DNA of 64,000 nt from Pseudoalteromonas piscicida (GTDB lineage Bacteria; Pseudomonadota; Gammaproteobacteria; Enterobacterales; Alteromonadaceae): the NCBI RefSeq assembly GCF_000238315.3, contig NZ_CP011924.1, forward strand, positions 1,776,501-1,840,500. The letters are read 5' to 3'. Under the pieces are notes generated by a model. The model had not been told where the DNA came from. It worked only from the letters and a program-made list of their open reading frames with translations, and made no database searches. Shown in pieces: positions 1-64,000 of this stretch. The translations under genes were made by a program, and so were the position numbers. Within the stretch, counting starts at the first letter, position 1, and the number at the start of each line of letters is the position of its first letter.

Positions 1-2756
1 ATCAGTCCCCCTAGCAACTCGGTTAACTGTCTTGAAATTGTCAGCCCCAGACCAGTACCACCAAATTTTCGACTAGTAGAGCCATCTTCTTGCTGAAAAG
101 CCTCAAATATTAATGACAATTTAGACGTGCTAATCCCTATACCAGTATCTCTTACTATAAACTCAAGCGCATCGCCCATATCCTCCAAGGTTATTTGCTC
201 GGTACTAAGAGTGACTTTTCCTTCACTAGTAAACTTAATTGCATTACTCAACAAGTTTTTCAAAACTTGCTCTACACGCTTTCTATCAGAGTTGATAAGC
301 ACTCCTTGGCAATGATCATTAATTTCGAAGTGAATATTTTTCCCATTTGCCACTGGAGTAAACATTCTTTTCATGTTTTCAAGCAGTAAGTTAACTGAAA
401 ATTCTTCTTTAATGATCTCTAACTTACCAGCTTCTATTTTTGATAAATCTAAGATTTCATTGATCAAACTGAGTAAGTCATTACCGCTTTGGTGAATAAT
501 GGTTGCGGATTCGACATCTTCGTCTGTTAGCTGCCCACTCTCATTGTTCATAAGTCCTTTTGCCAATAACAACAAACTGTTAAGTGGTGTACGTAACTCA
601 TGCGACATATTCGCTAGAAACTCGCTTTTATATTTGCTCGCAAGTTGAAGCTCATCGGCCCTTGCTTCGAGCTCAGCTTTCAAGGTGTTAAGTTTGAGAT
701 TTCGCTGCTCTAACTCTTCCTTTTTCTGTTCTAATTCAACGGTTTTCTGCTCTAAATCAACATTACTTTGCTCTAATTTGTCTTGCTTTCGTTCTAAGTC
801 CGCTTGAGTCGATTGGAGTGTTTGCGTTTGCTCTTCCAATAAACAGCTCTGCTTTTGCGTTTTTTCGAGTAGCTCATCCACCTTTTGCCGCGCTTGCAAA
901 ATATTCAGCATAACAGCAATAGACTCACTCGATTGAGCGAGAAACTCTTGGATGACCTCATCTTGCTTTTCGCTATATGCAATCTCAATAATACCTTTTA
1001 GATCTTCTTCAATTAACAATGGCAAAAAAATGATTTCCGTTGGCTGAGCTTTACCTAAGCCAGAACTGACCTCAATATAGCCTTCAGGTACAGGGCTAAA
1101 GGTCACTATTTTCTTTTCTTTCATGACTTGCCCAACTAACCCTTCGCCAACCTCAAATGTATGTGTCGACTGCTTCCTATTGTCAAAAGCATAGCTAGCT
1201 TGCAACTGGCACTTATCCTGTTCAACGAGATATATGCCGCCAACACATGCTTTTGTATAGCTCGCAAGATAATGTATTGAAGCTTCAGCCAACAGAGCCG
1301 TTTTGTCGATGCTACGCAACTCAACATTTAGCTGATTTAAGCCATTTTTAATCCAGCTCTGGGCCCTATTCTCCATCTCGCTCCGTTGCAATGATTCAAG
1401 CATGTCGCGCAACGCCGATGAGAGTCGATCTTTGGGTCCTCGCTGCTGTATATCAATATTATAATTATGCTTGGCTATCTGGTTTGCCTGCTGCTCAACT
1501 TGCTTAAAACTCAAACGCATATCCGACAAAGTTCGAGCGATTAAATCTCGCTCGCTTCTTTGCGAAAACTCCACATCCAGCTCTCCTTGAGCCATCAGTT
1601 GTGCTTTAGCTAAAATAGCTTTGAGATTATCAGATACTGTATTTACGGCTGTGGACAATTCATGTAATTCGTCATTGCTTGATAGAGTAAGTCGTTCACC
1701 ATCAAGGAACCCCTGAGCAAGCTCTTCTGATTTATGTTGAATTGCACCAATAGAGCGGGTGAGAAAACGTGAGAACCCCAGTGCAACAAAAAGAGACAGA
1801 AGTATTGCAACCAAGGTGGTTACCCAAATAATATTGAGGATGGCATTTTCAGCATCAAATAAAGCTGTCACATGCTCTTCTTCTTGAATAGACATCATCT
1901 GGTCGAGTTCATCGACCGTTAGATTAATATCATTTACTAAAGGGATTGCGCGATTCGTTAAAATAAATTGCGCTTTGTTCCAGTTTTTTTTATTCCTTTC
2001 CGCCACAATGTTTTTTGCACTATCCACATATATCTCTTTGTTGCGTAGAATATTCAACCACGATGCGGAACTGCCCATCGTTGATTGATAGCTAGTATCT
2101 ATACTGTCAATAACACTGCTAAACTCACCCAGCTTGCTGTAAAGCTCTGACTCGCCACCATCAAAATCACCTGAAAGATAATAGCCAAGTTGAGCTTCAA
2201 TTAACGTCGTAATATAGCGAAGGTTGGCGAGTTGAATAGAAGCCTGTTGCGGCACTTGATTCGTGTTAATTAACGTTGACAGACTTTCTTGTAAGCTTTG
2301 AGAAGAGGGTTTAAAACTATTTGTAAATAAGTCTTTCGAGACCGTATTTTCACGACTCCAGGCGATATTCTCGATATCGTATTGGATCTCCCTAAACTGC
2401 TTCAGCTGTGCATTCAATTCGTCGAGTGAAATAGCTATACGACCACTTAACTTCATTTCAGATAAGCGTGTCGTTTGCCTATCAATAATTCGCCAAGACT
2501 TAGCTCTTTTTGCGATAAAATACTTGCTTTCAGTCTCTATATTCCCCAACAGCATATAACCACGTAGCAACGCGAGAGAAGTTTGTAATTCAGTTTCTAT
2601 TACACCTAACGATCTGACCATTGGTAGCACATGATCAGAAAGGTACTCTCGCATCGTTTTTACATCTACCGTTTTTTGATAGATAAAAATCGAAGAAAAT
2701 ACCACTATCAATAAAATTGAAGAAAATGTAACGGTAAGTTTATGTGCCAGCTTCAT
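1..2756 (-). CDS. Membrane sensor histidine kinase, C-terminus cut by window edge
   Basis: An open frame of 918 codons starts at ATG 2756 and runs off the window at base 1. Read by hand it shows a transmembrane segment near residues 7-25, a long helical periplasmic sensor, a second transmembrane segment near 300-325, a HAMP region, a GAF domain (about 460-600), a coiled coil of LEQK-type heptads (about 620-700), then HisKA with SHELRTPLN (phospho-accepting His about 719) and HATPase with NLLSNAIKFT, DTGIGI, FEAFQQED and GGTGLGLTISRQL. It should autophosphorylate on His and pass phosphate to a receiver. Proteins of this build often carry C-terminal receiver domains, which would lie outside the window. 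The start overlaps the end of the upstream REC-EAL gene by 17 bp, so the two are probably translationally coupled and functionally paired. Confidence 0.9.
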   Translation of the reverse strand, partial: MKLAHKLTVTFSSILLIVVFSSIFIYQKTVDVKTMREYLSDHVLPMVRSLGVIETELQTSLALLRGYMLLGNIETESKYFIAKRAKSWRIIDRQTTRLSEMKLSGRIAISLDELNAQLKQFREIQYDIENIAWSRENTVSKDLFTNSFKPSSQSLQESLSTLINTNQVPQQASIQLANLRYITTLIEAQLGYYLSGDFDGGESELYSKLGEFSSVIDSIDTSYQSTMGSSASWLNILRNKEIYVDSAKNIVAERNKKNWNKAQFILTNRAIPLVNDINLTVDELDQMMSIQEEEHVTALFDAENAILNIIWVTTLVAILLSLFVALGFSRFLTRSIGAIQHKSEELAQGFLDGERLTLSSNDELHELSTAVNTVSDNLKAILAKAQLMAQGELDVEFSQRSERDLIARTLSDMRLSFKQVEQQANQIAKHNYNIDIQQRGPKDRLSSALRDMLESLQRSEMENRAQSWIKNGLNQLNVELRSIDKTALLAEASIHYLASYTKACVGGIYLVEQDKCQLQASYAFDNRKQSTHTFEVGEGLVGQVMKEKKIVTFSPVPEGYIEVSSGLGKAQPTEIIFLPLLIEEDLKGIIEIAYSEKQDEVIQEFLAQSSESIAVMLNILQARQKVDELLEKTQKQSCLLEEQTQTLQSTQADLERKQDKLEQSNVDLEQKTVELEQKKEELEQRNLKLNTLKAELEARADELQLASKYKSEFLANMSHELRTPLNSLLLLAKGLMNNESGQLTDEDVESATIIHQSGNDLLSLINEILDLSKIEAGKLEIIKEEFSVNLLLENMKRMFTPVANGKNIHFEINDHCQGVLINSDRKRVEQVLKNLLSNAIKFTSEGKVTLSTEQITLEDMGDALEFIVRDTGIGISTSKLSLIFEAFQQEDGSTSRKFGGTGLGLTISRQLTELLGGL

Positions 2757-4818
2757 CGATGTTCCCTTTGCTTTGTTCATCCAATACGGATAGGAATGCA
2801 GCCTCAGGCATTGGCTTATAAAACAAAAAGCCCTGATACATCTCAACACCAAGCTGAGTCAAAAAAGTAAATTGATCGCTATTCTCGACCCCTTCTGCAA
2901 CCACCTTCAAATTCAACGCATGTGCCATATTGATGATGGCGGTGGCGATTGCCACATCGTCTTTACTGTGTGGTAAATCATCGACGAAGGATTTGTCGAT
3001 CTTCAGCTTTTCAATAGGTAGCCTTTTTAAATACGCCAGTGAAGAATAGCCGGTGCCAAAGTCATCTATTGAGATGGTAATACCCCGGTCTTGAAACTCT
3101 TTTAAAATGAGCACAGCACTTTCAACATCATGTAGTATTGTTGATTCGGTTATTTCTAACTCAATGTGCTGCGACGAAATATTCCATTCATCCATAGTAC
3201 TAAACATAAAGTCACATAATCGCGGGTCCAAAAACTGTTTCCCAGAGAGATTAAATGCAATTTGGATCGTTAAGCCGGCGTCATTACATTTAGCCAAGAA
3301 ACAACATAATTGCCGAAAAAGTAACTTACCTAGACCAATGATTAGGCCTGACTGCTCAGCGATCGGAATAAAATCAGCGGGCGAAATAAATTGGTTATTT
3401 TGATTTCTCCACCTTACTAGAGCTTCTGCTCCTTGAATTGTTCCATGGGCATCAATTTTAGGCTGATAATAGAGCTCAAATTCATCGTGCTCGATGGCAT
3501 GATGAATCGCTTCCTCTAGCTCTACTCTGTCTTTTAAAGATACCTGTTGCGTAGGTTTGAAGACTCGGACTCTATCACCATCTTGTTGAATTAGACCCGC
3601 TAATGCAATTTCAGCATCACGCAAAATATCATGTGAGTATCGATATAAATGCGTATCAAAAACTAACGACGCAGAAAAGCTAATATGAAGCTTTTTTTCA
3701 CCTGCTAATAAAGGCACCATCATCGTTTCCAATACTTCCTCATTCAGCCATAGCAACACCTCGTTTATAGGAGCGGGGTTTTCTATAACAAACGCTAGTT
3801 TATCGTTTGCTACTCTGGCTAAAGTGCTTTGAGGCTGTAGTACACTCGTAACTCTATTTGTAACTTCAACGGCCATGTGATCGCAAAAGTGGTGACCATA
3901 ACTGTCACTGATCAATTTATAGCGATCGATAGAAATCAGCACCACAGCAAAGCTAGTAAGCTGCTTACTTTTCCGTGCTTGAATGTACATATCAAGCTTA
4001 TCGAGAAAAGCCGAAGTATTTAGAGTTTGAGTCAGTGGATCCAGTACCTTGCGTTCAGTAATATCACTTATTGAACCGGCCATCCGATAGGGCTTACCAT
4101 TATCAAAACGTAAAGCGGAACCGCGCATCAACAACCACCTAAATGCGCCACTTTTATTTTGCATTCGACATTCATATTCAAAGTAGTCTGTCACTCCAGA
4201 CAAATGTGCACGCAAGGCTCGTTTAAAACCAAGCATGTCATCGTCATGTAAGCGCGTTACAAATGTGGAAAAATCGGGCTCTACTTCGCCCTCTTCTAGC
4301 CCTAATATCTGTTTCCATCTAGCGGAAAGGTAAATCTCATCTGTGGTAATAAACCAGTCCCACAGAGCATCATGTGCTCCTTTTGCAGCAAGTGCGAAGC
4401 GTTCATTTGCAACATCAACATCCTGCTTTAGTCTCTTAATAGTCAAAATGGTACCAATACGAGCCATTAATACCTGAATGTTTATAGGTTTAGCTACAAA
4501 GTCGTTAGCTCCTAATTCTAAACATTTCACAACATTGTTAGTCTCATCATCACCGCTAATCATGACAACAGGCAGTGAAATAGCAGAGTGTTTTGCTCTT
4601 ATAGAAGTAAGTACTTCAACCCCTGACCCATCGGGTAGACCAATATCCATCAGAACAATATCAAAACGATTTTTTGCCAGACAGTCATACGCCATAGCAA
4701 CACTGTCTCCAGCGACAATCTGCTCAAATTCATATATTTTTAAGCATTCGACAATTAACTCTCGGCTTACGAGGTCATCATCAACAACTAAAATGCTCAC
4801 TTTTTTGTAATCTGGCAT
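2740..4818 (-). CDS. Response regulator: REC-PAS-GGDEF(degenerate)-EAL, c-di-GMP phosphodiesterase
   Basis: 692 residues. Residues 1-125 form a receiver domain (VVDDD acidic pocket, phospho-acceptor Asp in VLMDIGLPDG, MISGDDE, KPI lysine). A PAS domain of the PAS_3 type follows (about 135-260), then a GGDEF fold (about 260-420) whose signature site reads ANDKL instead of GGDEF, so cyclase activity is unlikely. The EAL domain (about 435-680) keeps EALVRWR, NLSGKQF, EITES, IDDFGTGYSSLAYLKR and the EGVE motif, so c-di-GMP hydrolysis is expected. AGAAGGA stands just before ATG 4818. It lies directly upstream of and overlaps the sensor kinase, its likely phosphodonor. Part of its 5' end is included in a tandem duplication. 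Confidence 0.93.
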   Translation of the reverse strand: MPDYKKVSILVVDDDLVSRELIVECLKIYEFEQIVAGDSVAMAYDCLAKNRFDIVLMDIGLPDGSGVEVLTSIRAKHSAISLPVVMISGDDETNNVVKCLELGANDFVAKPINIQVLMARIGTILTIKRLKQDVDVANERFALAAKGAHDALWDWFITTDEIYLSARWKQILGLEEGEVEPDFSTFVTRLHDDDMLGFKRALRAHLSGVTDYFEYECRMQNKSGAFRWLLMRGSALRFDNGKPYRMAGSISDITERKVLDPLTQTLNTSAFLDKLDMYIQARKSKQLTSFAVVLISIDRYKLISDSYGHHFCDHMAVEVTNRVTSVLQPQSTLARVANDKLAFVIENPAPINEVLLWLNEEVLETMMVPLLAGEKKLHISFSASLVFDTHLYRYSHDILRDAEIALAGLIQQDGDRVRVFKPTQQVSLKDRVELEEAIHHAIEHDEFELYYQPKIDAHGTIQGAEALVRWRNQNNQFISPADFIPIAEQSGLIIGLGKLLFRQLCCFLAKCNDAGLTIQIAFNLSGKQFLDPRLCDFMFSTMDEWNISSQHIELEITESTILHDVESAVLILKEFQDRGITISIDDFGTGYSSLAYLKRLPIEKLKIDKSFVDDLPHSKDDVAIATAIINMAHALNLKVVAEGVENSDQFTFLTQLGVEMYQGFLFYKPMPEAAFLSVLDEQSKGNIDEAGT

Positions 4819-5534
4819 AATCCTTCTAACATCCTTAATTCGTAGTGCTCAGAGTGATCAACATTAGACTTGCGTTAAATTCACTTCCAATAGCCAGCTA
4901 TTGGTGCGTAACCTCGCCTTGCCATCTCAAAAACTCCCTGGTTAGAAAAGGAAATAATTTAATATATTTTTAAAAACAATGAGTTAACTCATTCGTTACT
5001 CAAGCCTCGGGTTAATTATCTAACTTCCCGCGACTCTAACTTCAAAGATGAGCATACTGAGATCCCCAATACTATTATTAAAGATTAGTCTAAAAAGTGT
5101 ATGTTGATAAATATTTAACCAACTAAGTCAGCAAGCTTTTAACTGCTGATGAAAGAGCTGGTTGTCCTCTTTCCAATTTAGATATGAACTATCTAACGAT
5201 AGGTAAGTACATAGTATCTTTGTACGAGGGTGCCAATATCTCCGCCTCGAATGTAGAGGAAAAAGATAAAACACTTAGTGAAAATATTAGAAGTGAGTTT
5301 TAGTTAAAGGCTGTGATAGGGCCTGTTTATCCTGCAAGTTTGTTTTTGCAGCAGTTTGATTGGTATTTTACAAGACAGAGCCTGCGTAACATAGTTATTC
5401 TATGTGAGTCAGGCGATAAAGACTCTGTGCCCCTACAAAGTCACCTTACCCCACATCCTTGTGGGGTAACACAGAAAAATGCCAATCCAGCGCTGCCCTT
5501 TGGGTTCACCTGAGTGCGCTTTGTTCATTGTTGC
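4819..5534. other. Long intergenic region, repeat-rich and hairpin-rich
   Basis: No convincing gene. It holds the 143-bp interspersed repeat (4873-5015), an AT-rich stretch likely to carry the promoter of the REC-EAL gene (minus strand), and from about 5313 a series of stem-loops: CTGCAA/TTGCAG (5332-5351), a three-tier stem (5375-5428, arms ACAGAG/CTCTGT, CCTG/CAGG, ACATAG/CTATGT), and TTACCCCACA-TCCT-TGTGGGGTAA (5446-5469). The 66-codon frame at 5313-5513 falls across these stems and is probably not coding. Confidence 0.6.
4873..5015. repeat. Interspersed ~143-bp palindromic repeat, copy 1
   Basis: This stretch is similar to 52203-52342, nearly 50 kb away. Shared blocks include TTCACTTCCAAT, GCCAGCTATTGGTGCGTAA, GGAAATAATTTAAT and AAAAACAATGAG. 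It contains the inverted repeat CCAATAG-CCAG-CTATTGG (imperfectly nested) and the perfect palindrome AATGAGTTAACTCATT. It resembles a non-coding REP/MITE-like family and lies upstream of the REC-EAL gene. Confidence 0.75.
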
Positions 5535-5553
5535 TCAACTTTTGCCTAGATTA
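5313..5553. repeat. Hairpin-rich element (possible structured RNA or repeat), copy 1
   Basis: Consecutive inverted repeats at 5332-5351, 5375-5428 and 5446-5469, then a CAGCGCTG palindrome (5488-5495) and the left arm of GCCTAG-ATTA-CTAGGC at 5544. The density of perfect stems with 4-8 nt loops is well above that of neighbouring intergenic DNA. Whether it is transcribed, and in which direction, cannot be seen. It recurs at 6443-6683 within duplication copy 2. Confidence 0.5.
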
Positions 5554-5948
5554 TGCTTTAGTCTCTTAATAGTCAAAATGGTACCAATACGAGCCATTAA
5601 TACCTGAATGTTTATAGGTTTAGCTACAAAGTCGTTAGCTCCTAATTCTAAACATTTCACAACATTGTTAGTCTCATCATCACCGCTAATCATGACAACA
5701 GGCAGTGAAATAGCAGAGTGTTTTGCTCTTATAGAAGTAAGTACTTCAACCCCTGACCCATCGGGTAGACCAATATCCATCAGAACAATATCAAAACGAT
5801 TTTTTGCCAGACAGTCATACGCCATAGCAACACTGTCTCCAGCGACAATCTGCTCAAATTCATATATTTTTAAGCATTCGACAATTAACTCTCGGCTTAC
5901 GAGGTCATCATCAACAACTAAAATGCTCACTTTTTTGTAATCTGGCAT
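5535..5948 (-). CDS. Receiver-only truncated copy of the REC-PAS-GGDEF-EAL gene
   Basis: Created by the tandem duplication. The first 132 residues are identical to the upstream regulator and contain the complete receiver domain with acidic pocket, phospho-acceptor Asp and KPI lysine. At the junction (5554) the frame continues into intergenic DNA for six codons (HNLGKS) and stops. The leader and ribosome binding site are duplicated too, so the protein may be made. A free-standing receiver could compete for phosphate from the sensor kinase as a phosphate sink; equally it may be a non-functional remnant. Confidence 0.75.
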   Translation of the reverse strand: MPDYKKVSILVVDDDLVSRELIVECLKIYEFEQIVAGDSVAMAYDCLAKNRFDIVLMDIGLPDGSGVEVLTSIRAKHSAISLPVVMISGDDETNNVVKCLELGANDFVAKPINIQVLMARIGTILTIKRLKHNLGKS

Positions 5949-6683
5949 AATCCTTCTAACATCCTTAATTCGTAGTGCTCAGAGTGATCAACATTAGACT
6001 TGCGTTAAATTCACTTCCAATAGCCAGCTATTGGTGCGTAACCTCGCCTTGCCATCTCAAAAACTCCCTGGTTAGAAAAGGAAATAATTTAATATATTTT
6101 TAAAAACAATGAGTTAACTCATTCGTTACTCAAGCCTCGGGTTAATTATCTAACTTCCCGCGACTCTAACTTCAAAGATGAGCATACTGAGATCCCCAAT
6201 ACTATTATTAAAGATTAGTCTAAAAAGTGTATGTTGATAAATATTTAACCAACTAAGTCAGCAAGCTTTTAACTGCTGATGAAAGAGCTGGTTGTCCTCT
6301 TTCCAATTTAGATATGAACTATCTAACGATAGGTAAGTACATAGTATCTTTGTACGAGGGTGCCAATATCTCCGCCTCGAATGTAGAGGAAAAAGATAAA
6401 ACACTTAGTGAAAATATTAGAAGTGAGTTTTAGTTAAAGGCTGTGATAGGGCCTGTTTATCCTGCAAGTTTGTTTTTGCAGCAGTTTGATTGGTATTTTA
6501 CAAGACAGAGCCTGCGTAACATAGTTATTCTATGTGAGTCAGGCGATAAAGACTCTGTGCCCCTACAAAGTCACCTTACCCCACATCCTTGTGGGGTAAC
6601 ACAGAAAAATGCCAATCCAGCGCTGCCCTTTGGGTTCACCTGAGTGCGCTTTGTTCATTGTTGCTCAACTTTTGCCTAGATTA
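5554..6683. repeat. Tandem duplication A, copy 2 (1130 bp)
   Basis: Second, head-to-tail copy of the 1130-bp unit. Its right end lies exactly at the loop edge of the hairpin GCCTAG-ATTA-CTAGGC (6674-6689), so only this copy keeps both arms of the hairpin; in copy 1 the right arm is replaced by the start of the next unit. The absence of visible differences between copies points to a recent event or to an assembly artefact. Confidence 0.95.
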
Positions 6684-6914
6684 CTAGGCGGCAAGTCGAG
6701 TGTCGCGATCAAAACACACTCAGGAGAACAAAAATCAAACAGCAAAGGTCAACAGGCCCAAGAGAATAGTTCGAATGACATCAGCCCATTTGATTACATA
6801 GATCAGCATAATACTAGAGGCTACTTATCTCGCAATTTTTTAAAAACCCTACTCCAGCGCCCTGTGTCACCAAGACAGCTAGAGAGGCTATTCATTATCC
6901 TAAACTACGGTTAA
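5949..6914. other. Intergenic region, second copy of the repeat-rich leader
   Basis: Repeats 4819-5553 (143-bp repeat at 6003-6145, hairpin-rich element at 6443-6683), then 231 bp of unique DNA up to the cysS stop codon. A 101-codon frame (6609-6914, plus strand) crosses the end of the duplication into the unique part; it lacks a clear ribosome binding site, shows no recognisable domain and overlaps the hairpins, so I do not call it a gene. Confidence 0.55.
6003..6145. repeat. Interspersed ~143-bp palindromic repeat, copy 2
   Basis: Copy carried along in duplication A; see the palindromes CCAATAG/CTATTGG and AATGAGTTAACTCATT. Not an independent insertion. Confidence 0.75.
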
Positions 6915-8294
6915 TTAAGCTTTACGCCAAGTTGTTTTGCCCGCGCTATCTTCTAACACAACGCCTAAGGCAGTTAGCGCATCACGCGCTTCATCCGCTG
7001 CAGCCCAATCTTTATTTTCACGAGCGCTGCGGCGCTTTTCAATCAATGCTTCGATTTGCGCCACTTCGTCGTCGTCTTGTTCGCCCTGTAAGAAAGATTC
7101 AGGGTCTTGCTGCGCAATACCCAAGATTTCCGCCAGTTTCACAAGAATAAACGCGTGCTCACCAGCAGCTTTTGCGTCACTATCTTTTAAGCGATTCACT
7201 TCTTTTGATAATTCAAAAATCACTGGCAGTGCTTCCGGCGTGTTGAAGTCGTCGTTCATTGCTGTCTCAAAACGTTCAGCGTAAGCATTACCTTTAAGCT
7301 CGATTTCCACCAGTTCAACGCCACGTAGCGCAGTGTAAATACGCTCAAGCGACGAACGTGCTTGTTCAAGGTTTTCTTGTGAATAGTTTAGCTGGCTACG
7401 ATAATGACCATTGATCAAGAAATAGCGTACTGTTTCTCTATCAAAGGCTTTAAGCACTTCACGTACGGTAAAGAAATTGCCAAGAGACTTAGACATTTTC
7501 TCTTTGTTAACTTGTACCATGCCGGTGTGGATCCAAGTGTTCACATAACGGCCGTTATTTGCGCAGCAAGATTGAGCGATCTCGTTTTCATGGTGCGGGA
7601 ACTGCAGATCTGACCCCCCACCGTGAATATCAAAAAATTCGCCCAAATGCTTTGAACTCATTGCGCTACACTCAATGTGCCAACCTGGACGACCTTCGCC
7701 CCACGGAGATTGCCACGCAGGCTCACCCGCTTTGGCTTTTTTCCACAATACAAAGTCGAGCGGATCATCTTTGTCTTGCGCTACCTCAACGCGTGCACCC
7801 GCTTGTAGCATTTCTAAATCTTGCTGAGATAACTGACCATATTGCTCAAACGTTGAAACATCAAACAATACATCCCCGTCCTTCGCAACGTAAGCATGGC
7901 CTTTTTCAATCAAGCGCGCGATCATCTCGATGATTTCGTCCATATGCCCTGTTACCGTCGGCTCAATATCCGCAGGTAACATGTTCAATGCGGTAAAGTC
8001 TTCATGCATGGCTTTAGTCATGCGAACCGTTAGGTCATTAATCGACTCGTTGTTTTCCGCGGCGCGTTTAATGATTTTGTCATCCACGTCAGTAATATTA
8101 CGCACATATGTGACGTCATAACCTAAATAACGTAAATAACGGTTCATTACGTCAAATGAAACATAAGTGCGTGCGTGTCCTACATGACAGAAATCATAGA
8201 TAGTGATACCACACACGTACATATCAACCTTGCCTTCTTTGAGCGGTTTAAAAGGGGCTTTTTGGCGAGTGAGTGTGTTGAAAATCTGCAACAT
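6915..8294 (-). CDS. cysS: Cysteinyl-tRNA synthetase
   Basis: 459 residues, the usual length. Class I aminoacyl-tRNA synthetase that charges tRNA-Cys with cysteine in the cytoplasm. The first catalytic motif is HVGH (residues 37-40) inside [18 protein letters not shown], the second is KMSKS near residue 266. Conserved Cys/His residues for the active-site zinc are seen (VCGI, WHIECS, HHENE). GGAAG precedes ATG 8294. It is a single gene, convergent with nothing and divergent from ppiB, the arrangement known in E. coli. Confidence 0.97.
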
Positions 8295-8494
8295 GTAGTT
8301 TTCTTCCTAAGTACGGTTCATTTTTTTAACAAAAGTGCTTTTAATCATACCACCTGCATAGCAGCGCCTCTAGATTTTAATAACGAATTACAGCAGTTTT
8401 TTGATTTTTTACACTGATTTTTAAGGAATGCTTTTTCACAAAAGCCCAGTTGATATAAAATAGGCTTTTATCATTCAACACGATGGACACTAAC

Positions 8495-8989
8495 ATGGTT
8501 GTTTTAGAAACAAATCACGGCGAAATCCGTATTAATCTTTTCGCTGACAAAGCGCCTGAAACGGTAGCTAACTTCCTAAACTACGTAAACAGCGAGTTTT
8601 ATAACGGTACTATTTTCCACCGTGTAATCGACGGCTTTATGGTTCAAGGTGGCGGATTCGCATCGGGTATGGAACAAAAACCAGTTGAAGCACCGATCAA
8701 AAACGAAGCAAACAACGGTGTTGCAAACAAAGTGGGTACCCTAGCAATGGCACGTACGCCAGATCCACACTCTGCAACTGCACAATTTTTTATCAATGTT
8801 AACGACAACGACTTCCTTAACTTCTCAAGCGAAACATCGCAAGGTTGGGGTTACTGTGTATTCGGTGAAGTTGTTGAAGGCATGGACGTAGTAAATAAGA
8901 TTAAAGGTGTTGCTACTGGTTCTTCTGGTTTCCACCAAGACGTACCGCTTGAAGATGTGATCATCGAAAAAGCATACGTTGCTGAGTAA
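8495..8989 (+). CDS. ppiB: Peptidyl-prolyl cis-trans isomerase B (cyclophilin)
   Basis: Cytoplasmic cyclophilin of 164 residues that speeds proline isomerisation. Cyclophilin motifs present: [31 protein letters not shown] and [11 protein letters not shown] prefer ATG 8495 ([11 protein letters not shown]), which matches the N-terminus of the family; an upstream in-frame ATG at 8483 would add four residues. No strong ribosome binding site is visible for either. Divergent from cysS and followed by lpxH, as in enterobacteria. Confidence 0.95.
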
Positions 8990-9006
8990 TATCCTACTTT
9001 TTATTC

Positions 9007-9030
9007 AAGGCCAGTATTTATGCTGGCCTT
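9007..9030 (+). terminator. Stem-loop after ppiB
   Basis: AAGGCCAG / CTGGCCTT with an 8-nt loop and a T-rich tail (ATTAGTTTT), between ppiB and lpxH. The lpxH ribosome binding site lies just beyond, so lpxH may be reached by read-through. Confidence 0.6.
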
Positions 9031-9047
9031 ATTAGTTTTGAGGTCCC

Positions 9048-9773
9048 ATGGGTAAAACCTATTTTATCGCCGACTTGCATTTAACCGAGCACCGCACTGA
9101 TATCACCGACGCATTTTTCGCTTTTCTCGACCATCATATGACCGCCGATGTCGACGCTTTATATATTCTGGGTGACTTTTTTGAAGTGTGGATTGGAGAC
9201 GATGAAAAAGACCCTTATGCCCTCCATATTGCACAAAAACTGCGAAGCTTGAGTCACCTTGGCATTCAAGTCTTTTTTATTCACGGTAACCGTGATTTTT
9301 TAATCAAACAGGCCTTTGCTGACGAATGCCAAATGACTTTGCTACCTGAACAAGCGGTGATAGATCTATACGGCACACCGACGGTGATTTTGCACGGCGA
9401 CGAAATGTGTACACAAGACGAAGCCTATCAAAAGTTTCGCAGGAAAAGCCGCGGTTGGTGGTGGCCAAGACTAATGCTTGCTATGCCACTTTGGTATCGT
9501 CGCAGAGTCGCTGCAAATGCAAGACGTAAGAGCATTGAAAACCAAAAAGGCAAGCCCCTCGAGATTCTAGATGTCACCGAAGAAGCCGTGGCACACATGT
9601 TTGCAAAACATGGCGTAGACAATATGATCCACGGCCATACCCACAGACCAAAAGTGCACACCTACCAAGGTGGTAAGGTACGCACTGTACTTGGCGATTG
9701 GTATTCACAAAGCTCATATATCGTCGTTGACGAAAGTGGTAAACAGCAGCTCCTTTGCCATCCTTTTGAATAA
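9048..9773 (+). CDS. lpxH: UDP-2,3-diacylglucosamine diphosphatase
   Basis: 241 residues. Metallophosphoesterase that cleaves UDP-2,3-diacylglucosamine to lipid X and UMP, the fourth step of lipid A synthesis, at the inner face of the cytoplasmic membrane. The metal-binding motifs are in order: DLHL (11-14), GDFFEVWIGDD, GNRDF, HGDEMCT and HGHTHRP. GAGGT lies seven bases before ATG 9048. It follows ppiB by 58 bp, a conserved pairing in gammaproteobacteria. Confidence 0.96.
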   Translation: MGKTYFIADLHLTEHRTDITDAFFAFLDHHMTADVDALYILGDFFEVWIGDDEKDPYALHIAQKLRSLSHLGIQVFFIHGNRDFLIKQAFADECQMTLLPEQAVIDLYGTPTVILHGDEMCTQDEAYQKFRRKSRGWWWPRLMLAMPLWYRRRVAANARRKSIENQKGKPLEILDVTEEAVAHMFAKHGVDNMIHGHTHRPKVHTYQGGKVRTVLGDWYSQSSYIVVDESGKQQLLCHPFE

Positions 9774-9782
9774 ATTTAGTAC

Positions 9783-10565
9783 TTAAATAGGCGTACCTGA
9801 GTGGAACTTGAAATCAAGGTCCGGTGAGCTGATAAGCTCGTTTTCCACTTGCTGAAATAGTTGAATGCGCCCAGCTACGTCACAGCGCTTAGGATCGGTT
9901 GCGTTGGCAACTTGATGCGCTAAATCAATATAGTCTTGGTAATGTCTGGCTTCTGAGCGCAATAGCGACACATAAAACTTAGCAATTTCTTGATCTAAGT
10001 GTGGCGCAAGTTTGGCGAAACGTTCACATGAACGAGCCTCAATGTAAGCACCAATGATTAGTTTATCAACCAGGGCTGCGGGTTCATAAGTGCGAATGTG
10101 TTTAATCATTCCAGACGCATAGCGAGATGCTTGTACGTACTCGACGGGAATATCACGTGCCTTTATGATCTCTAGTACCTGTTCAAAGTGATGTAGCTCT
10201 TCTTTGATAAGCCTCACCATCTTACTCAAAATATCTTGATTGTAAGCATATTCAGGTCGTGCAGTTAGCTCACCAATCAATTCATTTTTACTGCCTGAAA
10301 ACTCGCCATCACCAACACTGCGATAAATAAAATCTTCGTAAGGTTGCAACCAACTTAACAAGGTTTTTGCAGACGCATCATCTATTGCATATTTACGAAT
10401 TAAGAAGGCCGCGCTTTGTGCCGCTTTTAACTCACAATGCATATGATCGATAAGCAACAATGGTAAGTGCTCGCTTTGCTTTGCTTTTTCAATCCAAGCT
10501 TGCGGGGTTTCACAGCCCAAAAACTGATTAATAGGCGTAAGTAAATCTATGTACTTTTCTAACAT
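9783..10565 (-). CDS. miaE: tRNA-(ms2io6A37) hydroxylase
   Basis: 260 residues. Non-haem di-iron monooxygenase that hydroxylates the isopentenyl group of ms2i6A at position 37 of tRNAs reading U-starting codons. The carboxylate/histidine ligands of the ferritin-like four-helix bundle are seen: DHMHCELKAA, EELHHFEQ, EARSCERF and RSEARHYQ. The reaction needs oxygen, fitting an aerobic marine bacterium. Convergent with lpxH (stop codons 10 bp apart). No strong ribosome binding site is visible before ATG 10565. Confidence 0.93.
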   Translation of the reverse strand: MLEKYIDLLTPINQFLGCETPQAWIEKAKQSEHLPLLLIDHMHCELKAAQSAAFLIRKYAIDDASAKTLLSWLQPYEDFIYRSVGDGEFSGSKNELIGELTARPEYAYNQDILSKMVRLIKEELHHFEQVLEIIKARDIPVEYVQASRYASGMIKHIRTYEPAALVDKLIIGAYIEARSCERFAKLAPHLDQEIAKFYVSLLRSEARHYQDYIDLAHQVANATDPKRCDVAGRIQLFQQVENELISSPDLDFKFHSGTPI

Positions 10566-10774
10566 AACAACAAAAGACTAATGTGTTTGCGCCATTTTAT
10601 CATAACTTCTCGCTGCAAGGTGCACCACAAGGCTATTCCCCAAGAAGTTTTAGATCATTCTGAAAATAGTAATATTGCTATTCAACTACATTTTCTTGAC
10701 AAAAATTAACTCATCTCTCATAACTTAATTGAATTGTACAAAAATAGTACAAACCTATATTTGAGGGGCTAACT

Positions 10775-11374
10775 ATGATCTTTAATCATCTATGGGGCTT
10801 ATATGCTCACCCGCACGAAGAGTGGCAAACAATTGATAACCGTCACGAAAGCATGCTTTACAGTTTGTCACATATTGCACTTGTTGCGCTGATCCCAAGC
10901 ATTATGGGGTATTATTCTTCGGTCTACTTAGGCTGGAGTGTTGGTACTGGGGATGCTGTCTATTTAACTCATGAGTCAGCAATATTAATTGGTGTTGCAA
11001 TGTACTGCGCATTAATTGCAGGCGTCTTTATTCTGGCGTATCTCGCCCACTGGATGGCCATCACTTTTGGCTCAACACCGACCTATACACAGACTCTTGA
11101 ACTATCTGCTTACACGGCAACGCCAATGTTTATGTCGGCTTTTGCGGCATTTTATCCCGAACTTTGGTTTGTCGTATCGGTTGGGATGGTTGCACTCGCG
11201 TACTCCGTTTACCTGCTTTATACAGGCGTACCTATTCTTATGCATATTCCTGAAGAGCGCGGGTTTATTTATGCCAGCTCGGTTGTAACTTGTGGCCTGG
11301 TGCTATTAGTCATCATTCTTGCTGCAACCGCAATCTTGTGGACTAATGGCATAATTAGCCCTACGTTTACGTAG
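10775..11374 (+). CDS. Yip1-family inner-membrane protein
   Basis: 199 residues with about five hydrophobic segments (about 32-52, 70-95, 108-125, 128-150, 165-190) after a short cytoplasmic start (IFNHLWGLYAHPHEEW), the pattern of the bacterial Yip1 domain (YIP1 family). Its biochemical role is unknown in bacteria. GAGGGG precedes ATG 10775. It stands alone, facing the phh genes. Confidence 0.8.
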   Translation: MIFNHLWGLYAHPHEEWQTIDNRHESMLYSLSHIALVALIPSIMGYYSSVYLGWSVGTGDAVYLTHESAILIGVAMYCALIAGVFILAYLAHWMAITFGSTPTYTQTLELSAYTATPMFMSAFAAFYPELWFVVSVGMVALAYSVYLLYTGVPILMHIPEERGFIYASSVVTCGLVLLVIILAATAILWTNGIISPTFT

Positions 11375-11479
11375 CCTGAGGGTGGAATAAAAATAGACTA
11401 ACAAATTCTGCTAACGCTAGTTGTGTTTGGTTGGAAAATGAAAAGACAAACCTTTTCTTGGCTTTTATCTTAAATAATA

Positions 11480-11507
11480 AAAACGGCGCTTGTTTAGCGC
11501 CGTTTTT
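11480..11507. terminator. Strong intrinsic terminator
   Basis: AAAACGGCGC / GCGCCGTTTT with a 7-nt loop, flanked by T-rich DNA on both sides, located between the Yip1 gene (plus) and phhB (minus). Could serve both directions. Confidence 0.85.
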
Positions 11508-11513
11508 ATTTTG

Positions 11514-11593
11514 TAGGTCGAAACATGAACTTGTCGCTATTTACCGATATTTACCGATATTTACCGATATTTGTCGACATAAATGTCGACCTA
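11514..11593. repeat. Palindromic repeat overlapping the phhB stop codon, with a tandem decamer
   Basis: Outer arms GTAGGTCGA (11514-11522) and TCGACCTAC (11585-11593) enclose several tandem units of TATTTACCGA (about 11538-11570) and a near-perfect inner hairpin GTCGACAT-AA-ATGTCGAC (11573-11590). The right outer arm contains the TAG stop of phhB (minus strand), so the repeat inserted at, or reaches into, the coding end. Looks like a REP/BIME-type element. Confidence 0.7.
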
Positions 11594-11932
11594 CTCTGCG
11601 AATACTTCGTCGGTTTTAGCGGCACAGATAAAATCGTTTTTATGAAGACCTTTAATAGAATGGCTCCACCACGTTACCGTCACTTTACCCCATTCGGTAA
11701 GCAGACCTGGGTGATGGCCTTCTTCTTCAGCCATATCGCCCACCTTGTTTGTGAACGCAATTGCTTGTTTAAAGTTTTTAAACTTGTATACACGCTCAAG
11801 TTGCATAATACCATCACGTACTTCAGGTACCCAATCAGGGATCTGTTTGATTAGAACCGCTAGTTCTTCATCTGATACTTTAGGCGCATCCGCACGACAC
11901 GCTTCACATTTTTGTGCACTTAAATCAGACAT
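11591..11932 (-). CDS. phhB: Pterin-4a-carbinolamine dehydratase
   Basis: 113 residues. Regenerates the tetrahydropterin cofactor used by phenylalanine hydroxylase by dehydrating 4a-hydroxytetrahydropterin. The family motif EEGHHP with the following [12 protein letters not shown] and ND is intact. It starts 10 bp after phhA in the same direction, so the two form an operon. The last codons lie within a palindromic repeat. Confidence 0.95.
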
Positions 11933-11942
11933 TGATAATTCC

Positions 11943-12740
11943 TTAACTTGCTAGTTTTTCTTTTGGCGGAAACTTAGGTTCAAATAACCCTAGCTCTTTT
12001 GCTTGTTCAACCTGCGACATGATATCCATTTTAGAGATCTCAAATAAGTCGTTGATTGAGTTAATTGTATAGTAAACAGGTTGCATAATGTCGATGCGAT
12101 AAGGTGTACGTAACACATCTAACACTTTAAGCGGATTAATTTCTGGTTTGTCAGAGTAAACATATTGAGTCTCACCTGGGCTTGATAGCACACCGCCACC
12201 GTAGATACGCAGACCTTGCTCGGTTTGCATCAAACCGAATTCAACGGTAAACCAGTATAAGCGTGCAAGGTATACGCGATCTTTCTTCTCAGCGGCATAG
12301 CCCAGTTGACCATACTTGTGTGTAAACTCGGCGAATGCTGGATTCGTTAGCATTGCACAATGACCAAAAATCTCATGGAAGATATCTGGTTCTTGCAGGT
12401 AATCAAACTCTTCTCTTGAGCGAATAAAGGTCGCTACAGGAAACTGTTTGTTGGCAAGTAATCGAAAGAACTCATCAAAATCAATCAGTGCCGGTACTGG
12501 CGCTACCTGCCAACCCGTTTCTTTCGCTAGTGCTTCGTTTAACTCACTTAGTTGTGGAATACGGTCTTTTGGTAAATTAATTTTCTCAAGACCTGCCAAA
12601 TATTCATCACAGGCTTTGCCTTCGATACACGCTAGCTGACGTGCAACTAACTCTGACCAAATTTGATTCTCTTCATCTGTCCAAGCAATAACGCCATTTT
12701 CATCTGGCTGCTTAGATACATATTTACTTGCTTTAGCCAT
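11943..12740 (-). CDS. phhA: Phenylalanine 4-hydroxylase
   Basis: 265 residues, the usual size of the bacterial monomeric enzyme without the regulatory ACT domain. Converts phenylalanine to tyrosine with O2 and tetrahydropterin. The iron ligands are the two histidines of [10 protein letters not shown] and the glutamate of FTVEFGL. First gene of the phhA-phhB operon. A TyrR/PhhR-type operator lies about 190 bp upstream (12926-12943). Confidence 0.97.
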
Positions 12741-12925
12741 TTTACATTCTCACTTACTTCACCCCGAGTTTATGATCTTGCAATTTCAATTGCCGTCCTG
12801 TTGATGGTTCGGAGCGCTTCAACTTGTGACTTTGATACTAAGTAAAAGTGAAGGAAAGTTTAATAGTGAGCACGTTTATCACATTTCGCACAACAAGCAT
12901 TTTCGTAAACTATAAAACACACACC

Positions 12926-12943
12926 TGTAAAATTAAAATTACA
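12926..12943. promoter_or_regulatory. Candidate TyrR/PhhR box upstream of phhA
   Basis: TGTAAA-N6-ATTACA differs at one base from the TyrR-family palindrome TGTAAA-N6-TTTACA. Aromatic amino acid hydroxylation operons are controlled by PhhR/TyrR in related bacteria. The distance to the phhA start (about 186 bp) is long but acceptable for an upstream activator site. Confidence 0.55.
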
Positions 12944-12953
12944 CACATAATAA

Positions 12954-12977
12954 AAAGGGGCTATAAACAGCCCCTTT
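12954..12977 (-). terminator. Intrinsic terminator of the methionine gamma-lyase gene
   Basis: AAAGGGGCT / AGCCCCTTT with a 6-nt loop; the minus-strand transcript continues with TTTTT. It lies 19 bp after the gene's stop codon. Confidence 0.85.
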
Positions 12978-12995
12978 GTAAAAATTAACTTACAG

Positions 12996-14174
12996 CTATA
13001 TTTTATCAAACGCCTGCTTAAGATCGTCAATAATGTCTTCTACGTCTTCAAGCCCCACTGAAATCCGAATTAGTCCATCGGAAATTCCCGCAGCTAACCT
13101 TTCCTCTTGTGTATAAGGAGAGTGTGTCATTGATGCCGGATGTTGAATGAGCGTTTCTGGGTCACCTAGACTTACCGCTAACGTACACAGCTCAGTCGCA
13201 TTGATAAATTGTTCACCCTGCTCTAGCGAGCCGTTGATTTCAAAAGCAATTACTCCACCAGCACCTTTCATTTGTTCGCCAAGAAATTGGTAGCCCGGGT
13301 GCGAAGGTAAACCTGGGTAGTAGACTTTATTCACTTTAGGGTGCGCTTCTAGGAACTCTGCTACCGTTTGTGCGCTTTGACAGTGGCGTTGTACACGTAA
13401 AGCTAAGGTTTTCAACCCTCGATTGATTAACCAAGCATCGTGAGGACTGATTGTAGCGCCAATGTCTTTTAACACAGTTAATTTGATAAGTTCTATGTGT
13501 TCTTTTGAACCGCACACGAGCCCTGCTACCACATCCCCATGACCATTTAGGTACTTGGTTGCGCTATGCACAATAAGATCAGCACCATAATTCACAGGCT
13601 TTTGTAAAAGCGGTGTCATGAAAGTATTGTCAACGACAAATAGGAGCTCGTGCTGTTTAGCAATTTCCCCTAACATTTTCAGGTCTAATACCGTCATGTT
13701 AGGGTTGATCGGCGTTTCTGCAAACAATAGTTTTGTATTTTCCTGTACCGCATCACGTAACGCTTGCTCATCGGTTAAGTCAACAAATGACACCTCAATA
13801 CCGAATTTAGGCAACATATGCGCAAATATTGCGAAGCTACAGCCATACAATGCGCTTGATGCAATCATATGATCGCCTTGCTGCAAAAAGCTCAGCACCG
13901 ATGCAGACACGGCACCCATACCTGTGGCGGTCGCCGCAGCATCTTCCATTCCCTCAAGTCGGGCTACTTTTTCTTCTAGCTCTCGCGTCGTAGGGTTGCC
14001 TAAGCGAGTATAGATATAACCGGGCTCTTCACCAGCGAACCGTGCGGCTCCTTGCGCTGCGTCTTTAAAGTGGAATGTTGAGGTTTGATACAAAGGAGCG
14101 GTTAACGCCCCATGTGGGTCGTCAAAATGATTGGGTCCGTGAATACACTGACTGTCATCTCTTAATTTTTTCAT
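12996..14174 (-). CDS. megL: Methionine gamma-lyase
   Basis: 392 residues, Cys/Met-metabolism PLP family. Predicted to split methionine to methanethiol, ammonia and 2-oxobutyrate. PLP lysine in SATKYLNGHGD; phosphate-binding YTRLGNPT; and ALYGCSF with the active-site cysteine typical of methionine gamma-lyases rather than cystathionine enzymes, which have Gly or Pro there. AGG precedes ATG 14174. Monocistronic with its own terminator. A cystathionine lyase activity cannot be ruled out from sequence. Confidence 0.85.
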   Translation of the reverse strand: MKKLRDDSQCIHGPNHFDDPHGALTAPLYQTSTFHFKDAAQGAARFAGEEPGYIYTRLGNPTTRELEEKVARLEGMEDAAATATGMGAVSASVLSFLQQGDHMIASSALYGCSFAIFAHMLPKFGIEVSFVDLTDEQALRDAVQENTKLLFAETPINPNMTVLDLKMLGEIAKQHELLFVVDNTFMTPLLQKPVNYGADLIVHSATKYLNGHGDVVAGLVCGSKEHIELIKLTVLKDIGATISPHDAWLINRGLKTLALRVQRHCQSAQTVAEFLEAHPKVNKVYYPGLPSHPGYQFLGEQMKGAGGVIAFEINGSLEQGEQFINATELCTLAVSLGDPETLIQHPASMTHSPYTQEERLAAGISDGLIRISVGLEDVEDIIDDLKQAFDKI

Positions 14175-14302
14175 ACTTGCCTGCTGATTTTATTATTGCC
14201 AACCAAATAAACATGGTAGTGAATTGATTAGCGTCGTTTTTGTGTAATAACCAATATGTAGGGCAGTTTAGAAAAATAGACAAGCATGCCAGATGGGGAG
14301 AC

Positions 14303-14328
14303 GGCTAGTTCACTTATTGTGACTAGCC
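14303..14328. terminator. Stem-loop downstream of ycjF
   Basis: GGCTAG(T)TCAC / GTGACTAGCC with a 5-nt loop, 37 bp after the ycjF stop codon. It lacks a T-run on the minus strand, so termination is uncertain. Confidence 0.4.
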
Positions 14329-14364
14329 TATTTTACTTAAAGAGGTGTATAAAATTGTTGCCGT

Positions 14365-15390
14365 TTAATCTTTTTTGCTACGTCTTAGTAGCACATCAAC
14401 GACTGAGCTAATCGCACTTTTCAAAAGGCTTTGTTTGTGCTCCAAGCGTGGTAATGGTCGACAAAGTTCCATCGCCTTATAGCCCAAACGAGCTGTGAAT
14501 ATCCCAGCACTCAAGCCCTGTGCTGAACGGGTAGAAAGCTTGCCAAGTAATTCAGCCCCCACACTGGTAGCAGCAAGGTCGCTTACCAGTTCACTTGCGC
14601 CAACAAACACCATTTGCTTCAACAACATTTTGTACAACGTGATGCGGCTGCGATACGCTAATCGAATACCATAATGTTTGCTGATCTTTTCCACCAGCAC
14701 GACTCCGCGCCAAAGCACCGCCAGCATATCCACAAGTGCAAGTGGACTTAAAGCAACTAAGAGCGCCGATGTTGTCGCATGCTCTTGAATTAGCTTCTTA
14801 GCTTCAGCATCTTGGCCTCGGAGCAAAGTTTTTTCATATAAAGTGATGACTTCTTTGTCTGTATGGTGAGGCTGTAACGCCTCTTCAAATGCGGCAACCT
14901 TTTGTTCTGGATGCGCTTTTAATAGTGGTACAAGCCAGGCTCGTGCCTCGCCAATTTGGTCACTCTGTAATAAGCGCTGGGCATCATGCTTAATTTGCTG
15001 ATGTTGTTTAAGTCTGCTAAGTGCGATGACTTCTGAAAATAAGAACTTAAATAGCGCAAGTAAACCAAGGGACAACACGGTGGTGTATAAACTAAACAGC
15101 AGAATATTTTGCTCATAGCTTTCTATCAAGGTCAGTGCTGCTTCCACAATAATAAGTACTAATAGCGCGAACAAAAAGCACTGTTTAAAGCCGAATCGCC
15201 AAGGCGATTCGTAAATACGTTCAATTTTCGGTAGCTCGGGTTCAGGCACAGTATCAAGGCTCTCACTCACAACCAGCTCATTGCCGAGAACTTTGCCTTC
15301 ACCACCCAAATGTTGAGACTCATCTTGGCTTTCAGTGTCGATATTTAAGCGTCTACCCGAACCTTGGTAAGATTTTGTCTGATCTGTCAT
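14365..15390 (-). CDS. ycjF: YcjF family membrane protein (DUF697/TIGR01620)
   Basis: 341 residues. Two hydrophobic segments near 68-88 and 95-115 follow a polar N-terminus; the C-terminal half (about 205-330) is the DUF697 domain with GIRLAYRSRITLYKML. The start overlaps the ycjX stop in ATGA, so translation is coupled. Last gene of the psp operon; in enterobacteria ycjX-ycjF belong to the PspF regulon. Molecular function unknown. Confidence 0.88.
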   Translation of the reverse strand: MTDQTKSYQGSGRRLNIDTESQDESQHLGGEGKVLGNELVVSESLDTVPEPELPKIERIYESPWRFGFKQCFLFALLVLIIVEAALTLIESYEQNILLFSLYTTVLSLGLLALFKFLFSEVIALSRLKQHQQIKHDAQRLLQSDQIGEARAWLVPLLKAHPEQKVAAFEEALQPHHTDKEVITLYEKTLLRGQDAEAKKLIQEHATTSALLVALSPLALVDMLAVLWRGVVLVEKISKHYGIRLAYRSRITLYKMLLKQMVFVGASELVSDLAATSVGAELLGKLSTRSAQGLSAGIFTARLGYKAMELCRPLPRLEHKQSLLKSAISSVVDVLLRRSKKD

Positions 15391-16799
15391 CTTAATTTAT
15401 CTCCAATTAAGAACTGCAAAGCATGATCAAGCCTGATATGCAATAAGTTTCCTTGCCTCGCAGGTAGCGGTTCAAACGCTAAAAACTCAAACCCATTTTG
15501 AGGCCAAGCCTGCGCTTTTGGGACGTGATCAGGCGGGGTTGGTGGCACATAATTAATAAACTGCTGCTCGCCGACTGGCTTGCCGTAAATACATTGCAGA
15601 TATTGCGTCCCCTCTTTCACCGCCCTTGACTCAACACTTCTCACCGAAGAAAGAGACATCGTGTCCACTGTTACCCCGTTAAAGCGAAGCTCATTGGCGC
15701 TGTCCACCAGCATTTCATTTAACAACCTTGTCAAATTGGTCTGCTGCTCGTTCAAGACACCATCACATTTGTTGGCGGCAAATAGCACCTTATCTATTTT
15801 TGGGTTAAATAAACGAGACAAAAAGCCACTTTTACCGTGAGAAAACATGGCGAGGATCTGCTTTAACGCAACTTCTTGCTCTTTCAGTGTGTCATAACCA
15901 TCACTTAAGCTGCCCAACAGATCAACTAACACGACTTGGCGGTCAAACTGGCAAAAGTAATCTTTGTAAAAAGGTGCGACGACTTGCTTTTTGTAGGCTT
16001 CAAAACGCTCCACAAGCTGTTGATATTGTGAATGCTGGGTAATGTCGTTTGGGTGAACTTGTACCGGGAAAAACAGCAATATTGGCGCTCCCTCAAGGTC
16101 GCCCGGGATCAACGCTCGGCCAGGTTGCAAGTTAGATAAACGCGTGTCCCGCTGCAGCTGCGCCAAAAGCGCATGGTAACTTTGTGCAAGCATTTTTAGC
16201 TTACTTTCATCCACCGCTTCCGTCCCATCAAACTGTTCGAGGAGCTGTAAAAACGTTTGTGCAAATGGCTGATATTTAGGCTTATTTAATAATGCAAATT
16301 GCTGCTCACACCACTCGGGAAAAGTCATTTTAAGTAGCGGCAAGTCCATTAACCATTCACCTGGGTAATCATATAGTTCAAGGTATAGTGTATGGGTTTG
16401 CGCTAAGTGCTGTTTGAGTCCGCGTTCACTATGATACCTAAACGCCAGTGTTAAGGTGTTGATACGTTTGGTTGACGCAGGCCATGTTGGCGGCTCTTCC
16501 AACAAACAAGTTATCGCTTGCTGATAGTCAAAAGTTGGTACCGCCAGTGCCTTCTGCGGCTCAGGACGACACGCAACAAGACGACCTTCACTCACGACAT
16601 CTAAAAACGGTAAGTTGTCGGTGCTCGTTTGGGTAGTCAGGTGCTTGATAAGCGCCGTGATAAATGCGGTTTTTCCGCTGCCACTAAACCCGGTTACGGC
16701 AAGCTTGATATGCTTATCAAAAGAGCGGTGGAGCGTTTTTTTGGCTTGTTGTTTTAACTTATCTAGGGAAGATGAGGTTCGAAAGCGTGACGTAGTCAT
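15387..16799 (-). CDS. ycjX: YcjX family P-loop protein of the psp regulon
   Basis: About 470 residues from ATG 16799; a TTG at 16820 would add seven residues. The Walker A motif is GFSGSGKT (near residue 40), followed by FLDVVSEGR and an LYDYPGEW segment, the pattern of the DUF463/YcjX family of predicted nucleotide-binding proteins. A GGGG stretch lies 13 bases before ATG 16799, a loose ribosome binding site. It follows pspC by 48 bp and is coupled to ycjF. Probably part of the envelope-stress response; exact activity unknown. Confidence 0.9.
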   Translation of the reverse strand: MTTSRFRTSSSLDKLKQQAKKTLHRSFDKHIKLAVTGFSGSGKTAFITALIKHLTTQTSTDNLPFLDVVSEGRLVACRPEPQKALAVPTFDYQQAITCLLEEPPTWPASTKRINTLTLAFRYHSERGLKQHLAQTHTLYLELYDYPGEWLMDLPLLKMTFPEWCEQQFALLNKPKYQPFAQTFLQLLEQFDGTEAVDESKLKMLAQSYHALLAQLQRDTRLSNLQPGRALIPGDLEGAPILLFFPVQVHPNDITQHSQYQQLVERFEAYKKQVVAPFYKDYFCQFDRQVVLVDLLGSLSDGYDTLKEQEVALKQILAMFSHGKSGFLSRLFNPKIDKVLFAANKCDGVLNEQQTNLTRLLNEMLVDSANELRFNGVTVDTMSLSSVRSVESRAVKEGTQYLQCIYGKPVGEQQFINYVPPTPPDHVPKAQAWPQNGFEFLAFEPLPARQGNLLHIRLDHALQFLIGDKLR

Positions 16800-16847
16800 A
16801 AGTAGAAAAGTGCCCCTCAAGAAAATGCCAAGGCGGCCAATACCGCC

Positions 16848-17249
16848 TTATAGCTTGTCAATTTCTCTGCTAACCGTAAATTCAGGGGAAGTTACGTAGC
16901 GTTCCATGTTCTGAATGCGACCATCAAGTCGTGATAATCTGTCTTTTAGGTCATAAAGTGCCTGTCTTGGCGGCTCGCCTTTTTGCCACACCTTAAACTT
17001 CACCGATACTTTATCCTCATCTTTCGCATCAGGCGAACGGTTTGGTGTCACTTCACGTTTATCTAAAATAAACCAGCAAGCCACATACACGACGATAAAT
17101 AGTGGACCACCAGATAATAGCACGGCTGTGATGAATAAAATCCTAACCAGCCATAACTCCATGTTGAAGTAATCGCTAAGACCTGCGCATACTCCGGCTA
17201 CCTTGCCGCGACTTGGGTCACGATATAGCTCTCGCTTTAGTCTACTCAT
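16848..17249 (-). CDS. pspC: Phage shock protein C
   Basis: 133 residues. N-terminal PspC domain (LYRDPSRGKVAGVCAGLSDY), a membrane segment (about 38-62), then a polar C-terminus with a short coiled-coil (LYDLKDRLSRLDGRIQNMER). Inner-membrane sensor that, with PspB, releases PspF from PspA inhibition on envelope stress. I choose ATG 17249, which overlaps the pspB stop as ATGA and has GGAG nine bases upstream, over an in-frame ATG at 17264. Confidence 0.94.
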   Translation of the reverse strand: MSRLKRELYRDPSRGKVAGVCAGLSDYFNMELWLVRILFITAVLLSGGPLFIVVYVACWFILDKREVTPNRSPDAKDEDKVSVKFKVWQKGEPPRQALYDLKDRLSRLDGRIQNMERYVTSPEFTVSREIDKL

Positions 17250-17479
17250 AACTTGCGTCTCCATTGTGGTGACTCTTGATCAAGTAAAGCTTCTAACGTT
17301 TCAACACGATCTGCCATTTTTTCTGCCTTGCTGGCTAATTCGATAAGCTGACGATGCTCGTGTTCACTTAACCCTTGGCTTACCTGCTTTTTGCTACGGT
17401 AGTGCAAAATTAACCAAAGTGGTGCCACGATGACCATAAAAATAATCAACGGAGCCATCAAAACTTCTGCGTCAAACAT
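17246..17479 (-). CDS. pspB: Phage shock protein B
   Basis: 77 residues. One N-terminal membrane helix (about 8-26, LMAPLIIFMVIVAPLWLIL) then a charged helical region. It works with PspC as inner-membrane regulator of the Psp response. AGGAG stands before ATG 17479. Overlaps pspC by 4 bp. Confidence 0.95.
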   Translation of the reverse strand: MFDAEVLMAPLIIFMVIVAPLWLILHYRSKKQVSQGLSEHEHRQLIELASKAEKMADRVETLEALLDQESPQWRRKL

Positions 17480-17525
17480 AATCTTCTCCTGCCTTCAACC
17501 TGGCTGTTATTATTGTAGTTGGTTA

Positions 17526-17548
17526 GCACCTACCCTGACAGTAGGTGC
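17526..17548 (-). promoter_or_regulatory. Stem-loop between pspA and pspB
   Basis: GCACCTAC / GTAGGTGC with a 7-nt loop, 9 bp beyond the pspA stop codon. It has no T-run, so it more likely limits read-through or protects the pspA mRNA end, giving more PspA than PspB/C, than stops transcription fully. Inference from position. Confidence 0.5.
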
Positions 17549-17556
17549 GGCTATTT

Positions 17557-18216
17557 TCACTTTTCAGCCATTTTCTTTTTCAGCTGTTCAAGCTCGTCAT
17601 CAATCTTTTCGTTCTTTTGCAGATCAGCAATTTCATCCGCTAAAGATTTCTTACCTAGATCGTAAGATTCGATTTGTGACTCTAAGCCATCGATTTTGCT
17701 CTCATAACGCTCAAAGCGATTTAGTGCATCATCTACTTTACTGCTGTCGAGTGCCTTTTTCACCTCTAAACGAGATTCAGCTGAACGCTGGCGCAGAACA
17801 ATCGCTTTTTGGCGCGCTTTTGCGTCGGCCAATTTATCTTGTAATGTACTGACTTCTTGCTGCAGCTTTTCAATATGCGTGTCTACATGCTCTAGCTCTT
17901 TTTCAAGGGCTGCAACATCCTCCGCAGACTTTTGCTTTTCAAGTAAAGCAGCACGTGCTAAATCTTCACGTTCTTTACTTAGTGCAAGCTCTGCTTTGGT
18001 TTGCCAATCATCTACCTGTGCTTTTAGCTGATCTAGACGACGTGTTAACTCCTTTTTCTCAGCGAGTGTTTTTGCTGAGGTCGATCTTACTTCGACTAGT
18101 GTATCTTCCATTTCTTGGATAATTAGGCGAACCATTTTTTCTGGATCTTCGGCTTTATCCAAAATAGCATTGATATTAGAATTCACTATGTCTGCAAAAC
18201 GAGAAAAAATTCCCAT
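17557..18216 (-). CDS. pspA: Phage shock protein A
   Basis: 219 residues, almost entirely coiled coil, with an N-terminal amphipathic stretch (MGIFSRFADIVNSN). PspA binds and inhibits PspF in the resting cell and assembles at damaged inner membrane to limit proton leak; it belongs to the PspA/Vipp1/ESCRT-III family. First gene of the operon, downstream of a sigma-54 promoter site. AGGTAACC precedes ATG 18216. Confidence 0.97.
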   Translation of the reverse strand: MGIFSRFADIVNSNINAILDKAEDPEKMVRLIIQEMEDTLVEVRSTSAKTLAEKKELTRRLDQLKAQVDDWQTKAELALSKEREDLARAALLEKQKSAEDVAALEKELEHVDTHIEKLQQEVSTLQDKLADAKARQKAIVLRQRSAESRLEVKKALDSSKVDDALNRFERYESKIDGLESQIESYDLGKKSLADEIADLQKNEKIDDELEQLKKKMAEK

Positions 18217-18262
18217 AGTGGTTACCTCTTTGGTTAATAGCTAAATTGCTTACTGTCTATGT

Positions 18263-18278
18263 ATCAAATAGCTTGCCA
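18263..18278 (-). promoter_or_regulatory. Sigma-54 promoter of the psp operon
   Basis: On the minus strand TGGCAAG-N4-TTGAT fits the -24/-12 consensus TGGCACG-N4-TTGCT, with the -24 GG intact. It lies about 47 bp upstream of the pspA start and next to the divergent pspF gene, whose product activates it. Confidence 0.82.
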
Positions 18279-18399
18279 ACTTTAACAAATTTAAAAACAC
18301 AATAAAATCATAAGGTTATTTTATCTTTAAAAAGTCTTTAGTTATCCCTTTTTTTGAAATACACTAGTTATTAGTAAAAACCACTAAGAGTTAGGCAAT

Positions 18400-19491
18400 A
18401 TGAGCCGTTTTCGCCAACAGGATAATTTATTAGGCCAATCTGACAGCTTTTTAGCTGTGCTAGACAAGGTTTCACAGCTCGCTCCTTTAGAAAAGCCCGT
18501 GCTTATTATTGGCGAACGTGGCACAGGTAAAGAGTTAATTGCGGCACGTTTGCATTATCTCTCAGAGCGGTGGGATCAGGAATACGTCAAACTAAACTGC
18601 GCAGCCCTAAACGAAAACCTCTTAGAGAGTGAGTTATTTGGTCACGAAAGTGGTGCCTTTACTGGTGCAAGCAAGCGCCATGAAGGTCGATTTGAACGCG
18701 CTAACAGTGGCACACTGTTTTTGGATGAATTAGCTAATACCTCTGCAATGGTGCAAGAAAAGCTCTTACGTGTAATTGAATACGGTGAGTTCGAGCGAGT
18801 TGGCGGCAAGCAAACCGTAAAAGTAGATACTCGACTGGTATGCGCTACCAATGAAGATCTCCCCACACTCGCCGATGCTGGAGAGTTCAGACACGACTTA
18901 TTGGACCGCCTCGCATTTGACGTCATCACCTTACCGCCATTAAGAGCGAGAAAAGAAGACATCTTATTATTGGCCGAACATTTTGCGATAAATATGGCTC
19001 GGGATTTAGGATGGGAGTTATTTAGCGGCTTTACCCGCAAAGCCATCGAGAAACTGCTTGATTACCCGTGGCCCGGTAATATCCGTGAGCTCAAAAATGT
19101 GGTGGAGCGTAGTTTATATCGTCATGGCAATGACCAAATTCCGGTTCATGATATTGTGTTTGACCCCTTTGCTAGTCCATTTAGGCCGAGTCAACGGATC
19201 AAAGCGTCAAGCGCCCAGCCAGCAACTTCAGCCACTCATAAAGTTGAGCCTTTGCCTGCAGCACAACCGAGTAACGAACAACAGGCAGATCCTGCCCTCG
19301 AATTCGACTTCCCTTGTGATTTAAAATCGCTTTCCAACGACTATGAAATCACAATGCTGCAAAAAGCGCTTGAATTTAGTCAATTTAATCAAAAGAAAAC
19401 TGCACAAAACCTTGGTTTGACGTATCATCAACTGAGAGGTTATTTGAAAAAATACAACCTACTGGACCAAAACCAAAAACAAGAGGCATAG
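18400..19491 (+). CDS. pspF: Psp operon transcriptional activator PspF
   Basis: 363 residues. A sigma-54 activator without an N-terminal sensory domain, so the AAA+ domain starts at once: Walker A GERGTGKE (about 38-45), GAFTGA loop, Walker B LFLDE, arginine fingers in the LDRLAF region. C-terminal Fis-type helix-turn-helix (about 330-355, KKTAQNLGLTYHQLRGYLKKY region). About 30 residues longer than the E. coli protein, mostly in the Ala/Gln-rich linker near 255-305. Its stop codon overlaps the start of sapA. Confidence 0.96.
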   Translation: MSRFRQQDNLLGQSDSFLAVLDKVSQLAPLEKPVLIIGERGTGKELIAARLHYLSERWDQEYVKLNCAALNENLLESELFGHESGAFTGASKRHEGRFERANSGTLFLDELANTSAMVQEKLLRVIEYGEFERVGGKQTVKVDTRLVCATNEDLPTLADAGEFRHDLLDRLAFDVITLPPLRARKEDILLLAEHFAINMARDLGWELFSGFTRKAIEKLLDYPWPGNIRELKNVVERSLYRHGNDQIPVHDIVFDPFASPFRPSQRIKASSAQPATSATHKVEPLPAAQPSNEQQADPALEFDFPCDLKSLSNDYEITMLQKALEFSQFNQKKTAQNLGLTYHQLRGYLKKYNLLDQNQKQEA

Positions 19492-21101
19492 TGGTGCGTA
19501 AATTGTTTTTTGGTGTGCTGTGTACCGCTTTATTTGGCTGTACAGATCAGGCGCCAAATAAAGTGAATGATAAGTCACAAGGCTTAGTATATTGTGCAGA
19601 GGCAAACCCTGTGTCATTTAATCCACAAGTGACCACAACAGGGTCTACGATTGATATTATTGCCAATCAGCTTTATGACACCTTGATCAGTATTGATCCT
19701 GAAAGCGGCGAATTCTTACCAGAGTTGGCAACGTCTTGGCAGGTCAGCGAAGACGGTAAATCTTTCACTTTTACCCTGAGGGATGATGTCCAATTTCACG
19801 ATACCCTCTACTTCACCCCAACAAGAAAAATGAATGCCGATGATGTGGTATTCTCATTTAACCGTTTATTTGATGTTTACAATCCATACCACTTTGTTGG
19901 TGATGCAAATTATCCTTATTTTCAAAGTATTGGACTCGACCAACTGATCCGCCAAGTAAAAAAAGTGGATGAACATAGCGTTCGCTTTGATCTGTTCAAC
20001 GCGGAAAGTAGCTTTTTATCCAATATCGCCACCGACTTCGCCGTCATTCTTTCTAAAGAATATGCCGATCAGCTTATAGAGCTTGAACATAAGCAAGATT
20101 TTGATCAAAAGCCCGTCGGTACAGGTCCGTATAAGTACCGTGAATTTTTACGTGATAACCTGATCCGCTATTATCGCCATGAGCATTACTGGAAACACCC
20201 GGTATACATGGAGCAATTGGTCTACGATATCACCACCAATGGCACTAGCCGCATCGCGAAAATGCTAACTAAAGAATGTGATATTACGGCGCACCCCAGT
20301 GCTACCCAGCTCACCGTGCTGGAGCAACGAAAAGACATAGAAGTTGAAAAGGCCGCAAATCTGAATATAGGTTACTGGGCATTCAACACCGAAAAGCCAC
20401 CATTTGATAATCCACTGGTCCGCAAAGCGCTGGCGCACAGCATAGATTTTGAAAAAATCATGCAAGCGGTATTTTACAACAATGGGATTTTAGCCCGCTC
20501 GATGCTTCCCCCTTCTTCATGGGCATTTGAAGCACAGCAAAAAATGCCAACATATGACCCTGAAAAAGCCAAAGAGTATTTGAAACAAGCGGGTCTTGAG
20601 GGCGGTTTTTCCATGACCTTATGGGCCATGCCGGTGTCGCGAATTTACAATCCTAACGCGCGGAAAATGGCTGAGCTTATTCAACGTGATTTACGTGATA
20701 TTGGCGTCAATGCCAAAATCGTCGAGTACGAATGGAATACCTTTATTGAACGCGTTGGCCGCCATGAGCACGATAGCGTATTATTAGGCTGGGCAGCAGA
20801 TACGCCTGATCCAGACAATTTCTTCAGCCCGTTATTAAGCTGTACTGCGACATTTAGCGGCAAAAACCCTTCCAACTGGTGTAACCCGGAGTTTGACTTA
20901 TTGCTCACTCAAGCGTTAGACACCAACGATATGGAAGAAAGAAAATACTATTATCAGCAAGCACAAAAAATGGTCATTGAGCAACTGCCTCTCGTTCCAA
21001 TTGCTCACGGGCTAAGGTTCCAAGCAACTAGCTCTGATATCAAGGGCGTCTCATTACGTCCATTTGGTGGTATTTCGCTCGCTGAGGCAAGGAGAGACTA
21101 A
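19491..21101 (+). CDS. sapA: Peptide ABC transporter, substrate-binding lipoprotein SapA
   Basis: 536 residues, SBP_bac_5 family. N-terminal lipoprotein signal peptide with lipobox LFGC (Cys about 17), so membrane-anchored in the periplasm. Family features: ELATSWQVSEDGKSFTFTLR and KPVGTGPYK. Translation starts at GTG 19491 (sharing G with the pspF stop TAG) or GTG 19494. Heads sapABCDF, a transporter linked in enterobacteria to antimicrobial-peptide resistance and putrescine export. The pspF-sapA adjacency is also found in E. coli. Confidence 0.92.
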   Translation: MVRKLFFGVLCTALFGCTDQAPNKVNDKSQGLVYCAEANPVSFNPQVTTTGSTIDIIANQLYDTLISIDPESGEFLPELATSWQVSEDGKSFTFTLRDDVQFHDTLYFTPTRKMNADDVVFSFNRLFDVYNPYHFVGDANYPYFQSIGLDQLIRQVKKVDEHSVRFDLFNAESSFLSNIATDFAVILSKEYADQLIELEHKQDFDQKPVGTGPYKYREFLRDNLIRYYRHEHYWKHPVYMEQLVYDITTNGTSRIAKMLTKECDITAHPSATQLTVLEQRKDIEVEKAANLNIGYWAFNTEKPPFDNPLVRKALAHSIDFEKIMQAVFYNNGILARSMLPPSSWAFEAQQKMPTYDPEKAKEYLKQAGLEGGFSMTLWAMPVSRIYNPNARKMAELIQRDLRDIGVNAKIVEYEWNTFIERVGRHEHDSVLLGWAADTPDPDNFFSPLLSCTATFSGKNPSNWCNPEFDLLLTQALDTNDMEERKYYYQQAQKMVIEQLPLVPIAHGLRFQATSSDIKGVSLRPFGGISLAEARRD

Positions 21102-21102
21102 C

Positions 21103-22137
21103 ATGTTCGCAAAATATGCTTATCGACGACTGAGCTTGCTTTGCTTTATGTTGTTTACCTTGACGATATTTACTTTCGCCCTCAATTACCTGTTTCCTGG
21201 TGAGTTGATCACTAACTTCAGTGGTGAAGTCAACTCAAGTTATGCCCAAACGCAGGCACTAGTTGAAAAATACCGTATTGAAGAAAATATCTTTGTGCAA
21301 TATGGCGCGTTTATGGCTCGTATGTTTGAAGGCGACTGGGGTTTGTCTTTATCATCGGGCCAGCCCGTGCTTTCTCATGTGAAACATCTATTTCCAGCAA
21401 CGCTTGAGCTATGTTTATATGCTTTGACGGTTGCAGTCATTATTGGCGTACCAAGTGGAGTAATAGCCAGCGCTTATCATAAAAAGTGGCCAGATAAGCT
21501 CATTAACTCATTAAGCTTGATGGGATTTTCCATTCCAGTTTTTTGGTTAGCCCTGCTGCTTATTATGGCATTTTGTCTGGGTCTTGGGCTTTTCCCCATG
21601 TCCGGTAGAATCGGCTTACTTTATGAAATACAGCCCGTTACTCATTTTATTCTGATTGATATTTATCTTGAAGGTTTCCCCTATGGCGGTGCCGCATTTT
21701 GGGATGCACTTCATCATTTAGCGCTGCCAACCGTTGTGCTGGCTATGTATCCAACGACAGTTTTGATCCGCTTTACTCGCGACTCTATGCTCGAAGTCCT
21801 CGACCAGAACTATATTAAAACAGCTAGAGCAAAAGGCCTTAATCGCAGCCAGCTTATCATTCACCACGCGCTGAGGAATGCGCTGCTACCAGTGATAAAG
21901 CAAATTGGTCTCCAATTTAGCACGCTCATCACACTTGCGATGATCACTGAGGTGATATTCTCTTGGCCTGGGATCGGTCGATGGTTAATTGAAAGCATCT
22001 ATCAACGTGATTTCCCAGCTATCCAAGGGGGACTACTCGCGGTGTCTTTCTTTGTTATTATTGCCAACATGTTGTCTGATTTTATTCATTCGATACTCGA
22101 CCCGCTCGCAAGGAATCAGGCTCATGGCAAAGTTTAA
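21103..22137 (+). CDS. sapB: Peptide ABC transporter permease SapB
   Basis: 344 residues from ATG 21103 (GGAGAG nine bases upstream; the frame is open 13 codons further). Six membrane helices of the DppB/OppB type and an EAA loop (RAKGLNRSQLIIHHALRNALLP) that docks onto the ATPase subunits. One base separates it from sapA; it overlaps sapC by 14 bp. Confidence 0.93.
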   Translation: MFAKYAYRRLSLLCFMLFTLTIFTFALNYLFPGELITNFSGEVNSSYAQTQALVEKYRIEENIFVQYGAFMARMFEGDWGLSLSSGQPVLSHVKHLFPATLELCLYALTVAVIIGVPSGVIASAYHKKWPDKLINSLSLMGFSIPVFWLALLLIMAFCLGLGLFPMSGRIGLLYEIQPVTHFILIDIYLEGFPYGGAAFWDALHHLALPTVVLAMYPTTVLIRFTRDSMLEVLDQNYIKTARAKGLNRSQLIIHHALRNALLPVIKQIGLQFSTLITLAMITEVIFSWPGIGRWLIESIYQRDFPAIQGGLLAVSFFVIIANMLSDFIHSILDPLARNQAHGKV

Positions 22138-23017
22138 TCTATTTACCGAAGAGTCTAATCGCTCACCTTTATTTAGATTATGGCGTAAATTCCGCTCAAA
22201 CCACGTTGCGCTAGTGGGTTTGTGGCTGTTTGTTGCCCTGACGGTATTGGCTTTAACAGCGCCGCTGATCGCGCCCTATGGAGTTAACCAGCAGCATGCT
22301 GATGCCCTGTTGCTGCCACCTTCTTGGCATGATGATGGCGATGTGCGCTTTATACTCGGTACAGATGATTTGGGGCGAGATATCTTATCGCGCCTAATGA
22401 ACGGAGCAACTTACACGTTTGGTTTATCTATCATTGCGGCCTTGGTTACCACGGCACTCGGCGTCGTACTTGGTACGCTTGCTGGCGCCAGTCGAGGCTT
22501 GAAATCTAGCTTTCTTAATCACTTATTGGATATTACGCTCGCCATTCCTTCGTTACTGCTGGCCATTATCATAATTGCTATATTAGGGCCAGGTTTGATG
22601 AATACGGTGTGGGCGATTATCTTCGCGCTATTGCCACAATACATCCACTCGATTAGAAACTTAGTGGTCACTGAGCTTAGTAAAGACTATATCATTGCCT
22701 TTAAGCTTGATGGTGCAACACGCTGGAAACTGCTCGTCCGTGGCATATTGCCTAACATTTACGAGCATATCGTGGTTATCTTCACCATGGCGCTGTCGAC
22801 TGCTATTTTGGATATTGCGGCACTTGGTTTCTTAAAGCTCGGTGCGCAGCCTCCATCTACCGAGTGGGGTGCTATCCTACAAGAAAACTTAAGTTTAATT
22901 TATCTCGCGCCTTGGACTGTAGGCCTCCCAGGTGTATTGCTCTTTTTGGCAGTACTTTCTACCAACTTGGTTGGTGATGGACTGCGTGAAGCACTGAAAC
23001 AACGTAAGGCAGATTAA
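22124..23017 (+). CDS. sapC: Peptide ABC transporter permease SapC
   Basis: 297 residues from ATG 22124 within the end of sapB. DppC/OppC-type permease: N-terminal helix (ALVGLWLFVALTVLALTAP), LGTDDLGRDILSR signature and an EAA-type loop in KLDGATRWKLLVRGILPN. Forms the membrane channel with SapB. Confidence 0.93.
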   Translation: MAKFNLFTEESNRSPLFRLWRKFRSNHVALVGLWLFVALTVLALTAPLIAPYGVNQQHADALLLPPSWHDDGDVRFILGTDDLGRDILSRLMNGATYTFGLSIIAALVTTALGVVLGTLAGASRGLKSSFLNHLLDITLAIPSLLLAIIIIAILGPGLMNTVWAIIFALLPQYIHSIRNLVVTELSKDYIIAFKLDGATRWKLLVRGILPNIYEHIVVIFTMALSTAILDIAALGFLKLGAQPPSTEWGAILQENLSLIYLAPWTVGLPGVLLFLAVLSTNLVGDGLREALKQRKAD

Positions 23018-24024
23018 TGCAATTACTAGACATTAAGAACCTCACCATTGAACTACGTACCGAAGACGGTGTTATTCGCGCGGTTGATAAGGTCAACCTT
23101 AGCCTTAAGGAAGGCGAAGTACATGCGCTTGTCGGCGAGTCTGGCTCTGGTAAAAGTCTAATCGCCAAAGCCATTGTGGGGGTGCTCAATCAGCGCTGGA
23201 CAGTAACCGCAGACCGCATGCATTGGCGTGGTGTCGATCTTATGCGCTTGTCTTCAGAAAAGCGCAGAAAGCTCGTCAGCCAAGATATTGCGATGATTTA
23301 CCAAGAGCCAAGTCGAAGCCTTGACCCAACCGCCACTATTTTCGACCAAGTCGCGGAATCTATTCCCGATAGCGGCTTAAAAGGTGGCTTTTTTGGTCGT
23401 AGAAAAGAACGAAAAGAAAAGGTTCGAGCGCTATTGCACAAAGCAGGGATCCGAGACGATAAAAAGATCTGTAGCAGTTACCCACATGAACTTTCTGAGG
23501 GGATGTGTCAAAAGATCATGATTGCGATGGCCATAGCCAGAAGCCCTAAACTACTTATTGCCGATGAGCCTACCACCGCACTTGAGAGTACCGCCCGTGC
23601 GCAAGTATTTCGATTGCTCAAGGCATTAAACCAGCTTAAGAACATGTCGATATTAATGATTTCGCATGAGCTGGAAGAGATCTCCGACTGGTCTCATGCA
23701 ATGCATGTGCTCTACTGCGGACAGATGGTTGAAGCAGGCCCTACTCAGGCTATTTTTAAACAGCCATTACATCCCTACACCCAAGCGCTGGTTAAGAGTT
23801 TGCCGGACTTTGGTCAAGGGCTCGGCCATAAAGAAGCATTTTATGCCCTGAAAGGCACTATTCCCCCATTACAGCATTTACCCATAGGATGTCGCTTGGG
23901 GCCTAGATGCCCTCAAGCGCAAAAAGAATGTGTCGTCACGCCAAGGCAAAGTCGCTCGCATGGTCATAGTTACGCTTGCCACTTTCCGTTAATTAAGGTG
24001 AAGCAAAAATGCAACCCGTCTTAA
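23017..24024 (+). CDS. sapD: Peptide ABC transporter ATP-binding protein SapD
   Basis: 335 residues. Walker A GESGSGKS (about 40-47), Walker B LLIADEPTTAL, and the C-terminal oligopeptide/dipeptide-transporter extension with Cys-rich GCRLGPRCPQAQKEC. The signature is LSEGMCQK rather than LSGGQ, a deviation also known in SapD proteins. ATG overlaps the sapC stop (TAATG). Confidence 0.93.
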   Translation: MQLLDIKNLTIELRTEDGVIRAVDKVNLSLKEGEVHALVGESGSGKSLIAKAIVGVLNQRWTVTADRMHWRGVDLMRLSSEKRRKLVSQDIAMIYQEPSRSLDPTATIFDQVAESIPDSGLKGGFFGRRKERKEKVRALLHKAGIRDDKKICSSYPHELSEGMCQKIMIAMAIARSPKLLIADEPTTALESTARAQVFRLLKALNQLKNMSILMISHELEEISDWSHAMHVLYCGQMVEAGPTQAIFKQPLHPYTQALVKSLPDFGQGLGHKEAFYALKGTIPPLQHLPIGCRLGPRCPQAQKECVVTPRQSRSHGHSYACHFPLIKVKQKCNPS

Positions 24025-24770
24025 AAGTACAGTCTTTAAACAAGTCCTACACTTCTCGCCAAGGACTGTTCAGACGCCGCTCGTTGCAGGTACTCAGAGA
24101 TGTGTCGTTTGCGCTTGCTCCCGGACAAACCCTCGCAATTATAGGCGAGACCGGCTCTGGTAAAAGTACGCTCGCCAAAGTACTTGCCGGTGCCGACATG
24201 GCAGACTCTGGACAAATATTACTAAACGGCCAAATTGTAGAAGACGCTGGTATTCGCAATCATGACTGCCGTACTATTCGTCTTATTTTTCAAGACCCAA
24301 CTCGCTCGCTCAACCCGGGTCTCACCATTGGGGACATACTTGATGATTGTCTGCAATACAATACAGAACTCACCGAAGAGCAGCGCTATAAGAAAATCCG
24401 CATCACACTCAGTCGCGTCGGGCTACTTGGCGAACACATAGACTATTATCCTCATATGTTTAGTGGTGGGCAGTTACAGCGGGTTGCCTTAGCGAGAGCC
24501 CTTATTTTAGACCCTAAAGTGCTGGTATTGGATGAAGCGTTGTCATCATTAGACCCATCCGTACGCGCACAAACTGTGAATCTGCTGCTGGAATTACAAG
24601 CAGCAACGGGACTTGCGTACGTGCTTATCACACATCATTTGAGTTTGGTTCGTCACATGAGTGATGAGATTTTGGTATTAAATCGCGGCAAAGTCGTCGA
24701 ATATGGCGAAACGGAGTGTGTGTTCAATACTCCAAAATCTAAAACTATGCAGAAGCTGCTGTCAGCTTAA
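24009..24770 (+). CDS. sapF: Peptide ABC transporter ATP-binding protein SapF
   Basis: 253 residues. Walker A GETGSGKS, canonical signature FSGGQLQR, Walker B VLVLDEALS, and switch His in ITHHLSL. Starts within the last 16 bp of sapD. Likely pairs with SapD as an ATPase heterodimer; SapF has the intact signature motif, SapD the altered one. Confidence 0.93.
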   Translation: MQPVLKVQSLNKSYTSRQGLFRRRSLQVLRDVSFALAPGQTLAIIGETGSGKSTLAKVLAGADMADSGQILLNGQIVEDAGIRNHDCRTIRLIFQDPTRSLNPGLTIGDILDDCLQYNTELTEEQRYKKIRITLSRVGLLGEHIDYYPHMFSGGQLQRVALARALILDPKVLVLDEALSSLDPSVRAQTVNLLLELQAATGLAYVLITHHLSLVRHMSDEILVLNRGKVVEYGETECVFNTPKSKTMQKLLSA

Positions 24771-24789
24771 TTTCACGAGGGAATGAGAA

Positions 24790-25818
24790 ATGGATTTTAG
24801 CGCCCATCTGTTATTTTTCTTCTCACTTGTTGGAGTATTTAACGGCTTTATTCTCAGCGCCCTACTGCTAGTAAAATTTCAGGAGGCAAAGGCACTGCGC
24901 TGGGTGTCGGTGCTGCTCATTTTACTCTGCATTCGAATTGGTAAATCAGTCCTTTTTTACTTTAACCCAGAGCTGGATAAAACGATTCTACAAATAGGTT
25001 TGAGTGCCTACTTTTTGCTTGGCCCCTGCCTGCTCAATTTTGTACTTGCAAGCTACAGTAAAACCAGAAATCGTTATCTAACAATGCATTTTTTGGCTTT
25101 AAGCGGCTTTATTATTGGATTTGGTATATTTATGCCCTATCAACTTCACCCTGAAATTTGGCAAACTTGGGGTTACAAAGGCACATCCTATTTTTGGCTA
25201 GGTTATTTACTGATAAGTTCTTATACTTTTTACTGCTTAACAACATCTAAAAGCGCAAATAACAACGCCGAGTTTCATCTATCTTTGGTTGTGATCTGCG
25301 GTTGCTGGCTCATTTGGGCCGCGTATTTCTTTTCGTCATTCACTTCTTACATCACAGGAGCACTCACGTTCAGTTTTGTGCTCTATTTAAGTATCCTTTT
25401 CGCACCCAAATTACTACGAAAACCAACTGCTAATGAAAAGAAATATGCCAATACGCACATAAGCGACGATGAATATAATCAGCTCGTAGCCAAACTTGAG
25501 TCGCTAATGTCAGAAAGCAAGCTATTTACTGAGCCGGATTTAACGCTACCCCGATTAGCTAAACGATTAGGAACAAGCCACAACAAATTATCGCAAATAG
25601 TGAACCGTCACTATCATTGTAACTTTAAACAATATCTCAATGGCTTGAGAGTTGAATATGCGAAACACTTGCTTTCGATCACCAACATGCCGCTGGAACA
25701 CCTTGCACTAGAGTGTGGTTTTAATTCTGCATCCACGTTTTTTGCCGCATTTAAGAAGCTTACGGGGTACTCTCCAAATAGCTTTAAGCACTCCGAAAAC
25801 ATACTCTCAGACTCCTAA
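24790..25818 (+). CDS. AraC-family regulator with N-terminal membrane domain
   Basis: 342 residues. Residues 1-210 form about seven hydrophobic helices; residues 235-338 hold an AraC-type DNA-binding domain with two helix-turn-helix units (LAKRLGTSHNKLSQIVNRH and LALECGFNSASTFFAAFKKL). Such proteins couple a membrane-sensed signal to transcription. GAGGGAATGAGAA precedes ATG 24790. It begins 19 bp after sapF in the same direction and precedes the PfpI-like gene by 69 bp, which could be its target. Confidence 0.88.
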   Translation: MDFSAHLLFFFSLVGVFNGFILSALLLVKFQEAKALRWVSVLLILLCIRIGKSVLFYFNPELDKTILQIGLSAYFLLGPCLLNFVLASYSKTRNRYLTMHFLALSGFIIGFGIFMPYQLHPEIWQTWGYKGTSYFWLGYLLISSYTFYCLTTSKSANNNAEFHLSLVVICGCWLIWAAYFFSSFTSYITGALTFSFVLYLSILFAPKLLRKPTANEKKYANTHISDDEYNQLVAKLESLMSESKLFTEPDLTLPRLAKRLGTSHNKLSQIVNRHYHCNFKQYLNGLRVEYAKHLLSITNMPLEHLALECGFNSASTFFAAFKKLTGYSPNSFKHSENILSDS

Positions 25819-25887
25819 AATATACTCTAGGTGACTGCTTTAATTAAATAAGTTTATGTTTCTTCTGAGTCATTACAGGAGAAACTT

Positions 25888-27015
25888 ATGACCCTATCAA
25901 AACTAGTACCATTGTTATTTTTACTACTTATCCAAACCAGCAACGCCGTCGCTTTTGAGGATGAGACCGCTAAAATTACCGCTGTATTAAACCACTATAT
26001 CAGTGGCACCGTGAACAACCAGCCTGAAGTGATAAGAAAAGCGTTTCATCCCGATGCGATGCTTATTTTAGAAAAGTCAGACCAAGCGATGTGGCAAGTC
26101 CCGTTGAAAGAGTATTTGAGTTGGTATAAAGGCTCTAAAAAAGACACTGGCAGGCGCGCCAAAATTCTAAATATCAGCGTGAATGACCACCTTGCACAGG
26201 CCAAAATCCGTATTGATATATTGAAGTCAAACGTGCAGTACATCGATCACCTACTCCTAAAGAAAATAGCTGGCACATGGCAAATCATCAGTAAATCGGC
26301 GCAGCAAACCACGCTAACTTCCGAGCAAGTAACGAACTTAGGTCGCCGAGTGCTCATTGTCGCATCAAGCAAGGCCTTTCACGGCGATAGTCAGCTGCCA
26401 GCTGGCACGAGCTTCGAAGAGCTATTCAGTGCCTATGACGTATTTACTCAAGCAGGACTAATTGTTGATTTCGTCAGCACACAAGGTGGCGCGTTAAACC
26501 TGAGCTATATAAATACTTCAAACGGCGAACATAAAAAGTACCTTTACCAACCTGACTATATGTATGCGCTCAGCAACACAATGCGCCCAGCAGAAGTCGA
26601 CCCTAGCCAATATGCGGCAATCTATTATGTTGGCGGCAGCAATGCCATGTATGAAGTAGCGGAAAACCCTACTCTACAGCGTATTGCTATGCATATATAT
26701 GAACAAAACCAAGGTGTTGTTGCCGCCGTATGCCATGGTACAGCAGGTATCGTTAATTTGCGCTTGAAAAATGGCGAGTATCTCATAAAAGGAAAGCAAA
26801 TCACCGGTTACCCTACCGCATTTGAAAATCCAGATAGAGCGTATTTCAAGCATTTTCCTTTTCAAATTCAGCCTAAAGTGGAAGAGCTTGGAGGGAATTT
26901 TGTATATGGAGAGCGGGATGCGTCTTTTATCAAGGTAGATAGCCGCATAGTGACGGGGCAGAATTATCAGTCTTCACAAGCGGTTGCAAGCACCGTACTT
27001 GAGCATATTCAATAA
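25888..27015 (+). CDS. Exported two-domain protein: NTF2/SnoaL-like plus DJ-1/PfpI
   Basis: 375 residues. Signal peptide (about 1-22, ending NAVA-FE), then an NTF2-like fold of the DUF4440/lumazine-binding-related type (about 24-145: AVLNHYISGTVNNQPEVIRKAFHPDAML), then a DJ-1/PfpI domain (about 150-375) with the nucleophile elbow AAVCHGTAG and an upstream YYVGGSNAMYE. The C-terminal half resembles class I glutamine amidotransferase-like hydrolases (Hsp31/glyoxalase III-like). AGGAG seven bases before ATG 25888. Function not known; the cysteine elbow suggests catalysis in the periplasm. Confidence 0.8.
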   Translation: MTLSKLVPLLFLLLIQTSNAVAFEDETAKITAVLNHYISGTVNNQPEVIRKAFHPDAMLILEKSDQAMWQVPLKEYLSWYKGSKKDTGRRAKILNISVNDHLAQAKIRIDILKSNVQYIDHLLLKKIAGTWQIISKSAQQTTLTSEQVTNLGRRVLIVASSKAFHGDSQLPAGTSFEELFSAYDVFTQAGLIVDFVSTQGGALNLSYINTSNGEHKKYLYQPDYMYALSNTMRPAEVDPSQYAAIYYVGGSNAMYEVAENPTLQRIAMHIYEQNQGVVAAVCHGTAGIVNLRLKNGEYLIKGKQITGYPTAFENPDRAYFKHFPFQIQPKVEELGGNFVYGERDASFIKVDSRIVTGQNYQSSQAVASTVLEHIQ

Positions 27016-27042
27016 TACCGATATCCCTTCACAAGGCATAAA

Positions 27043-27065
27043 AAAGGCGCCGTGTTGGCGCCTTT
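27043..27065. terminator. Intrinsic terminator between the PfpI-like gene and ppiD
   Basis: AAAGGCGCC / GGCGCCTTT with a 5-nt loop. The minus-strand copy is followed by TTT, giving ppiD a clear terminator; it may also stop the plus-strand gene. Confidence 0.85.
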
Positions 27066-27082
27066 CTGCTATCTAAAAACGA

Positions 27083-28993
27083 TTATTGCTGCTCTGTGAC
27101 CTGTAACTGTGGTCTTTTCACTTCAGACTTAGCTTCTAGTGCTGCTAGTAGCTCAAGATAGTTTTTGTTTGCATAAGAAGCCGTGATTGACTGCTTCTGC
27201 TGCGCATCAACTTTGCCATCAACTTCAGGCGTGGTTACAGACTTCAGCACCACAAATGCCGAGTCACCATTACCAAGCTCTACAAGTGCAGATTCTGTTT
27301 CTGCTACACCAGGCTGAGGCAATTTAAATGCTTCTGCTGCGATAGCTGGCGGTACGTCGTAGCTACGACGCTTAAGCTCAGTCACGCTTTTCACTTCGAT
27401 ATTTTGTGCTTTGGCAATCTCAGCTAAAGTAGAACTACCTTGTAGTTGCTCAAATAGTGACTGTGCTTTCTCTGCAATTAATGTCGACGCTTTTTCATTG
27501 CTCAACTGCGTTTTGATCTGCGCGCTGACTTCCTCAAGAGGCTTCGTCGCAGCCGCTTTATGCTCAGCAACACGGACGACTACGATATGCTCAGGTGCAA
27601 CTTCTAACACTTCTGAGTTTACGCGGTCTTCTAGCAGCTCTGGCGTGAAGATAGTATTGCTTATCGCTGGTGAATTAAGTGGCTCAGGAAGCGCATTACG
27701 ACTTACCAGCTCAGTTGATTTGATTTCAACGCCAGCGGCTTCAGCAGCGTCTTGTAGCGAGTCAGCCATTTCAAAAGCAAGTTCAGCTACACGGGTTTGC
27801 TTTTGATAGAACGCATCGATCTTGGCAGCTTTTTCAAGCTCTGCACGAAGGTCGTCTTTTACGTCTTCAAAAGATTGTGCCTGTTGGCGCTGAATGTCTG
27901 TTAGCTTGATAATGTGAAAACCAAACTCAGATTCAACCACTTCAGATACATCACCTACCTCGGCAAGCGTAAATGCTGCATCTTCAAACGCCGGATCCAT
28001 CATGTCTCTTTCAATCCAGTCTAGGTCTCCGCCAAGCTCAGCGCTCACCACGTCGTCAGATTTTTCTTCTGCAACAACGGCAAAATCAGCACCGTTATTC
28101 AATTCAGCCAGAATTTCATCTGCTTTTTGTTTAGCGGCTTCAGCATCTTCGCTTGCATCAACAAGAATGTGTGACACGCGGCGTCTTTCAGGTTCAAGAT
28201 ATTGGTTTTTTTGCTCTTCGTAATACGTTTTTAACGCTTCTTCAGTCACTGGTTCTGCAGGCGCTAAATCTTCAGCTTTTAGCTCGATATAGTTAACCGC
28301 GACTAATTCTGGGGCTTGGAACTGAGTTTGATTCAAGTCGTAGTAGTTCTGAACTTCTTCATCTGATACTGACACTTCATCTTTCACCAACTCTTTGCTT
28401 AATACTGCATAGTCGATAGCACGAGTTTGTTGCTGTAGCGCAATAGATTGCTGAAGTTCGTTTTTCAATACAAAATCAGTGCCTGCAACCGCAGAGATTA
28501 ACTGCGCACGAGTCATCTCGTCACGAAGATATTCACGGAAACTATCTGGCTGGAAGTTCATTTGACGGATAACTTGTAGGTAACGGTCGTTACTGAATTC
28601 TCCACCATTTTGAAAATATGGCATTTCAACAATCGCTTTTTTAACCTGCTCGTCGCTTACACGAAGACCAAGCTCTTTAGCTAGTTGGGTTTGTAATTCT
28701 TGTTGTACTAATTGATCAACAACACCTTGGCGAATTTGCGCCATATAATTAGGATCGGCTGCAATCTGTGCAAAGTATTCGCCAAACTGTTGCTCTAGTC
28801 GTGCACGTTCATTTGAGTAAGCACGAGAAAACTTAGTTTGTGAAATCTTTACTCCGTTCACTTCTGCGACAGGCTGCTCTGTGGTTTGACCTAGGTAACC
28901 ACCGATCCCTGCTAACGCAAAAGATAAGATGACTAAACCTAATACGATTTTAGCCGCCGGGCCTTGCGAGCCTTCTCTGATCTTTTCAAGCAT
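27083..28993 (-). CDS. ppiD: Periplasmic folding chaperone / PPIase-like protein PpiD
   Basis: 636 residues. One N-terminal membrane helix (about 15-35) anchors a periplasmic chaperone with a SurA-N-like region (about 40-190), a parvulin domain (about 265-360, RRVSHILVDA and FGFHIIKL) and a C-terminal domain. PpiD acts at the SecYEG exit on newly exported proteins. Last gene of tig-clpP-clpX-lon-hupB-ppiD on the minus strand. Confidence 0.95.
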   Translation of the reverse strand: MLEKIREGSQGPAAKIVLGLVILSFALAGIGGYLGQTTEQPVAEVNGVKISQTKFSRAYSNERARLEQQFGEYFAQIAADPNYMAQIRQGVVDQLVQQELQTQLAKELGLRVSDEQVKKAIVEMPYFQNGGEFSNDRYLQVIRQMNFQPDSFREYLRDEMTRAQLISAVAGTDFVLKNELQQSIALQQQTRAIDYAVLSKELVKDEVSVSDEEVQNYYDLNQTQFQAPELVAVNYIELKAEDLAPAEPVTEEALKTYYEEQKNQYLEPERRRVSHILVDASEDAEAAKQKADEILAELNNGADFAVVAEEKSDDVVSAELGGDLDWIERDMMDPAFEDAAFTLAEVGDVSEVVESEFGFHIIKLTDIQRQQAQSFEDVKDDLRAELEKAAKIDAFYQKQTRVAELAFEMADSLQDAAEAAGVEIKSTELVSRNALPEPLNSPAISNTIFTPELLEDRVNSEVLEVAPEHIVVVRVAEHKAAATKPLEEVSAQIKTQLSNEKASTLIAEKAQSLFEQLQGSSTLAEIAKAQNIEVKSVTELKRRSYDVPPAIAAEAFKLPQPGVAETESALVELGNGDSAFVVLKSVTTPEVDGKVDAQQKQSITASYANKNYLELLAALEAKSEVKRPQLQVTEQQ

Positions 28994-29090
28994 TTATTGT
29001 TTCTCTTATCTAAGTCAAAGCACCTAAGCACTTTGTGTTTGCTAGATTTGGGTTAAGCATTACACCAATCAGATTAGTGATGGTATAAAA

Positions 29091-29118
29091 AAAGCGTATC
29101 TTAGCAGATACGCCTTTT
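29091..29118 (-). terminator. Intrinsic terminator of hupB
   Basis: GCGTATC / GATACGC with a 6-nt loop; minus-strand transcript ends in CTTTTTTT. Lies between hupB and ppiD. Confidence 0.8.
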
Positions 29119-29166
29119 ATCTTGAAGCAGTTCGCGATGACTCTGCACCGCCTAATTCAAATTGAA

Positions 29167-29439
29167 TTAGTTTACTGCGTCTTTAAGCGCTTTACCCGCT
29201 TTGAAAGATGGGATGTTAGCTGCTGCGATTTGAATAGTCTCACCAGTTTGTGGGTTACGACCAGAACGTGCAGCACGCTCGCGCACTGAGAAAGTACCAA
29301 AACCTACAAGTGCAACAGAGTCACCGTCTTTTAGTGCACCCGTTACAGACTCAATGAATGAATCTAGCGCACGACCAGCAGCCGCTTTAGAAATGTCAGC
29401 ATCAGCTGCGATTTGATCGATTAATTGAGATTTATTCAC
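29167..29439 (-). CDS. hupB: DNA-binding protein HU-beta
   Basis: 90 residues from GTG 29439, the standard HU length beginning (M)[25 protein letters not shown] lies about eight bases before this GTG; an in-frame ATG at 29469 would add ten residues unlike any HU. The DNA-binding arm signature GRNPQTGE is intact. Nucleoid protein that bends DNA non-specifically. Confidence 0.95.
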
Positions 29440-29655
29440 AATATCATCCTCTTCCATAGTTATTGTCAAAAGTTACTTCTTACTGGTAACTTTTGCTATT
29501 CATTTAGAGACATCACAGCGACTCTCTAATTCTCGAAATCTTTCTCAAGCCTAGTGATTACGGGGCTTCCGAACCAGTAGGCTTGAATACAGTGCCTAAC
29601 TTAACACACCTTTTAGATTTGAAAAGCCTTTTCACTCAATTTTTTGGCTTTTTTC

Positions 29656-32013
29656 TTAGTTTTTTTGCGATTCCACACTAAAACTGTCTATTGGGTGCGC
29701 TAACGCCAGTGATAATACCTCATCAATCCATGACACCGCATGAATATCAAGCCCTTCAAGAACATTCTCTGGAATTTCTTTTAAGTCACGCTCGTTCTTT
29801 TTCGGTATTAGAACTCGCTTAATTCCACCACGGTGTGCTGCCAATAATTTCTCTTTCAGACCACCGATAGGCAGAACTTCACCACGCAAGGTAATTTCAC
29901 CTGTCATCGCAACATCTGCACGTACTGGATTGCCAGTAAGGCTTGATACTAAGCCCGTTACCATCGCAATACCGGCACTCGGGCCGTCTTTTGGTGTTGC
30001 ACCTTCAGGAACGTGAACATGAATATCACGTTTTTCGTAGAAATCGTCATTAATGCGTAATTTGTCAGCACGGTTGCGCACCACCGTCATTGCCGCCTGA
30101 ATTGACTCTTGCATCACATCGCCCAGCGAGCCGGTGTAAGCAAGTTTGCCTTTACCTGGTACTGCCGCACATTCGATAGTGAGTAAGTCACCCCCGACTT
30201 CTGTCCATGCAAGACCGGTAACTTGACCAACTCTATCGCCATCTTCCGCCTTGCCGTAATCGTGACGTTGTACACCTAAGAAGTCTTCAAGGTTTTCTTG
30301 GTTAATCACAACTTGCTTAACATTTTTATCTAGCAAGATGTTCTTAACTGCTTTTCGGCACAACTTAGATACTTCGCGCTCTAGATTACGGACACCCGCT
30401 TCACGCGTGTAGTAGCGGATAATGCCAATGATCGCGCTGTCTTCAATATTGATTTCAGACTCTTTTAATCCATTGCGTTTCACTTGCTTTGGAATTAAGT
30501 GCTGCTTGGCAATATTCAGCTTTTCGTCCTCGGTGTAACCAGAAAGACGAATGACTTCCATACGGTCTAATAATGGACCTGGAATGTTAAAGCTATTAGA
30601 AGTCGCAACAAACATAACATCAGACAGATCGTAGTCCACTTCTAAATAGTGGTCTGCAAAGTTGCTATTTTGCTCTGGATCTAACACTTCTAGTAGAGCC
30701 GATGCTGGGTCGCCGCGCATATCCGATGACATCTTATCGATTTCATCCAACAAGAAAAGCGGGTTCTTCACGCCAACTTTCGACATGCTTTGGATAAGCT
30801 TACCCGGCATTGAGCCAATATAAGTTCGTCTGTGTCCGCGAATTTCAGCTTCGTCGCGCACGCCACCGAGCGCCATACGTACGTACTTACGACCCGTAGA
30901 ACGCGCGATAGATTGACCTAAACTGGTTTTACCAACGCCTGGAGGGCCGACTAAGCATAAGATAGGACCTTTAAGCTTATTGGTGCGCTGCTGTACCGCT
31001 AGATATTCGATGATGCGGTCTTTCACTTTCTCAAGACCATAATGATCGGCATCAAGTATCTTTTGCGCACCAGCTAGGTCTTTTTTCACCTTTGAGCGCT
31101 TTTTCCAAGGTACATTGATCATCGTCTCAATGTACGAGCGCACAACCGTCGCTTCCGCAGACATAGGTGACATCATTTTAAGTTTGTTAAGCTCTGAAAG
31201 CGCTTTTTCTTCCGCTTCTTGCGGCATATTCGCTTCGCTAATACGCTTTTTCAGGGCTTCAAATTCGTCAGGTACATCATCCAGCTCACCAAGCTCTTTC
31301 TGAATAGCTTTCATTTGCTCATTCAGATAGTACTCACGTTGGGATTTCTCCATTTGCTTTTTAACGCGTGAGCGGATCTTTTTCTCTACTTGAAGTAGGT
31401 CAATCTCGCCTTCCATCAACGCCATCAAATACTCAAGGCGTTCGGTCACATCGTTAATTTCTAACACCTTTTGTTTTTCAGGTACTTTAATTGGCATATG
31501 AGCAGCCATCGTGTCCGCTAAGCGTGCAGCTTCATCAATACCCGATACTGACGTTAGTACCTCTGGTGGGATCTTTTTATTTAGCTTCACATAGCCTTCG
31601 AATTGGCTAATTGCGCTGCGAACTAATATGTCTTGCTCTTGCTCATCTACATCCTGAGATGGAATATACTGAGCTTGCGTCAAGAAATATTCGTCTGTAA
31701 TTAGAAACTCATCTATTTTTGCGCGTTGAGTACCTTCAACCAGCACTTTCACTGTGCCATCAGGTAGTTTGAGTAACTGTAGTACCGTTGCAATGGTACC
31801 AGTCTGATAGACATCATCAGTGCTTGGGTCATCAACTGAGGCGTCTTTTTGCGCAACTAAAAAGATTTGCTTGTCATTGTCCATCGCAGCTTCTAGGCAT
31901 TTTATTGATTTTTCTCGGCCTACAAACAGCGGGATCACCATATGCGGATACACCACTACATCGCGTAGCGCTAGCACAGGAATTTCTACTCGATCCGTTC
32001 TTTCAAGCGTCAT
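29656..32013 (-). CDS. lon: ATP-dependent protease La (Lon)
   Basis: 785 residues from ATG 32013 ([14 protein letters not shown], matching family N-termini). N-terminal substrate domain, AAA+ module with Walker [10 protein letters not shown] and Walker [10 protein letters not shown], and C-terminal protease with catalytic Ser in DGPSAGIAM and Lys in [10 protein letters not shown]. Degrades misfolded and regulatory proteins in the cytoplasm. Preceded by a heat-shock-type promoter and followed by hupB, as in E. coli. Confidence 0.97.
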
Positions 32014-32056
32014 TATGTTCTCTTCGCACTTCAATTAATTTTGGGAATACTGAGCT

Positions 32057-32084
32057 ATATGGGGATAACGCAGATAAAGTTCAA
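32057..32084 (-). promoter_or_regulatory. Sigma-32 (heat-shock) promoter of lon
   Basis: Minus strand: TTGAAC, 14-bp spacer, CCCCATAT. The -10 matches the RpoH consensus CCCCATNT exactly and the -35 is near CTTGAAA. It lies 44-71 bp upstream of the lon start. Confidence 0.78.
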
Positions 32085-32265
32085 TAGTTTATAGTAATCC
32101 GCATCAAGTAGAGATCAATTTAACGTATAAAAAGCTTAGTGTTGACACTCAATTTACCGTGGTGAAATGTATAAAAAATTCACCCTAAAAACTTGTCTCA
32201 CTATTGCCTTTGATCGTTATAGCAATTTGACTATATTGGTTTCTATCTGATGTGGACTAAGAAAT

Positions 32266-32291
32266 AAAAAGGAGCACTAGGCTCCTTTTTT
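32266..32291 (-). terminator. Intrinsic terminator of clpX
   Basis: AAAAAGGAGC / GCTCCTTTTT with a 5-nt loop, 16 bp after the clpX stop codon on the minus strand. Confidence 0.85.
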
Positions 32292-32306
32292 CAATTTCAT
32301 ACTGAG

Positions 32307-33590
32307 CTATTCAGACGCCGCTTTTTCTTTACCGTTATTTTCGTAAATCATAATAGGGTCTGATTCGCCTTTGATCACTGTTTCATCAATGACGACTTTA
32401 CTCACTTCTTCTAGTGAAGGAAGCTCATACATAGTATCAAGCAATACGCCTTCAACAATCGAACGCAGACCACGGGCACCCGTTTTACGCTCCATCGCTT
32501 TATGAGCAATCGCTCGTAGCGCATCTTCACGGAATTCAAGGTCAACACCTTCCATCTTAAATAGCGCCGCATACTGCTTAGTAAGTGCATTCTTAGGCTC
32601 ATTTAAAATTTCAATTAGTGCTTCTTCGTCTAGTTCAGTCAAAGTCGCGACTACAGGCAAACGACCAATAAATTCAGGAATTAAGCCGTACTTAACTAAA
32701 TCTTCAGGCTCTACGTCTTTAAACGTTTCGCTTAATGAGCGCTCAGAGTCTTTAGATTTAACTTCAGCACCAAACCCAATTCCAGTATTTTTTGTACTAC
32801 GCTGCTCGATGACTTTATCTAGGCCTGCAAACGCACCACCACAGATAAACAAGATCTTAGAAGTATCTACTTGTAAAAACTCTTGTTGCGGGTGCTTTCT
32901 ACCACCTTGTGGCGGAACAGATGCAACCGTGCCTTCAATCAGTTTTAGTAGTGCTTGTTGTACACCTTCACCTGACACATCACGGGTAATTGATGGGTTG
33001 CCAGATTTTCTTGAAATTTTGTCGATTTCGTCAATGTAAACGATACCACGCTGTGCTTTCTCTACGTCGTAATCACATTTTTGCAGAAGCTTTTGAATGA
33101 TGTTTTCAACATCTTCACCCACATAACCGGCTTCGGTTAATGTCGTTGCATCTGCCATTGTGAATGGAACGTCAAGTAAACGTGCAAGCGTTTCTGCTAA
33201 AAGGGTTTTACCACTACCCGTTGGACCAATTAGTAGAATATTACTCTTACCAAGCTCTACATCACCTTTGCCGCCTTGGTTACGCAGGCGCTTATAGTGA
33301 TTATAAACAGCAACAGACAAGACTTTTTTAGCGTGGTCTTGACCTATCAGATAATCATCTAAGTGATTTCTGATCTCTTTTGGCACAGGTAATTTATCAG
33401 ACGCGTCATGCTTAGGCGCAATATCTTTGATTTCTTCCCTAATAATGTCGTTACAAAGTTCAACGCACTCGTCACATATATAGACAGATGGACCGGCAAT
33501 TAACTTACGAACTTCATGCTGGCTCTTACCGCAAAATGAGCAGTAGAGTAGCTTGCTATTCTTATCGCCGTCTGTTGGAGTGTCTGACAT
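32307..33590 (-). CDS. clpX: ATP-dependent Clp protease ATP-binding subunit ClpX
   Basis: 427 residues. N-terminal zinc-binding domain with four cysteines (CSFCGK and CDECVELC), AAA+ domain with Walker A GPTGSGKT and Walker B VYIDEIDK. The IGF loop that docks to ClpP is seen as IGFGAEV. Unfolds substrates and feeds them to ClpP. GAGG before ATG 33590; 122 bp after clpP. Confidence 0.97.
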
Positions 33591-33712
33591 TCAGCTACCT
33601 CATTCAATTGCTGTTATCTCTAGATAACATCGTATTTCTTTTAACTATACCAAAGAAATTTGGCTTTGGCACAGTAGAAGCCGATGAATTCAATTCATCG
33701 GCTAATTCATAA

Positions 33713-34330
33713 TCACTTAAGCTCTCGACGAGAGTGAACCGCATCAATCAGGCCATATTCTAACGCTTGATCTGCAGTCATAAAGTTGTCTCGATCTGTG
33801 TCATGCGCAACCACATCATAAGGTTGACCAGTGTGTTCCGCCATTAAGCGATTCAATTTTTCTTTGATCGCCAAGATTTCACGGGCGTGAATTTCAAAAT
33901 CAGAAGCCTGACCTTGGAAACCACCTAAAGGTTGGTGGATCATCACACGAGAATTAGGTAAGCAATAACGTTTACCTTTAGCACCGCCAGATAGCAAAAA
34001 TGCCCCCATACTCGCAGCTTGACCAACACAAACCGTACTAACGTCAGGCTTGATAAAATTCATCGTGTCGTAGATTGACATCCCAGCAGTCACAGAACCA
34101 CCTGGCGAGTTGATATACAAGAATATATCTTTGTCAGGGCTTTCTGATTCCAAGAACAGCATCTGCGCCACAATTAGATTGGCCATATGGTCTTCGACTT
34201 GACCAGTTAAGAAAATAATACGGTCTTTTAGCAGTCGTGAGTAAATATCATAAGAACGCTCGCCTTTAGCCGTTTGCTCCACGACCATAGGTACTAACGC
34301 ATTGATTGGATCGATCATACCATCATTCAT
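33713..34330 (-). CDS. clpP: ATP-dependent Clp protease proteolytic subunit ClpP
   Basis: 205 residues. Catalytic triad Ser107 (GQAASMGA), His132 (MIHQPLGG) and Asp181 (DRDNFM). Self-compartmentalising serine peptidase that works with ClpX. GGAA lies eight bases before ATG 34330. Between tig and clpX in the conserved order. Confidence 0.97.
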
Positions 34331-34662
34331 GTTTTTTATTCCTTATTAGCACAGAATCTATTGCGTATTCGCAACAATTTTATTGGACTTAGCGCGGTCC
34401 ATAAAAACATTCTGTGATCGGTGTTTAGGCTAATACTTTTTTGAGCGAATTGAAACGAGTAGATATAACTGTAGCAGTAATACTCAACGAAACCTGACTC
34501 GTAAAATAAGTATAGCTAATAAAATAAGCCATGCCTCAAGATATAAGTACTTAATGCTTCAATATCAAGGCCTAAAAACAAAAATGGCCCGAATTCTCTA
34601 TTAGAGTAACTCGAGCCATTTAAACTTCAGCTTAGCTGTAAGTCAATGATTTCTTCAAAGAC
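34331..34662. other. tig-clpP intergenic region
   Basis: Contains the tig terminator (34582-34621) and presumably the clpP promoter on the minus strand; I do not find a convincing sigma-32 match. The inverted repeat GGACTTAGCGCGGTCC (34386-34401) is imperfect. No gene seen. Confidence 0.5.
34582..34621 (-). terminator. Stem-loop terminator of tig
   Basis: Arms AAATGGC (34582-34588) and GCCATTT (34615-34621) extended inward by partly paired bases (GAATTCTCTA/TTAGAGTAACTC); minus-strand transcript ends in TTTTTGTTTTT. Confidence 0.75.
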
Positions 34663-35967
34663 TTATTGAGCAGCCTGTGGATTCATGATGTCGTCGAATG
34701 ACTTTTCAACATCAGAAACAGATGCAGCAGCAAGTACTGCTTCAACTGCTAGCTCTTCCATCGCAACGTTGCGCATTTGCTGCATTAGCTGATCGTTTGC
34801 TTTGTAGTATGCCACTACTTCACTTGGATCTTCGTATGCAGAAGCAACTGTGTCGATTAGTTCAGCAACTTTATCTTCATCAACTTTGATGTCGTTCGCT
34901 TTGATCACTTCACCTAGTAGTAGGCCAGTTTTCACGCGAGTTACTGCTTGCTCGTGGAATAGCTCAGCTGGAAGCTCAGGCATGTTTTGTGCGTTGCCGC
35001 CAAAACGTTGTGCAGCTTGTTGACGAAGTGCATCGATTTCTTGGTCGATTAGTGCTTTTGGCACTTCAACTTCGTTAGTTTCTAGAAGACCTTTGATAGC
35101 TTGATCTTTCACGTTCGCTTTAACCGCTTGGTTTAGCTCACGCTCCATGTTCTTCTTAACTTCTTCTTTAAGTGCGTCAACGCCGCCTTCAGCAACACCA
35201 AACTTAGTTGCGAACTCGTCAGTTAGTTCAGGAAGCTCTTGAACTTCAACTTTCTTCACAGTGATTGTGAATTGAGCCGCTTTACCTTTTAGGTTTTCAG
35301 CGTGGTATTCTTCAGGGAAAGTGACGTCAGAAACAACTTCCTCACCTGCTTTTTTGCCAACGATACCGTCTTCAAAACCTGGGATCATACGACCTTGACC
35401 AAGCTCTAGAGGGAAGTCTTCAGCTTTACCGCCTTCGAACTCTTCACCGTCGATTGTACCAACGAAATCAACCGTTACACGGTCTTTTTCGCCAGCTGCA
35501 GCATCGCTCTCAGTCCAAGAAGCGTGTTGCTTACGAAGCGTTTCAAGCATGTTCGCTAGGTCTTCATCAGTGACAGAAACTGCTGGCTTCTCAACCGCGA
35601 TTTTGTCTAGATCTTTAAGTTCAACTTCTGGGTATACTTCAAAAGTTGCGTCGAATTCTAGATCTTTACCAGCTTCTAGTGACTTAGGAGCAAAAGATGG
35701 TGCGCCTGCAGGGTTGATTTTCTCAGCAATGATTGCTTCGATATAGTTACGCTGCATCAGATCGCCAGCAACTTCTTGACGTACAGCCGCGCCGTAACGC
35801 TTAGTGATGATTGACACTGGAACCTTACCAGGGCGGAAGCCATCGATACGCTGTGTTCTTGACAGTTGTTGTAGGCGTTTTTTAACTTCAGTCTCAACGT
35901 TCTCTGCAGGAACGGTGATGGTCAGACGGCGCTCAAGGCCTTGAGTCGTCTCAACAGAAACTTGCAT
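34663..35967 (-). CDS. tig: Trigger factor
   Basis: 434 residues. Ribosome-bound chaperone: N-terminal ribosome-binding tail with the GFRPGKVP signature (about 43-50), FKBP-type PPIase domain (about 150-245) and C-terminal helical arms. AGGTAAATC before ATG 35967. A TATAAT (36128-36133, minus strand) about 160 bp upstream is a candidate -10 box. First gene of the quality-control block. Confidence 0.97.
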
Positions 35968-36244
35968 GATTTACCTCAATCTTCATTTTTGGGCGACAAA
36001 GCACCTTCCTTACTAACAAGACAACCATCATGCTTTTTGTGGGCCTTCGGCTAAATTGCCAAACTCTCCGTTGCATGTGACGCTTGTTGCCTGCCCTACG
36101 GGCACTACGTTAATTAATAGACGCGGCATTATAACCTATTCAACGACGGAGTCGAGCAATCAGGTTAAATAATTAGGCATATTGGTGCTAATTGATTAAA
36201 AGTTAGTAAATTTGAAATAAATGACTGAGATACTAGAGAGAAAG

Positions 36245-36321
36245 TGGTCGGCGATGCAGGATTTGAACCTGCGACCCCTTGGACCCAAACCAAGTGCGCT
36301 ACCAAGCTGCGCTAATCGCCG
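36245..36321 (-). tRNA. tRNA-Pro(UGG), array copy 9 (last transcribed)
   Basis: 77 nt with encoded CCA. Acceptor CGGCGAT/ATCGCCG, anticodon arm CTTGG-TTTGGGT-CCAAG giving anticodon UGG, T-arm GCAGG-TTCAAAT-CCTGC. No obvious T-rich terminator stem follows on the minus strand. Confidence 0.97.
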
Positions 36322-36342
36322 AACATATATATTTTGTAGAAG

Positions 36343-36419
36343 TGGTCGGCGATGCAGGATTTGAACCTGCGACCCCTTGGACCCAAACCAAGTGCGCTAC
36401 CAAGCTGCGCTAATCGCCG
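36343..36419 (-). tRNA. tRNA-Pro(UGG), array copy 8
   Basis: Identical to the neighbouring copies; separated from them by the same 21-nt AT-rich spacer. Confidence 0.97.
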
Positions 36420-36440
36420 AACATATATATTTTGTAGAAG

Positions 36441-36517
36441 TGGTCGGCGATGCAGGATTTGAACCTGCGACCCCTTGGACCCAAACCAAGTGCGCTACCA
36501 AGCTGCGCTAATCGCCG
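36441..36517 (-). tRNA. tRNA-Pro(UGG), array copy 7
   Basis: Identical 77-nt gene, 98-bp period. Confidence 0.97.
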
Positions 36518-36538
36518 AACATATATATTTTGTAGAAG

Positions 36539-36615
36539 TGGTCGGCGATGCAGGATTTGAACCTGCGACCCCTTGGACCCAAACCAAGTGCGCTACCAAG
36601 CTGCGCTAATCGCCG
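36539..36615 (-). tRNA. tRNA-Pro(UGG), array copy 6
   Basis: Identical 77-nt gene, 98-bp period. Confidence 0.97.
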
Positions 36616-36636
36616 AACATATATATTTTGTAGAAG

Positions 36637-36713
36637 TGGTCGGCGATGCAGGATTTGAACCTGCGACCCCTTGGACCCAAACCAAGTGCGCTACCAAGCT
36701 GCGCTAATCGCCG
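36637..36713 (-). tRNA. tRNA-Pro(UGG), array copy 5
   Basis: Identical 77-nt gene, 98-bp period. Confidence 0.97.
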
Positions 36714-36734
36714 AACATATATATTTTGTAGAAG

Positions 36735-36811
36735 TGGTCGGCGATGCAGGATTTGAACCTGCGACCCCTTGGACCCAAACCAAGTGCGCTACCAAGCTGC
36801 GCTAATCGCCG
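36735..36811 (-). tRNA. tRNA-Pro(UGG), array copy 4
   Basis: Identical 77-nt gene, 98-bp period. Confidence 0.97.
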
Positions 36812-36832
36812 AACATATATATTTTGTAGAAG

Positions 36833-36909
36833 TGGTCGGCGATGCAGGATTTGAACCTGCGACCCCTTGGACCCAAACCAAGTGCGCTACCAAGCTGCGC
36901 TAATCGCCG
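36833..36909 (-). tRNA. tRNA-Pro(UGG), array copy 3
   Basis: Identical 77-nt gene, 98-bp period. Confidence 0.97.
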
Positions 36910-36930
36910 AACATATATATTTTGTAGAAG

Positions 36931-37007
36931 TGGTCGGCGATGCAGGATTTGAACCTGCGACCCCTTGGACCCAAACCAAGTGCGCTACCAAGCTGCGCTA
37001 ATCGCCG
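36931..37007 (-). tRNA. tRNA-Pro(UGG), array copy 2
   Basis: Identical 77-nt gene, 98-bp period. Confidence 0.97.
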
Positions 37008-37028
37008 AACATATATATTTTGTAGAAG

Positions 37029-37105
37029 TGGTCGGCGATGCAGGATTTGAACCTGCGACCCCTTGGACCCAAACCAAGTGCGCTACCAAGCTGCGCTAAT
37101 CGCCG
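37029..37105 (-). tRNA. tRNA-Pro(UGG), array copy 1 (first of the array)
   Basis: Same 77-nt gene. Its upstream (promoter-side) spacer, 37106-37124, differs from the array spacer, so this copy marks the ancestral junction with tRNA-His and the unit that was amplified is tRNA plus its downstream 21 nt. Confidence 0.97.
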
Positions 37106-37124
37106 ACTAATTTTGGCATGTAGA

Positions 37125-37201
37125 TGGGGCGACTGATGGGACTTGAACCCACGACAACCGGAATCACAATCCAGGGCTCTACCAACTGAGCTACAGCCGC
37201 C
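37125..37201 (-). tRNA. tRNA-His(GUG)
   Basis: 77 nt including the extra G at -1 paired with C73, as required for HisRS. Acceptor GCGGCTG/CAGTCGC with one G-U pair, anticodon loop TTGTGAT (anticodon GUG), T-arm GTGGG-TTCAAGT-CCCAT, encoded CCA. Confidence 0.96.
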
Positions 37202-37224
37202 ACTACATGTGGATTAAAATAAGA

Positions 37225-37301
<77 letters not shown>

Positions 37302-37341
37302 AAACTCGTAAACATCTTCATGCTACTTCTTATTTTAAAAG

Positions 37342-37418
37342 TGGTCGGCGATGCAGGATTTGAACCTGCGACCCCTTGGACCCAAACCAAGTGCGCTACC
37401 AAGCTGCGCTAATCGCCG
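37342..37418 (-). tRNA. tRNA-Pro(UGG), first gene of the tRNA operon
   Basis: Identical in sequence to the nine array copies but set apart, promoter-proximal, before tRNA-Arg. Its downstream spacer differs from the array spacer. Confidence 0.97.
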
Positions 37419-37837
37419 ACTGTGACCTTGGAGAACTAAGAACCTTTTTATCGGTGAGTCCTCGTTGGCAACGGGGTGCATAATAGTGATTTGCCCGAAG
37501 TAGGTCAAATATTTTTTTTAGTTTTTGTTTCAACTGCCTAATTTTGCCACAAATTGTTGATAAAACAGCTGACTTAAACAATTTTTGAACGCTTCTTGTA
37601 GAACAGATCATGAAAACCTTTGCTTTTACGCAATGCAAACTTGGCGGACTGGCTGTTTTTTGAGAAAATAGCGGGCAAATGTCCTCCTTTGTAGTAACTA
37701 AAGAGACATATAAATAGAGCGACCCCATTTTTCATCTTTATAAGCAATCATTTCATCAATACATGAAAGTGCTTGTATAGAAGAATTTAAAGGCTCTATC
37801 ATCGTTCAAGTTTTTTAACCCTTAATATAGGTCAATC
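37419..37837. other. tRNA operon-folD divergent intergenic region
   Basis: Holds the tRNA promoter (minus) and, presumably, the folD promoter (plus). A 110-codon minus-strand frame at 37396-37728 runs into the tRNA gene and across the promoter and is not coding. Otherwise AT-rich without recognised features. Confidence 0.6.
37480..37508 (-). promoter_or_regulatory. Sigma-70 promoter of the tRNA operon
   Basis: Minus strand: TTGACC, 17-bp spacer, TATTAT, followed by the GC-rich stretch GCACCCC. A GC-rich discriminator is the hallmark of stringently controlled stable-RNA promoters. Start expected near 37473, about 55 nt before the first tRNA. Confidence 0.82.
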
Positions 37838-38692
37838 ATGACGGCAAACATCATTGATGGCAAAGCTATCGCGAAACAAGTTCGTTCTACTGTTGCACAA
37901 CGAGTTCAAGACAGACTAGCGCAAGGTCTAAGAGCGCCTGGCTTGGCTGTGGTATTAGTAGGCCAGGATCCCGCGAGCCAAGTTTATGTTGGTTCAAAGC
38001 GTAAAGCCTGTGAAGAAGTCGGATTTGTTTCTAAATCTTTCGACTTACCAGGTGACACAAGCGAAGAGCAATTACTTGCGCTTGTTGATGAGCTTAATGC
38101 AGATCCTGAAGTTGATGGGATCTTAGTACAATTGCCGCTACCTGAAGGCCTAGACGCAGAAAAAGTGTTAGAGCGTATTGATCCTCATAAAGACGTCGAC
38201 GGCTTTCACCCATACAACGTAGGCCGTCTTGCCCAAAGAATGCCAGCACTGAGACCTTGTACGCCAAAAGGGATCATCACCCTACTCGACTCTACCGGTG
38301 TTCGTTATAAAGGCATGCATGCTGTTGTGGTTGGTGCTTCAAACATCGTTGGTCGCCCTATGTCACTAGAGCTGCTACTTGCTGGTTGTACTACAACCGT
38401 TTGCCATAAATTTACGCAAGACCTCGAAACCCATGTGCGTCGTGCCGATCTATTGGTTGTGGCCGTAGGTAAACCTGAGTTTATTCCGGGTGACTGGGTT
38501 AAAGAAGGCGCGATTGTTATTGATGTAGGTATTAATCGCTTAGAATCTGGCAAACTGGTAGGTGACGTGCAATACGACATCGCAGAACAAAACGCGAGCT
38601 TTATTACCCCAGTGCCAGGTGGTGTGGGCCCAATGACCGTCGCAAGCTTAATCGAAAATACGCTAGAAGCGTGTGAAAAATATCACAGCTAA
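37838..38692 (+). CDS. folD: Methylenetetrahydrofolate dehydrogenase / cyclohydrolase
   Basis: 284 residues. Bifunctional enzyme interconverting 5,10-methylene-THF and 10-formyl-THF with NADP. Active-site [13 protein letters not shown] with Lys54, the [10 protein letters not shown] substrate motif, [12 protein letters not shown] nucleotide-binding loop and [10 protein letters not shown] near the C-terminus are all intact. ATG 37838 follows TAGGTCAATC. Confidence 0.97.
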
Positions 38693-38716
38693 ACGCTGTT
38701 AGTTTATAGCTATGAT

Positions 38717-38738
38717 AAAAGCCTCAGCTGAGGCTTTT
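38717..38738. terminator. Bidirectional terminator after folD
   Basis: AAAAGCCTCAG / CTGAGGCTTTT, a perfect 22-bp palindrome, T-rich on both sides, between folD (plus) and the coiled-coil protein gene (minus). Confidence 0.85.
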
Positions 38739-38754
38739 ATTATTTTAAGCCTCA

Positions 38755-39186
38755 TTAACTCATTAGCGTGTCCTTGTTCGCTTTGTTTTCTTCCTGAGTT
38801 ACCGCTTCTCTCATCGCTTCTTGTAAGGCAGCCATCCGATCTTCTAATTCTTCAGGTGAAATTTTTCCCTCAGCCGCAAGCTTTTCAAGTTCTGCCATTT
38901 TCTCTTTTAATTCGTCAATTTTCTCTTTATTTGCCCCTAAGCGGCTAAACATTACCGCTTCTCTCATTTTTTCGAGAAATGACTGATTGCGCTCCACCAC
39001 TTCATATTTATATGGCTCGTCGGCTTTATTATCGAGTGTAGGGGATGATTGGGCTGCGATGTTAGCAGCCGCGACATAGTCTTGCTCCTGCGCAGCGGTA
39101 TTAGCTCGTTTAGTTTGGGCAAGGTTTTGCTGCTCGGAAACAGACTCAGTGGTACGAATTGCGGAGTGGGTTTGGTAAGTGATCAT
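38755..39186 (-). CDS. Small coiled-coil protein of unknown function
   Basis: 143 residues from ATG 39186, which has a strong AAGGAGAG six bases upstream; an upstream in-frame start at 39219 lacks one. No signal peptide or membrane segment. N-terminal half Gln/Ala/Thr-rich and probably disordered; residues 75-143 are a highly charged helical stretch (KEKIDELKEKMAELEKLAAE). No family recognised. Monocistronic, facing folD. Confidence 0.75.
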   Translation of the reverse strand: MITYQTHSAIRTTESVSEQQNLAQTKRANTAAQEQDYVAAANIAAQSSPTLDNKADEPYKYEVVERNQSFLEKMREAVMFSRLGANKEKIDELKEKMAELEKLAAEGKISPEELEDRMAALQEAMREAVTQEENKANKDTLMS

Positions 39187-39252
39187 GATTGCTCTCCTTG
39201 ATTTGTCCAAGAAAAGCAATCACTGTGCCAAAATTAGCTTACTCGCTACTGG

Positions 39253-40350
39253 CTAGATATGACCAGGAATTGGCTTGTGCGGCAAATTTACGTCTTGGTT
39301 TTGACCACGGTGACGTAATAAGTGATCCATGAGCGTAATGGCCAACATGGCTTCTGCGATTGGAATGGCACGAATACCAACACAAGGGTCATGGCGACCC
39401 TTCGTCACAACTTCTTGCGGTTGGTTGTGGGTATCAATACTCTGCCCCGGTACCGAGATGCTTGATGTCGGTTTTAGCGCAATTGATGCGATAATATCTT
39501 GCCCTGTAGAAATACCCGCTAAAACGCCGCCTGCATGGTTAGAGGTAAAACCCTGTGGCGTTAGCTCATCTCTATGCTCTGAGCCCTTTTGCTCAACCAC
39601 ATCAAAGCCATCACCAATCTCTACGCCTTTTACGGCATTAATACTCATCAAGGAGTGCGCTATCTCAGCATCCAAACGGTCAAACACAGGCTCACCTAAA
39701 CCAACAGGCACATTTTTCGCCACGACTTTTACCTTCGCGCCGACTGAATCACCTTCTTTTTTCAGCGTGCGCATATATTCATCTAGCGCTTCTAGCTTAG
39801 ATTCATCGGGAAAGAAAAATGGATTGTTTTCAACCGCTGACCAATCATAATGCTCGGCTTTAATCGGGCCTAATTGAGAAAGGCAGGCATTGATTTCGAT
39901 GCCGTGGACTTGTTTGAGATATTTTTTTGCGATTGCACCTGCTGCAACGCGAATGGCAGTTTCACGTGCCGACGACCTGCCACCACCGCGATAATCTCTA
40001 TGTCCGTATTTGTGCCAATAGGTATAGTCGCCATGACCCGGACGGAACAAGTCTTTGATGTTTGAGTAATCTTTTGAACGTTGATCGGTATTTTCAATCA
40101 ACAATCCAATGCTCGTGCCTGTGGTCTTGCCTTCAAACACACCCGAGAGAATTTTTATCTCATCGCCTTCTCGGCGCTGTGTTGTGTAGCGGCTTTGACC
40201 TGGTTTACGTCTATCTAAATCGATTTGTAAATCAGCTTCAGTGATCTCAAGCCCTGGTGGTACACCATCTACCACGCCACCAAGCGCGGCGCCATGGCTT
40301 TCACCAAAGGTCGACACCTTAAATAATTGGCCAATGCTATTGCCTGCCAT
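39253..40350 (-). CDS. aroC: Chorismate synthase
   Basis: 365 residues. Last shikimate-pathway step, EPSP to chorismate with reduced FMN. Signatures GESHGAALG (about 15-23), [16 protein letters not shown] region and [12 protein letters not shown] are intact. Supplies chorismate to PheA encoded 21 kb away. Directly downstream of prmB (48 bp), a conserved gammaproteobacterial order (smrB / prmB-aroC). Confidence 0.97.
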
Positions 40351-40397
40351 CGTTTTTCCTCATTCCTAAATAGACGATAGAGAGCATTGGCTCCCTA

Positions 40398-41342
40398 TCA
40401 GTTTTTAAAGTATTCCAATAGTTGTTGTTTGGATACGACAAAGACCCCTAAACCACCATGCTCAAAGTCTAACCAAGTAAAAGGCGCTTCAGGAAATTGC
40501 TGCTCCATATGTACCATAGAATTGCCAACTTCGACAAATAACAAACCATCATCATTTAGATGGTCAGCCGCTTCTGCCAGTAGTGTGCGGGTCACATCAA
40601 GGCCATCTTCTCCTGACGCCAAGCCAAGCTCTGGCTCATGATGGAACTCCTCTGGCAGATCTGACATATCTTCTGCATCAACATAAGGAGGGTTTGCTAC
40701 GATTAAATCGTACTTTTGACCCGGCACACCACTAAATACATCAGACTGGATAGCAAAGACTCTGTCTTGCATCATATGCTGATTGATATTGTGATCAGCC
40801 ACTTCTAAGGCTTCAAAAGAAATATCTACTGCGTCTACTTGCGCGCGCTCAAATGCTTTGGCCAATGCAATCGCAATACAACCAGAGCCCGTACACATAT
40901 CTAAAATACGCGTTACCTTATTCGGTGCAGCTACCCACGGGGCAAAATGTTTTGCGATTAACTCTGCAAATGGTGAGCGTGGCACTAATACGCGCTCATC
41001 AACATAAAACGGCATACCAGCAAACCAAGCTTGATTGGTTAAGTAGGCGACGGGAATACGCTGCTCGATACGTGCTTTGATAAACTCCATCAGATGCGCT
41101 TTTTCACTTTGCGTCATGCGCGCATGCATGATTTCTTTGGGGGCATCAATTGGCATATGCAACACCGGAAGCACTAAACTGACCGCTTCGTCCCAAGGAT
41201 TATCCGTACCATGACCAAAAAACACCTCGTTACTCACAAACTGGCTCGCTGTCCAGCGCACCCAGTCCTGAATCGTATGTAAGTCTTGAAAGGCTTCAAC
41301 GGCCATTTCTTCGGTAATAAGTGGTTGCGACATTTCCGTCAT
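40398..41342 (-). CDS. prmB: Ribosomal protein L3 glutamine methyltransferase
   Basis: 314 residues. SAM-dependent N5-methyltransferase for a Gln in ribosomal protein L3. SAM-binding [15 protein letters not shown] and the catalytic NPPY ([11 protein letters not shown]) place it in the HemK/PrmB family; the N-terminal extension favours PrmB over PrmC. AGAGAG before ATG 41342. Its first 15 codons are duplicated at 42722-42764. Confidence 0.94.
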
Positions 41343-41429
41343 GATGACTCTCTAAAGATCAAACTATATGGCGCTATTGTAGCGGTTTTTAAGCTAGGTT
41401 TTTATGCTTTTTTTATTTAAAATGCCACC

Positions 41430-41981
41430 ATGAACAGAGAATCTAACACTAATGCTGACCTAAATGACGATTTCGCGATGTTTCGTGAGTCTTTGAATGG
41501 TGTAAAACCCCTCAAACAAGATCAGGTGCAGCTCAAACAAAAGAAAAAAATTCAGAGCATTGAGCTGAAGCAACAAGTTAAGCAACAGCAATCTGAGTTT
41601 TACTTTTCTGACGAGTATATTCCTGATATTGATACGTCGGGAACCATCAATTTCGTAAAGCCCGGAGCTGATCGCTATTTAGCAAAGCAGCTAAGGCGTG
41701 GTGACTACGCACCCGAACTCATCTTAGATTTACACGGGCTAAATAAAGAAACAGTAAAACAAGAACTAGCAGCATTAATTCATGCTTGTAAGAAGCAGCA
41801 TATTGCTTGTGCGTGCGTGGTGCATGGAATTGGTGAGCGTGTGCTTAAACATAAAGTACCGCAGTATCTTGTTCAGCATCCAGATATACTGGCGATGCAC
41901 CAAGCACCTTTAGAATATGGCGGTAAAGGGGCAGTATTAATCTTGGTTGACCTACCTGATGACCCTAACTTTGGCCGTTAA
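41430..41981 (+). CDS. smrB: Ribosome-rescue endonuclease SmrB, copy 1
   Basis: 183 residues. C-terminal Smr domain (about 100-180) with LDLHGL and the HGIG motif (VVHGIGERVLK) typical of SmrB/YfcN, which cleaves mRNA between collided ribosomes. N-terminal half charged and Gln/Lys-rich. Divergent from prmB, a conserved pair. Duplicated in full. Confidence 0.93.
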   Translation: MNRESNTNADLNDDFAMFRESLNGVKPLKQDQVQLKQKKKIQSIELKQQVKQQQSEFYFSDEYIPDIDTSGTINFVKPGADRYLAKQLRRGDYAPELILDLHGLNKETVKQELAALIHACKKQHIACACVVHGIGERVLKHKVPQYLVQHPDILAMHQAPLEYGGKGAVLILVDLPDDPNFGR

Positions 41982-42216
41982 TTCGGCCCGAACATTGTTT
42001 TTTATCCTTTCTTGCTTCGCTTAATCCAGCCTTAATAAATTTAACTAAATCTTAGCCATTTCACCCATCCTACACTGGTCAAATTCACCACCCATTAATT
42101 CTCCTGTGCAAAATAAAAATTAAAGAATATAAAAATCAATAACATAAAAATTAAATTCATTTTGGCACAACCTTTGTAATAGTTATTGCGACTAACAAAT
42201 TACAAGGAAACTTATT

Positions 42217-42459
42217 ATGACTACTTTAGCGAAAATCACCATGACAACTTTATTGTTTACAGCAAGCATGACAACAACAGCTGCAGAAATTGATGCTTCA
42301 TTACTTCAAGAAGTAAAAACCAAAGTAACGCAAGCTATCACAGAGTCAATCAAAGCGAATCTAGAAGAAATAAAAATTGAGACCAAACAGTCTTTAGAGA
42401 AAGCGTTTCAAACAACCAATAACAGCGAGCAAGAAAAAAAGGAAGAGACTAATGATTAA
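42217..42459 (+). CDS. Small exported Lys/Glu-rich protein, copy 1
   Basis: 80 residues. N-terminal signal peptide (about 1-23, LLFTASMTTTAA-AEID), then an amphipathic helix dense in Lys and Glu (KTKVTQAITESIKANLEEIK). AAGGA seven bases before ATG 42217. No family recognised. Its stop codon overlaps the start of a 38-codon gene, so both are probably translated together. Confidence 0.7.
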   Translation: MTTLAKITMTTLLFTASMTTTAAEIDASLLQEVKTKVTQAITESIKANLEEIKIETKQSLEKAFQTTNNSEQEKKEETND

Positions 42460-42568
42460 TGAACTCGAATTTCTGAGTCTGCTCGCAACTCCCGTGATCA
42501 GTTTATTTGCCGCTTACTTAAGCATTCAACTGATAAAATCACTGGGTCAGTTTATCAACTTTAACTAG
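42452..42568 (+). CDS. Small membrane protein, 38 residues, copy 1
   Basis: ATG 42452 overlaps the preceding gene by 8 bp (ATGATTAA) and has AAGGA about nine bases upstream. The product (MINELEFLSLLATPV..., ending FINFN) has one hydrophobic helix (about 7-30, LLATPVISLFAAYLSIQLI). Too short for routine gene calling; supported by coupling and by faithful duplication with its partner. Function unknown. Confidence 0.55.
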   Translation: MINELEFLSLLATPVISLFAAYLSIQLIKSLGQFINFN

Positions 42569-42615
42569 CATGGCACTTGCTAAAGTAGGCAAGGTAGCCG
42601 AGTAGTCAAAGTATC

Positions 42616-42721
42616 ATACCAATTGAATTAATTCTCTAATCAATTTGTAGGATGAAATAGCATATTAGCGTCGTTAAAAATTTCTCATTTAGAACAACTA
42701 AATAGCAAAATTTTTGCCTAG
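42616..42721. repeat. MITE-like element, truncated copy at duplication junction
   Basis: Left 106 bp of the element that is complete at 44038-44201, beginning ATACCAATTGAATTAATT and ending TTTTTGCCTAG, where duplication copy 2 begins. Confidence 0.7.
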
Positions 42722-42851
42722 CGGCCATTTCTTCGGTAATAAGTGGTTGCGACATTTCCGTCATGATGACTCTCTAAAGATCAAACTATATGGCGCTATT
42801 GTAGCGGTTTTTAAGCTAGGTTTTTATGCTTTTTTTATTTAAAATGCCACC

Positions 42852-43403
42852 ATGAACAGAGAATCTAACACTAATGCTGACCTAAATGACGATTTCGCGA
42901 TGTTTCGTGAGTCTTTGAATGGTGTAAAACCCCTCAAACAAGATCAGGTGCAGCTCAAACAAAAGAAAAAAATTCAGAGCATTGAGCTGAAGCAACAAGT
43001 TAAGCAACAGCAATCTGAGTTTTACTTTTCTGACGAGTATATTCCTGATATTGATACGTCGGGAACCATCAATTTCGTAAAGCCCGGAGCTGATCGCTAT
43101 TTAGCAAAGCAGCTAAGGCGTGGTGACTACGCACCCGAACTCATCTTAGATTTACACGGGCTAAATAAAGAAACAGTAAAACAAGAACTAGCAGCATTAA
43201 TTCATGCTTGTAAGAAGCAGCATATTGCTTGTGCGTGCGTGGTGCATGGAATTGGTGAGCGTGTGCTTAAACATAAAGTACCGCAGTATCTTGTTCAGCA
43301 TCCAGATATACTGGCGATGCACCAAGCACCTTTAGAATATGGCGGTAAAGGGGCAGTATTAATCTTGGTTGACCTACCTGATGACCCTAACTTTGGCCGT
43401 TAA
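42852..43403 (+). CDS. smrB: Ribosome-rescue endonuclease SmrB, copy 2
   Basis: Protein identical to copy 1 (Smr domain with LDLHGL and HGIG). It carries its own duplicated upstream region, so it should be expressed, doubling smrB dosage. Confidence 0.92.
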   Translation: MNRESNTNADLNDDFAMFRESLNGVKPLKQDQVQLKQKKKIQSIELKQQVKQQQSEFYFSDEYIPDIDTSGTINFVKPGADRYLAKQLRRGDYAPELILDLHGLNKETVKQELAALIHACKKQHIACACVVHGIGERVLKHKVPQYLVQHPDILAMHQAPLEYGGKGAVLILVDLPDDPNFGR

Positions 43404-43638
43404 TTCGGCCCGAACATTGTTTTTTATCCTTTCTTGCTTCGCTTAATCCAGCCTTAATAAATTTAACTAAATCTTAGCCATTTCACCCATCCTACACTGG
43501 TCAAATTCACCACCCATTAATTCTCCTGTGCAAAATAAAAATTAAAGAATATAAAAATCAATAACATAAAAATTAAATTCATTTTGGCACAACCTTTGTA
43601 ATAGTTATTGCGACTAACAAATTACAAGGAAACTTATT

Positions 43639-43881
43639 ATGACTACTTTAGCGAAAATCACCATGACAACTTTATTGTTTACAGCAAGCATGACAACAAC
43701 AGCTGCAGAAATTGATGCTTCATTACTTCAAGAAGTAAAAACCAAAGTAACGCAAGCTATCACAGAGTCAATCAAAGCGAATCTAGAAGAAATAAAAATT
43801 GAGACCAAACAGTCTTTAGAGAAAGCGTTTCAAACAACCAATAACAGCGAGCAAGAAAAAAAGGAAGAGACTAATGATTAA
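43639..43881 (+). CDS. Small exported Lys/Glu-rich protein, copy 2
   Basis: Identical to the gene at 42217-42459: signal peptide then Lys/Glu-rich helix. Confidence 0.7.
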   Translation: MTTLAKITMTTLLFTASMTTTAAEIDASLLQEVKTKVTQAITESIKANLEEIKIETKQSLEKAFQTTNNSEQEKKEETND

Positions 43882-43990
43882 TGAACTCGAATTTCTGAGT
43901 CTGCTCGCAACTCCCGTGATCAGTTTATTTGCCGCTTACTTAAGCATTCAACTGATAAAATCACTGGGTCAGTTTATCAACTTTAACTAG
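43874..43990 (+). CDS. Small membrane protein, 38 residues, copy 2
   Basis: Identical to the gene at 42452-42568, again overlapping the preceding stop codon by 8 bp. Confidence 0.55.
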   Translation: MINELEFLSLLATPVISLFAAYLSIQLIKSLGQFINFN

Positions 43991-44037
43991 CATGGCACTT
44001 GCTAAAGTAGGCAAGGTAGCCGAGTAGTCAAAGTATC

Positions 44038-44201
44038 ATACCAATTGAATTAATTCTCTAATCAATTTGTAGGATGAAATAGCATATTAGCGTCGTTAAA
44101 AATTTCTCATTTAGAACAACTAAATAGCAAAATTTTTGCCTAGCTACTAAAGCTATTTCTCCGTTTCAAATAGCTTATTTGCTAAATACATTTTTTGGTA
44201 T
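44038..44201. repeat. MITE-like element, complete copy
   Basis: 164 bp bounded by 7-bp terminal inverted repeats ATACCAA (44038-44044) and TTGGTAT (44195-44201); internal AT-rich palindromes (AAATAGC ... GCTATTT; TAGCTA). No open frame. Fits a non-autonomous repeat family; target-site duplication is not clear. It fills most of the 313-bp gap before the peroxiredoxin gene, which also holds that gene's terminator. Confidence 0.65.
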
Positions 44202-44240
44202 TACCCTGAGAAAGCTATTGAGGTATCAGTAGCCATTAAA

Positions 44241-44262
44241 AAACCCGCCAATTGGCGGGTTT
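44241..44262 (-). terminator. Intrinsic terminator of the peroxiredoxin gene
   Basis: AAACCCGCC / GGCGGGTTT with a 4-nt loop; minus-strand transcript ends in TTTT. Lies 42 bp after the stop codon. Confidence 0.85.
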
Positions 44263-44303
44263 CTTTTTTGATATCAGCGAGATATCACAAAGTCGACACT
44301 AAA

Positions 44304-44909
44304 TTATAGTGCGCCTTCGTTTTCAGATAGGAACTTAGCAACACCTTCAGGGCTTGCATCCATACCTGCTTTACCTTCAGTCCAACCAGCTGGACATACT
44401 TCACCGTGCTCTTCGTGGAATGCTAGTGCATCAACCATGCGAAGCATTTCGTCGATGTTACGGCCTAGTGGTAGGTCGTTAACTACTTGGTGACGTACAT
44501 TACCTTCAGCATCGATTAGGAAAGAACCACGGAAAGCAACACCAGCTTCTGGGTGCTCAACGTCATATGCTTGACAGATTTCGTGCTTAACATCAGCGAT
44601 TAGATCGTATTTAACTTGACCGATACCGCCTTCGTTTACTGGAGTGTTACGCCATGCGTTGTGTGAGAATTGAGAATCGATAGAAACACCGATCACTTCA
44701 ACACCACGCTTTTGGAACTCTTCGTAACGCTTGTCGAACGCGATTAGCTCTGAAGGACAAACAAACGTGAAGTCTAGTGGGTAAAAGAAAACAACCGCTT
44801 TTTTACCTTTAATACGCTCGTGCAGGTTGTAGCTATCTACGATCTCACCGTTACCTAGTACTGCTGCTGCTGTAAAGTCTGGTGCCTTGCGGCCTACTAA
44901 TACACCCAT
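44304..44909 (-). CDS. 2-Cys peroxiredoxin (AhpC/Tsa family)
   Basis: 201 residues from ATG 44909, which has GGAG at ideal distance; a TTG at 44921 would add four residues. Peroxidatic Cys51 in DFTFVCPSE and resolving Cys172 in GEVCPAGW. Reduces H2O2, organic peroxides and peroxynitrite in the cytoplasm. Monocistronic. It resembles typical 2-Cys (Prx1-type) enzymes more than AhpC proper because no ahpF is adjacent. Confidence 0.94.
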   Translation of the reverse strand: MGVLVGRKAPDFTAAAVLGNGEIVDSYNLHERIKGKKAVVFFYPLDFTFVCPSELIAFDKRYEEFQKRGVEVIGVSIDSQFSHNAWRNTPVNEGGIGQVKYDLIADVKHEICQAYDVEHPEAGVAFRGSFLIDAEGNVRHQVVNDLPLGRNIDEMLRMVDALAFHEEHGEVCPAGWTEGKAGMDASPEGVAKFLSENEGAL

Positions 44910-45230
44910 TTTTATCTCCAATAGTTAGGTTTATTTCCAATCTTATCTTGGTATCTCGTGTCGAGACCAAAATATCTTGTTCATAATATTGTGGCGTGCT
45001 TATGAAAAAACAACCCTAGCTAAATTCATAACCAAAGTCTCTTTGTCATTCTCACCACCAAAAACTGCGCCTAGTGTATTTGGCAAGTGCCATAATTAAC
45101 AATCGAATTTACCGATAGCACCAATCTATAAATTCGATGAGACGCAAATACCTCCGCTCACGATGCCATTCGGAGATCAAAAAAGGCTTCACAAAGAAGC
45201 CTTTTTAAGATGTCTATCACTCAGTGGACA
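44910..45230. other. Peroxiredoxin leader and fadR downstream region
   Basis: Contains a small hairpin in the peroxiredoxin leader (TCTCG-TGT-CGAGA, 44957-44969), a possible -10 TATTAT on the minus strand near 44986, and the fadR terminator (45180-45206). No gene seen and no clear OxyR site. Confidence 0.5.
45180..45206 (-). terminator. Intrinsic terminator of fadR
   Basis: AAAAAGGCTTC / GAAGCCTTTTT with a 5-nt loop, 24 bp after the fadR stop codon; T-rich on the minus strand. Confidence 0.85.
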
Positions 45231-45944
45231 TTAGTCCATGATATTTTCTGGCATATCACCGCGGATCTGCTGCCAAATTTCACCCGATTGGTGACCATAC
45301 TTACGCATCAATGAAATAGCACCATCGTGTTCTTGATTTTCTGCCAGTTTGGTTAAATCTGCATAGAACTGTCTCGCCAGTCCTCGTGTTCTTGAATCAG
45401 AAAAGTAATGGCAACCAATTTTTGAGTATAACCCTCTGAAGCCATTTAAAATAAGCACGTAAATTTTGTTTTGCCCTGCACCTGCCAGCTCATGGTGAAC
45501 TTGGTAGTCATAATCGGCAAACGCTTCTGCGGTGTCTTCTAGCTCTTCATGCTTAGACAAAATATCGATAACACGCTGCGGGTTGAATTTTATCGCCGCA
45601 CGCGTATAGATAGCACTAATATTGGTACGCGCTGACAGCAGCTGATCGGTCAGCTCAGGCATCTTATCTTCATCAAGACGCGCTAAGGTTTCTAATATAT
45701 TAAGCCCTGATGTTTCCCAAAAGTTATTTACTCGGGTTGGCTTACCATGTTGGATAGTCAACCAGCCATCACGAGCTAGCCTTTGTAATACTTCGCGCAG
45801 TGTTGTTCTTGTTACACCAATGAGTTCAGAAAGCTCACGCTCAGCAGGTAGAATGGATCCCGGAGGGAATTCGCCGTTCCAAATTGACTCAACAATATAT
45901 TCTTCAGCAAATCCAGCTGGGCTCTTGGCTTTGAAAATTCTCAT
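45231..45944 (-). CDS. fadR: Fatty acid metabolism regulator FadR
   Basis: 237 residues, near the E. coli length. N-terminal GntR-type winged helix (about 8-75) with [20 protein letters not shown] and [12 protein letters not shown], almost as in enterobacteria; C-terminal acyl-CoA-binding helical domain. Represses fatty-acid degradation and activates unsaturated fatty-acid synthesis genes. Monocistronic here, not beside nhaB or dsbB directly, though dsbB lies 5 kb away. Confidence 0.96.
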
Positions 45945-46112
45945 CTCACACCACTTTATTATTACATCAATGCCTTGATTGGCAGGTTGTGCTTGTTAAT
46001 CCACTGATTGTACCAGATGAAGCTCAACTAACAAGCTACAAATCACCCTAGCTGAAAATAGCCATGTTTAATGCCGGTGAGATTGTGATGTGGTGTGAGA
46101 CTTAAAACTCAA

Positions 46113-46820
46113 TTAAGGCGATATAGACTTGGCCTGAACGAGCTCATCTTCGCTAAACACTGAGCTGTTAATGTAAACAAATTGCTCCTCATCAGACCAT
46201 CCAGCCTCTGCTTTCATTTTGTATAACTCAAATGCTTCGTAGTACGGATCGGTATCGTATTCGTTTTCTACCATTGCCCATGCTATCCAACGCGAAACGG
46301 TATAATCGCAACCAGCCAATTGGTATAGCGGCTCACTTAAAAAGCAAAGTGCTTCGTAACCTTCTCCACCACAGTGTTTCTTGATAATTTCAGACAGTGC
46401 ATCATCTAAATGTATGGTGGGTGGATCCGCATTTTTAAACACTTCACACCTTAGCGTTTCACTGCCTCGATAAACACGATATTTCTCAGTGGAAGACTTT
46501 TCACTATTTAACTCAATAAGTGCTTGATCGCCGAATGCTTGAAGCACAATCTCTATATTTTCATTGAGTTGATTTATCTTGCTTAAGAGTGTTTCATCAT
46601 CAGTATCTGTAGATTGCGGACACACTTTTCTGACTTCATTCACTCTTTTAAGTATTCGCTTGCCATTTGGAAATATTGAAAAGCAGGCTTCGAGCTTTTC
46701 ATCATCTAGTTTCCATATGTCGAAATGAAGAGCATAATCCTCCCTGATATCAGGCATTGAGTCAGTCGACTCTCCTAATACTTCTCTCCACTTCCTTTGC
46801 CAATGTTGTTGATTGCTCAT
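46113..46820 (-). CDS. Protein of unknown function, 235 residues
   Basis: Acidic soluble protein without signal peptide or membrane helix. Features: Trp-rich start (QQHWQRKWREVLG), a DIWKLDDEKLEACFS segment, a mid-protein coiled stretch (LLSKINQLNENIEIVLQAFG) and an acidic C-terminus. No family recognised. Flanked by fadR and a decayed acetyltransferase gene, so it may be accessory DNA. No strong ribosome binding site seen before ATG 46820. Confidence 0.65.
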   Translation of the reverse strand: MSNQQHWQRKWREVLGESTDSMPDIREDYALHFDIWKLDDEKLEACFSIFPNGKRILKRVNEVRKVCPQSTDTDDETLLSKINQLNENIEIVLQAFGDQALIELNSEKSSTEKYRVYRGSETLRCEVFKNADPPTIHLDDALSEIIKKHCGGEGYEALCFLSEPLYQLAGCDYTVSRWIAWAMVENEYDTDPYYEAFELYKMKAEAGWSDEEQFVYINSSVFSEDELVQAKSISP

Positions 46821-46896
46821 ATTGTTTTATGTTTATTACGCCGCAACAGCGGTAAATTGTAGTGAAGTATTTTTGTATAGAAAGGCGGAGCTAACA

Positions 46897-47229
46897 CTAA
46901 AATACGTAACAGCGCTTTGTCCGATACTTGCGATGTGATGCACACTGCTTGCTCGTGAGAGATGTAAGTACATGATCTTCCCATTTTCCGGCAATTTTAA
47001 GGTACTCATGCGCCAACCCTTCTTTTACAAAACCCAAACGGTTTAGTAATTTTTCTAACCGCAAATTAGAAGGCATGTAGTTTGCCATTATGCGATGAAG
47101 TTTTAATGTGTGCAAAGCATAATCAATAGCAGTATTGCACATATTGAAAGCAAGACCATTGCCTTCGTATTCTTTAGCAATACCTTACCCCATATAACAA
47201 GCTTGAAAGCACCCAGAGAAATTCACTCC
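46897..47229 (-). pseudogene. Decayed RimJ/RimL-type GNAT acetyltransferase
   Basis: C-terminal GNAT core readable on the minus strand from 47229: GVNFSGCFQACYMG, then TAA (47185-47187), then GIAKEYEGNGLAFNMCNTAI and LHRIMANYMPSNLRLEKLL. The acetyl-CoA loop falls just after the stop. Related enzymes have Tyr where the stop is, so one base change explains it. The N-terminal 60-70 residues are absent upstream. The remaining 81-codon frame (46897-47142) ends with a foreign tail. Confidence 0.8.
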
Positions 47230-47277
47230 CTACTTTTAAATCACATAGCGAACTTTATGCCTGAGTAACCAAAAGTA

Positions 47278-49035
47278 TTAGAGCTCGCGCTGTCTGCTTT
47301 CAAGCTTATTCAGCCATGCTTGTTTAAATTCGTGGTCTGATGTCAAAGCGAGATAAAGATCCGTAGCAAAAAAACTATCATTGTAGTCGGGTAACCAGCC
47401 AGTGTTGAGCAGCTGCGTTAGCGCTTGTTGTGTTTCTGCGGTGTCATTGTTAAGTGCGAACCAGTATGGAGATAAAGCTGCATCGAGCTGATTTCCTTGA
47501 TTAAGGTATTGTGCCAACAACTGTGTTACTCGCTTGAGCTTGTTTTGTTCATCTGTACGTTTCAGCATCAGGGCATAAGTAAGGTATTGCCCTACATTGC
47601 CTGCCTCTGGCAATGTAAGCGCTGCGATATCAGCAAAATGCTGTTCAAAAAGTATTAGCGCGGATTGTACTTTCTGCCGTGCAAGTAAAGCAAGAATATA
47701 AGGCATCACATAATGATTACCCTTTGAGTCTAGCTCGTATCGCTGTTTTAAGAGTTCTTCGGCCTTTTCGACATCACCCTGTCGCCATGCGATCCCGGCT
47801 TCAACATAGAGTCTAAATGCTGTAGAAATTGAACCTAAATTTGCGGCTTGCTGATATTTCTCCTCAGCTTCTTCTGCTCGCCCTAAACTCAATAACACTA
47901 ATATGTGGCTCAATTGCTGCGCGGGGTACAATTTACTATGACTGATGTGATTGTTTTGGTACCACAGCAAATATTCGCTTGCCCTATTCTGGTTAAGCGG
48001 ATAAAAGTCTAGCGCATAGAGAGGATTGTTTTTGGTGTGCGGGGCAATGGCAACGCTACGATCAAAATATTTTCGCGCGAGCACTAACTCTCTAAAATTC
48101 AAATAGGCATAGGCTAATCCTCGGATAATAACCGCATCGTTTGGTGCTAACTGATACGCTTGTTTATGCGCAGCAATTGCATCGGGTATTTTGTGTTGGT
48201 CCCGAAGAAATCGACCATACCAATGCCATAGGCGAGCATGCTTAGTTGAGATCTCAAATCCGCGCTTAAAATAATCCTGTGCTTGCTCAATTTCATTCTC
48301 CATCACCGCAAAGCGCGCAAGAGAGGTTATCACTTCAATATTTGTATCATCTAAGATCCGTGCTTTCTCTAACAATGGGCGACACAAAGCAAGTGATTCA
48401 TACTCTGACACCGCGCCATATACGCTAAGCCCCATAAAGGCATTGCATAAGCCACTGAGTGCCTCGACATTATCACTTTGTTTAGATAACACTTGTTGAT
48501 AAATCGTTTTCGCTCGCGCTAACTCTTCCACCGCTGTACTTTGGGATAGGTGTGTGGCAAGAGTGATCTCATCAAAATAAGGTTTGTTTTGTGTCTTGTG
48601 CTTTTGATCAGTTTGAATATAAAAAGCAAAAAAGGCGATTAGAGCGAGCAACGTAATGGTGACACCAAGCAGCCAAATTCGCTTTTTGCTCACTGGCATC
48701 ACAGCCACTTTATGCTCTCTAAGTGCAATGTTTGGATGAATGCGGTAGCCTTGAGCTGATATTCTTTCTATGTATTCTTCGTATTGCGGATCTGTGTTCA
48801 AAATCTTTCTTAACTGCGCAACAGCTTGATAGACCGAATTGTCAGACACCACCTTCGGGTGCCAAACTAACTCGACGAGGGTATCAATACTCAGAGGCTC
48901 AGCTTTAGCATCGACCAGCACCAACAGTAATTTCATCACTTTTGGGGTGACGGTATATTCACGGCCAGTCGGATACTCCACAATCTGGTTCAATTTAGGC
49001 ACAACAAGCCAATTTCCCAAAAGCAAATTCTTCAA
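47278..49035 (-). CDS. CadC-like membrane-bound transcriptional regulator with TPR domain
   Basis: 585 residues. N-terminal OmpR/PhoB-type winged helix (about 1-100, SVYQAVAQLRKILN and ERISAQGYRI), one membrane helix (about 118-140), then a large periplasmic region of TPR-type helical repeats (about 165-560). Resembles ToxR/CadC one-component regulators. The likely start is TTG 49035 with TAAGG ten bases upstream; no ATG fits. Divergent from the exported amidohydrolase, a plausible target. Confidence 0.85.
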   Translation of the reverse strand: MKNLLLGNWLVVPKLNQIVEYPTGREYTVTPKVMKLLLVLVDAKAEPLSIDTLVELVWHPKVVSDNSVYQAVAQLRKILNTDPQYEEYIERISAQGYRIHPNIALREHKVAVMPVSKKRIWLLGVTITLLALIAFFAFYIQTDQKHKTQNKPYFDEITLATHLSQSTAVEELARAKTIYQQVLSKQSDNVEALSGLCNAFMGLSVYGAVSEYESLALCRPLLEKARILDDTNIEVITSLARFAVMENEIEQAQDYFKRGFEISTKHARLWHWYGRFLRDQHKIPDAIAAHKQAYQLAPNDAVIIRGLAYAYLNFRELVLARKYFDRSVAIAPHTKNNPLYALDFYPLNQNRASEYLLWYQNNHISHSKLYPAQQLSHILVLLSLGRAEEAEEKYQQAANLGSISTAFRLYVEAGIAWRQGDVEKAEELLKQRYELDSKGNHYVMPYILALLARQKVQSALILFEQHFADIAALTLPEAGNVGQYLTYALMLKRTDEQNKLKRVTQLLAQYLNQGNQLDAALSPYWFALNNDTAETQQALTQLLNTGWLPDYNDSFFATDLYLALTSDHEFKQAWLNKLESRQREL

Positions 49036-49180
49036 CCCCAGAACACCTTACATTATTGATTATTATAGTTTTAATTAAATTAAGAAAAATTTCAGAGTTA
49101 ATTTATATGAAAATTAAAACACAAAGTACCTCGCTAGTTATGCTCGAAGACATCTAATACGACACTAACTGGTTTTCATT

Positions 49181-50680
49181 ATGAAAAAACAAACATTAAT
49201 ATTTGCGGCCTGTTGCGCCCTGTCTTCTCATGCATTATTTGCAGCAGTGGACCTTCGTATCGACAATGCTACCATTTTAAATCCTATTGATAAGCACCAA
49301 GTCAATATCATTTCCAATCATTGGCTCACCATCCAAGATGGCAAAATTATACAAGTCTCTGACTCAAGTCAAAAACCGGATGCAGCACAGGTCATTGATG
49401 CTCATGGTCAATACCTCATACCAGGGTTAACCGATAGCCATGTCCACCTAAAAACAATGCCGGGATTGCTTAACACCTCCCCTAGAGCTCGCCAGATGCA
49501 AACAGCATTTTTAAAACGGCAAGGCGCTAATTATCTTTACTATGGCGTCACGCAAGTTATTGACCCGTCAAACACTGCAACCGGCATGACCGAATTTACA
49601 GCAAATGGCCCCGCACCCGACGCCTACTTTTGTGGCGCAATGCCAGTTTACCAAGGGTATAATGCTGAAGGCCTTAGTTACTCAAAGCTACACCAACATA
49701 AACCCTACTTTGCTGCACAACACAGCGATCCTGCTCATGAGCTAACACCATCTCAAGCACACGCTCACCAAGGAGCTCAGCCCTTAACGCGAATGAAATC
49801 TGACGGTGCAACTTGTGCCAAACTGTACTTTGAAGATGGCTTTGGAGAAAACAGTGCTATACCGCTTATTAACCAAGAAACTGCCAAACAGTTAGTCGAG
49901 TCCGCAAACTCACTTAAGTTACCCGTAATGGCACATGCGAATGCCGTTGATATGCAACAACTTGCTGTAGATGCCAATATCAACGTTATGGCGCATGGAC
50001 TTTGGAACTGGTTAGCGCCAAATACAGCCCCTAGCGAAAGCGAACTACCAACCAATGTAAAAGCTGTGCTGGATACCATCATCGAAAAAGACATCGCCTA
50101 TCAAGCCACATTGAATGTGATGAATGCTCTGGCGAAGGTGACTGACAACACTTTCACCTTCTCGTCTGAATATCGTACCGTATTACCTCCGTCTCAAATT
50201 GCTTGGTATCAAAGTGAGCCTGGTCGCTGGTTTTCTCGAGAAATGGGTCAAGGCTGGGGTGAAATAAGTAATCAACAAAAGGTGGCTAAACTTGAGCAAG
50301 TTTTCTCTCAAGGGCAACGAGCACTACATTATCTATATAAAAATGGCGCAACCTTGCTGCTTGGCTCAGATACGCCACCCGCACCAACTTACGTCTCGCA
50401 ACCTGGCTTATCGACTTATCAAGAATTAACGATGATGGATCAAGCCGGAGTAGATCTCATTAGCTTGCTATCTGCTGCAACCATCAATAATGCCAAAGCA
50501 TTTGCGATAGACAACCAGTACGGCAGTATCGCTGCGGGGAAAGTAGCAAATTTATTGCTTCTAAATAGTAACCCTTTGCAGTCAGTCGCGGCTTATAACG
50601 ATATTGAATATGTTATCTTACACGGCTCAGCCATTGAGCGTGCTACTTTTCATATCGATGCCCTCGAGAAAAGTGAGTGA
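49181..50680 (+). CDS. Exported amidohydrolase-family protein
   Basis: 499 residues. Signal peptide (about 1-21, SSHALFAA). Amidohydrolase superfamily: metal-binding DSHVHLK after VIDAHGQYLIPGLT, MAHANA, the AHGLWNW segment and GSDTPPAP with the catalytic Asp, then a C-terminal GSIAAGKVANLLLLN. Likely zinc-dependent hydrolysis of an amide, imide or dipeptide-like compound in the periplasm; the substrate cannot be told. Divergent from the CadC-like regulator by 145 bp. Confidence 0.85.
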   Translation: MKKQTLIFAACCALSSHALFAAVDLRIDNATILNPIDKHQVNIISNHWLTIQDGKIIQVSDSSQKPDAAQVIDAHGQYLIPGLTDSHVHLKTMPGLLNTSPRARQMQTAFLKRQGANYLYYGVTQVIDPSNTATGMTEFTANGPAPDAYFCGAMPVYQGYNAEGLSYSKLHQHKPYFAAQHSDPAHELTPSQAHAHQGAQPLTRMKSDGATCAKLYFEDGFGENSAIPLINQETAKQLVESANSLKLPVMAHANAVDMQQLAVDANINVMAHGLWNWLAPNTAPSESELPTNVKAVLDTIIEKDIAYQATLNVMNALAKVTDNTFTFSSEYRTVLPPSQIAWYQSEPGRWFSREMGQGWGEISNQQKVAKLEQVFSQGQRALHYLYKNGATLLLGSDTPPAPTYVSQPGLSTYQELTMMDQAGVDLISLLSAATINNAKAFAIDNQYGSIAAGKVANLLLLNSNPLQSVAAYNDIEYVILHGSAIERATFHIDALEKSE

Positions 50681-50878
50681 GTAAATACGTCAGAATAGAA
50701 GTGCTGATAACGTCGATCTCACCTTAATTGACTTAATCAAGTGATCTATTCTGATATTTTCGAACTTCTGCTGGTAACAAGAGTCGAAAAATCGTCGCAA
50801 AGATAGCGCACAATGCGAAGTAAAGTTGCTCTGACGCGGCCAGATAAAGCATAATAAAACAAAAAGGGTTTCTCTATA

Positions 50879-51388
50879 ATGAAGATTTCATCTTTTCATC
50901 TCTCTAGGCAATCTTGGGGATTGCTAGCACTATCCGCTGCTATTTTTGAAGCCATTGCACTGTATTTCCAATACGGTATGGGTTTAGAGCCCTGTATTAT
51001 GTGCATCTATCAGCGTTTTGCTATGTTGGGGTTATTAGCAGCTGGTTTAATCGGTATGATTTCTCCTCGCTCTTTCGCGCTGCGTAGTCTGGCATTTGTT
51101 TCGTGGGGTGTAGGCAGTATTTGGGGTTATTTTATCGCCCGTGAACATATCAGTATGCAAACCACAACGGATCCATTTGCTTTTACCTGTGACTTTGTAC
51201 CAAACTTTCCTGCGTTTATGCCGCTGCATGAATGGCTACCAAGCTTTTTTGCTGCAACAGGTGACTGCGGCAACATAGATTGGTCTTTTGCAGGATTATC
51301 TATGCCTGGATGGATGGAAATTATCTTTGCATTTTATAGTGTTGCATTTATTCTTTTCTTATTTTTCCACGTTACCAAAAGAAGTTGA
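50879..51388 (+). CDS. dsbB: Disulfide bond formation protein B
   Basis: 169 residues, four membrane helices. Redox pairs Cys39-Cys42 (EPCIMC) and Cys104-Cys130 (FTCDF, GDCGN), almost at the E. coli positions. Reoxidises DsbA and passes electrons to quinone. Followed after 12 bp by a small membrane protein gene. Confidence 0.96.
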   Translation: MKISSFHLSRQSWGLLALSAAIFEAIALYFQYGMGLEPCIMCIYQRFAMLGLLAAGLIGMISPRSFALRSLAFVSWGVGSIWGYFIAREHISMQTTTDPFAFTCDFVPNFPAFMPLHEWLPSFFAATGDCGNIDWSFAGLSMPGWMEIIFAFYSVAFILFLFFHVTKRS

Positions 51389-51400
51389 GATATCACATTC

Positions 51401-51706
51401 ATGCATTTTAGGTTAAGCCAAATTGAGCAACTGAGAGCGTTTAAATTACGTGACAAGCAGATGATCTTACGTCTTACACTTAGCCACCTTGATGCAAAAA
51501 CAAAGGTCGTGTTAAGAATAGCCAAGTTGCTACTGCTCACACCATTTTTTGCCTCATTGGTCGTATTTGAAGGCTGGCTGTTATTACCTGTCTTATTGGT
51601 AGCAGGACTAATTTATCCGCTACTGACCACACCACTGGAAATACAGTTTGGCAAACCCAAGTTAGCTCAGGCAATCGCTGAGTTTAACGCCTCGAATAAG
51701 CCCTAA
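51401..51706 (+). CDS. Small membrane protein downstream of dsbB
   Basis: 101 residues. Polar N-terminus (FRLSQIEQLRAFKLRDKQ), two adjacent hydrophobic helices (about 38-80), and a polar tail. Probably co-transcribed with dsbB. No domain of known function recognised. Confidence 0.75.
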   Translation: MHFRLSQIEQLRAFKLRDKQMILRLTLSHLDAKTKVVLRIAKLLLLTPFFASLVVFEGWLLLPVLLVAGLIYPLLTTPLEIQFGKPKLAQAIAEFNASNKP

Positions 51707-51720
51707 TCTTCAATCTATCT

Positions 51721-51746
51721 GTGTGCGAGCAGCTAAGCTCGCACAC
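51721..51746. terminator. Stem-loop between the dsbB unit and comEA
   Basis: GTGTGCGAGC / GCTCGCACAC with a 6-nt loop, between convergent genes. No long T-run on either strand. Confidence 0.55.
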
Positions 51747-51757
51747 AATAACTACGA

Positions 51758-52066
51758 CTAGACTCTAATTTTCCCCTCCAGTTTTGCCAATATTCCTTTC
51801 CCAATTCCTTTTACTTCCAGCAACTCCGTTGTTGTTTTAAAGCGCCCCATTTTCTTACGGTACTCTACGATGGCTTCAGCTTTACGAATACCAATCCCTG
51901 GTAAACTTGAAAGCGCCGAAGCGTCAGCGGAATTAATATCGAGTACAGCACTTTGCTGCTGTGTTTGAGAGACTGACTTTGCTTGCTCCGCAGGTTTTGC
52001 GAGCACGCTTGAACAGCTTAAACCTAACGCCAATAAAATAGAAAGTATGGTGGGTTTATTGAACAT
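51758..52066 (-). CDS. ComEA-family helix-hairpin-helix DNA-binding protein
   Basis: 102 residues from ATG 52066, which has AAGGAG seven bases upstream; the frame is open to 52219 but without a start signal. Signal peptide (about 1-22, SCSSVLA), a Gln/Ser linker, then two helix-hairpin-helix motifs (LSSLPGIGIRKAEAIVEYR and LLEVKGIGKGILAKLEG). Periplasmic DNA binding as in competence ComEA or E. coli YbaV. Confidence 0.88.
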   Translation of the reverse strand: MFNKPTILSILLALGLSCSSVLAKPAEQAKSVSQTQQQSAVLDINSADASALSSLPGIGIRKAEAIVEYRKKMGRFKTTTELLEVKGIGKGILAKLEGKIRV

Positions 52067-52202
52067 ATATACACTCCTTGTGCGTAAAAAGTATCCAAAG
52101 CTTTTTGCATTCCTCTCAATGGATGATTGCAGCAAGCTTATAAAATAACCTGAGCTTCGGATAATTAATGCCTTTCTAGCAGTTAGTTTTAGCGCTAACA
52201 GT

Positions 52203-52342
52203 GTTGAATTCACTTCCAATCGCCAGCTATTGGTGCGTAAATTCGCCTAGTTATCCCCAAAACTCTCTGGCTAGATAAGGAAATAATTTAATGATTTTAA
52301 AAACAATGAGCTAGCTCATTCCTTATCCAAACCTCAGGTTAA
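52203..52342. repeat. Interspersed ~140-bp palindromic repeat, copy 3
   Basis: Aligns with 4873-5015 over its whole length with scattered changes. Compensatory pattern is visible: the centre palindrome is AATGAGCTAGCTCATT here and AATGAGTTAACTCATT there, so the stem is kept while the sequence differs. Confidence 0.75.
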
Positions 52343-52500
52343 ATAAAGATTGGAATATTGACTTTGTCAAAAAACATTCATTCTTTCAAAAACCAAAATA
52401 AAGACTAAGACTTTGTTTTTAATGGCTTTAATAAATTTCCTTTCACTCAATGCCACTTGAAAAATTTTCAAAATAACTTGCTTAATCACTGAATTCGATT

Positions 52501-52520
52501 TACTGTATAAAAAAACAGTG
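52501..52520. promoter_or_regulatory. LexA (SOS) box upstream of yebG
   Basis: TACTGTATAAAAAAACAGTG matches the consensus TACTGTATATATATACAGTA at the core CTGT-N8-ACAG. It ends 15 bp before the yebG start, so repressor binding would block transcription. Confidence 0.88.
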
Positions 52521-52535
52521 ACTAGGGGAATAACC

Positions 52536-52850
52536 ATGGCCGTTATCATCAAATATGTTGTTGAAAGAAATGGAGTCGAGCGTATGACTTTCACGTCTAA
52601 AAAAGAAGCTGATGCTTATGATAAGATGCTAGATGTAGCTGAAGCATTGGAAGACATGCTAACGAAAGTTGACGTGCCGCTGAGTGAACAACAAGTTGAA
52701 TCCCTAGCGCTTGAAATTGCAAAACAAAAAGATGACTTTGTGTCTGTGTTAAAAGGTGGCAAAGTAGCGCCAAAGGCCAATACCAAAAACAAACCTGAAA
52801 ACGAAAAAGCGTCAGATCCAGATAAAGTGACAAAAATTAAGCAAGCCTAA
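52536..52850 (+). CDS. yebG: SOS-induced protein YebG
   Basis: 104 residues from ATG 52536 (AGGGGAATAACC upstream). YebG family: MAVIIKYVV and TFTSKKEADAYDKMLD are near-identical to enterobacterial members. Lys-rich, disordered C-terminus (from about 80) specific to this protein. DNA-damage inducible; molecular role unclear. Confidence 0.94.
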   Translation: MAVIIKYVVERNGVERMTFTSKKEADAYDKMLDVAEALEDMLTKVDVPLSEQQVESLALEIAKQKDDFVSVLKGGKVAPKANTKNKPENEKASDPDKVTKIKQA

Positions 52851-52895
52851 ATGATAATAACCACTTACTTCAGTGGGTGGTTTAGGCTGAAAATA

Positions 52896-52920
52896 AAAAC
52901 CGCATGTTCTGCGGTTTTTT
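52896..52920. terminator. Bidirectional terminator between yebG and the aminotransferase gene
   Basis: AAAACCGCA / TGCGGTTTT with a 5-nt loop; T-run on the plus side (TTTTTTATTTT) and TTTTTATTTT on the minus side. Confidence 0.87.
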
Positions 52921-52943
52921 ATTTTGTGCTGTGTAGTGTGGTA

Positions 52944-54134
52944 TTATTTAATCACGCTTGCCACTGCGTCAGCAAAGTAGTCAATATTGTCTTTGCTTAC
53001 GCCAGCTACGTTAACGCGGCTAGAGCCTACCATATAGATAGCATATTCAGTGCGTAGTCTGTCAATTTGCTCTTTATTAATACCTAAGAAAGAGAACATA
53101 CCGTGCTGACGGTCGATGAACGAGAAATCTTGCTCAACACCTTTTGCAGCTAGGCTTTCTTTGATCAACGTACGTAGACCATTGATGCGGCCGCGCATTT
53201 CGTCAAGTTCGTCGTACCACATTTGCGTAAGTTCAGTACTGCTTAGAATGGTATTTACAATATCAGCACCATGTGCTGGTGGCATTGAATAGATACTACG
53301 AACAACGCTAAGTAATACTGAGTTTGAAACATCAGCAGTTGCACTGTCTTTTGCAATGATTGAACACGCACCGATACGCTCACGGTATAGACCAAAGTTC
53401 TTAGAGCAAGACGAACAGATGATCATTTCATCAACTGTATCCGCAACCGTTCTAAGGCCTTGTGCATCTTCTTCAAGGCTGGTACCAAAACCTTGGTATG
53501 CAATATCAATTAATGGTGTAAAGCCTTGCTCTTTTGCGAGTTCAGCAACCACTTTCCATTGCGCTTGATTTAAGTCCATACCACTTGGGTTATGACAACA
53601 TGCATGAAGTAGTACCACATCACCTTTAGGTACTTGCTTCAACGCATTGATCATCTCATCAAACAACAACCCTTTGTTTTCGTAGTCGTAGTAAGGATAC
53701 TCTTTAACTGTTAGACCAGCTGCTTCAAATAGGCTAATGTGGTTTGCCCAAGTTGGCGTCGTAACCCAAACAGTTGCATTGGTGTTGCAACGTTTAATAA
53801 ATTCGGCAGCAACACGTAATGCGCCAGTACCACCTGGTGCTTGCGCCGTACGTACACGGTTTGCCAATAATGTACTATGCTCTCCAAGTAACAGTGTTTC
53901 CATCTTTTGACAGAAGTCTAAGTTACCAGCCAAACCAATATAAGATTTTGTCGTTTCGTTTTCTAAACGAAACGCTTCCGCTTTTTTAACCGCTCTAAGT
54001 ACCGGCGTGTTTCCCTGCTCGTCCTTATAAACACCTACACCAAGGTCAATTTTGTTTGGGTTAGTGTCCTGTTTATAAGCGGCCATCAGGCCTAAAATAG
54101 GATCTGTTGGAAGTGGTTTTAGCTCTGAGAACAT
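52944..54134 (-). CDS. Aspartate / aromatic amino acid aminotransferase
   Basis: 396 residues, class I PLP aminotransferase of the AspC/TyrB type. PLP lysine in SSCSKNFGLYRERIGA; substrate-binding Arg in the C-terminal GSSRVNVAG region. Transfers amino groups between aspartate or aromatic amino acids and 2-oxoglutarate; last step of phenylalanine and tyrosine synthesis if TyrB-like. AspC and TyrB cannot be told apart from sequence alone. Confidence 0.92.
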   Translation of the reverse strand: MFSELKPLPTDPILGLMAAYKQDTNPNKIDLGVGVYKDEQGNTPVLRAVKKAEAFRLENETTKSYIGLAGNLDFCQKMETLLLGEHSTLLANRVRTAQAPGGTGALRVAAEFIKRCNTNATVWVTTPTWANHISLFEAAGLTVKEYPYYDYENKGLLFDEMINALKQVPKGDVVLLHACCHNPSGMDLNQAQWKVVAELAKEQGFTPLIDIAYQGFGTSLEEDAQGLRTVADTVDEMIICSSCSKNFGLYRERIGACSIIAKDSATADVSNSVLLSVVRSIYSMPPAHGADIVNTILSSTELTQMWYDELDEMRGRINGLRTLIKESLAAKGVEQDFSFIDRQHGMFSFLGINKEQIDRLRTEYAIYMVGSSRVNVAGVSKDNIDYFADAVASVIK

Positions 54135-54313
54135 GGCTTATCTCTTTTATTTTAATTAATGCAAACTCGAGCGGCTGACGCCCGATTCCAGTAGACTTGA
54201 TGGTAACATAGAGACTTGCATCTCAGTTACCATATTTATCTAGAATTTTATTCATTTTTGTAAACTTGGCAGCACCACAAAGGCGTCAAGTTTACAGCCG
54301 GACATTCCGATAA

Positions 54314-54979
54314 TTATTTGGGTAAATATTCAGGGATTCTCGTACATGCCGCTGCAAGCAATGCTAAAATTTCTTCGTTGAAAAATGACTCAGAAAACGC
54401 TTCTGCATCAATAATTCCAATACAATTTTGAGCATCATCGAATAATGGCAGACAGGTTTCTGCTTTCACCTTTGGATCGCAAGTATAGTACTCACCTCCA
54501 CTGGCGACATATTGAGGGATGTCATTAATCACTCGAGCTTTAGCACTCAATACCGTTTGAATATTATTTGACGTAGCGGCAAAAGCATCCGTTATAGGGA
54601 ATAGTGGTCTACTCGGCGCGCCAGAATACGCTAATTTGAGAAGTTGTTTCCCTTCATTTGTCGCTCTTGCTTGGTATATGCCAAACCAATCAACAGCTGT
54701 AAATTCAACTACCGCTGACACTATCGTTTGCAGCTTGGTAAGCGAACGTGCATTAGCCGTGTTCTTTTCAACATAGTCACTCAATAAAAAAGGTGCTTCC
54801 TGAAGGTATCCAAACAAGCTGCAAGCGCCCCCTTCCCCAAGTTCAGGGATCTGATATGACCACACAGCAGGGCTTGAGTTTTGCTCAATATAAGCATCTA
54901 GTTTTTCTAATTGCAGCAAAAGCAACTCGCGGGAGATAGATAATTCACTCAATGAAATATAATCTGACATTTTAGCCAT
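54314..54979 (-). CDS. GAF-domain protein, degenerate fRMsr-like
   Basis: 221 residues with a GAF domain (about 80-215). The segment YYTCDPKVKAETCLPLFD and IGIIDAEA resembles free-methionine-(R)-sulfoxide reductase (MsrC), where ACDAASNSEIVLPL holds a catalytic cysteine. Only that cysteine equivalent remains; the other two are missing in the LFPITDAF to INDIP region, so reductase activity is doubtful and a ligand sensor is possible. ATG 54970 is an alternative start. Lies downstream of the partner-switching pair (same strand). Confidence 0.75.
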   Translation of the reverse strand: MAKMSDYISLSELSISRELLLLQLEKLDAYIEQNSSPAVWSYQIPELGEGGACSLFGYLQEAPFLLSDYVEKNTANARSLTKLQTIVSAVVEFTAVDWFGIYQARATNEGKQLLKLAYSGAPSRPLFPITDAFAATSNNIQTVLSAKARVINDIPQYVASGGEYYTCDPKVKAETCLPLFDDAQNCIGIIDAEAFSESFFNEEILALLAAACTRIPEYLPK

Positions 54980-55107
54980 CTAAACATCTAAAGTTAATGC
55001 AACTTTACCACGCTCTTTATACCTTGCCAACACTAAAAAACAGGTACATAGAGTAATAGGAAGTAGATAGTAAACTAAAGCAGAGGTGAAATACGCTTGA
55101 GTGGAAT

Positions 55108-56766
55108 TTAGACCGATTTGGAGGTGAGTGAATAAATCATTTCTATTTCATTTCCAGCACTGTTGTAGCTAACGCTTTGAGCAATTTCGTTAAGTAAGCT
55201 AACACCTCGGCCATGGCTATGCTCTTGCTGTGCTTTGTTACGCTCGCTTGATTCAAAACCATTACCTGAATCACAAATGTTGAAGTATAGCTTTAGCTCT
55301 TCAGGGCTGTAGCGCACTGAAATAATAATGAGCGCTTCTTTTAGCTCCTTCAAAACACTCTCTCGCAAACTGTAGAACTCAAAAAAGCCATCTTCTTTAT
55401 TTTTAATCTCAGAATCTAGCCCCAACACACCGTGATCTAAAGAATTATTGTAGGCTTCGGAGAGTAGTAAAAAGATGTTAGAGCGATGCGCCGAAATACC
55501 GTCAACCTCACTAAGCAAGTCCACCAGCTCAAGTACCGGATCGGTAGTTTTCATCTGTTTGGCATCTAAAGATAACGAAATATTAAACGGCAAGCTTGAA
55601 TAATGGTTAGGCGCAGAAACAATTGACTCGCTGGCAACGCAATTAATAATTGCGATACTCAAGTCATCTTGTTGCTCCGTATTGCCAGAAAACTCGCGAA
55701 CTTCAGAGATAATTTGATCCGTGGAAATATGCTGTCGACTCGCCAGCAAGCGCTTTAACCGTCGTTCGCCATACATTTCCCCCCGCTCAGATTCAGATTC
55801 GATGATACCGTCTGTCGCCATTACGAGGCGTTGGTCGGGGCTGACTTCAAAATGCAGCAGATTACGTTCAAACTCATCGACTTCTAAAATGCCGAGTGCC
55901 ATATGTTGGCTCTCTATGGTTTTAATAAGGCTGCCATTTTGGTCAATCAGGTATAAATCTGGCAGACCACCAAGCCAGGCAGAAACACTTTTCCCTGAGC
56001 TGCTCAATTCGATGATCGCTGCTGCGCAAAACATATGGCCGGGTAATAACTCATTAAGGGCGGTATTGAGCTCAACGGCTATATCACTAACCGCCATTCC
56101 CTTTTGCACCATAGTGTAGAAAATGCGCGATGCGGGAAGCGCGCCGACTGCAGCTGCTAAACCATGGCCAGTAAAATCACCCAGCAAACAATAAAAGCCA
56201 CCCATTGGGCTCTTGGCCATTAAAAACATATCGCCATTAAACATTGACGCGGGGGACAAGTGGTATTCACAAATCTCAGGATATTCAGATTGTTGTGCAA
56301 GCGCATTACTAAAGATGTGCTCAACAATCTCGTGCTCTCGCTCTATCTGGTTATAGTGATATTCTAGTTGTCGGCGTTGTTCGTTGCTTTGTTGGCTGAG
56401 CCTACGTGTCCTCGCATGCGCTTTGATTTTGGCTGATAAAATGACTTTATCAAACGGCTTATGAATAAAGTCATCACCTCCTACAGCAAGACATTTTTCA
56501 AAGCTACTTTGATCTTCAAGTGCAGTGATAAAGATGATGGGGAGGTATACGTCGCCCGCATATTGCTTTATTTTAGGGGCAGTCTCAAAGCCATCCATTA
56601 CGGGCATGACAACGTCTAGCAGCACGATGTCGATGTCCTGACTTTCGAGAATTTTTAATGCATCACGACCATTATGGGCACAAAAAACGGTATAAAATTG
56701 TTGCTCAAGCATCGCCTTGAGCAGCTTACAGTTTAATACCTGATCGTCGACTACCAAGATATTCAT
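55108..56766 (-). CDS. Response regulator with PP2C phosphatase and HATPase (HsbR/partner-switching)
   Basis: 552 residues. Receiver (1-120; Asp51 in VLLDVVMP, KPF), coiled-coil linker (120-165), SpoIIE/PP2C phosphatase (about 165-385; LGDFTGHGLAAA, MATDGIIESE, QQDDLSIAI), C-terminal anti-sigma-type HATPase (about 400-545; LLLSEAYNNSLDHG, CDSGNGF). Domain order is that of Pseudomonas HsbR. It would dephosphorylate or phosphorylate the STAS protein encoded just upstream, depending on its own phosphorylation. Confidence 0.9.
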   Translation of the reverse strand: MNILVVDDQVLNCKLLKAMLEQQFYTVFCAHNGRDALKILESQDIDIVLLDVVMPVMDGFETAPKIKQYAGDVYLPIIFITALEDQSSFEKCLAVGGDDFIHKPFDKVILSAKIKAHARTRRLSQQSNEQRRQLEYHYNQIEREHEIVEHIFSNALAQQSEYPEICEYHLSPASMFNGDMFLMAKSPMGGFYCLLGDFTGHGLAAAVGALPASRIFYTMVQKGMAVSDIAVELNTALNELLPGHMFCAAAIIELSSSGKSVSAWLGGLPDLYLIDQNGSLIKTIESQHMALGILEVDEFERNLLHFEVSPDQRLVMATDGIIESESERGEMYGERRLKRLLASRQHISTDQIISEVREFSGNTEQQDDLSIAIINCVASESIVSAPNHYSSLPFNISLSLDAKQMKTTDPVLELVDLLSEVDGISAHRSNIFLLLSEAYNNSLDHGVLGLDSEIKNKEDGFFEFYSLRESVLKELKEALIIISVRYSPEELKLYFNICDSGNGFESSERNKAQQEHSHGRGVSLLNEIAQSVSYNSAGNEIEMIYSLTSKSV

Positions 56767-56787
56767 GAGGAGCTAATCTATCAGCGA

Positions 56788-57096
56788 TCAGTCAATATCA
56801 AACTTCTTATCAAAACGAGAGATCTGGAGGATTTTCTTAAGTTGTGGACGGCAGTTACTAATTTGAATGCTAGAAACTGAGCTTCCTAGTGTTTTTTTCA
56901 TATTTAACAGCATACCCAAAGCGGAGCTGTCCATATAATCGGTTTCACGCAGGTCAACAACAACCTTTTCGGTTTGATCATTCACCTCCGCATACGCCTG
57001 ACGAAACGATTGCACCAAATTAAAGTCGAACTTACCTCTAATTTGAATGGTTAGTGTCTTACCGTCAGCAGAAGCGTTTTTACTCAAGCTCATCAT
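56788..57096 (-). CDS. STAS-domain anti-sigma-factor antagonist (HsbA-like)
   Basis: 102 residues, single STAS domain. The phosphorylatable serine lies in DYMDSSALGML. It precedes the PP2C-HATPase regulator by 21 bp, so they form one operon. In Pseudomonas HsbA, the phosphorylation state of such a protein selects between partners for motility and biofilm. Confidence 0.92.
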   Translation of the reverse strand: MMSLSKNASADGKTLTIQIRGKFDFNLVQSFRQAYAEVNDQTEKVVVDLRETDYMDSSALGMLLNMKKTLGSSVSSIQISNCRPQLKKILQISRFDKKFDID

Positions 57097-57236
57097 TAAG
57101 CTCCTAAATTATTTTGATTTGTTTCCCCTCACCAATTTAAATATAACGCTTAAAAATCATTTAGCAAAAAATAAAAAACATCTAATCTGCTTTTTGCTAT
57201 GATCTCTGCAAAGAACCCTTAAGAGGACCAGAATCA

Positions 57237-57566
57237 ATGTCAGAATCAAGACTTGTGTACTCCACAGATGTAGGCCGTATTGACACCAAAGAGCCAAAGC
57301 AAGAAGTTCAAGGGAAAGTTTTTAAAGACGGCGCCGTTCGTATTGAAAGACAAACTAAAGGGCGAAAAGGCAAAGGCGTTATGCTTGTCGTTGGCATCGA
57401 TAATGGACAGCATGATCTAAAGAAATTGGCAAAAACGCTTAAATCAAAAATGGGTCAAGGTGGCGCAGTTAAAGAAGGCGTTATCGAAATTCAAGGCGAT
57501 GACAGAGAAAAGCTTAAGCAATTATTAGAAGGCCAAGGCTTCAAAGTGAAAATCGCAGGCGGTTAA
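57237..57566 (+). CDS. yciH: Translation initiation factor SUI1 family, YciH
   Basis: 109 residues. SUI1/eIF1 fold: RKGKGVMLVVGID, then LAKTLKSKMGQGGAVKEGVIEIQGD and the terminal KQLLEGQGFKVKIAGG. Bacterial homologue of eIF1; implicated in start-codon fidelity. AAGAGGACC before ATG 57237. Single gene. Confidence 0.95.
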   Translation: MSESRLVYSTDVGRIDTKEPKQEVQGKVFKDGAVRIERQTKGRKGKGVMLVVGIDNGQHDLKKLAKTLKSKMGQGGAVKEGVIEIQGDDREKLKQLLEGQGFKVKIAGG

Positions 57567-57579
57567 GCGCTTATTATTT

Positions 57580-57602
57580 TCAGCCCCAAGCGTTGGGGCT
57601 GA
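57580..57602. terminator. Stem-loop between yciH and the GGDEF-EAL gene
   Basis: TCAGCCCCAA / TTGGGGCTGA with a 3-nt loop between converging genes. No T-run on either side, so termination may be weak. Confidence 0.55.
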
Positions 57603-57606
57603 GCCG

Positions 57607-60570
57607 CTATACCGCTGGGGCAAACCGCAAAATCTCGGCTTCACTTAACGGCGGGCTGTAGTAATAACCTTGTACAATATAGCAGTTATTTTTCGCCAAG
57701 AACGTCATCTGAGCCTCAGTTTCCACCCCTTCAGCAATAACCTGCAAATTTAATTTTTGCGCCATCGCAATGATAGCAGCGGTGATTTCCATATCGTTTG
57801 GATCTTCAGGGATATCCTTTACAAAGGAGCGGTCAATTTTAAGTATATCAACTGGGAAACGCTTAATATAACTTAAAGACGAATAGCCTGTACCAAAATC
57901 GTCAATAGACAGTGAAACGCCAAGCGCTTTGATATCTCTAAGTTGTATGATTGCCGCTTCCACGTCTCCCATCAGCATACTCTCGGTAAGTTCAAGGTGT
58001 AGTAGAGTCGGCTCCATCTCAGTTCTGTCAATAATATCTGACAGCGTACTGATCAATTGTGCGTCTTTAAACTGTCTCGCAGAAAGGTTGATGGATACGT
58101 TGGCAATCTTGCCCGCGGCTTTTAAACGACGAGAAAAATGACATGCTTCTTCTAACACCCATGCACCAAGCTCTACGATTAGGCCTGTCGCTTCAGCAAT
58201 TGGAATAAACTTACTTGGCGGAATGGTTCCTTCGCTTGGGTGGAACCAGCGAATAAGTGCTTCATAGCCTACAACCTCACCACTTTCACTGTTCACTTGT
58301 GGCTGATAATGCAAGGTAAATTGTTGCGCTTTAATTGCTATACGCAGCTCGTTTTCTATATATAGGCGCTCGTTAGCAGCTTCGTCTAAATCTTGGCTAT
58401 AGAAATGGTAAGTGTTCCGCCCTTTTGCTTTGGCCTGATACATTGCCAAATCTGCATGTTTAAGCAGCTGCTCTTCTTCTTTACTGTCAAACGGAGCCAT
58501 CGTAATGCCAATACTTGCACTGACGATCACCTCGTTATTCCCCAGTTTTATTGGTTCTGCCAGTGTCTTTTGAATGATATTGGCAACTTCCATGGCATTT
58601 TCTCGCTCATTGATGCCGCTCAGTAACACCGCAAACTCATCCCCACCCAATCTGGCAATGGTATCTTCTGCACGGAGGCGCTTTTTCAATCTCGTCGCGA
58701 CTTCAAGCAATAAGCGGTCACCCGCGTCATGTCCCAAAGTATCATTGATGCGTTTAAACTCATCTAAGTCAAAGTAAAATAGAGCAAAGGCGTAATGACC
58801 ACGCTCGGCAAGCGCCATAGATTTACGTAGCTGCATCCTGAAAAAAGTTCGGTTGGCAAGGCCAGTTAAGGTATCAAAGTAAGCCAATTCTTCCATTTTA
58901 CGCTGGCTTTCTTTTACAAACGAAATATCTTGGGCTGAGGCAACATAACTTGAAATCGCGCCGCCCTCTTCACGGATCGGCGACACACTCAAACTGACCC
59001 AAATAGGTGCCTCTCTGTTACCCGCCAACATAGTATCCCCGCGCCAATGATTGCGGCTGCGCAAGTCAATATCAATATCATCAATTAGAATTGCCATGTC
59101 TTTTGAAATAATACTCAAAAGCGGAGAGCCAATAAAATGCTGTTCATCATAGCCCGTCATTTCCTGCATTTTTGGATTGACGTACTCAATTTGAAAATGC
59201 TCATTGGTCAATACAACGCCAGTACCAGAGAAAGCCACAGCTTTTGACAAACGGTTTGCCGCCTTTTCAGCGATTTCTTTTTCTGTAATACGTTGATTTA
59301 GACCATTTACAAGCTGTTTTATCTCAACACTCATGTCATTAAATGAGGCGTTCAATTGACCTATTTCGTCATCGGTATGCGGCAAGGTTGGCGTATCCCA
59401 CTGCCCTCGACCAAATCCCTTCACTGCTTTAACAAGCGCATTGATGCGTTTGAGTACTAATTGATATAAAACCTGATGCAGTAATATTGCGACAAAAATG
59501 GCATACAGAATAAACAAACCAAAGAACTTAACTTTAAGCTCTTTAATGGCCGAGATAGCCGACGCCCGCTTCTTGTAGATCCCAATGTACCAATCTAAAT
59601 TGGCAATATGGGTCACGTGCATAATATGCCAGTTGTCTTTATATCTAAATTCATCTTGGATATTTGGCAGCTTAGTAATAAGTGCTGTTTGTACTATTTT
59701 ACTCAAGTCTTCAGGTAGCTTGTTGTGGTCCAATAGCTGTCCAGTCGCAGCGGTGGTTTTAAACAGGCCGGGAGCTGCCAATAATCGACCCTGTTTATCA
59801 AAAACGATGAAACCTTGCTGATGGTCAGATTTAGGTAGTTTTTCGAGTAAGGTGGTCAACTCTATATCGCTACCCGTTAACCCAAGATATTGGTCATGTA
59901 AGTATAAAGGCACCAAAATACTGACAACCCACTTGTTCCAAACCCTATCAAAATACACGCCCGACCATACCGCTTCCCTCGTTGGGTTCTGTTCAGCATG
60001 TAAAACAGGCAAGTTATGAAGCTGATTATTTACCAGCCTTGGGTCTTTCGCTAATAGGGCATTAGGAGGCGCGACACGGACAAATCCGTCTTTTGTAGAA
60101 AGGTAAAAGTTAAAGAAATCCTGCAACAGTGGGGGTGCGAGAATGTTCCAGAGCAATTCAGATTCAGAAAATAACTTTTGTACTGACTGTAATTTTAAAT
60201 CGCCAGTATACATAGCTGCAGAAAGGCCATTTTTGGCTGTACTCGCTAAGTTTTCGCCACGCTTGTCGACGCTCGCTTGCGCGCCAGATAAATCTTGAAC
60301 ACCATAAAGTAAGTGTTTGGAAACCACTGAATTGGCTTGTTCGGCCAAGTTAGCTTTAAGGTCGAGGTAATTTGAGAACTGATTGTTCACCTGCGCACTA
60401 AAACGCTTAAGCTCATCATACTCTTCATAGATCAACTGCTTTTCTTCAGATTTTAGCATCAATGCCGCAGCAAAAACGCCCGCGATCAAACACACGGCCG
60501 AAATCAACATCGACAGCTTTACACTTAAAGAGCTTGCACCATATCTTGATGGGGGACGACGATTGCCCAC
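57607..60570 (-). CDS. Membrane c-di-GMP protein: sensor-HAMP-PAS-GGDEF-EAL
   Basis: 987 residues. First membrane helix about 16-40, periplasmic Cache-type sensor (about 45-345), second helix about 350-375, HAMP (about 375-430), PAS (about 440-555), GGDEF (about 560-730) with intact GGDEF and an I-site RAED five residues before it, then EAL (about 735-985) with EALIRW, NLSARQF, ELTES, IDDFGTGYSSLSYIKR and EGVE. Both catalytic domains look functional, so it may be bifunctional or condition-switched. Alone on the minus strand, next to the partner-switching pair. Confidence 0.93.
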   Translation of the reverse strand: MGNRRPPSRYGASSLSVKLSMLISAVCLIAGVFAAALMLKSEEKQLIYEEYDELKRFSAQVNNQFSNYLDLKANLAEQANSVVSKHLLYGVQDLSGAQASVDKRGENLASTAKNGLSAAMYTGDLKLQSVQKLFSESELLWNILAPPLLQDFFNFYLSTKDGFVRVAPPNALLAKDPRLVNNQLHNLPVLHAEQNPTREAVWSGVYFDRVWNKWVVSILVPLYLHDQYLGLTGSDIELTTLLEKLPKSDHQQGFIVFDKQGRLLAAPGLFKTTAATGQLLDHNKLPEDLSKIVQTALITKLPNIQDEFRYKDNWHIMHVTHIANLDWYIGIYKKRASAISAIKELKVKFFGLFILYAIFVAILLHQVLYQLVLKRINALVKAVKGFGRGQWDTPTLPHTDDEIGQLNASFNDMSVEIKQLVNGLNQRITEKEIAEKAANRLSKAVAFSGTGVVLTNEHFQIEYVNPKMQEMTGYDEQHFIGSPLLSIISKDMAILIDDIDIDLRSRNHWRGDTMLAGNREAPIWVSLSVSPIREEGGAISSYVASAQDISFVKESQRKMEELAYFDTLTGLANRTFFRMQLRKSMALAERGHYAFALFYFDLDEFKRINDTLGHDAGDRLLLEVATRLKKRLRAEDTIARLGGDEFAVLLSGINERENAMEVANIIQKTLAEPIKLGNNEVIVSASIGITMAPFDSKEEEQLLKHADLAMYQAKAKGRNTYHFYSQDLDEAANERLYIENELRIAIKAQQFTLHYQPQVNSESGEVVGYEALIRWFHPSEGTIPPSKFIPIAEATGLIVELGAWVLEEACHFSRRLKAAGKIANVSINLSARQFKDAQLISTLSDIIDRTEMEPTLLHLELTESMLMGDVEAAIIQLRDIKALGVSLSIDDFGTGYSSLSYIKRFPVDILKIDRSFVKDIPEDPNDMEITAAIIAMAQKLNLQVIAEGVETEAQMTFLAKNNCYIVQGYYYSPPLSEAEILRFAPAV

Positions 60571-60734
60571 AAGTTAACCTATTCTTTTATTTACAGTGGT
60601 GGTGTTGCCTGAATATACCAGAATATTTTTCGACTCGCCAATAAGTTACGTTTGATTAACGTACTTAACTCACTGAGATTGGACACTTATCTACCAAATA
60701 ACTTAGGTTTTTGCCCATACGTCCAAAGTAGTAC

Positions 60735-60764
60735 TTGTTTTCTCGTTTAGTTCTATGCTAATAA
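60735..60764 (+). promoter_or_regulatory. Probable promoter of the pheL-pheA operon
   Basis: TTGTTT, 18-bp spacer, TAATAA, starting RNA near 60771, about 25 bp before the leader peptide. Position fits attenuated operon architecture; match to consensus is moderate. Confidence 0.55.
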
Positions 60765-60795
60765 TGTATTCAGTTTCAAAGTAAGGTTTGAATAA

Positions 60796-60852
60796 ATGAA
60801 TTTCATCATACGCAACAGCAACACATATTTCTTTTTTAGCTTCTTTAGGTGA
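60796..60852 (+). CDS. pheL: phe operon leader peptide
   Basis: 18 codons, MNFIIRNSNTYFFFSFFR then TGA: six phenylalanines, five of them within the last seven residues. Starved for charged tRNA-Phe, the ribosome would stall on the TTC-TTT-TTT-AGC-TTC-TTT run and allow the antiterminator to form. GTAAGG lies upstream of ATG 60796. Confidence 0.88.
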   Translation: MNFIIRNSNTYFFFSFFR

Positions 60853-60853
60853 A

Positions 60854-60919
60854 GAGGCTTGACTGTTCGCGAGTGAAAAAGAATAGCTAAGCCTCCCAAC
60901 TTCGGGAGGCTTTTTTTTT
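60854..60919 (+). promoter_or_regulatory. Phenylalanine attenuator: antiterminator and terminator
   Basis: GAGGCTT (60854-60860) can pair with AAGCCTC (60889-60895) as antiterminator; alternatively GCCTCCC (60891-60897) pairs with GGGAGGC (60904-60910) followed by nine T, an intrinsic terminator. The two structures exclude each other. Mechanism inferred from the classical E. coli pheA attenuator. Confidence 0.85.
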
Positions 60920-60941
60920 GGCTAAATGGGAGTGAGGACCT

Positions 60942-61802
60942 ATGACACAAAATACATTAGATGCCCTTAGGCATGACATCAATGAGATAGATTCGGAATT
61001 ACTGATTTTACTGGCAAAGCGACGTCGCATTAGTCATGGTGTGCTGGAATATAAGATTGCCAACAACAAACCTATCCGTGATGAAGCACGTGAGCAGGCA
61101 CTGCTGGAGAAACTGATCCGCTATGGTAAATCTCTGGGTCTTGATGCCTTTTATATAAACAGCGTTTTCCAAACTATCTTAGAAGACTCTGTATTAAACC
61201 AGCAAGCCATGCTGCAAAAGAACTTAAACCCCGATGCCGTAGGTGATACACACCGCGTTGCCTACTTGGGTGGACAAGGTTCTTATAGCCAGCTTGCTTG
61301 TCATAAATACTTCAGCCGTCGTCCCGGTAAGCTTGTGGAAATGGGTTGCCAAAGCTTTGAGCAAATCACCGAGCAGGTAGAGAAAGGCCAAGCGGACTTT
61401 GGTATTTTACCTATTGAAAATACCAGTTCAGGCAGTATCAACGAAGTATTCGATTTATTGCAACATGCACAAGTATCTATTGTAGGCGAAGTAACCCATA
61501 CCGTAGAACATTGCCTCCTAGCATTACCAGATACAGAATTACAAGCCATCGACAAAATTTATGCGCACCCTCAACCTTTTGCCCAGTGCAGCCGTTTTAT
61601 TCAAGGTCTGGGGGATATTCAGCATGAAACTTGCGACTCGACCTCTAGTGCATTAAAACAAGCAGCAGAGCACCCAAACAGTGCCGCGATTGGCTCGGCA
61701 CAAGCTGGAAAGAATATGGGTCTAGAAGTGGTGAAATCTGGTCTTGCGAATCAGACCGAAAACCATAGCCGCTTTATTGTAGTAGCAAGAAAAGCACTTT
61801 AA
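60942..61802 (+). CDS. pheA: Chorismate mutase / prephenate dehydratase without ACT domain
   Basis: 286 residues. N-terminal chorismate mutase (1-95; LDALRHDINEIDSELLILLAKRR) and prephenate dehydratase (about 103-286; YLGGQGSYSQLA, FGILPIENTSSG, and ENHSRFIVVARKAL). Makes phenylpyruvate from chorismate. It ends with TAA at 61800-61802 where homologues run on into the ACT domain; the same frame continues at once with GTG. The catalytic part is complete, so activity should persist but feedback inhibition by phenylalanine would be lost unless the ACT part rejoins. Confidence 0.93.
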   Translation: MTQNTLDALRHDINEIDSELLILLAKRRRISHGVLEYKIANNKPIRDEAREQALLEKLIRYGKSLGLDAFYINSVFQTILEDSVLNQQAMLQKNLNPDAVGDTHRVAYLGGQGSYSQLACHKYFSRRPGKLVEMGCQSFEQITEQVEKGQADFGILPIENTSSGSINEVFDLLQHAQVSIVGEVTHTVEHCLLALPDTELQAIDKIYAHPQPFAQCSRFIQGLGDIQHETCDSTSSALKQAAEHPNSAAIGSAQAGKNMGLEVVKSGLANQTENHSRFIVVARKAL

Positions 61803-62096
61803 GTGTCTACTCAAATCCCAACAAAAACTAGTTTAATTATGGCCACCAAACAGCAAGTAGGCTCACTTGCTGACGCGCTGATGGTATTTAAACAGCACAA
61901 TATCAATATGGTTAAGCTAGAGTCACGCCCAGTACCTGGTAACCCTTGGGAAGAAGTCTTTTACGTAGATTTGCTTGCCAATATTGCAGACTCACAAGTC
62001 CAAGTAGCACTTGAAGAATTAAAAGATCATACCCAATTTGTACGCTTACTGGGCTGCTACCAAAGCGAGTCTTTGCAAGCCGTAGATGTGTTGTAA
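61803..62096 (+). CDS. Detached ACT domain of PheA
   Basis: 97 codons in the same frame directly after the pheA stop. Matches the regulatory part of P-proteins: TSLIMATKQQVGSLADAL, the Phe-binding ESRP motif, GNPWEEVFYVDL and LLGCYQSE are conserved. The only start is GTG 61803, with no proper ribosome binding site (the preceding bases AGCAAGAAAAGC are weak). Could be made by re-initiation, by read-through of UAA-G, or not at all. May be one gene interrupted by a point mutation. Confidence 0.8.
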   Translation: MSTQIPTKTSLIMATKQQVGSLADALMVFKQHNINMVKLESRPVPGNPWEEVFYVDLLANIADSQVQVALEELKDHTQFVRLLGCYQSESLQAVDVL

Positions 62097-62126
62097 TCAT
62101 ACTAAGTCACTCTCATAGAGACGAAT

Positions 62127-62162
62127 AAAAAGCCAGAGCGCAAATTGCATTCTGGCTTTTTT
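62127..62162. terminator. Bidirectional terminator after pheA
   Basis: AAAAAGCCAGA / TCTGGCTTTTT with a 13-nt loop, T-runs on both sides, between pheA (plus) and the discoidin-repeat gene (minus). Confidence 0.85.
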
Positions 62163-62195
62163 GGTTGAGATTTGTTTAACCTTTGGATATTCAGG

Positions 62196-64000
62196 CTATT
62201 CGCTGCTAAGGCCAAGGAGCTCTATTTCTGAGATCTGTACTAGGCCATCGTTATTCGCATTTTTGCTAATATTTAGACGATAACTGCTATAGGCAAAAGC
62301 ATTGGAGAAAGTAAACGCTCTTCGTTGTAAGCGCTCATCCCAGCTTTCCCCCACCCAAACCGCGACTTCTGTCCACGTCTCACCGCCATCATTAGAACCT
62401 AGCAACTGGAAGTTTTCGGGATCGCGTTCTGGTGCATCATTGGCACTGGTAATAGCCAAACCACTCACAATCTGTGGCGCAGTAAAATCGGCTTGGATCC
62501 AAGATGGTGATTCCTCTGTTGGCGGGCCTTGCCACTCATTGTGATCTAGCCATTTTGTCTCGGTATCATTATCAAACGCCTTTTGTTCACTTTCCGCATC
62601 TCCAATACGATTACGCGCGGTGAAGCTTGTTCCTGCCAAATCAGACAAATCTTCAAGTGCATACTGAGGTCCAGCGAGTTCAATTTCGGCTATTTGCACT
62701 AATCCATCATTATTCGCATTTTTACTGATAGACAAGCGATAATGTGAGTAAGCCAAGCCATTAGCAAACGCGAAGGCACGACGTTCAAAACGCGATTCAA
62801 ACGATTCCCCTACCCAAGTATTTAATACTTGCCACACTTCCCCATCGTGAGATGCTAAAAGTTGGAAGTTTTCAGGGTCACGCTCCGGTGCATCATTGGC
62901 GCTAGTAATGTACAAAGTATTTACCGCTTGCGCTTGCGGCAAGCTAACTTGAACCCAAGCCGGATTTTCAACAGTGGGTGGCCCCTGCCAGTCGTTGTGA
63001 TCGAGCCATTTAGTCTCAACATTTTTATCAAATGCTTGTGCTGCGCCCTCTGAATCACTAATACTAAAACGCGCCGAGTAACTCGCACCTTGTACTTGTG
63101 CATGATCTAATCCAGAGATTTCTGGGCCGATTAATTCAATCTCAGCAAGCTGCATCAGGCCATCATTATTTTTGTTCTTGGTTATCTCAAGACGATAGCT
63201 TTGGTATGGCAATTGATTCGCTACCGCAAAGCTTTGGCGCTCCCCTCGCGCTTCAAAAGACTCACCAACCCAATTGCTCAACCGCTGCCATGTAACACCA
63301 TTATCGTTAGAGCCAAACAAAGCAAAGTTCTCAGGATCTCGCTCTGGTGCATCATTGGCACTCGTTATCGCAAGCTGATTAACCGCCACCGCATCATTAA
63401 AGTCTACTTGGATCCAAGAAGGCGCTTCAACGGTGGGCGGGCCTTGCCAATCATTATGATCTAGCCACTTAGTAGTTGGGTCGTTATCAAATGCCTTATC
63501 TTGGTTTTCCGCCTCACCGATACTGTTGCTTGCCGTGACCACAAACGTCTCAGTATCTGTATGGTCAACGCTCGGATAAACCGGACCAACAAATTGAATT
63601 TCTCCAATTTGCAGTAAGCCATCGTTATTTTTGTTCTTTGTCACTGCTATTCGGTAACTTGTATATTTTTGCGCATTACCAAATACAAAGCCTTGACGTT
63701 CAAAGCGCGCTTCAAACGACGCCCCAACCACATTACCCAAATTAACCCAACTCGCTCCCTCATCGTTAGAAGCTAATAAGGAGAAGTTTTCAGGGTCTCG
63801 CTCTGGGGCATCATTAGCACTGGTAATGTAAACACCGCTAATTGCTTGTTGAGTGGGAAAATCCACTTGGATCCAAGACGGCGCTTCCTCAGTAGGTGGC
63901 CCCTGCCAGTCATTGTGGTCAAGCCATTTAGTTTGTGGATCGCCATCAAATGCTTTGTCTGCACTCTCAGCATCACCAATAGCATTTCTTGCTGTGATAG
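62196..64000 (-). CDS. Tandem discoidin-like (F5/8 type C) repeat protein, 5' part outside window
   Basis: 601 codons, open to the window end; the frame simply continues past 63866 with no true start in view. Four repeats with a period near 459 bp (153 residues), each with AFDNDPxTKWLDHNDWQGPP, WIQVDF, ITSANDAPERDPENF, LLxSNDxGxTW, WVGESFEARxERRxFxF, YRLxITKNxNNDGLxQIAEIEL. This is the jelly-roll fold of carbohydrate-binding F5/8-type-C modules. The conserved parts between repeats are nearly identical, suggesting recent unit duplication. Probably the C-terminal adhesion or polysaccharide-binding part of a secreted enzyme or surface protein. Confidence 0.85.
   Translation of the reverse strand, partial: ITARNAIGDAESADKAFDGDPQTKWLDHNDWQGPPTEEAPSWIQVDFPTQQAISGVYITSANDAPERDPENFSLLASNDEGASWVNLGNVVGASFEARFERQGFVFGNAQKYTSYRIAVTKNKNNDGLLQIGEIQFVGPVYPSVDHTDTETFVVTASNSIGEAENQDKAFDNDPTTKWLDHNDWQGPPTVEAPSWIQVDFNDAVAVNQLAITSANDAPERDPENFALFGSNDNGVTWQRLSNWVGESFEARGERQSFAVANQLPYQSYRLEITKNKNNDGLMQLAEIELIGPEISGLDHAQVQGASYSARFSISDSEGAAQAFDKNVETKWLDHNDWQGPPTVENPAWVQVSLPQAQAVNTLYITSANDAPERDPENFQLLASHDGEVWQVLNTWVGESFESRFERRAFAFANGLAYSHYRLSISKNANNDGLVQIAEIELAGPQYALEDLSDLAGTSFTARNRIGDAESEQKAFDNDTETKWLDHNEWQGPPTEESPSWIQADFTAPQIVSGLAITSANDAPERDPENFQLLGSNDGGETWTEVAVWVGESWDERLQRRAFTFSNAFAYSSYRLNISKNANNDGLVQISEIELLGLSSE

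Follow-up and report, generated by a model that had tools for sequence, protein, structure and literature searches.

The primary work on truncated forms of Escherichia coli PheA is reportedly that of Zhang et al. 1998. In E. coli, a PheA shortened to its first 300 residues lacks the regulatory domain, is only weakly feedback-inhibited and has a higher Km (PMC4719340), and the truncated pheAev2, which lacks domain R, is described as feedback-insensitive (PMC2089068). No paper joining pheA, a premature stop codon and the ACT domain was found in the literature search.

In the window (the whole stretch of 64,000 nucleotides analysed here), pheA is interrupted by an in-frame TAA between its catalytic part and its ACT domain. 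The preferred reading, with a probability of about three in four (0.74), is that of a recent nonsense allele, private to this genome, which would yield an ACT-less chorismate mutase-prephenate dehydratase, probably active and phenylalanine-insensitive, and keeps the leader attenuator. The source genome has 5,488,179 bases in two contigs, and its relatives are Pseudoalteromonas. The features of the region are:

60796..60852, + strand: pheA leader peptide frame, 18 codons, MNFIIRNSNTYFFFSFFR plus stop (leader frames compared with relatives)
60813..60919, + strand: putative Phe leader / attenuator region (Rfam RF01859, alignment)
60942..61799, + strand: chorismate mutase (CM_2) and prephenate dehydratase (PDT) part of pheA (ORF list, translation, Pfam)
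61800..61802, + strand: in-frame TAA, a Gln codon in close relatives (sequence, alignment with relatives)
61803..62096, + strand: ACT-domain frame, 97 codons, from a GTG (inherited Val codon) to the natural stop (ORF list, translation, Pfam)
62128..62162, + strand: terminator-like hairpin 3' of the ACT frame (by eye)

The catalytic piece comprises 286 codons and ends in VVARKAL. The TAA is codon 287 of pheA (table 11), and the GTG at 61803 adjoins it in frame. Translation gives a single reading frame throughout 60942-62096, made up of 286 residues, one stop, and 97 residues holding ESRPVPGNPWEE, which confirms the earlier note's description of a TAA after VVARKAL followed directly by a GTG and an intact ACT frame. 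Its further remark, that no base has been gained or lost at the split, is borne out by the alignment with close relatives, which has no indel there. By Pfam, both catalytic domains of the first piece are complete and in one frame (CM_2 at residues 9-88, PDT at 106-284), and the second piece matches ACT at residues 17-73 with 26.3 bits (E 6.3e-6), slightly below the 27-bit cut-off. The TAA lies 3 codons past the end of the PDT match, and 16 codons separate it from the ACT match. The prephenate dehydratase chain 2qmx aligns with both pieces, chain positions 9-181 with residues 106-283 of the first and 199-278 with residues 7-86 of the second, so that the domain division agrees with solved structures. 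Residues 2-98 of the first piece are matched by chain 1ecm, the chorismate mutase domain of E. coli, and the ACT part carries the ESRP and GNPWEE motifs. The ACT domain, C-terminal on the same polypeptide in a P-protein, here lies beyond the TAA at codon 287, while the first piece has the make-up of an ACT-less PheA, with the catalytic domains whole and the regulatory domain missing.

Upstream, the region looks like a phe attenuator from its sequence, though it falls short of the formal Rfam score. The match to Phe_leader (RF01859) has 43.3 bits (E 1.7e-5), and the gathering score of 55 bits is not reached. A G+C-rich terminator-like hairpin with a T run is seen by eye at 60889-60919, and both it and the leader frame align in 13 relatives. 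The earlier note calls the leader attenuator intact, and the Phe-rich leader frame and the hairpin are indeed kept. Downstream of the ACT frame, the next long frame in the ORF list is convergent (62196 onwards, - strand). It occupies 62196-63998 of the window and runs past its end, and contains four similar repeats of ∼145 residues, each with ITSANDAPERDPENF.

Judged by the DNA of pheA codons 1-286, the closest named relatives are P. flavipulchra NCIMB 2033 (97.0%) and Pseudoalteromonas sp. HM-SA03 (96.7%), and the P. piscicida record 36Y_RITHPW is distant (80.0%). All 108 Pseudoalteromonas genomes, the source genome counted, have a strong pheA match, and in 106 of the 107 others the site is crossed by an open frame 385 or more codons long. 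The sole exception in the genus, G078, is shifted out of frame near codon 64 and is intact from there through the ACT part (locus L172, C29:162700-164300); it is open across the site and broken elsewhere, and the split at the TAA is shared by none of the 107. At the order level, matches at E 1e-40 were obtained in 222 of the 257 genomes, and among the 150 of these matches listed, the open frame is 384 codons or longer in all 149 others. The codon at the site is CAA or CAG (Gln) in close relatives, and CAA, CAG, CAT, TAT or AAA in the farther Pseudoalteromonas loci examined (one set of forward-strand loci only, and a second of loci at least 78% alike). Such variety indicates a loose linker position, and a single C-to-T transition suffices to give the stop. 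The comparison of PheA with close relatives that the earlier note had proposed as a check therefore finds a sense codon at the site, and the stop is known from one genome only. In a protein search with the catalytic piece, the shortest of the best 120 of 2929 matches has 383 residues, and no short form occurs among the matches listed; the database is clustered at 90% identity, which could hide a strain with the same split. A search of plasmid DNA gave no match.

The interruption appears young. Relative to seven close relatives, the private changes in codons 1-286 are 5 silent and 0 replacement, and those in the ACT part 2 silent and 0 replacement, with the stop counted separately. Between the ACT part and that of the relative G045 (locus L066) there are 20 silent codon differences and no replacement. 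This lack of replacements indicates that the ACT domain was under selection until lately, and the earlier suggestion of a very recent stop is upheld by its being private to one genome, a single transition in origin, and unaccompanied by private replacements elsewhere in pheA. With no more than two private silent changes, the ACT part does not allow a very recent stop to be told from a frame that is still used. Selection for the split itself was also considered, on the ground that its position seems too exact for chance. There are 151 possible single-base changes in pheA that make a stop, 7 of them in codons 282-298, and the corresponding numbers for transitions are 35 and 2, which makes the boundary position a 5–6% coincidence for a random nonsense change. 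Of the 12 stop-making transitions at codon 287 or later, 2 fall at the boundary. The coincidence is not compelling, and the position was rejected as a strong argument for selection.

A sequencing or assembly error, with the true base as in the relatives and pheA intact, is unlikely, although only one base in one genome would have to be wrong. Over ∼95 kb aligned with the relative G034, 75 ORFs (150 aa or longer) were matched and pheA is the sole real gene broken, which argues against error; each of two other broken hits runs antisense to a longer frame, of 427 codons in one case and 207 in the other, and these longer frames look like ClpX and RseA. In the comparison with G045, breaks are commoner in G045 than in the source genome, with 11 of 66 source ORFs cut short in G045, some of them at stretch ends. 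A wider comparison covered 480 kb each of G075 and G072, of which 382 and 419 kb aligned. Relative to G075, 10 of 296 ORFs are interrupted in the source genome, against 1 of 301 in the reverse direction. Nine of the ten breaks are in-frame stops (four near the end or start) and one is frameshift-like; so small a number of frame-breaking indels again speaks against error. Interior stops, defined as those at 5–95% of the length, number 6 of 296 (vs G075) and 9 of 318 (vs G072) in the source genome, 1 of 301 and 1 of 291 in G075, and 4 of 321 and 4 of 291 in G072, which shows that a relative carries them as well. Six genes in ∼480 kb have an interior stop that is absent at the same place from both G075 and G072, namely pheA and the genes for an MscS-like channel, an AraC-type regulator, a fatty acid hydroxylase, a WYL regulator and a TonB protein. 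These private stops are somewhat commoner in this assembly than in G075 (6 against 1 of 301, Fisher P 0.07), which lends an error some support. In every genome compared, private changes are most often C>T, with a three-way share of 41.8% here, 40.2% in G075 and 38.7% in G072, and a four-way share of 41.0% here, 39.3% in G075, 40.5% in G072 and 44.4% in G034. A private spectrum so like that of the relatives argues against an error signature and equally against a mutator, and a base-calling error behind the TAA is held to be unlikely. A mutator or mutagenised strain, hinted at by the 10 of 296 against 1 of 301 and an apparent G:C-to-A:T signature, was rejected on the interior stops of G072 and the similar C>T shares.

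The remaining alternatives accept the TAA and concern its translation and the fate of the product. A two-polypeptide enzyme, in which ribosomes restart at the GTG to make a free ACT domain that would regulate the catalytic part in trans, would suit the adjacency of TAA and GTG in one frame and the ACT part without private replacement. It is nevertheless very improbable. The pairing of bases -21 to -3 with the anti-Shine-Dalgarno sequence amounts to -0.7 kcal/mol before the GTG and -8.3 before the pheA ATG, so the second frame lacks a good start signal of its own, and the GTG is not a gained start but a Val codon inherited in common with several relatives. The want of the split in all 107 other genus genomes points the same way, as does a search with the ACT piece, in which none of 18 database proteins equals or contains it. 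One of these, P0009, is identical over its last 78 residues to G078, whose pheA is frameshifted upstream, and orphan ACT frames can thus be by-products of broken genes. The earlier note's real two-polypeptide enzyme has little support, given the inherited codon and the near absence of Shine-Dalgarno pairing, and its programmed read-through fares no better. In read-through of that kind, relatives would be expected to keep both the stop and the frame beyond it, and those examined all have a sense codon. When the whole genome was scanned with a pattern for tRNAs bearing the anticodon TTA, 59 matches came up, none of them an ochre suppressor (reversed control: 114, more than the real count). These are tRNA-Leu(TAG), tRNA-Lys(TTT) or no tRNA by ARAGORN, with six tRNA-Leu repeats assigned by identical matched letters, and the pattern would miss any tRNA whose T-arm is unusual. 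Leaky read-through, with a near-cognate tRNA-Gln occasionally reading UAA to give some full-length enzyme, is highly improbable too. It draws on 23 exact copies of tRNA-Gln(TTG) in the genome and on the Gln codon replaced in pheA, as in 5 of the 6 private interior stops. Gln codons, however, are natural targets of C-to-T nonsense, the suppressor anticodon is missing from the 59 matches, 6 of the 23 copies, at the far contig end, could be untrimmed overlap, and the multiplication is not specific to Gln, since tRNA-Pro is multiplied too and tRNA-Leu and tRNA-Met share the array. A broader version, in which a leaky ochre is tolerated through the multiplied tRNA-Gln or a GTG restart and yields mostly uninhibited enzyme with a little regulated enzyme or free ACT, is very doubtful; if true, it would be a natural, tunable loosening of phenylalanine feedback. 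Lastly, the truncated enzyme might be unstable or inactive, with pheA effectively a pseudogene and the strain dependent on external phenylalanine. The other private stops do hit ordinary genes, but CM_2 and PDT are both complete, codons 1-286 have no private replacement and a search of the genome with the catalytic piece found no second PDT, and this outcome is scarcely to be expected.

Several of the loci met in these comparisons have features of their own. The AraC-type regulator and the fatty acid hydroxylase with interior stops are neighbouring and divergent (locus L183, contig 1, about 2050139-2052071) and are perhaps a module decaying together; the hydroxylase of G075 has its own stop at codon 24 of the longer frame in G072, and is not whole there either. 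Among the ACT-piece matches, P0005-P0008 and P0011-P0013 are ACT-only frames from an internal Met (P0006 standing for 20 sequences, on 5 contigs) and may be contig edges or broken pheA genes. Contig 1 carries 17 of the 23 copies of tRNA-Gln(TTG) towards one end and the remaining 6 at the opposite end. Seven other genomes have 4–5 matches each, six of them with 3–4 exact full copies and one with four at 94%. The copies stand in tandem with tRNA-Met and tRNA-Leu(TAG) in an array (L120-L136) at positions 1-10035 and again at 4251685-4253375 of contig 1, and nine further matches at 75% occur, eight of them at 111-base spacing. As the array is found at both contig ends, part of it, including the 6 copies, may be untrimmed overlap, and it represents either a private expansion or assembly inflation. 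In the window, 36245-37418 (- strand) holds ten tRNA-Pro(TGG) genes, nine at 98-base spacing, compared with 3 each in G075, G034, G045 and G072 (one G072 copy is cut by the stretch boundary). The tRNA matches total 152, against 68–113 in the other genomes, in a search with capped scoring.

Under the preferred reading of a recent nonsense allele, one C-to-T transition would have changed a Gln codon in the linker of pheA to an ochre stop, leaving a 286-residue chorismate mutase-prephenate dehydratase without an ACT domain. This enzyme should still work, given that both catalytic domains are complete and that E. coli PheA stripped of its regulatory domain serves as a working enzyme. By analogy it is probably active and uninhibited. 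Inhibition by phenylalanine would be lost, the limits on the step would be leader attenuation, chorismate supply and consumption of Phe, and the ACT frame would be a left-over rather than a second gene. A shift of control at the PheA step from feedback to attenuation is a reasonable expectation, with which the engineered E. coli PheA cut at residue 300 agrees. Apart from pheA itself, the catalytic piece hits a single frame in the genome, one of 385 codons, with 30% identity across residues 4-145. Class II DAHP synthase has one match in the genome and PF00793 likewise a single match, a 285-codon frame which, from its length alone, may be the related KdsA. A phenylalanine-4-hydroxylase-like gene (PF00351) lies at 12045-12713 of the window (- strand), and by its sequence could possibly be an outlet for excess Phe.

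The split supports neither a new gene architecture nor recoding; it is a possible natural feedback-resistant allele, and otherwise ordinary. Should the base be genuine, the Phe branch may have shed its end-product inhibition and kept attenuation, which would allow a simple test of the weight of each control layer. Compared with the P-protein of E. coli, the order CM-PDT-ACT, the Phe leader and the ESRP and GNPWEE motifs are alike, whereas the ACT domain is severed here by the stop at codon 287. Strain-level nonsense alleles (incipient pseudogenes) share with it a private single-step stop, otherwise unchanged amino acids and the presence of several others in the genome, but here the stop spares a complete enzyme, so that the loss may be confined to regulation. 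The engineered PheA(fbr) and pheAev2 of E. coli likewise consist of a catalytic part without regulatory domain, cut after PDT. They are engineered and over-expressed (PMC4719340, cut at 300; PMC2089068), in contrast to the present form, which is natural and chromosomal, has its own leader and is cut earlier (at 286). If the base is real, it would be a natural counterpart, in a wild marine strain, of the engineers' truncated PheA.
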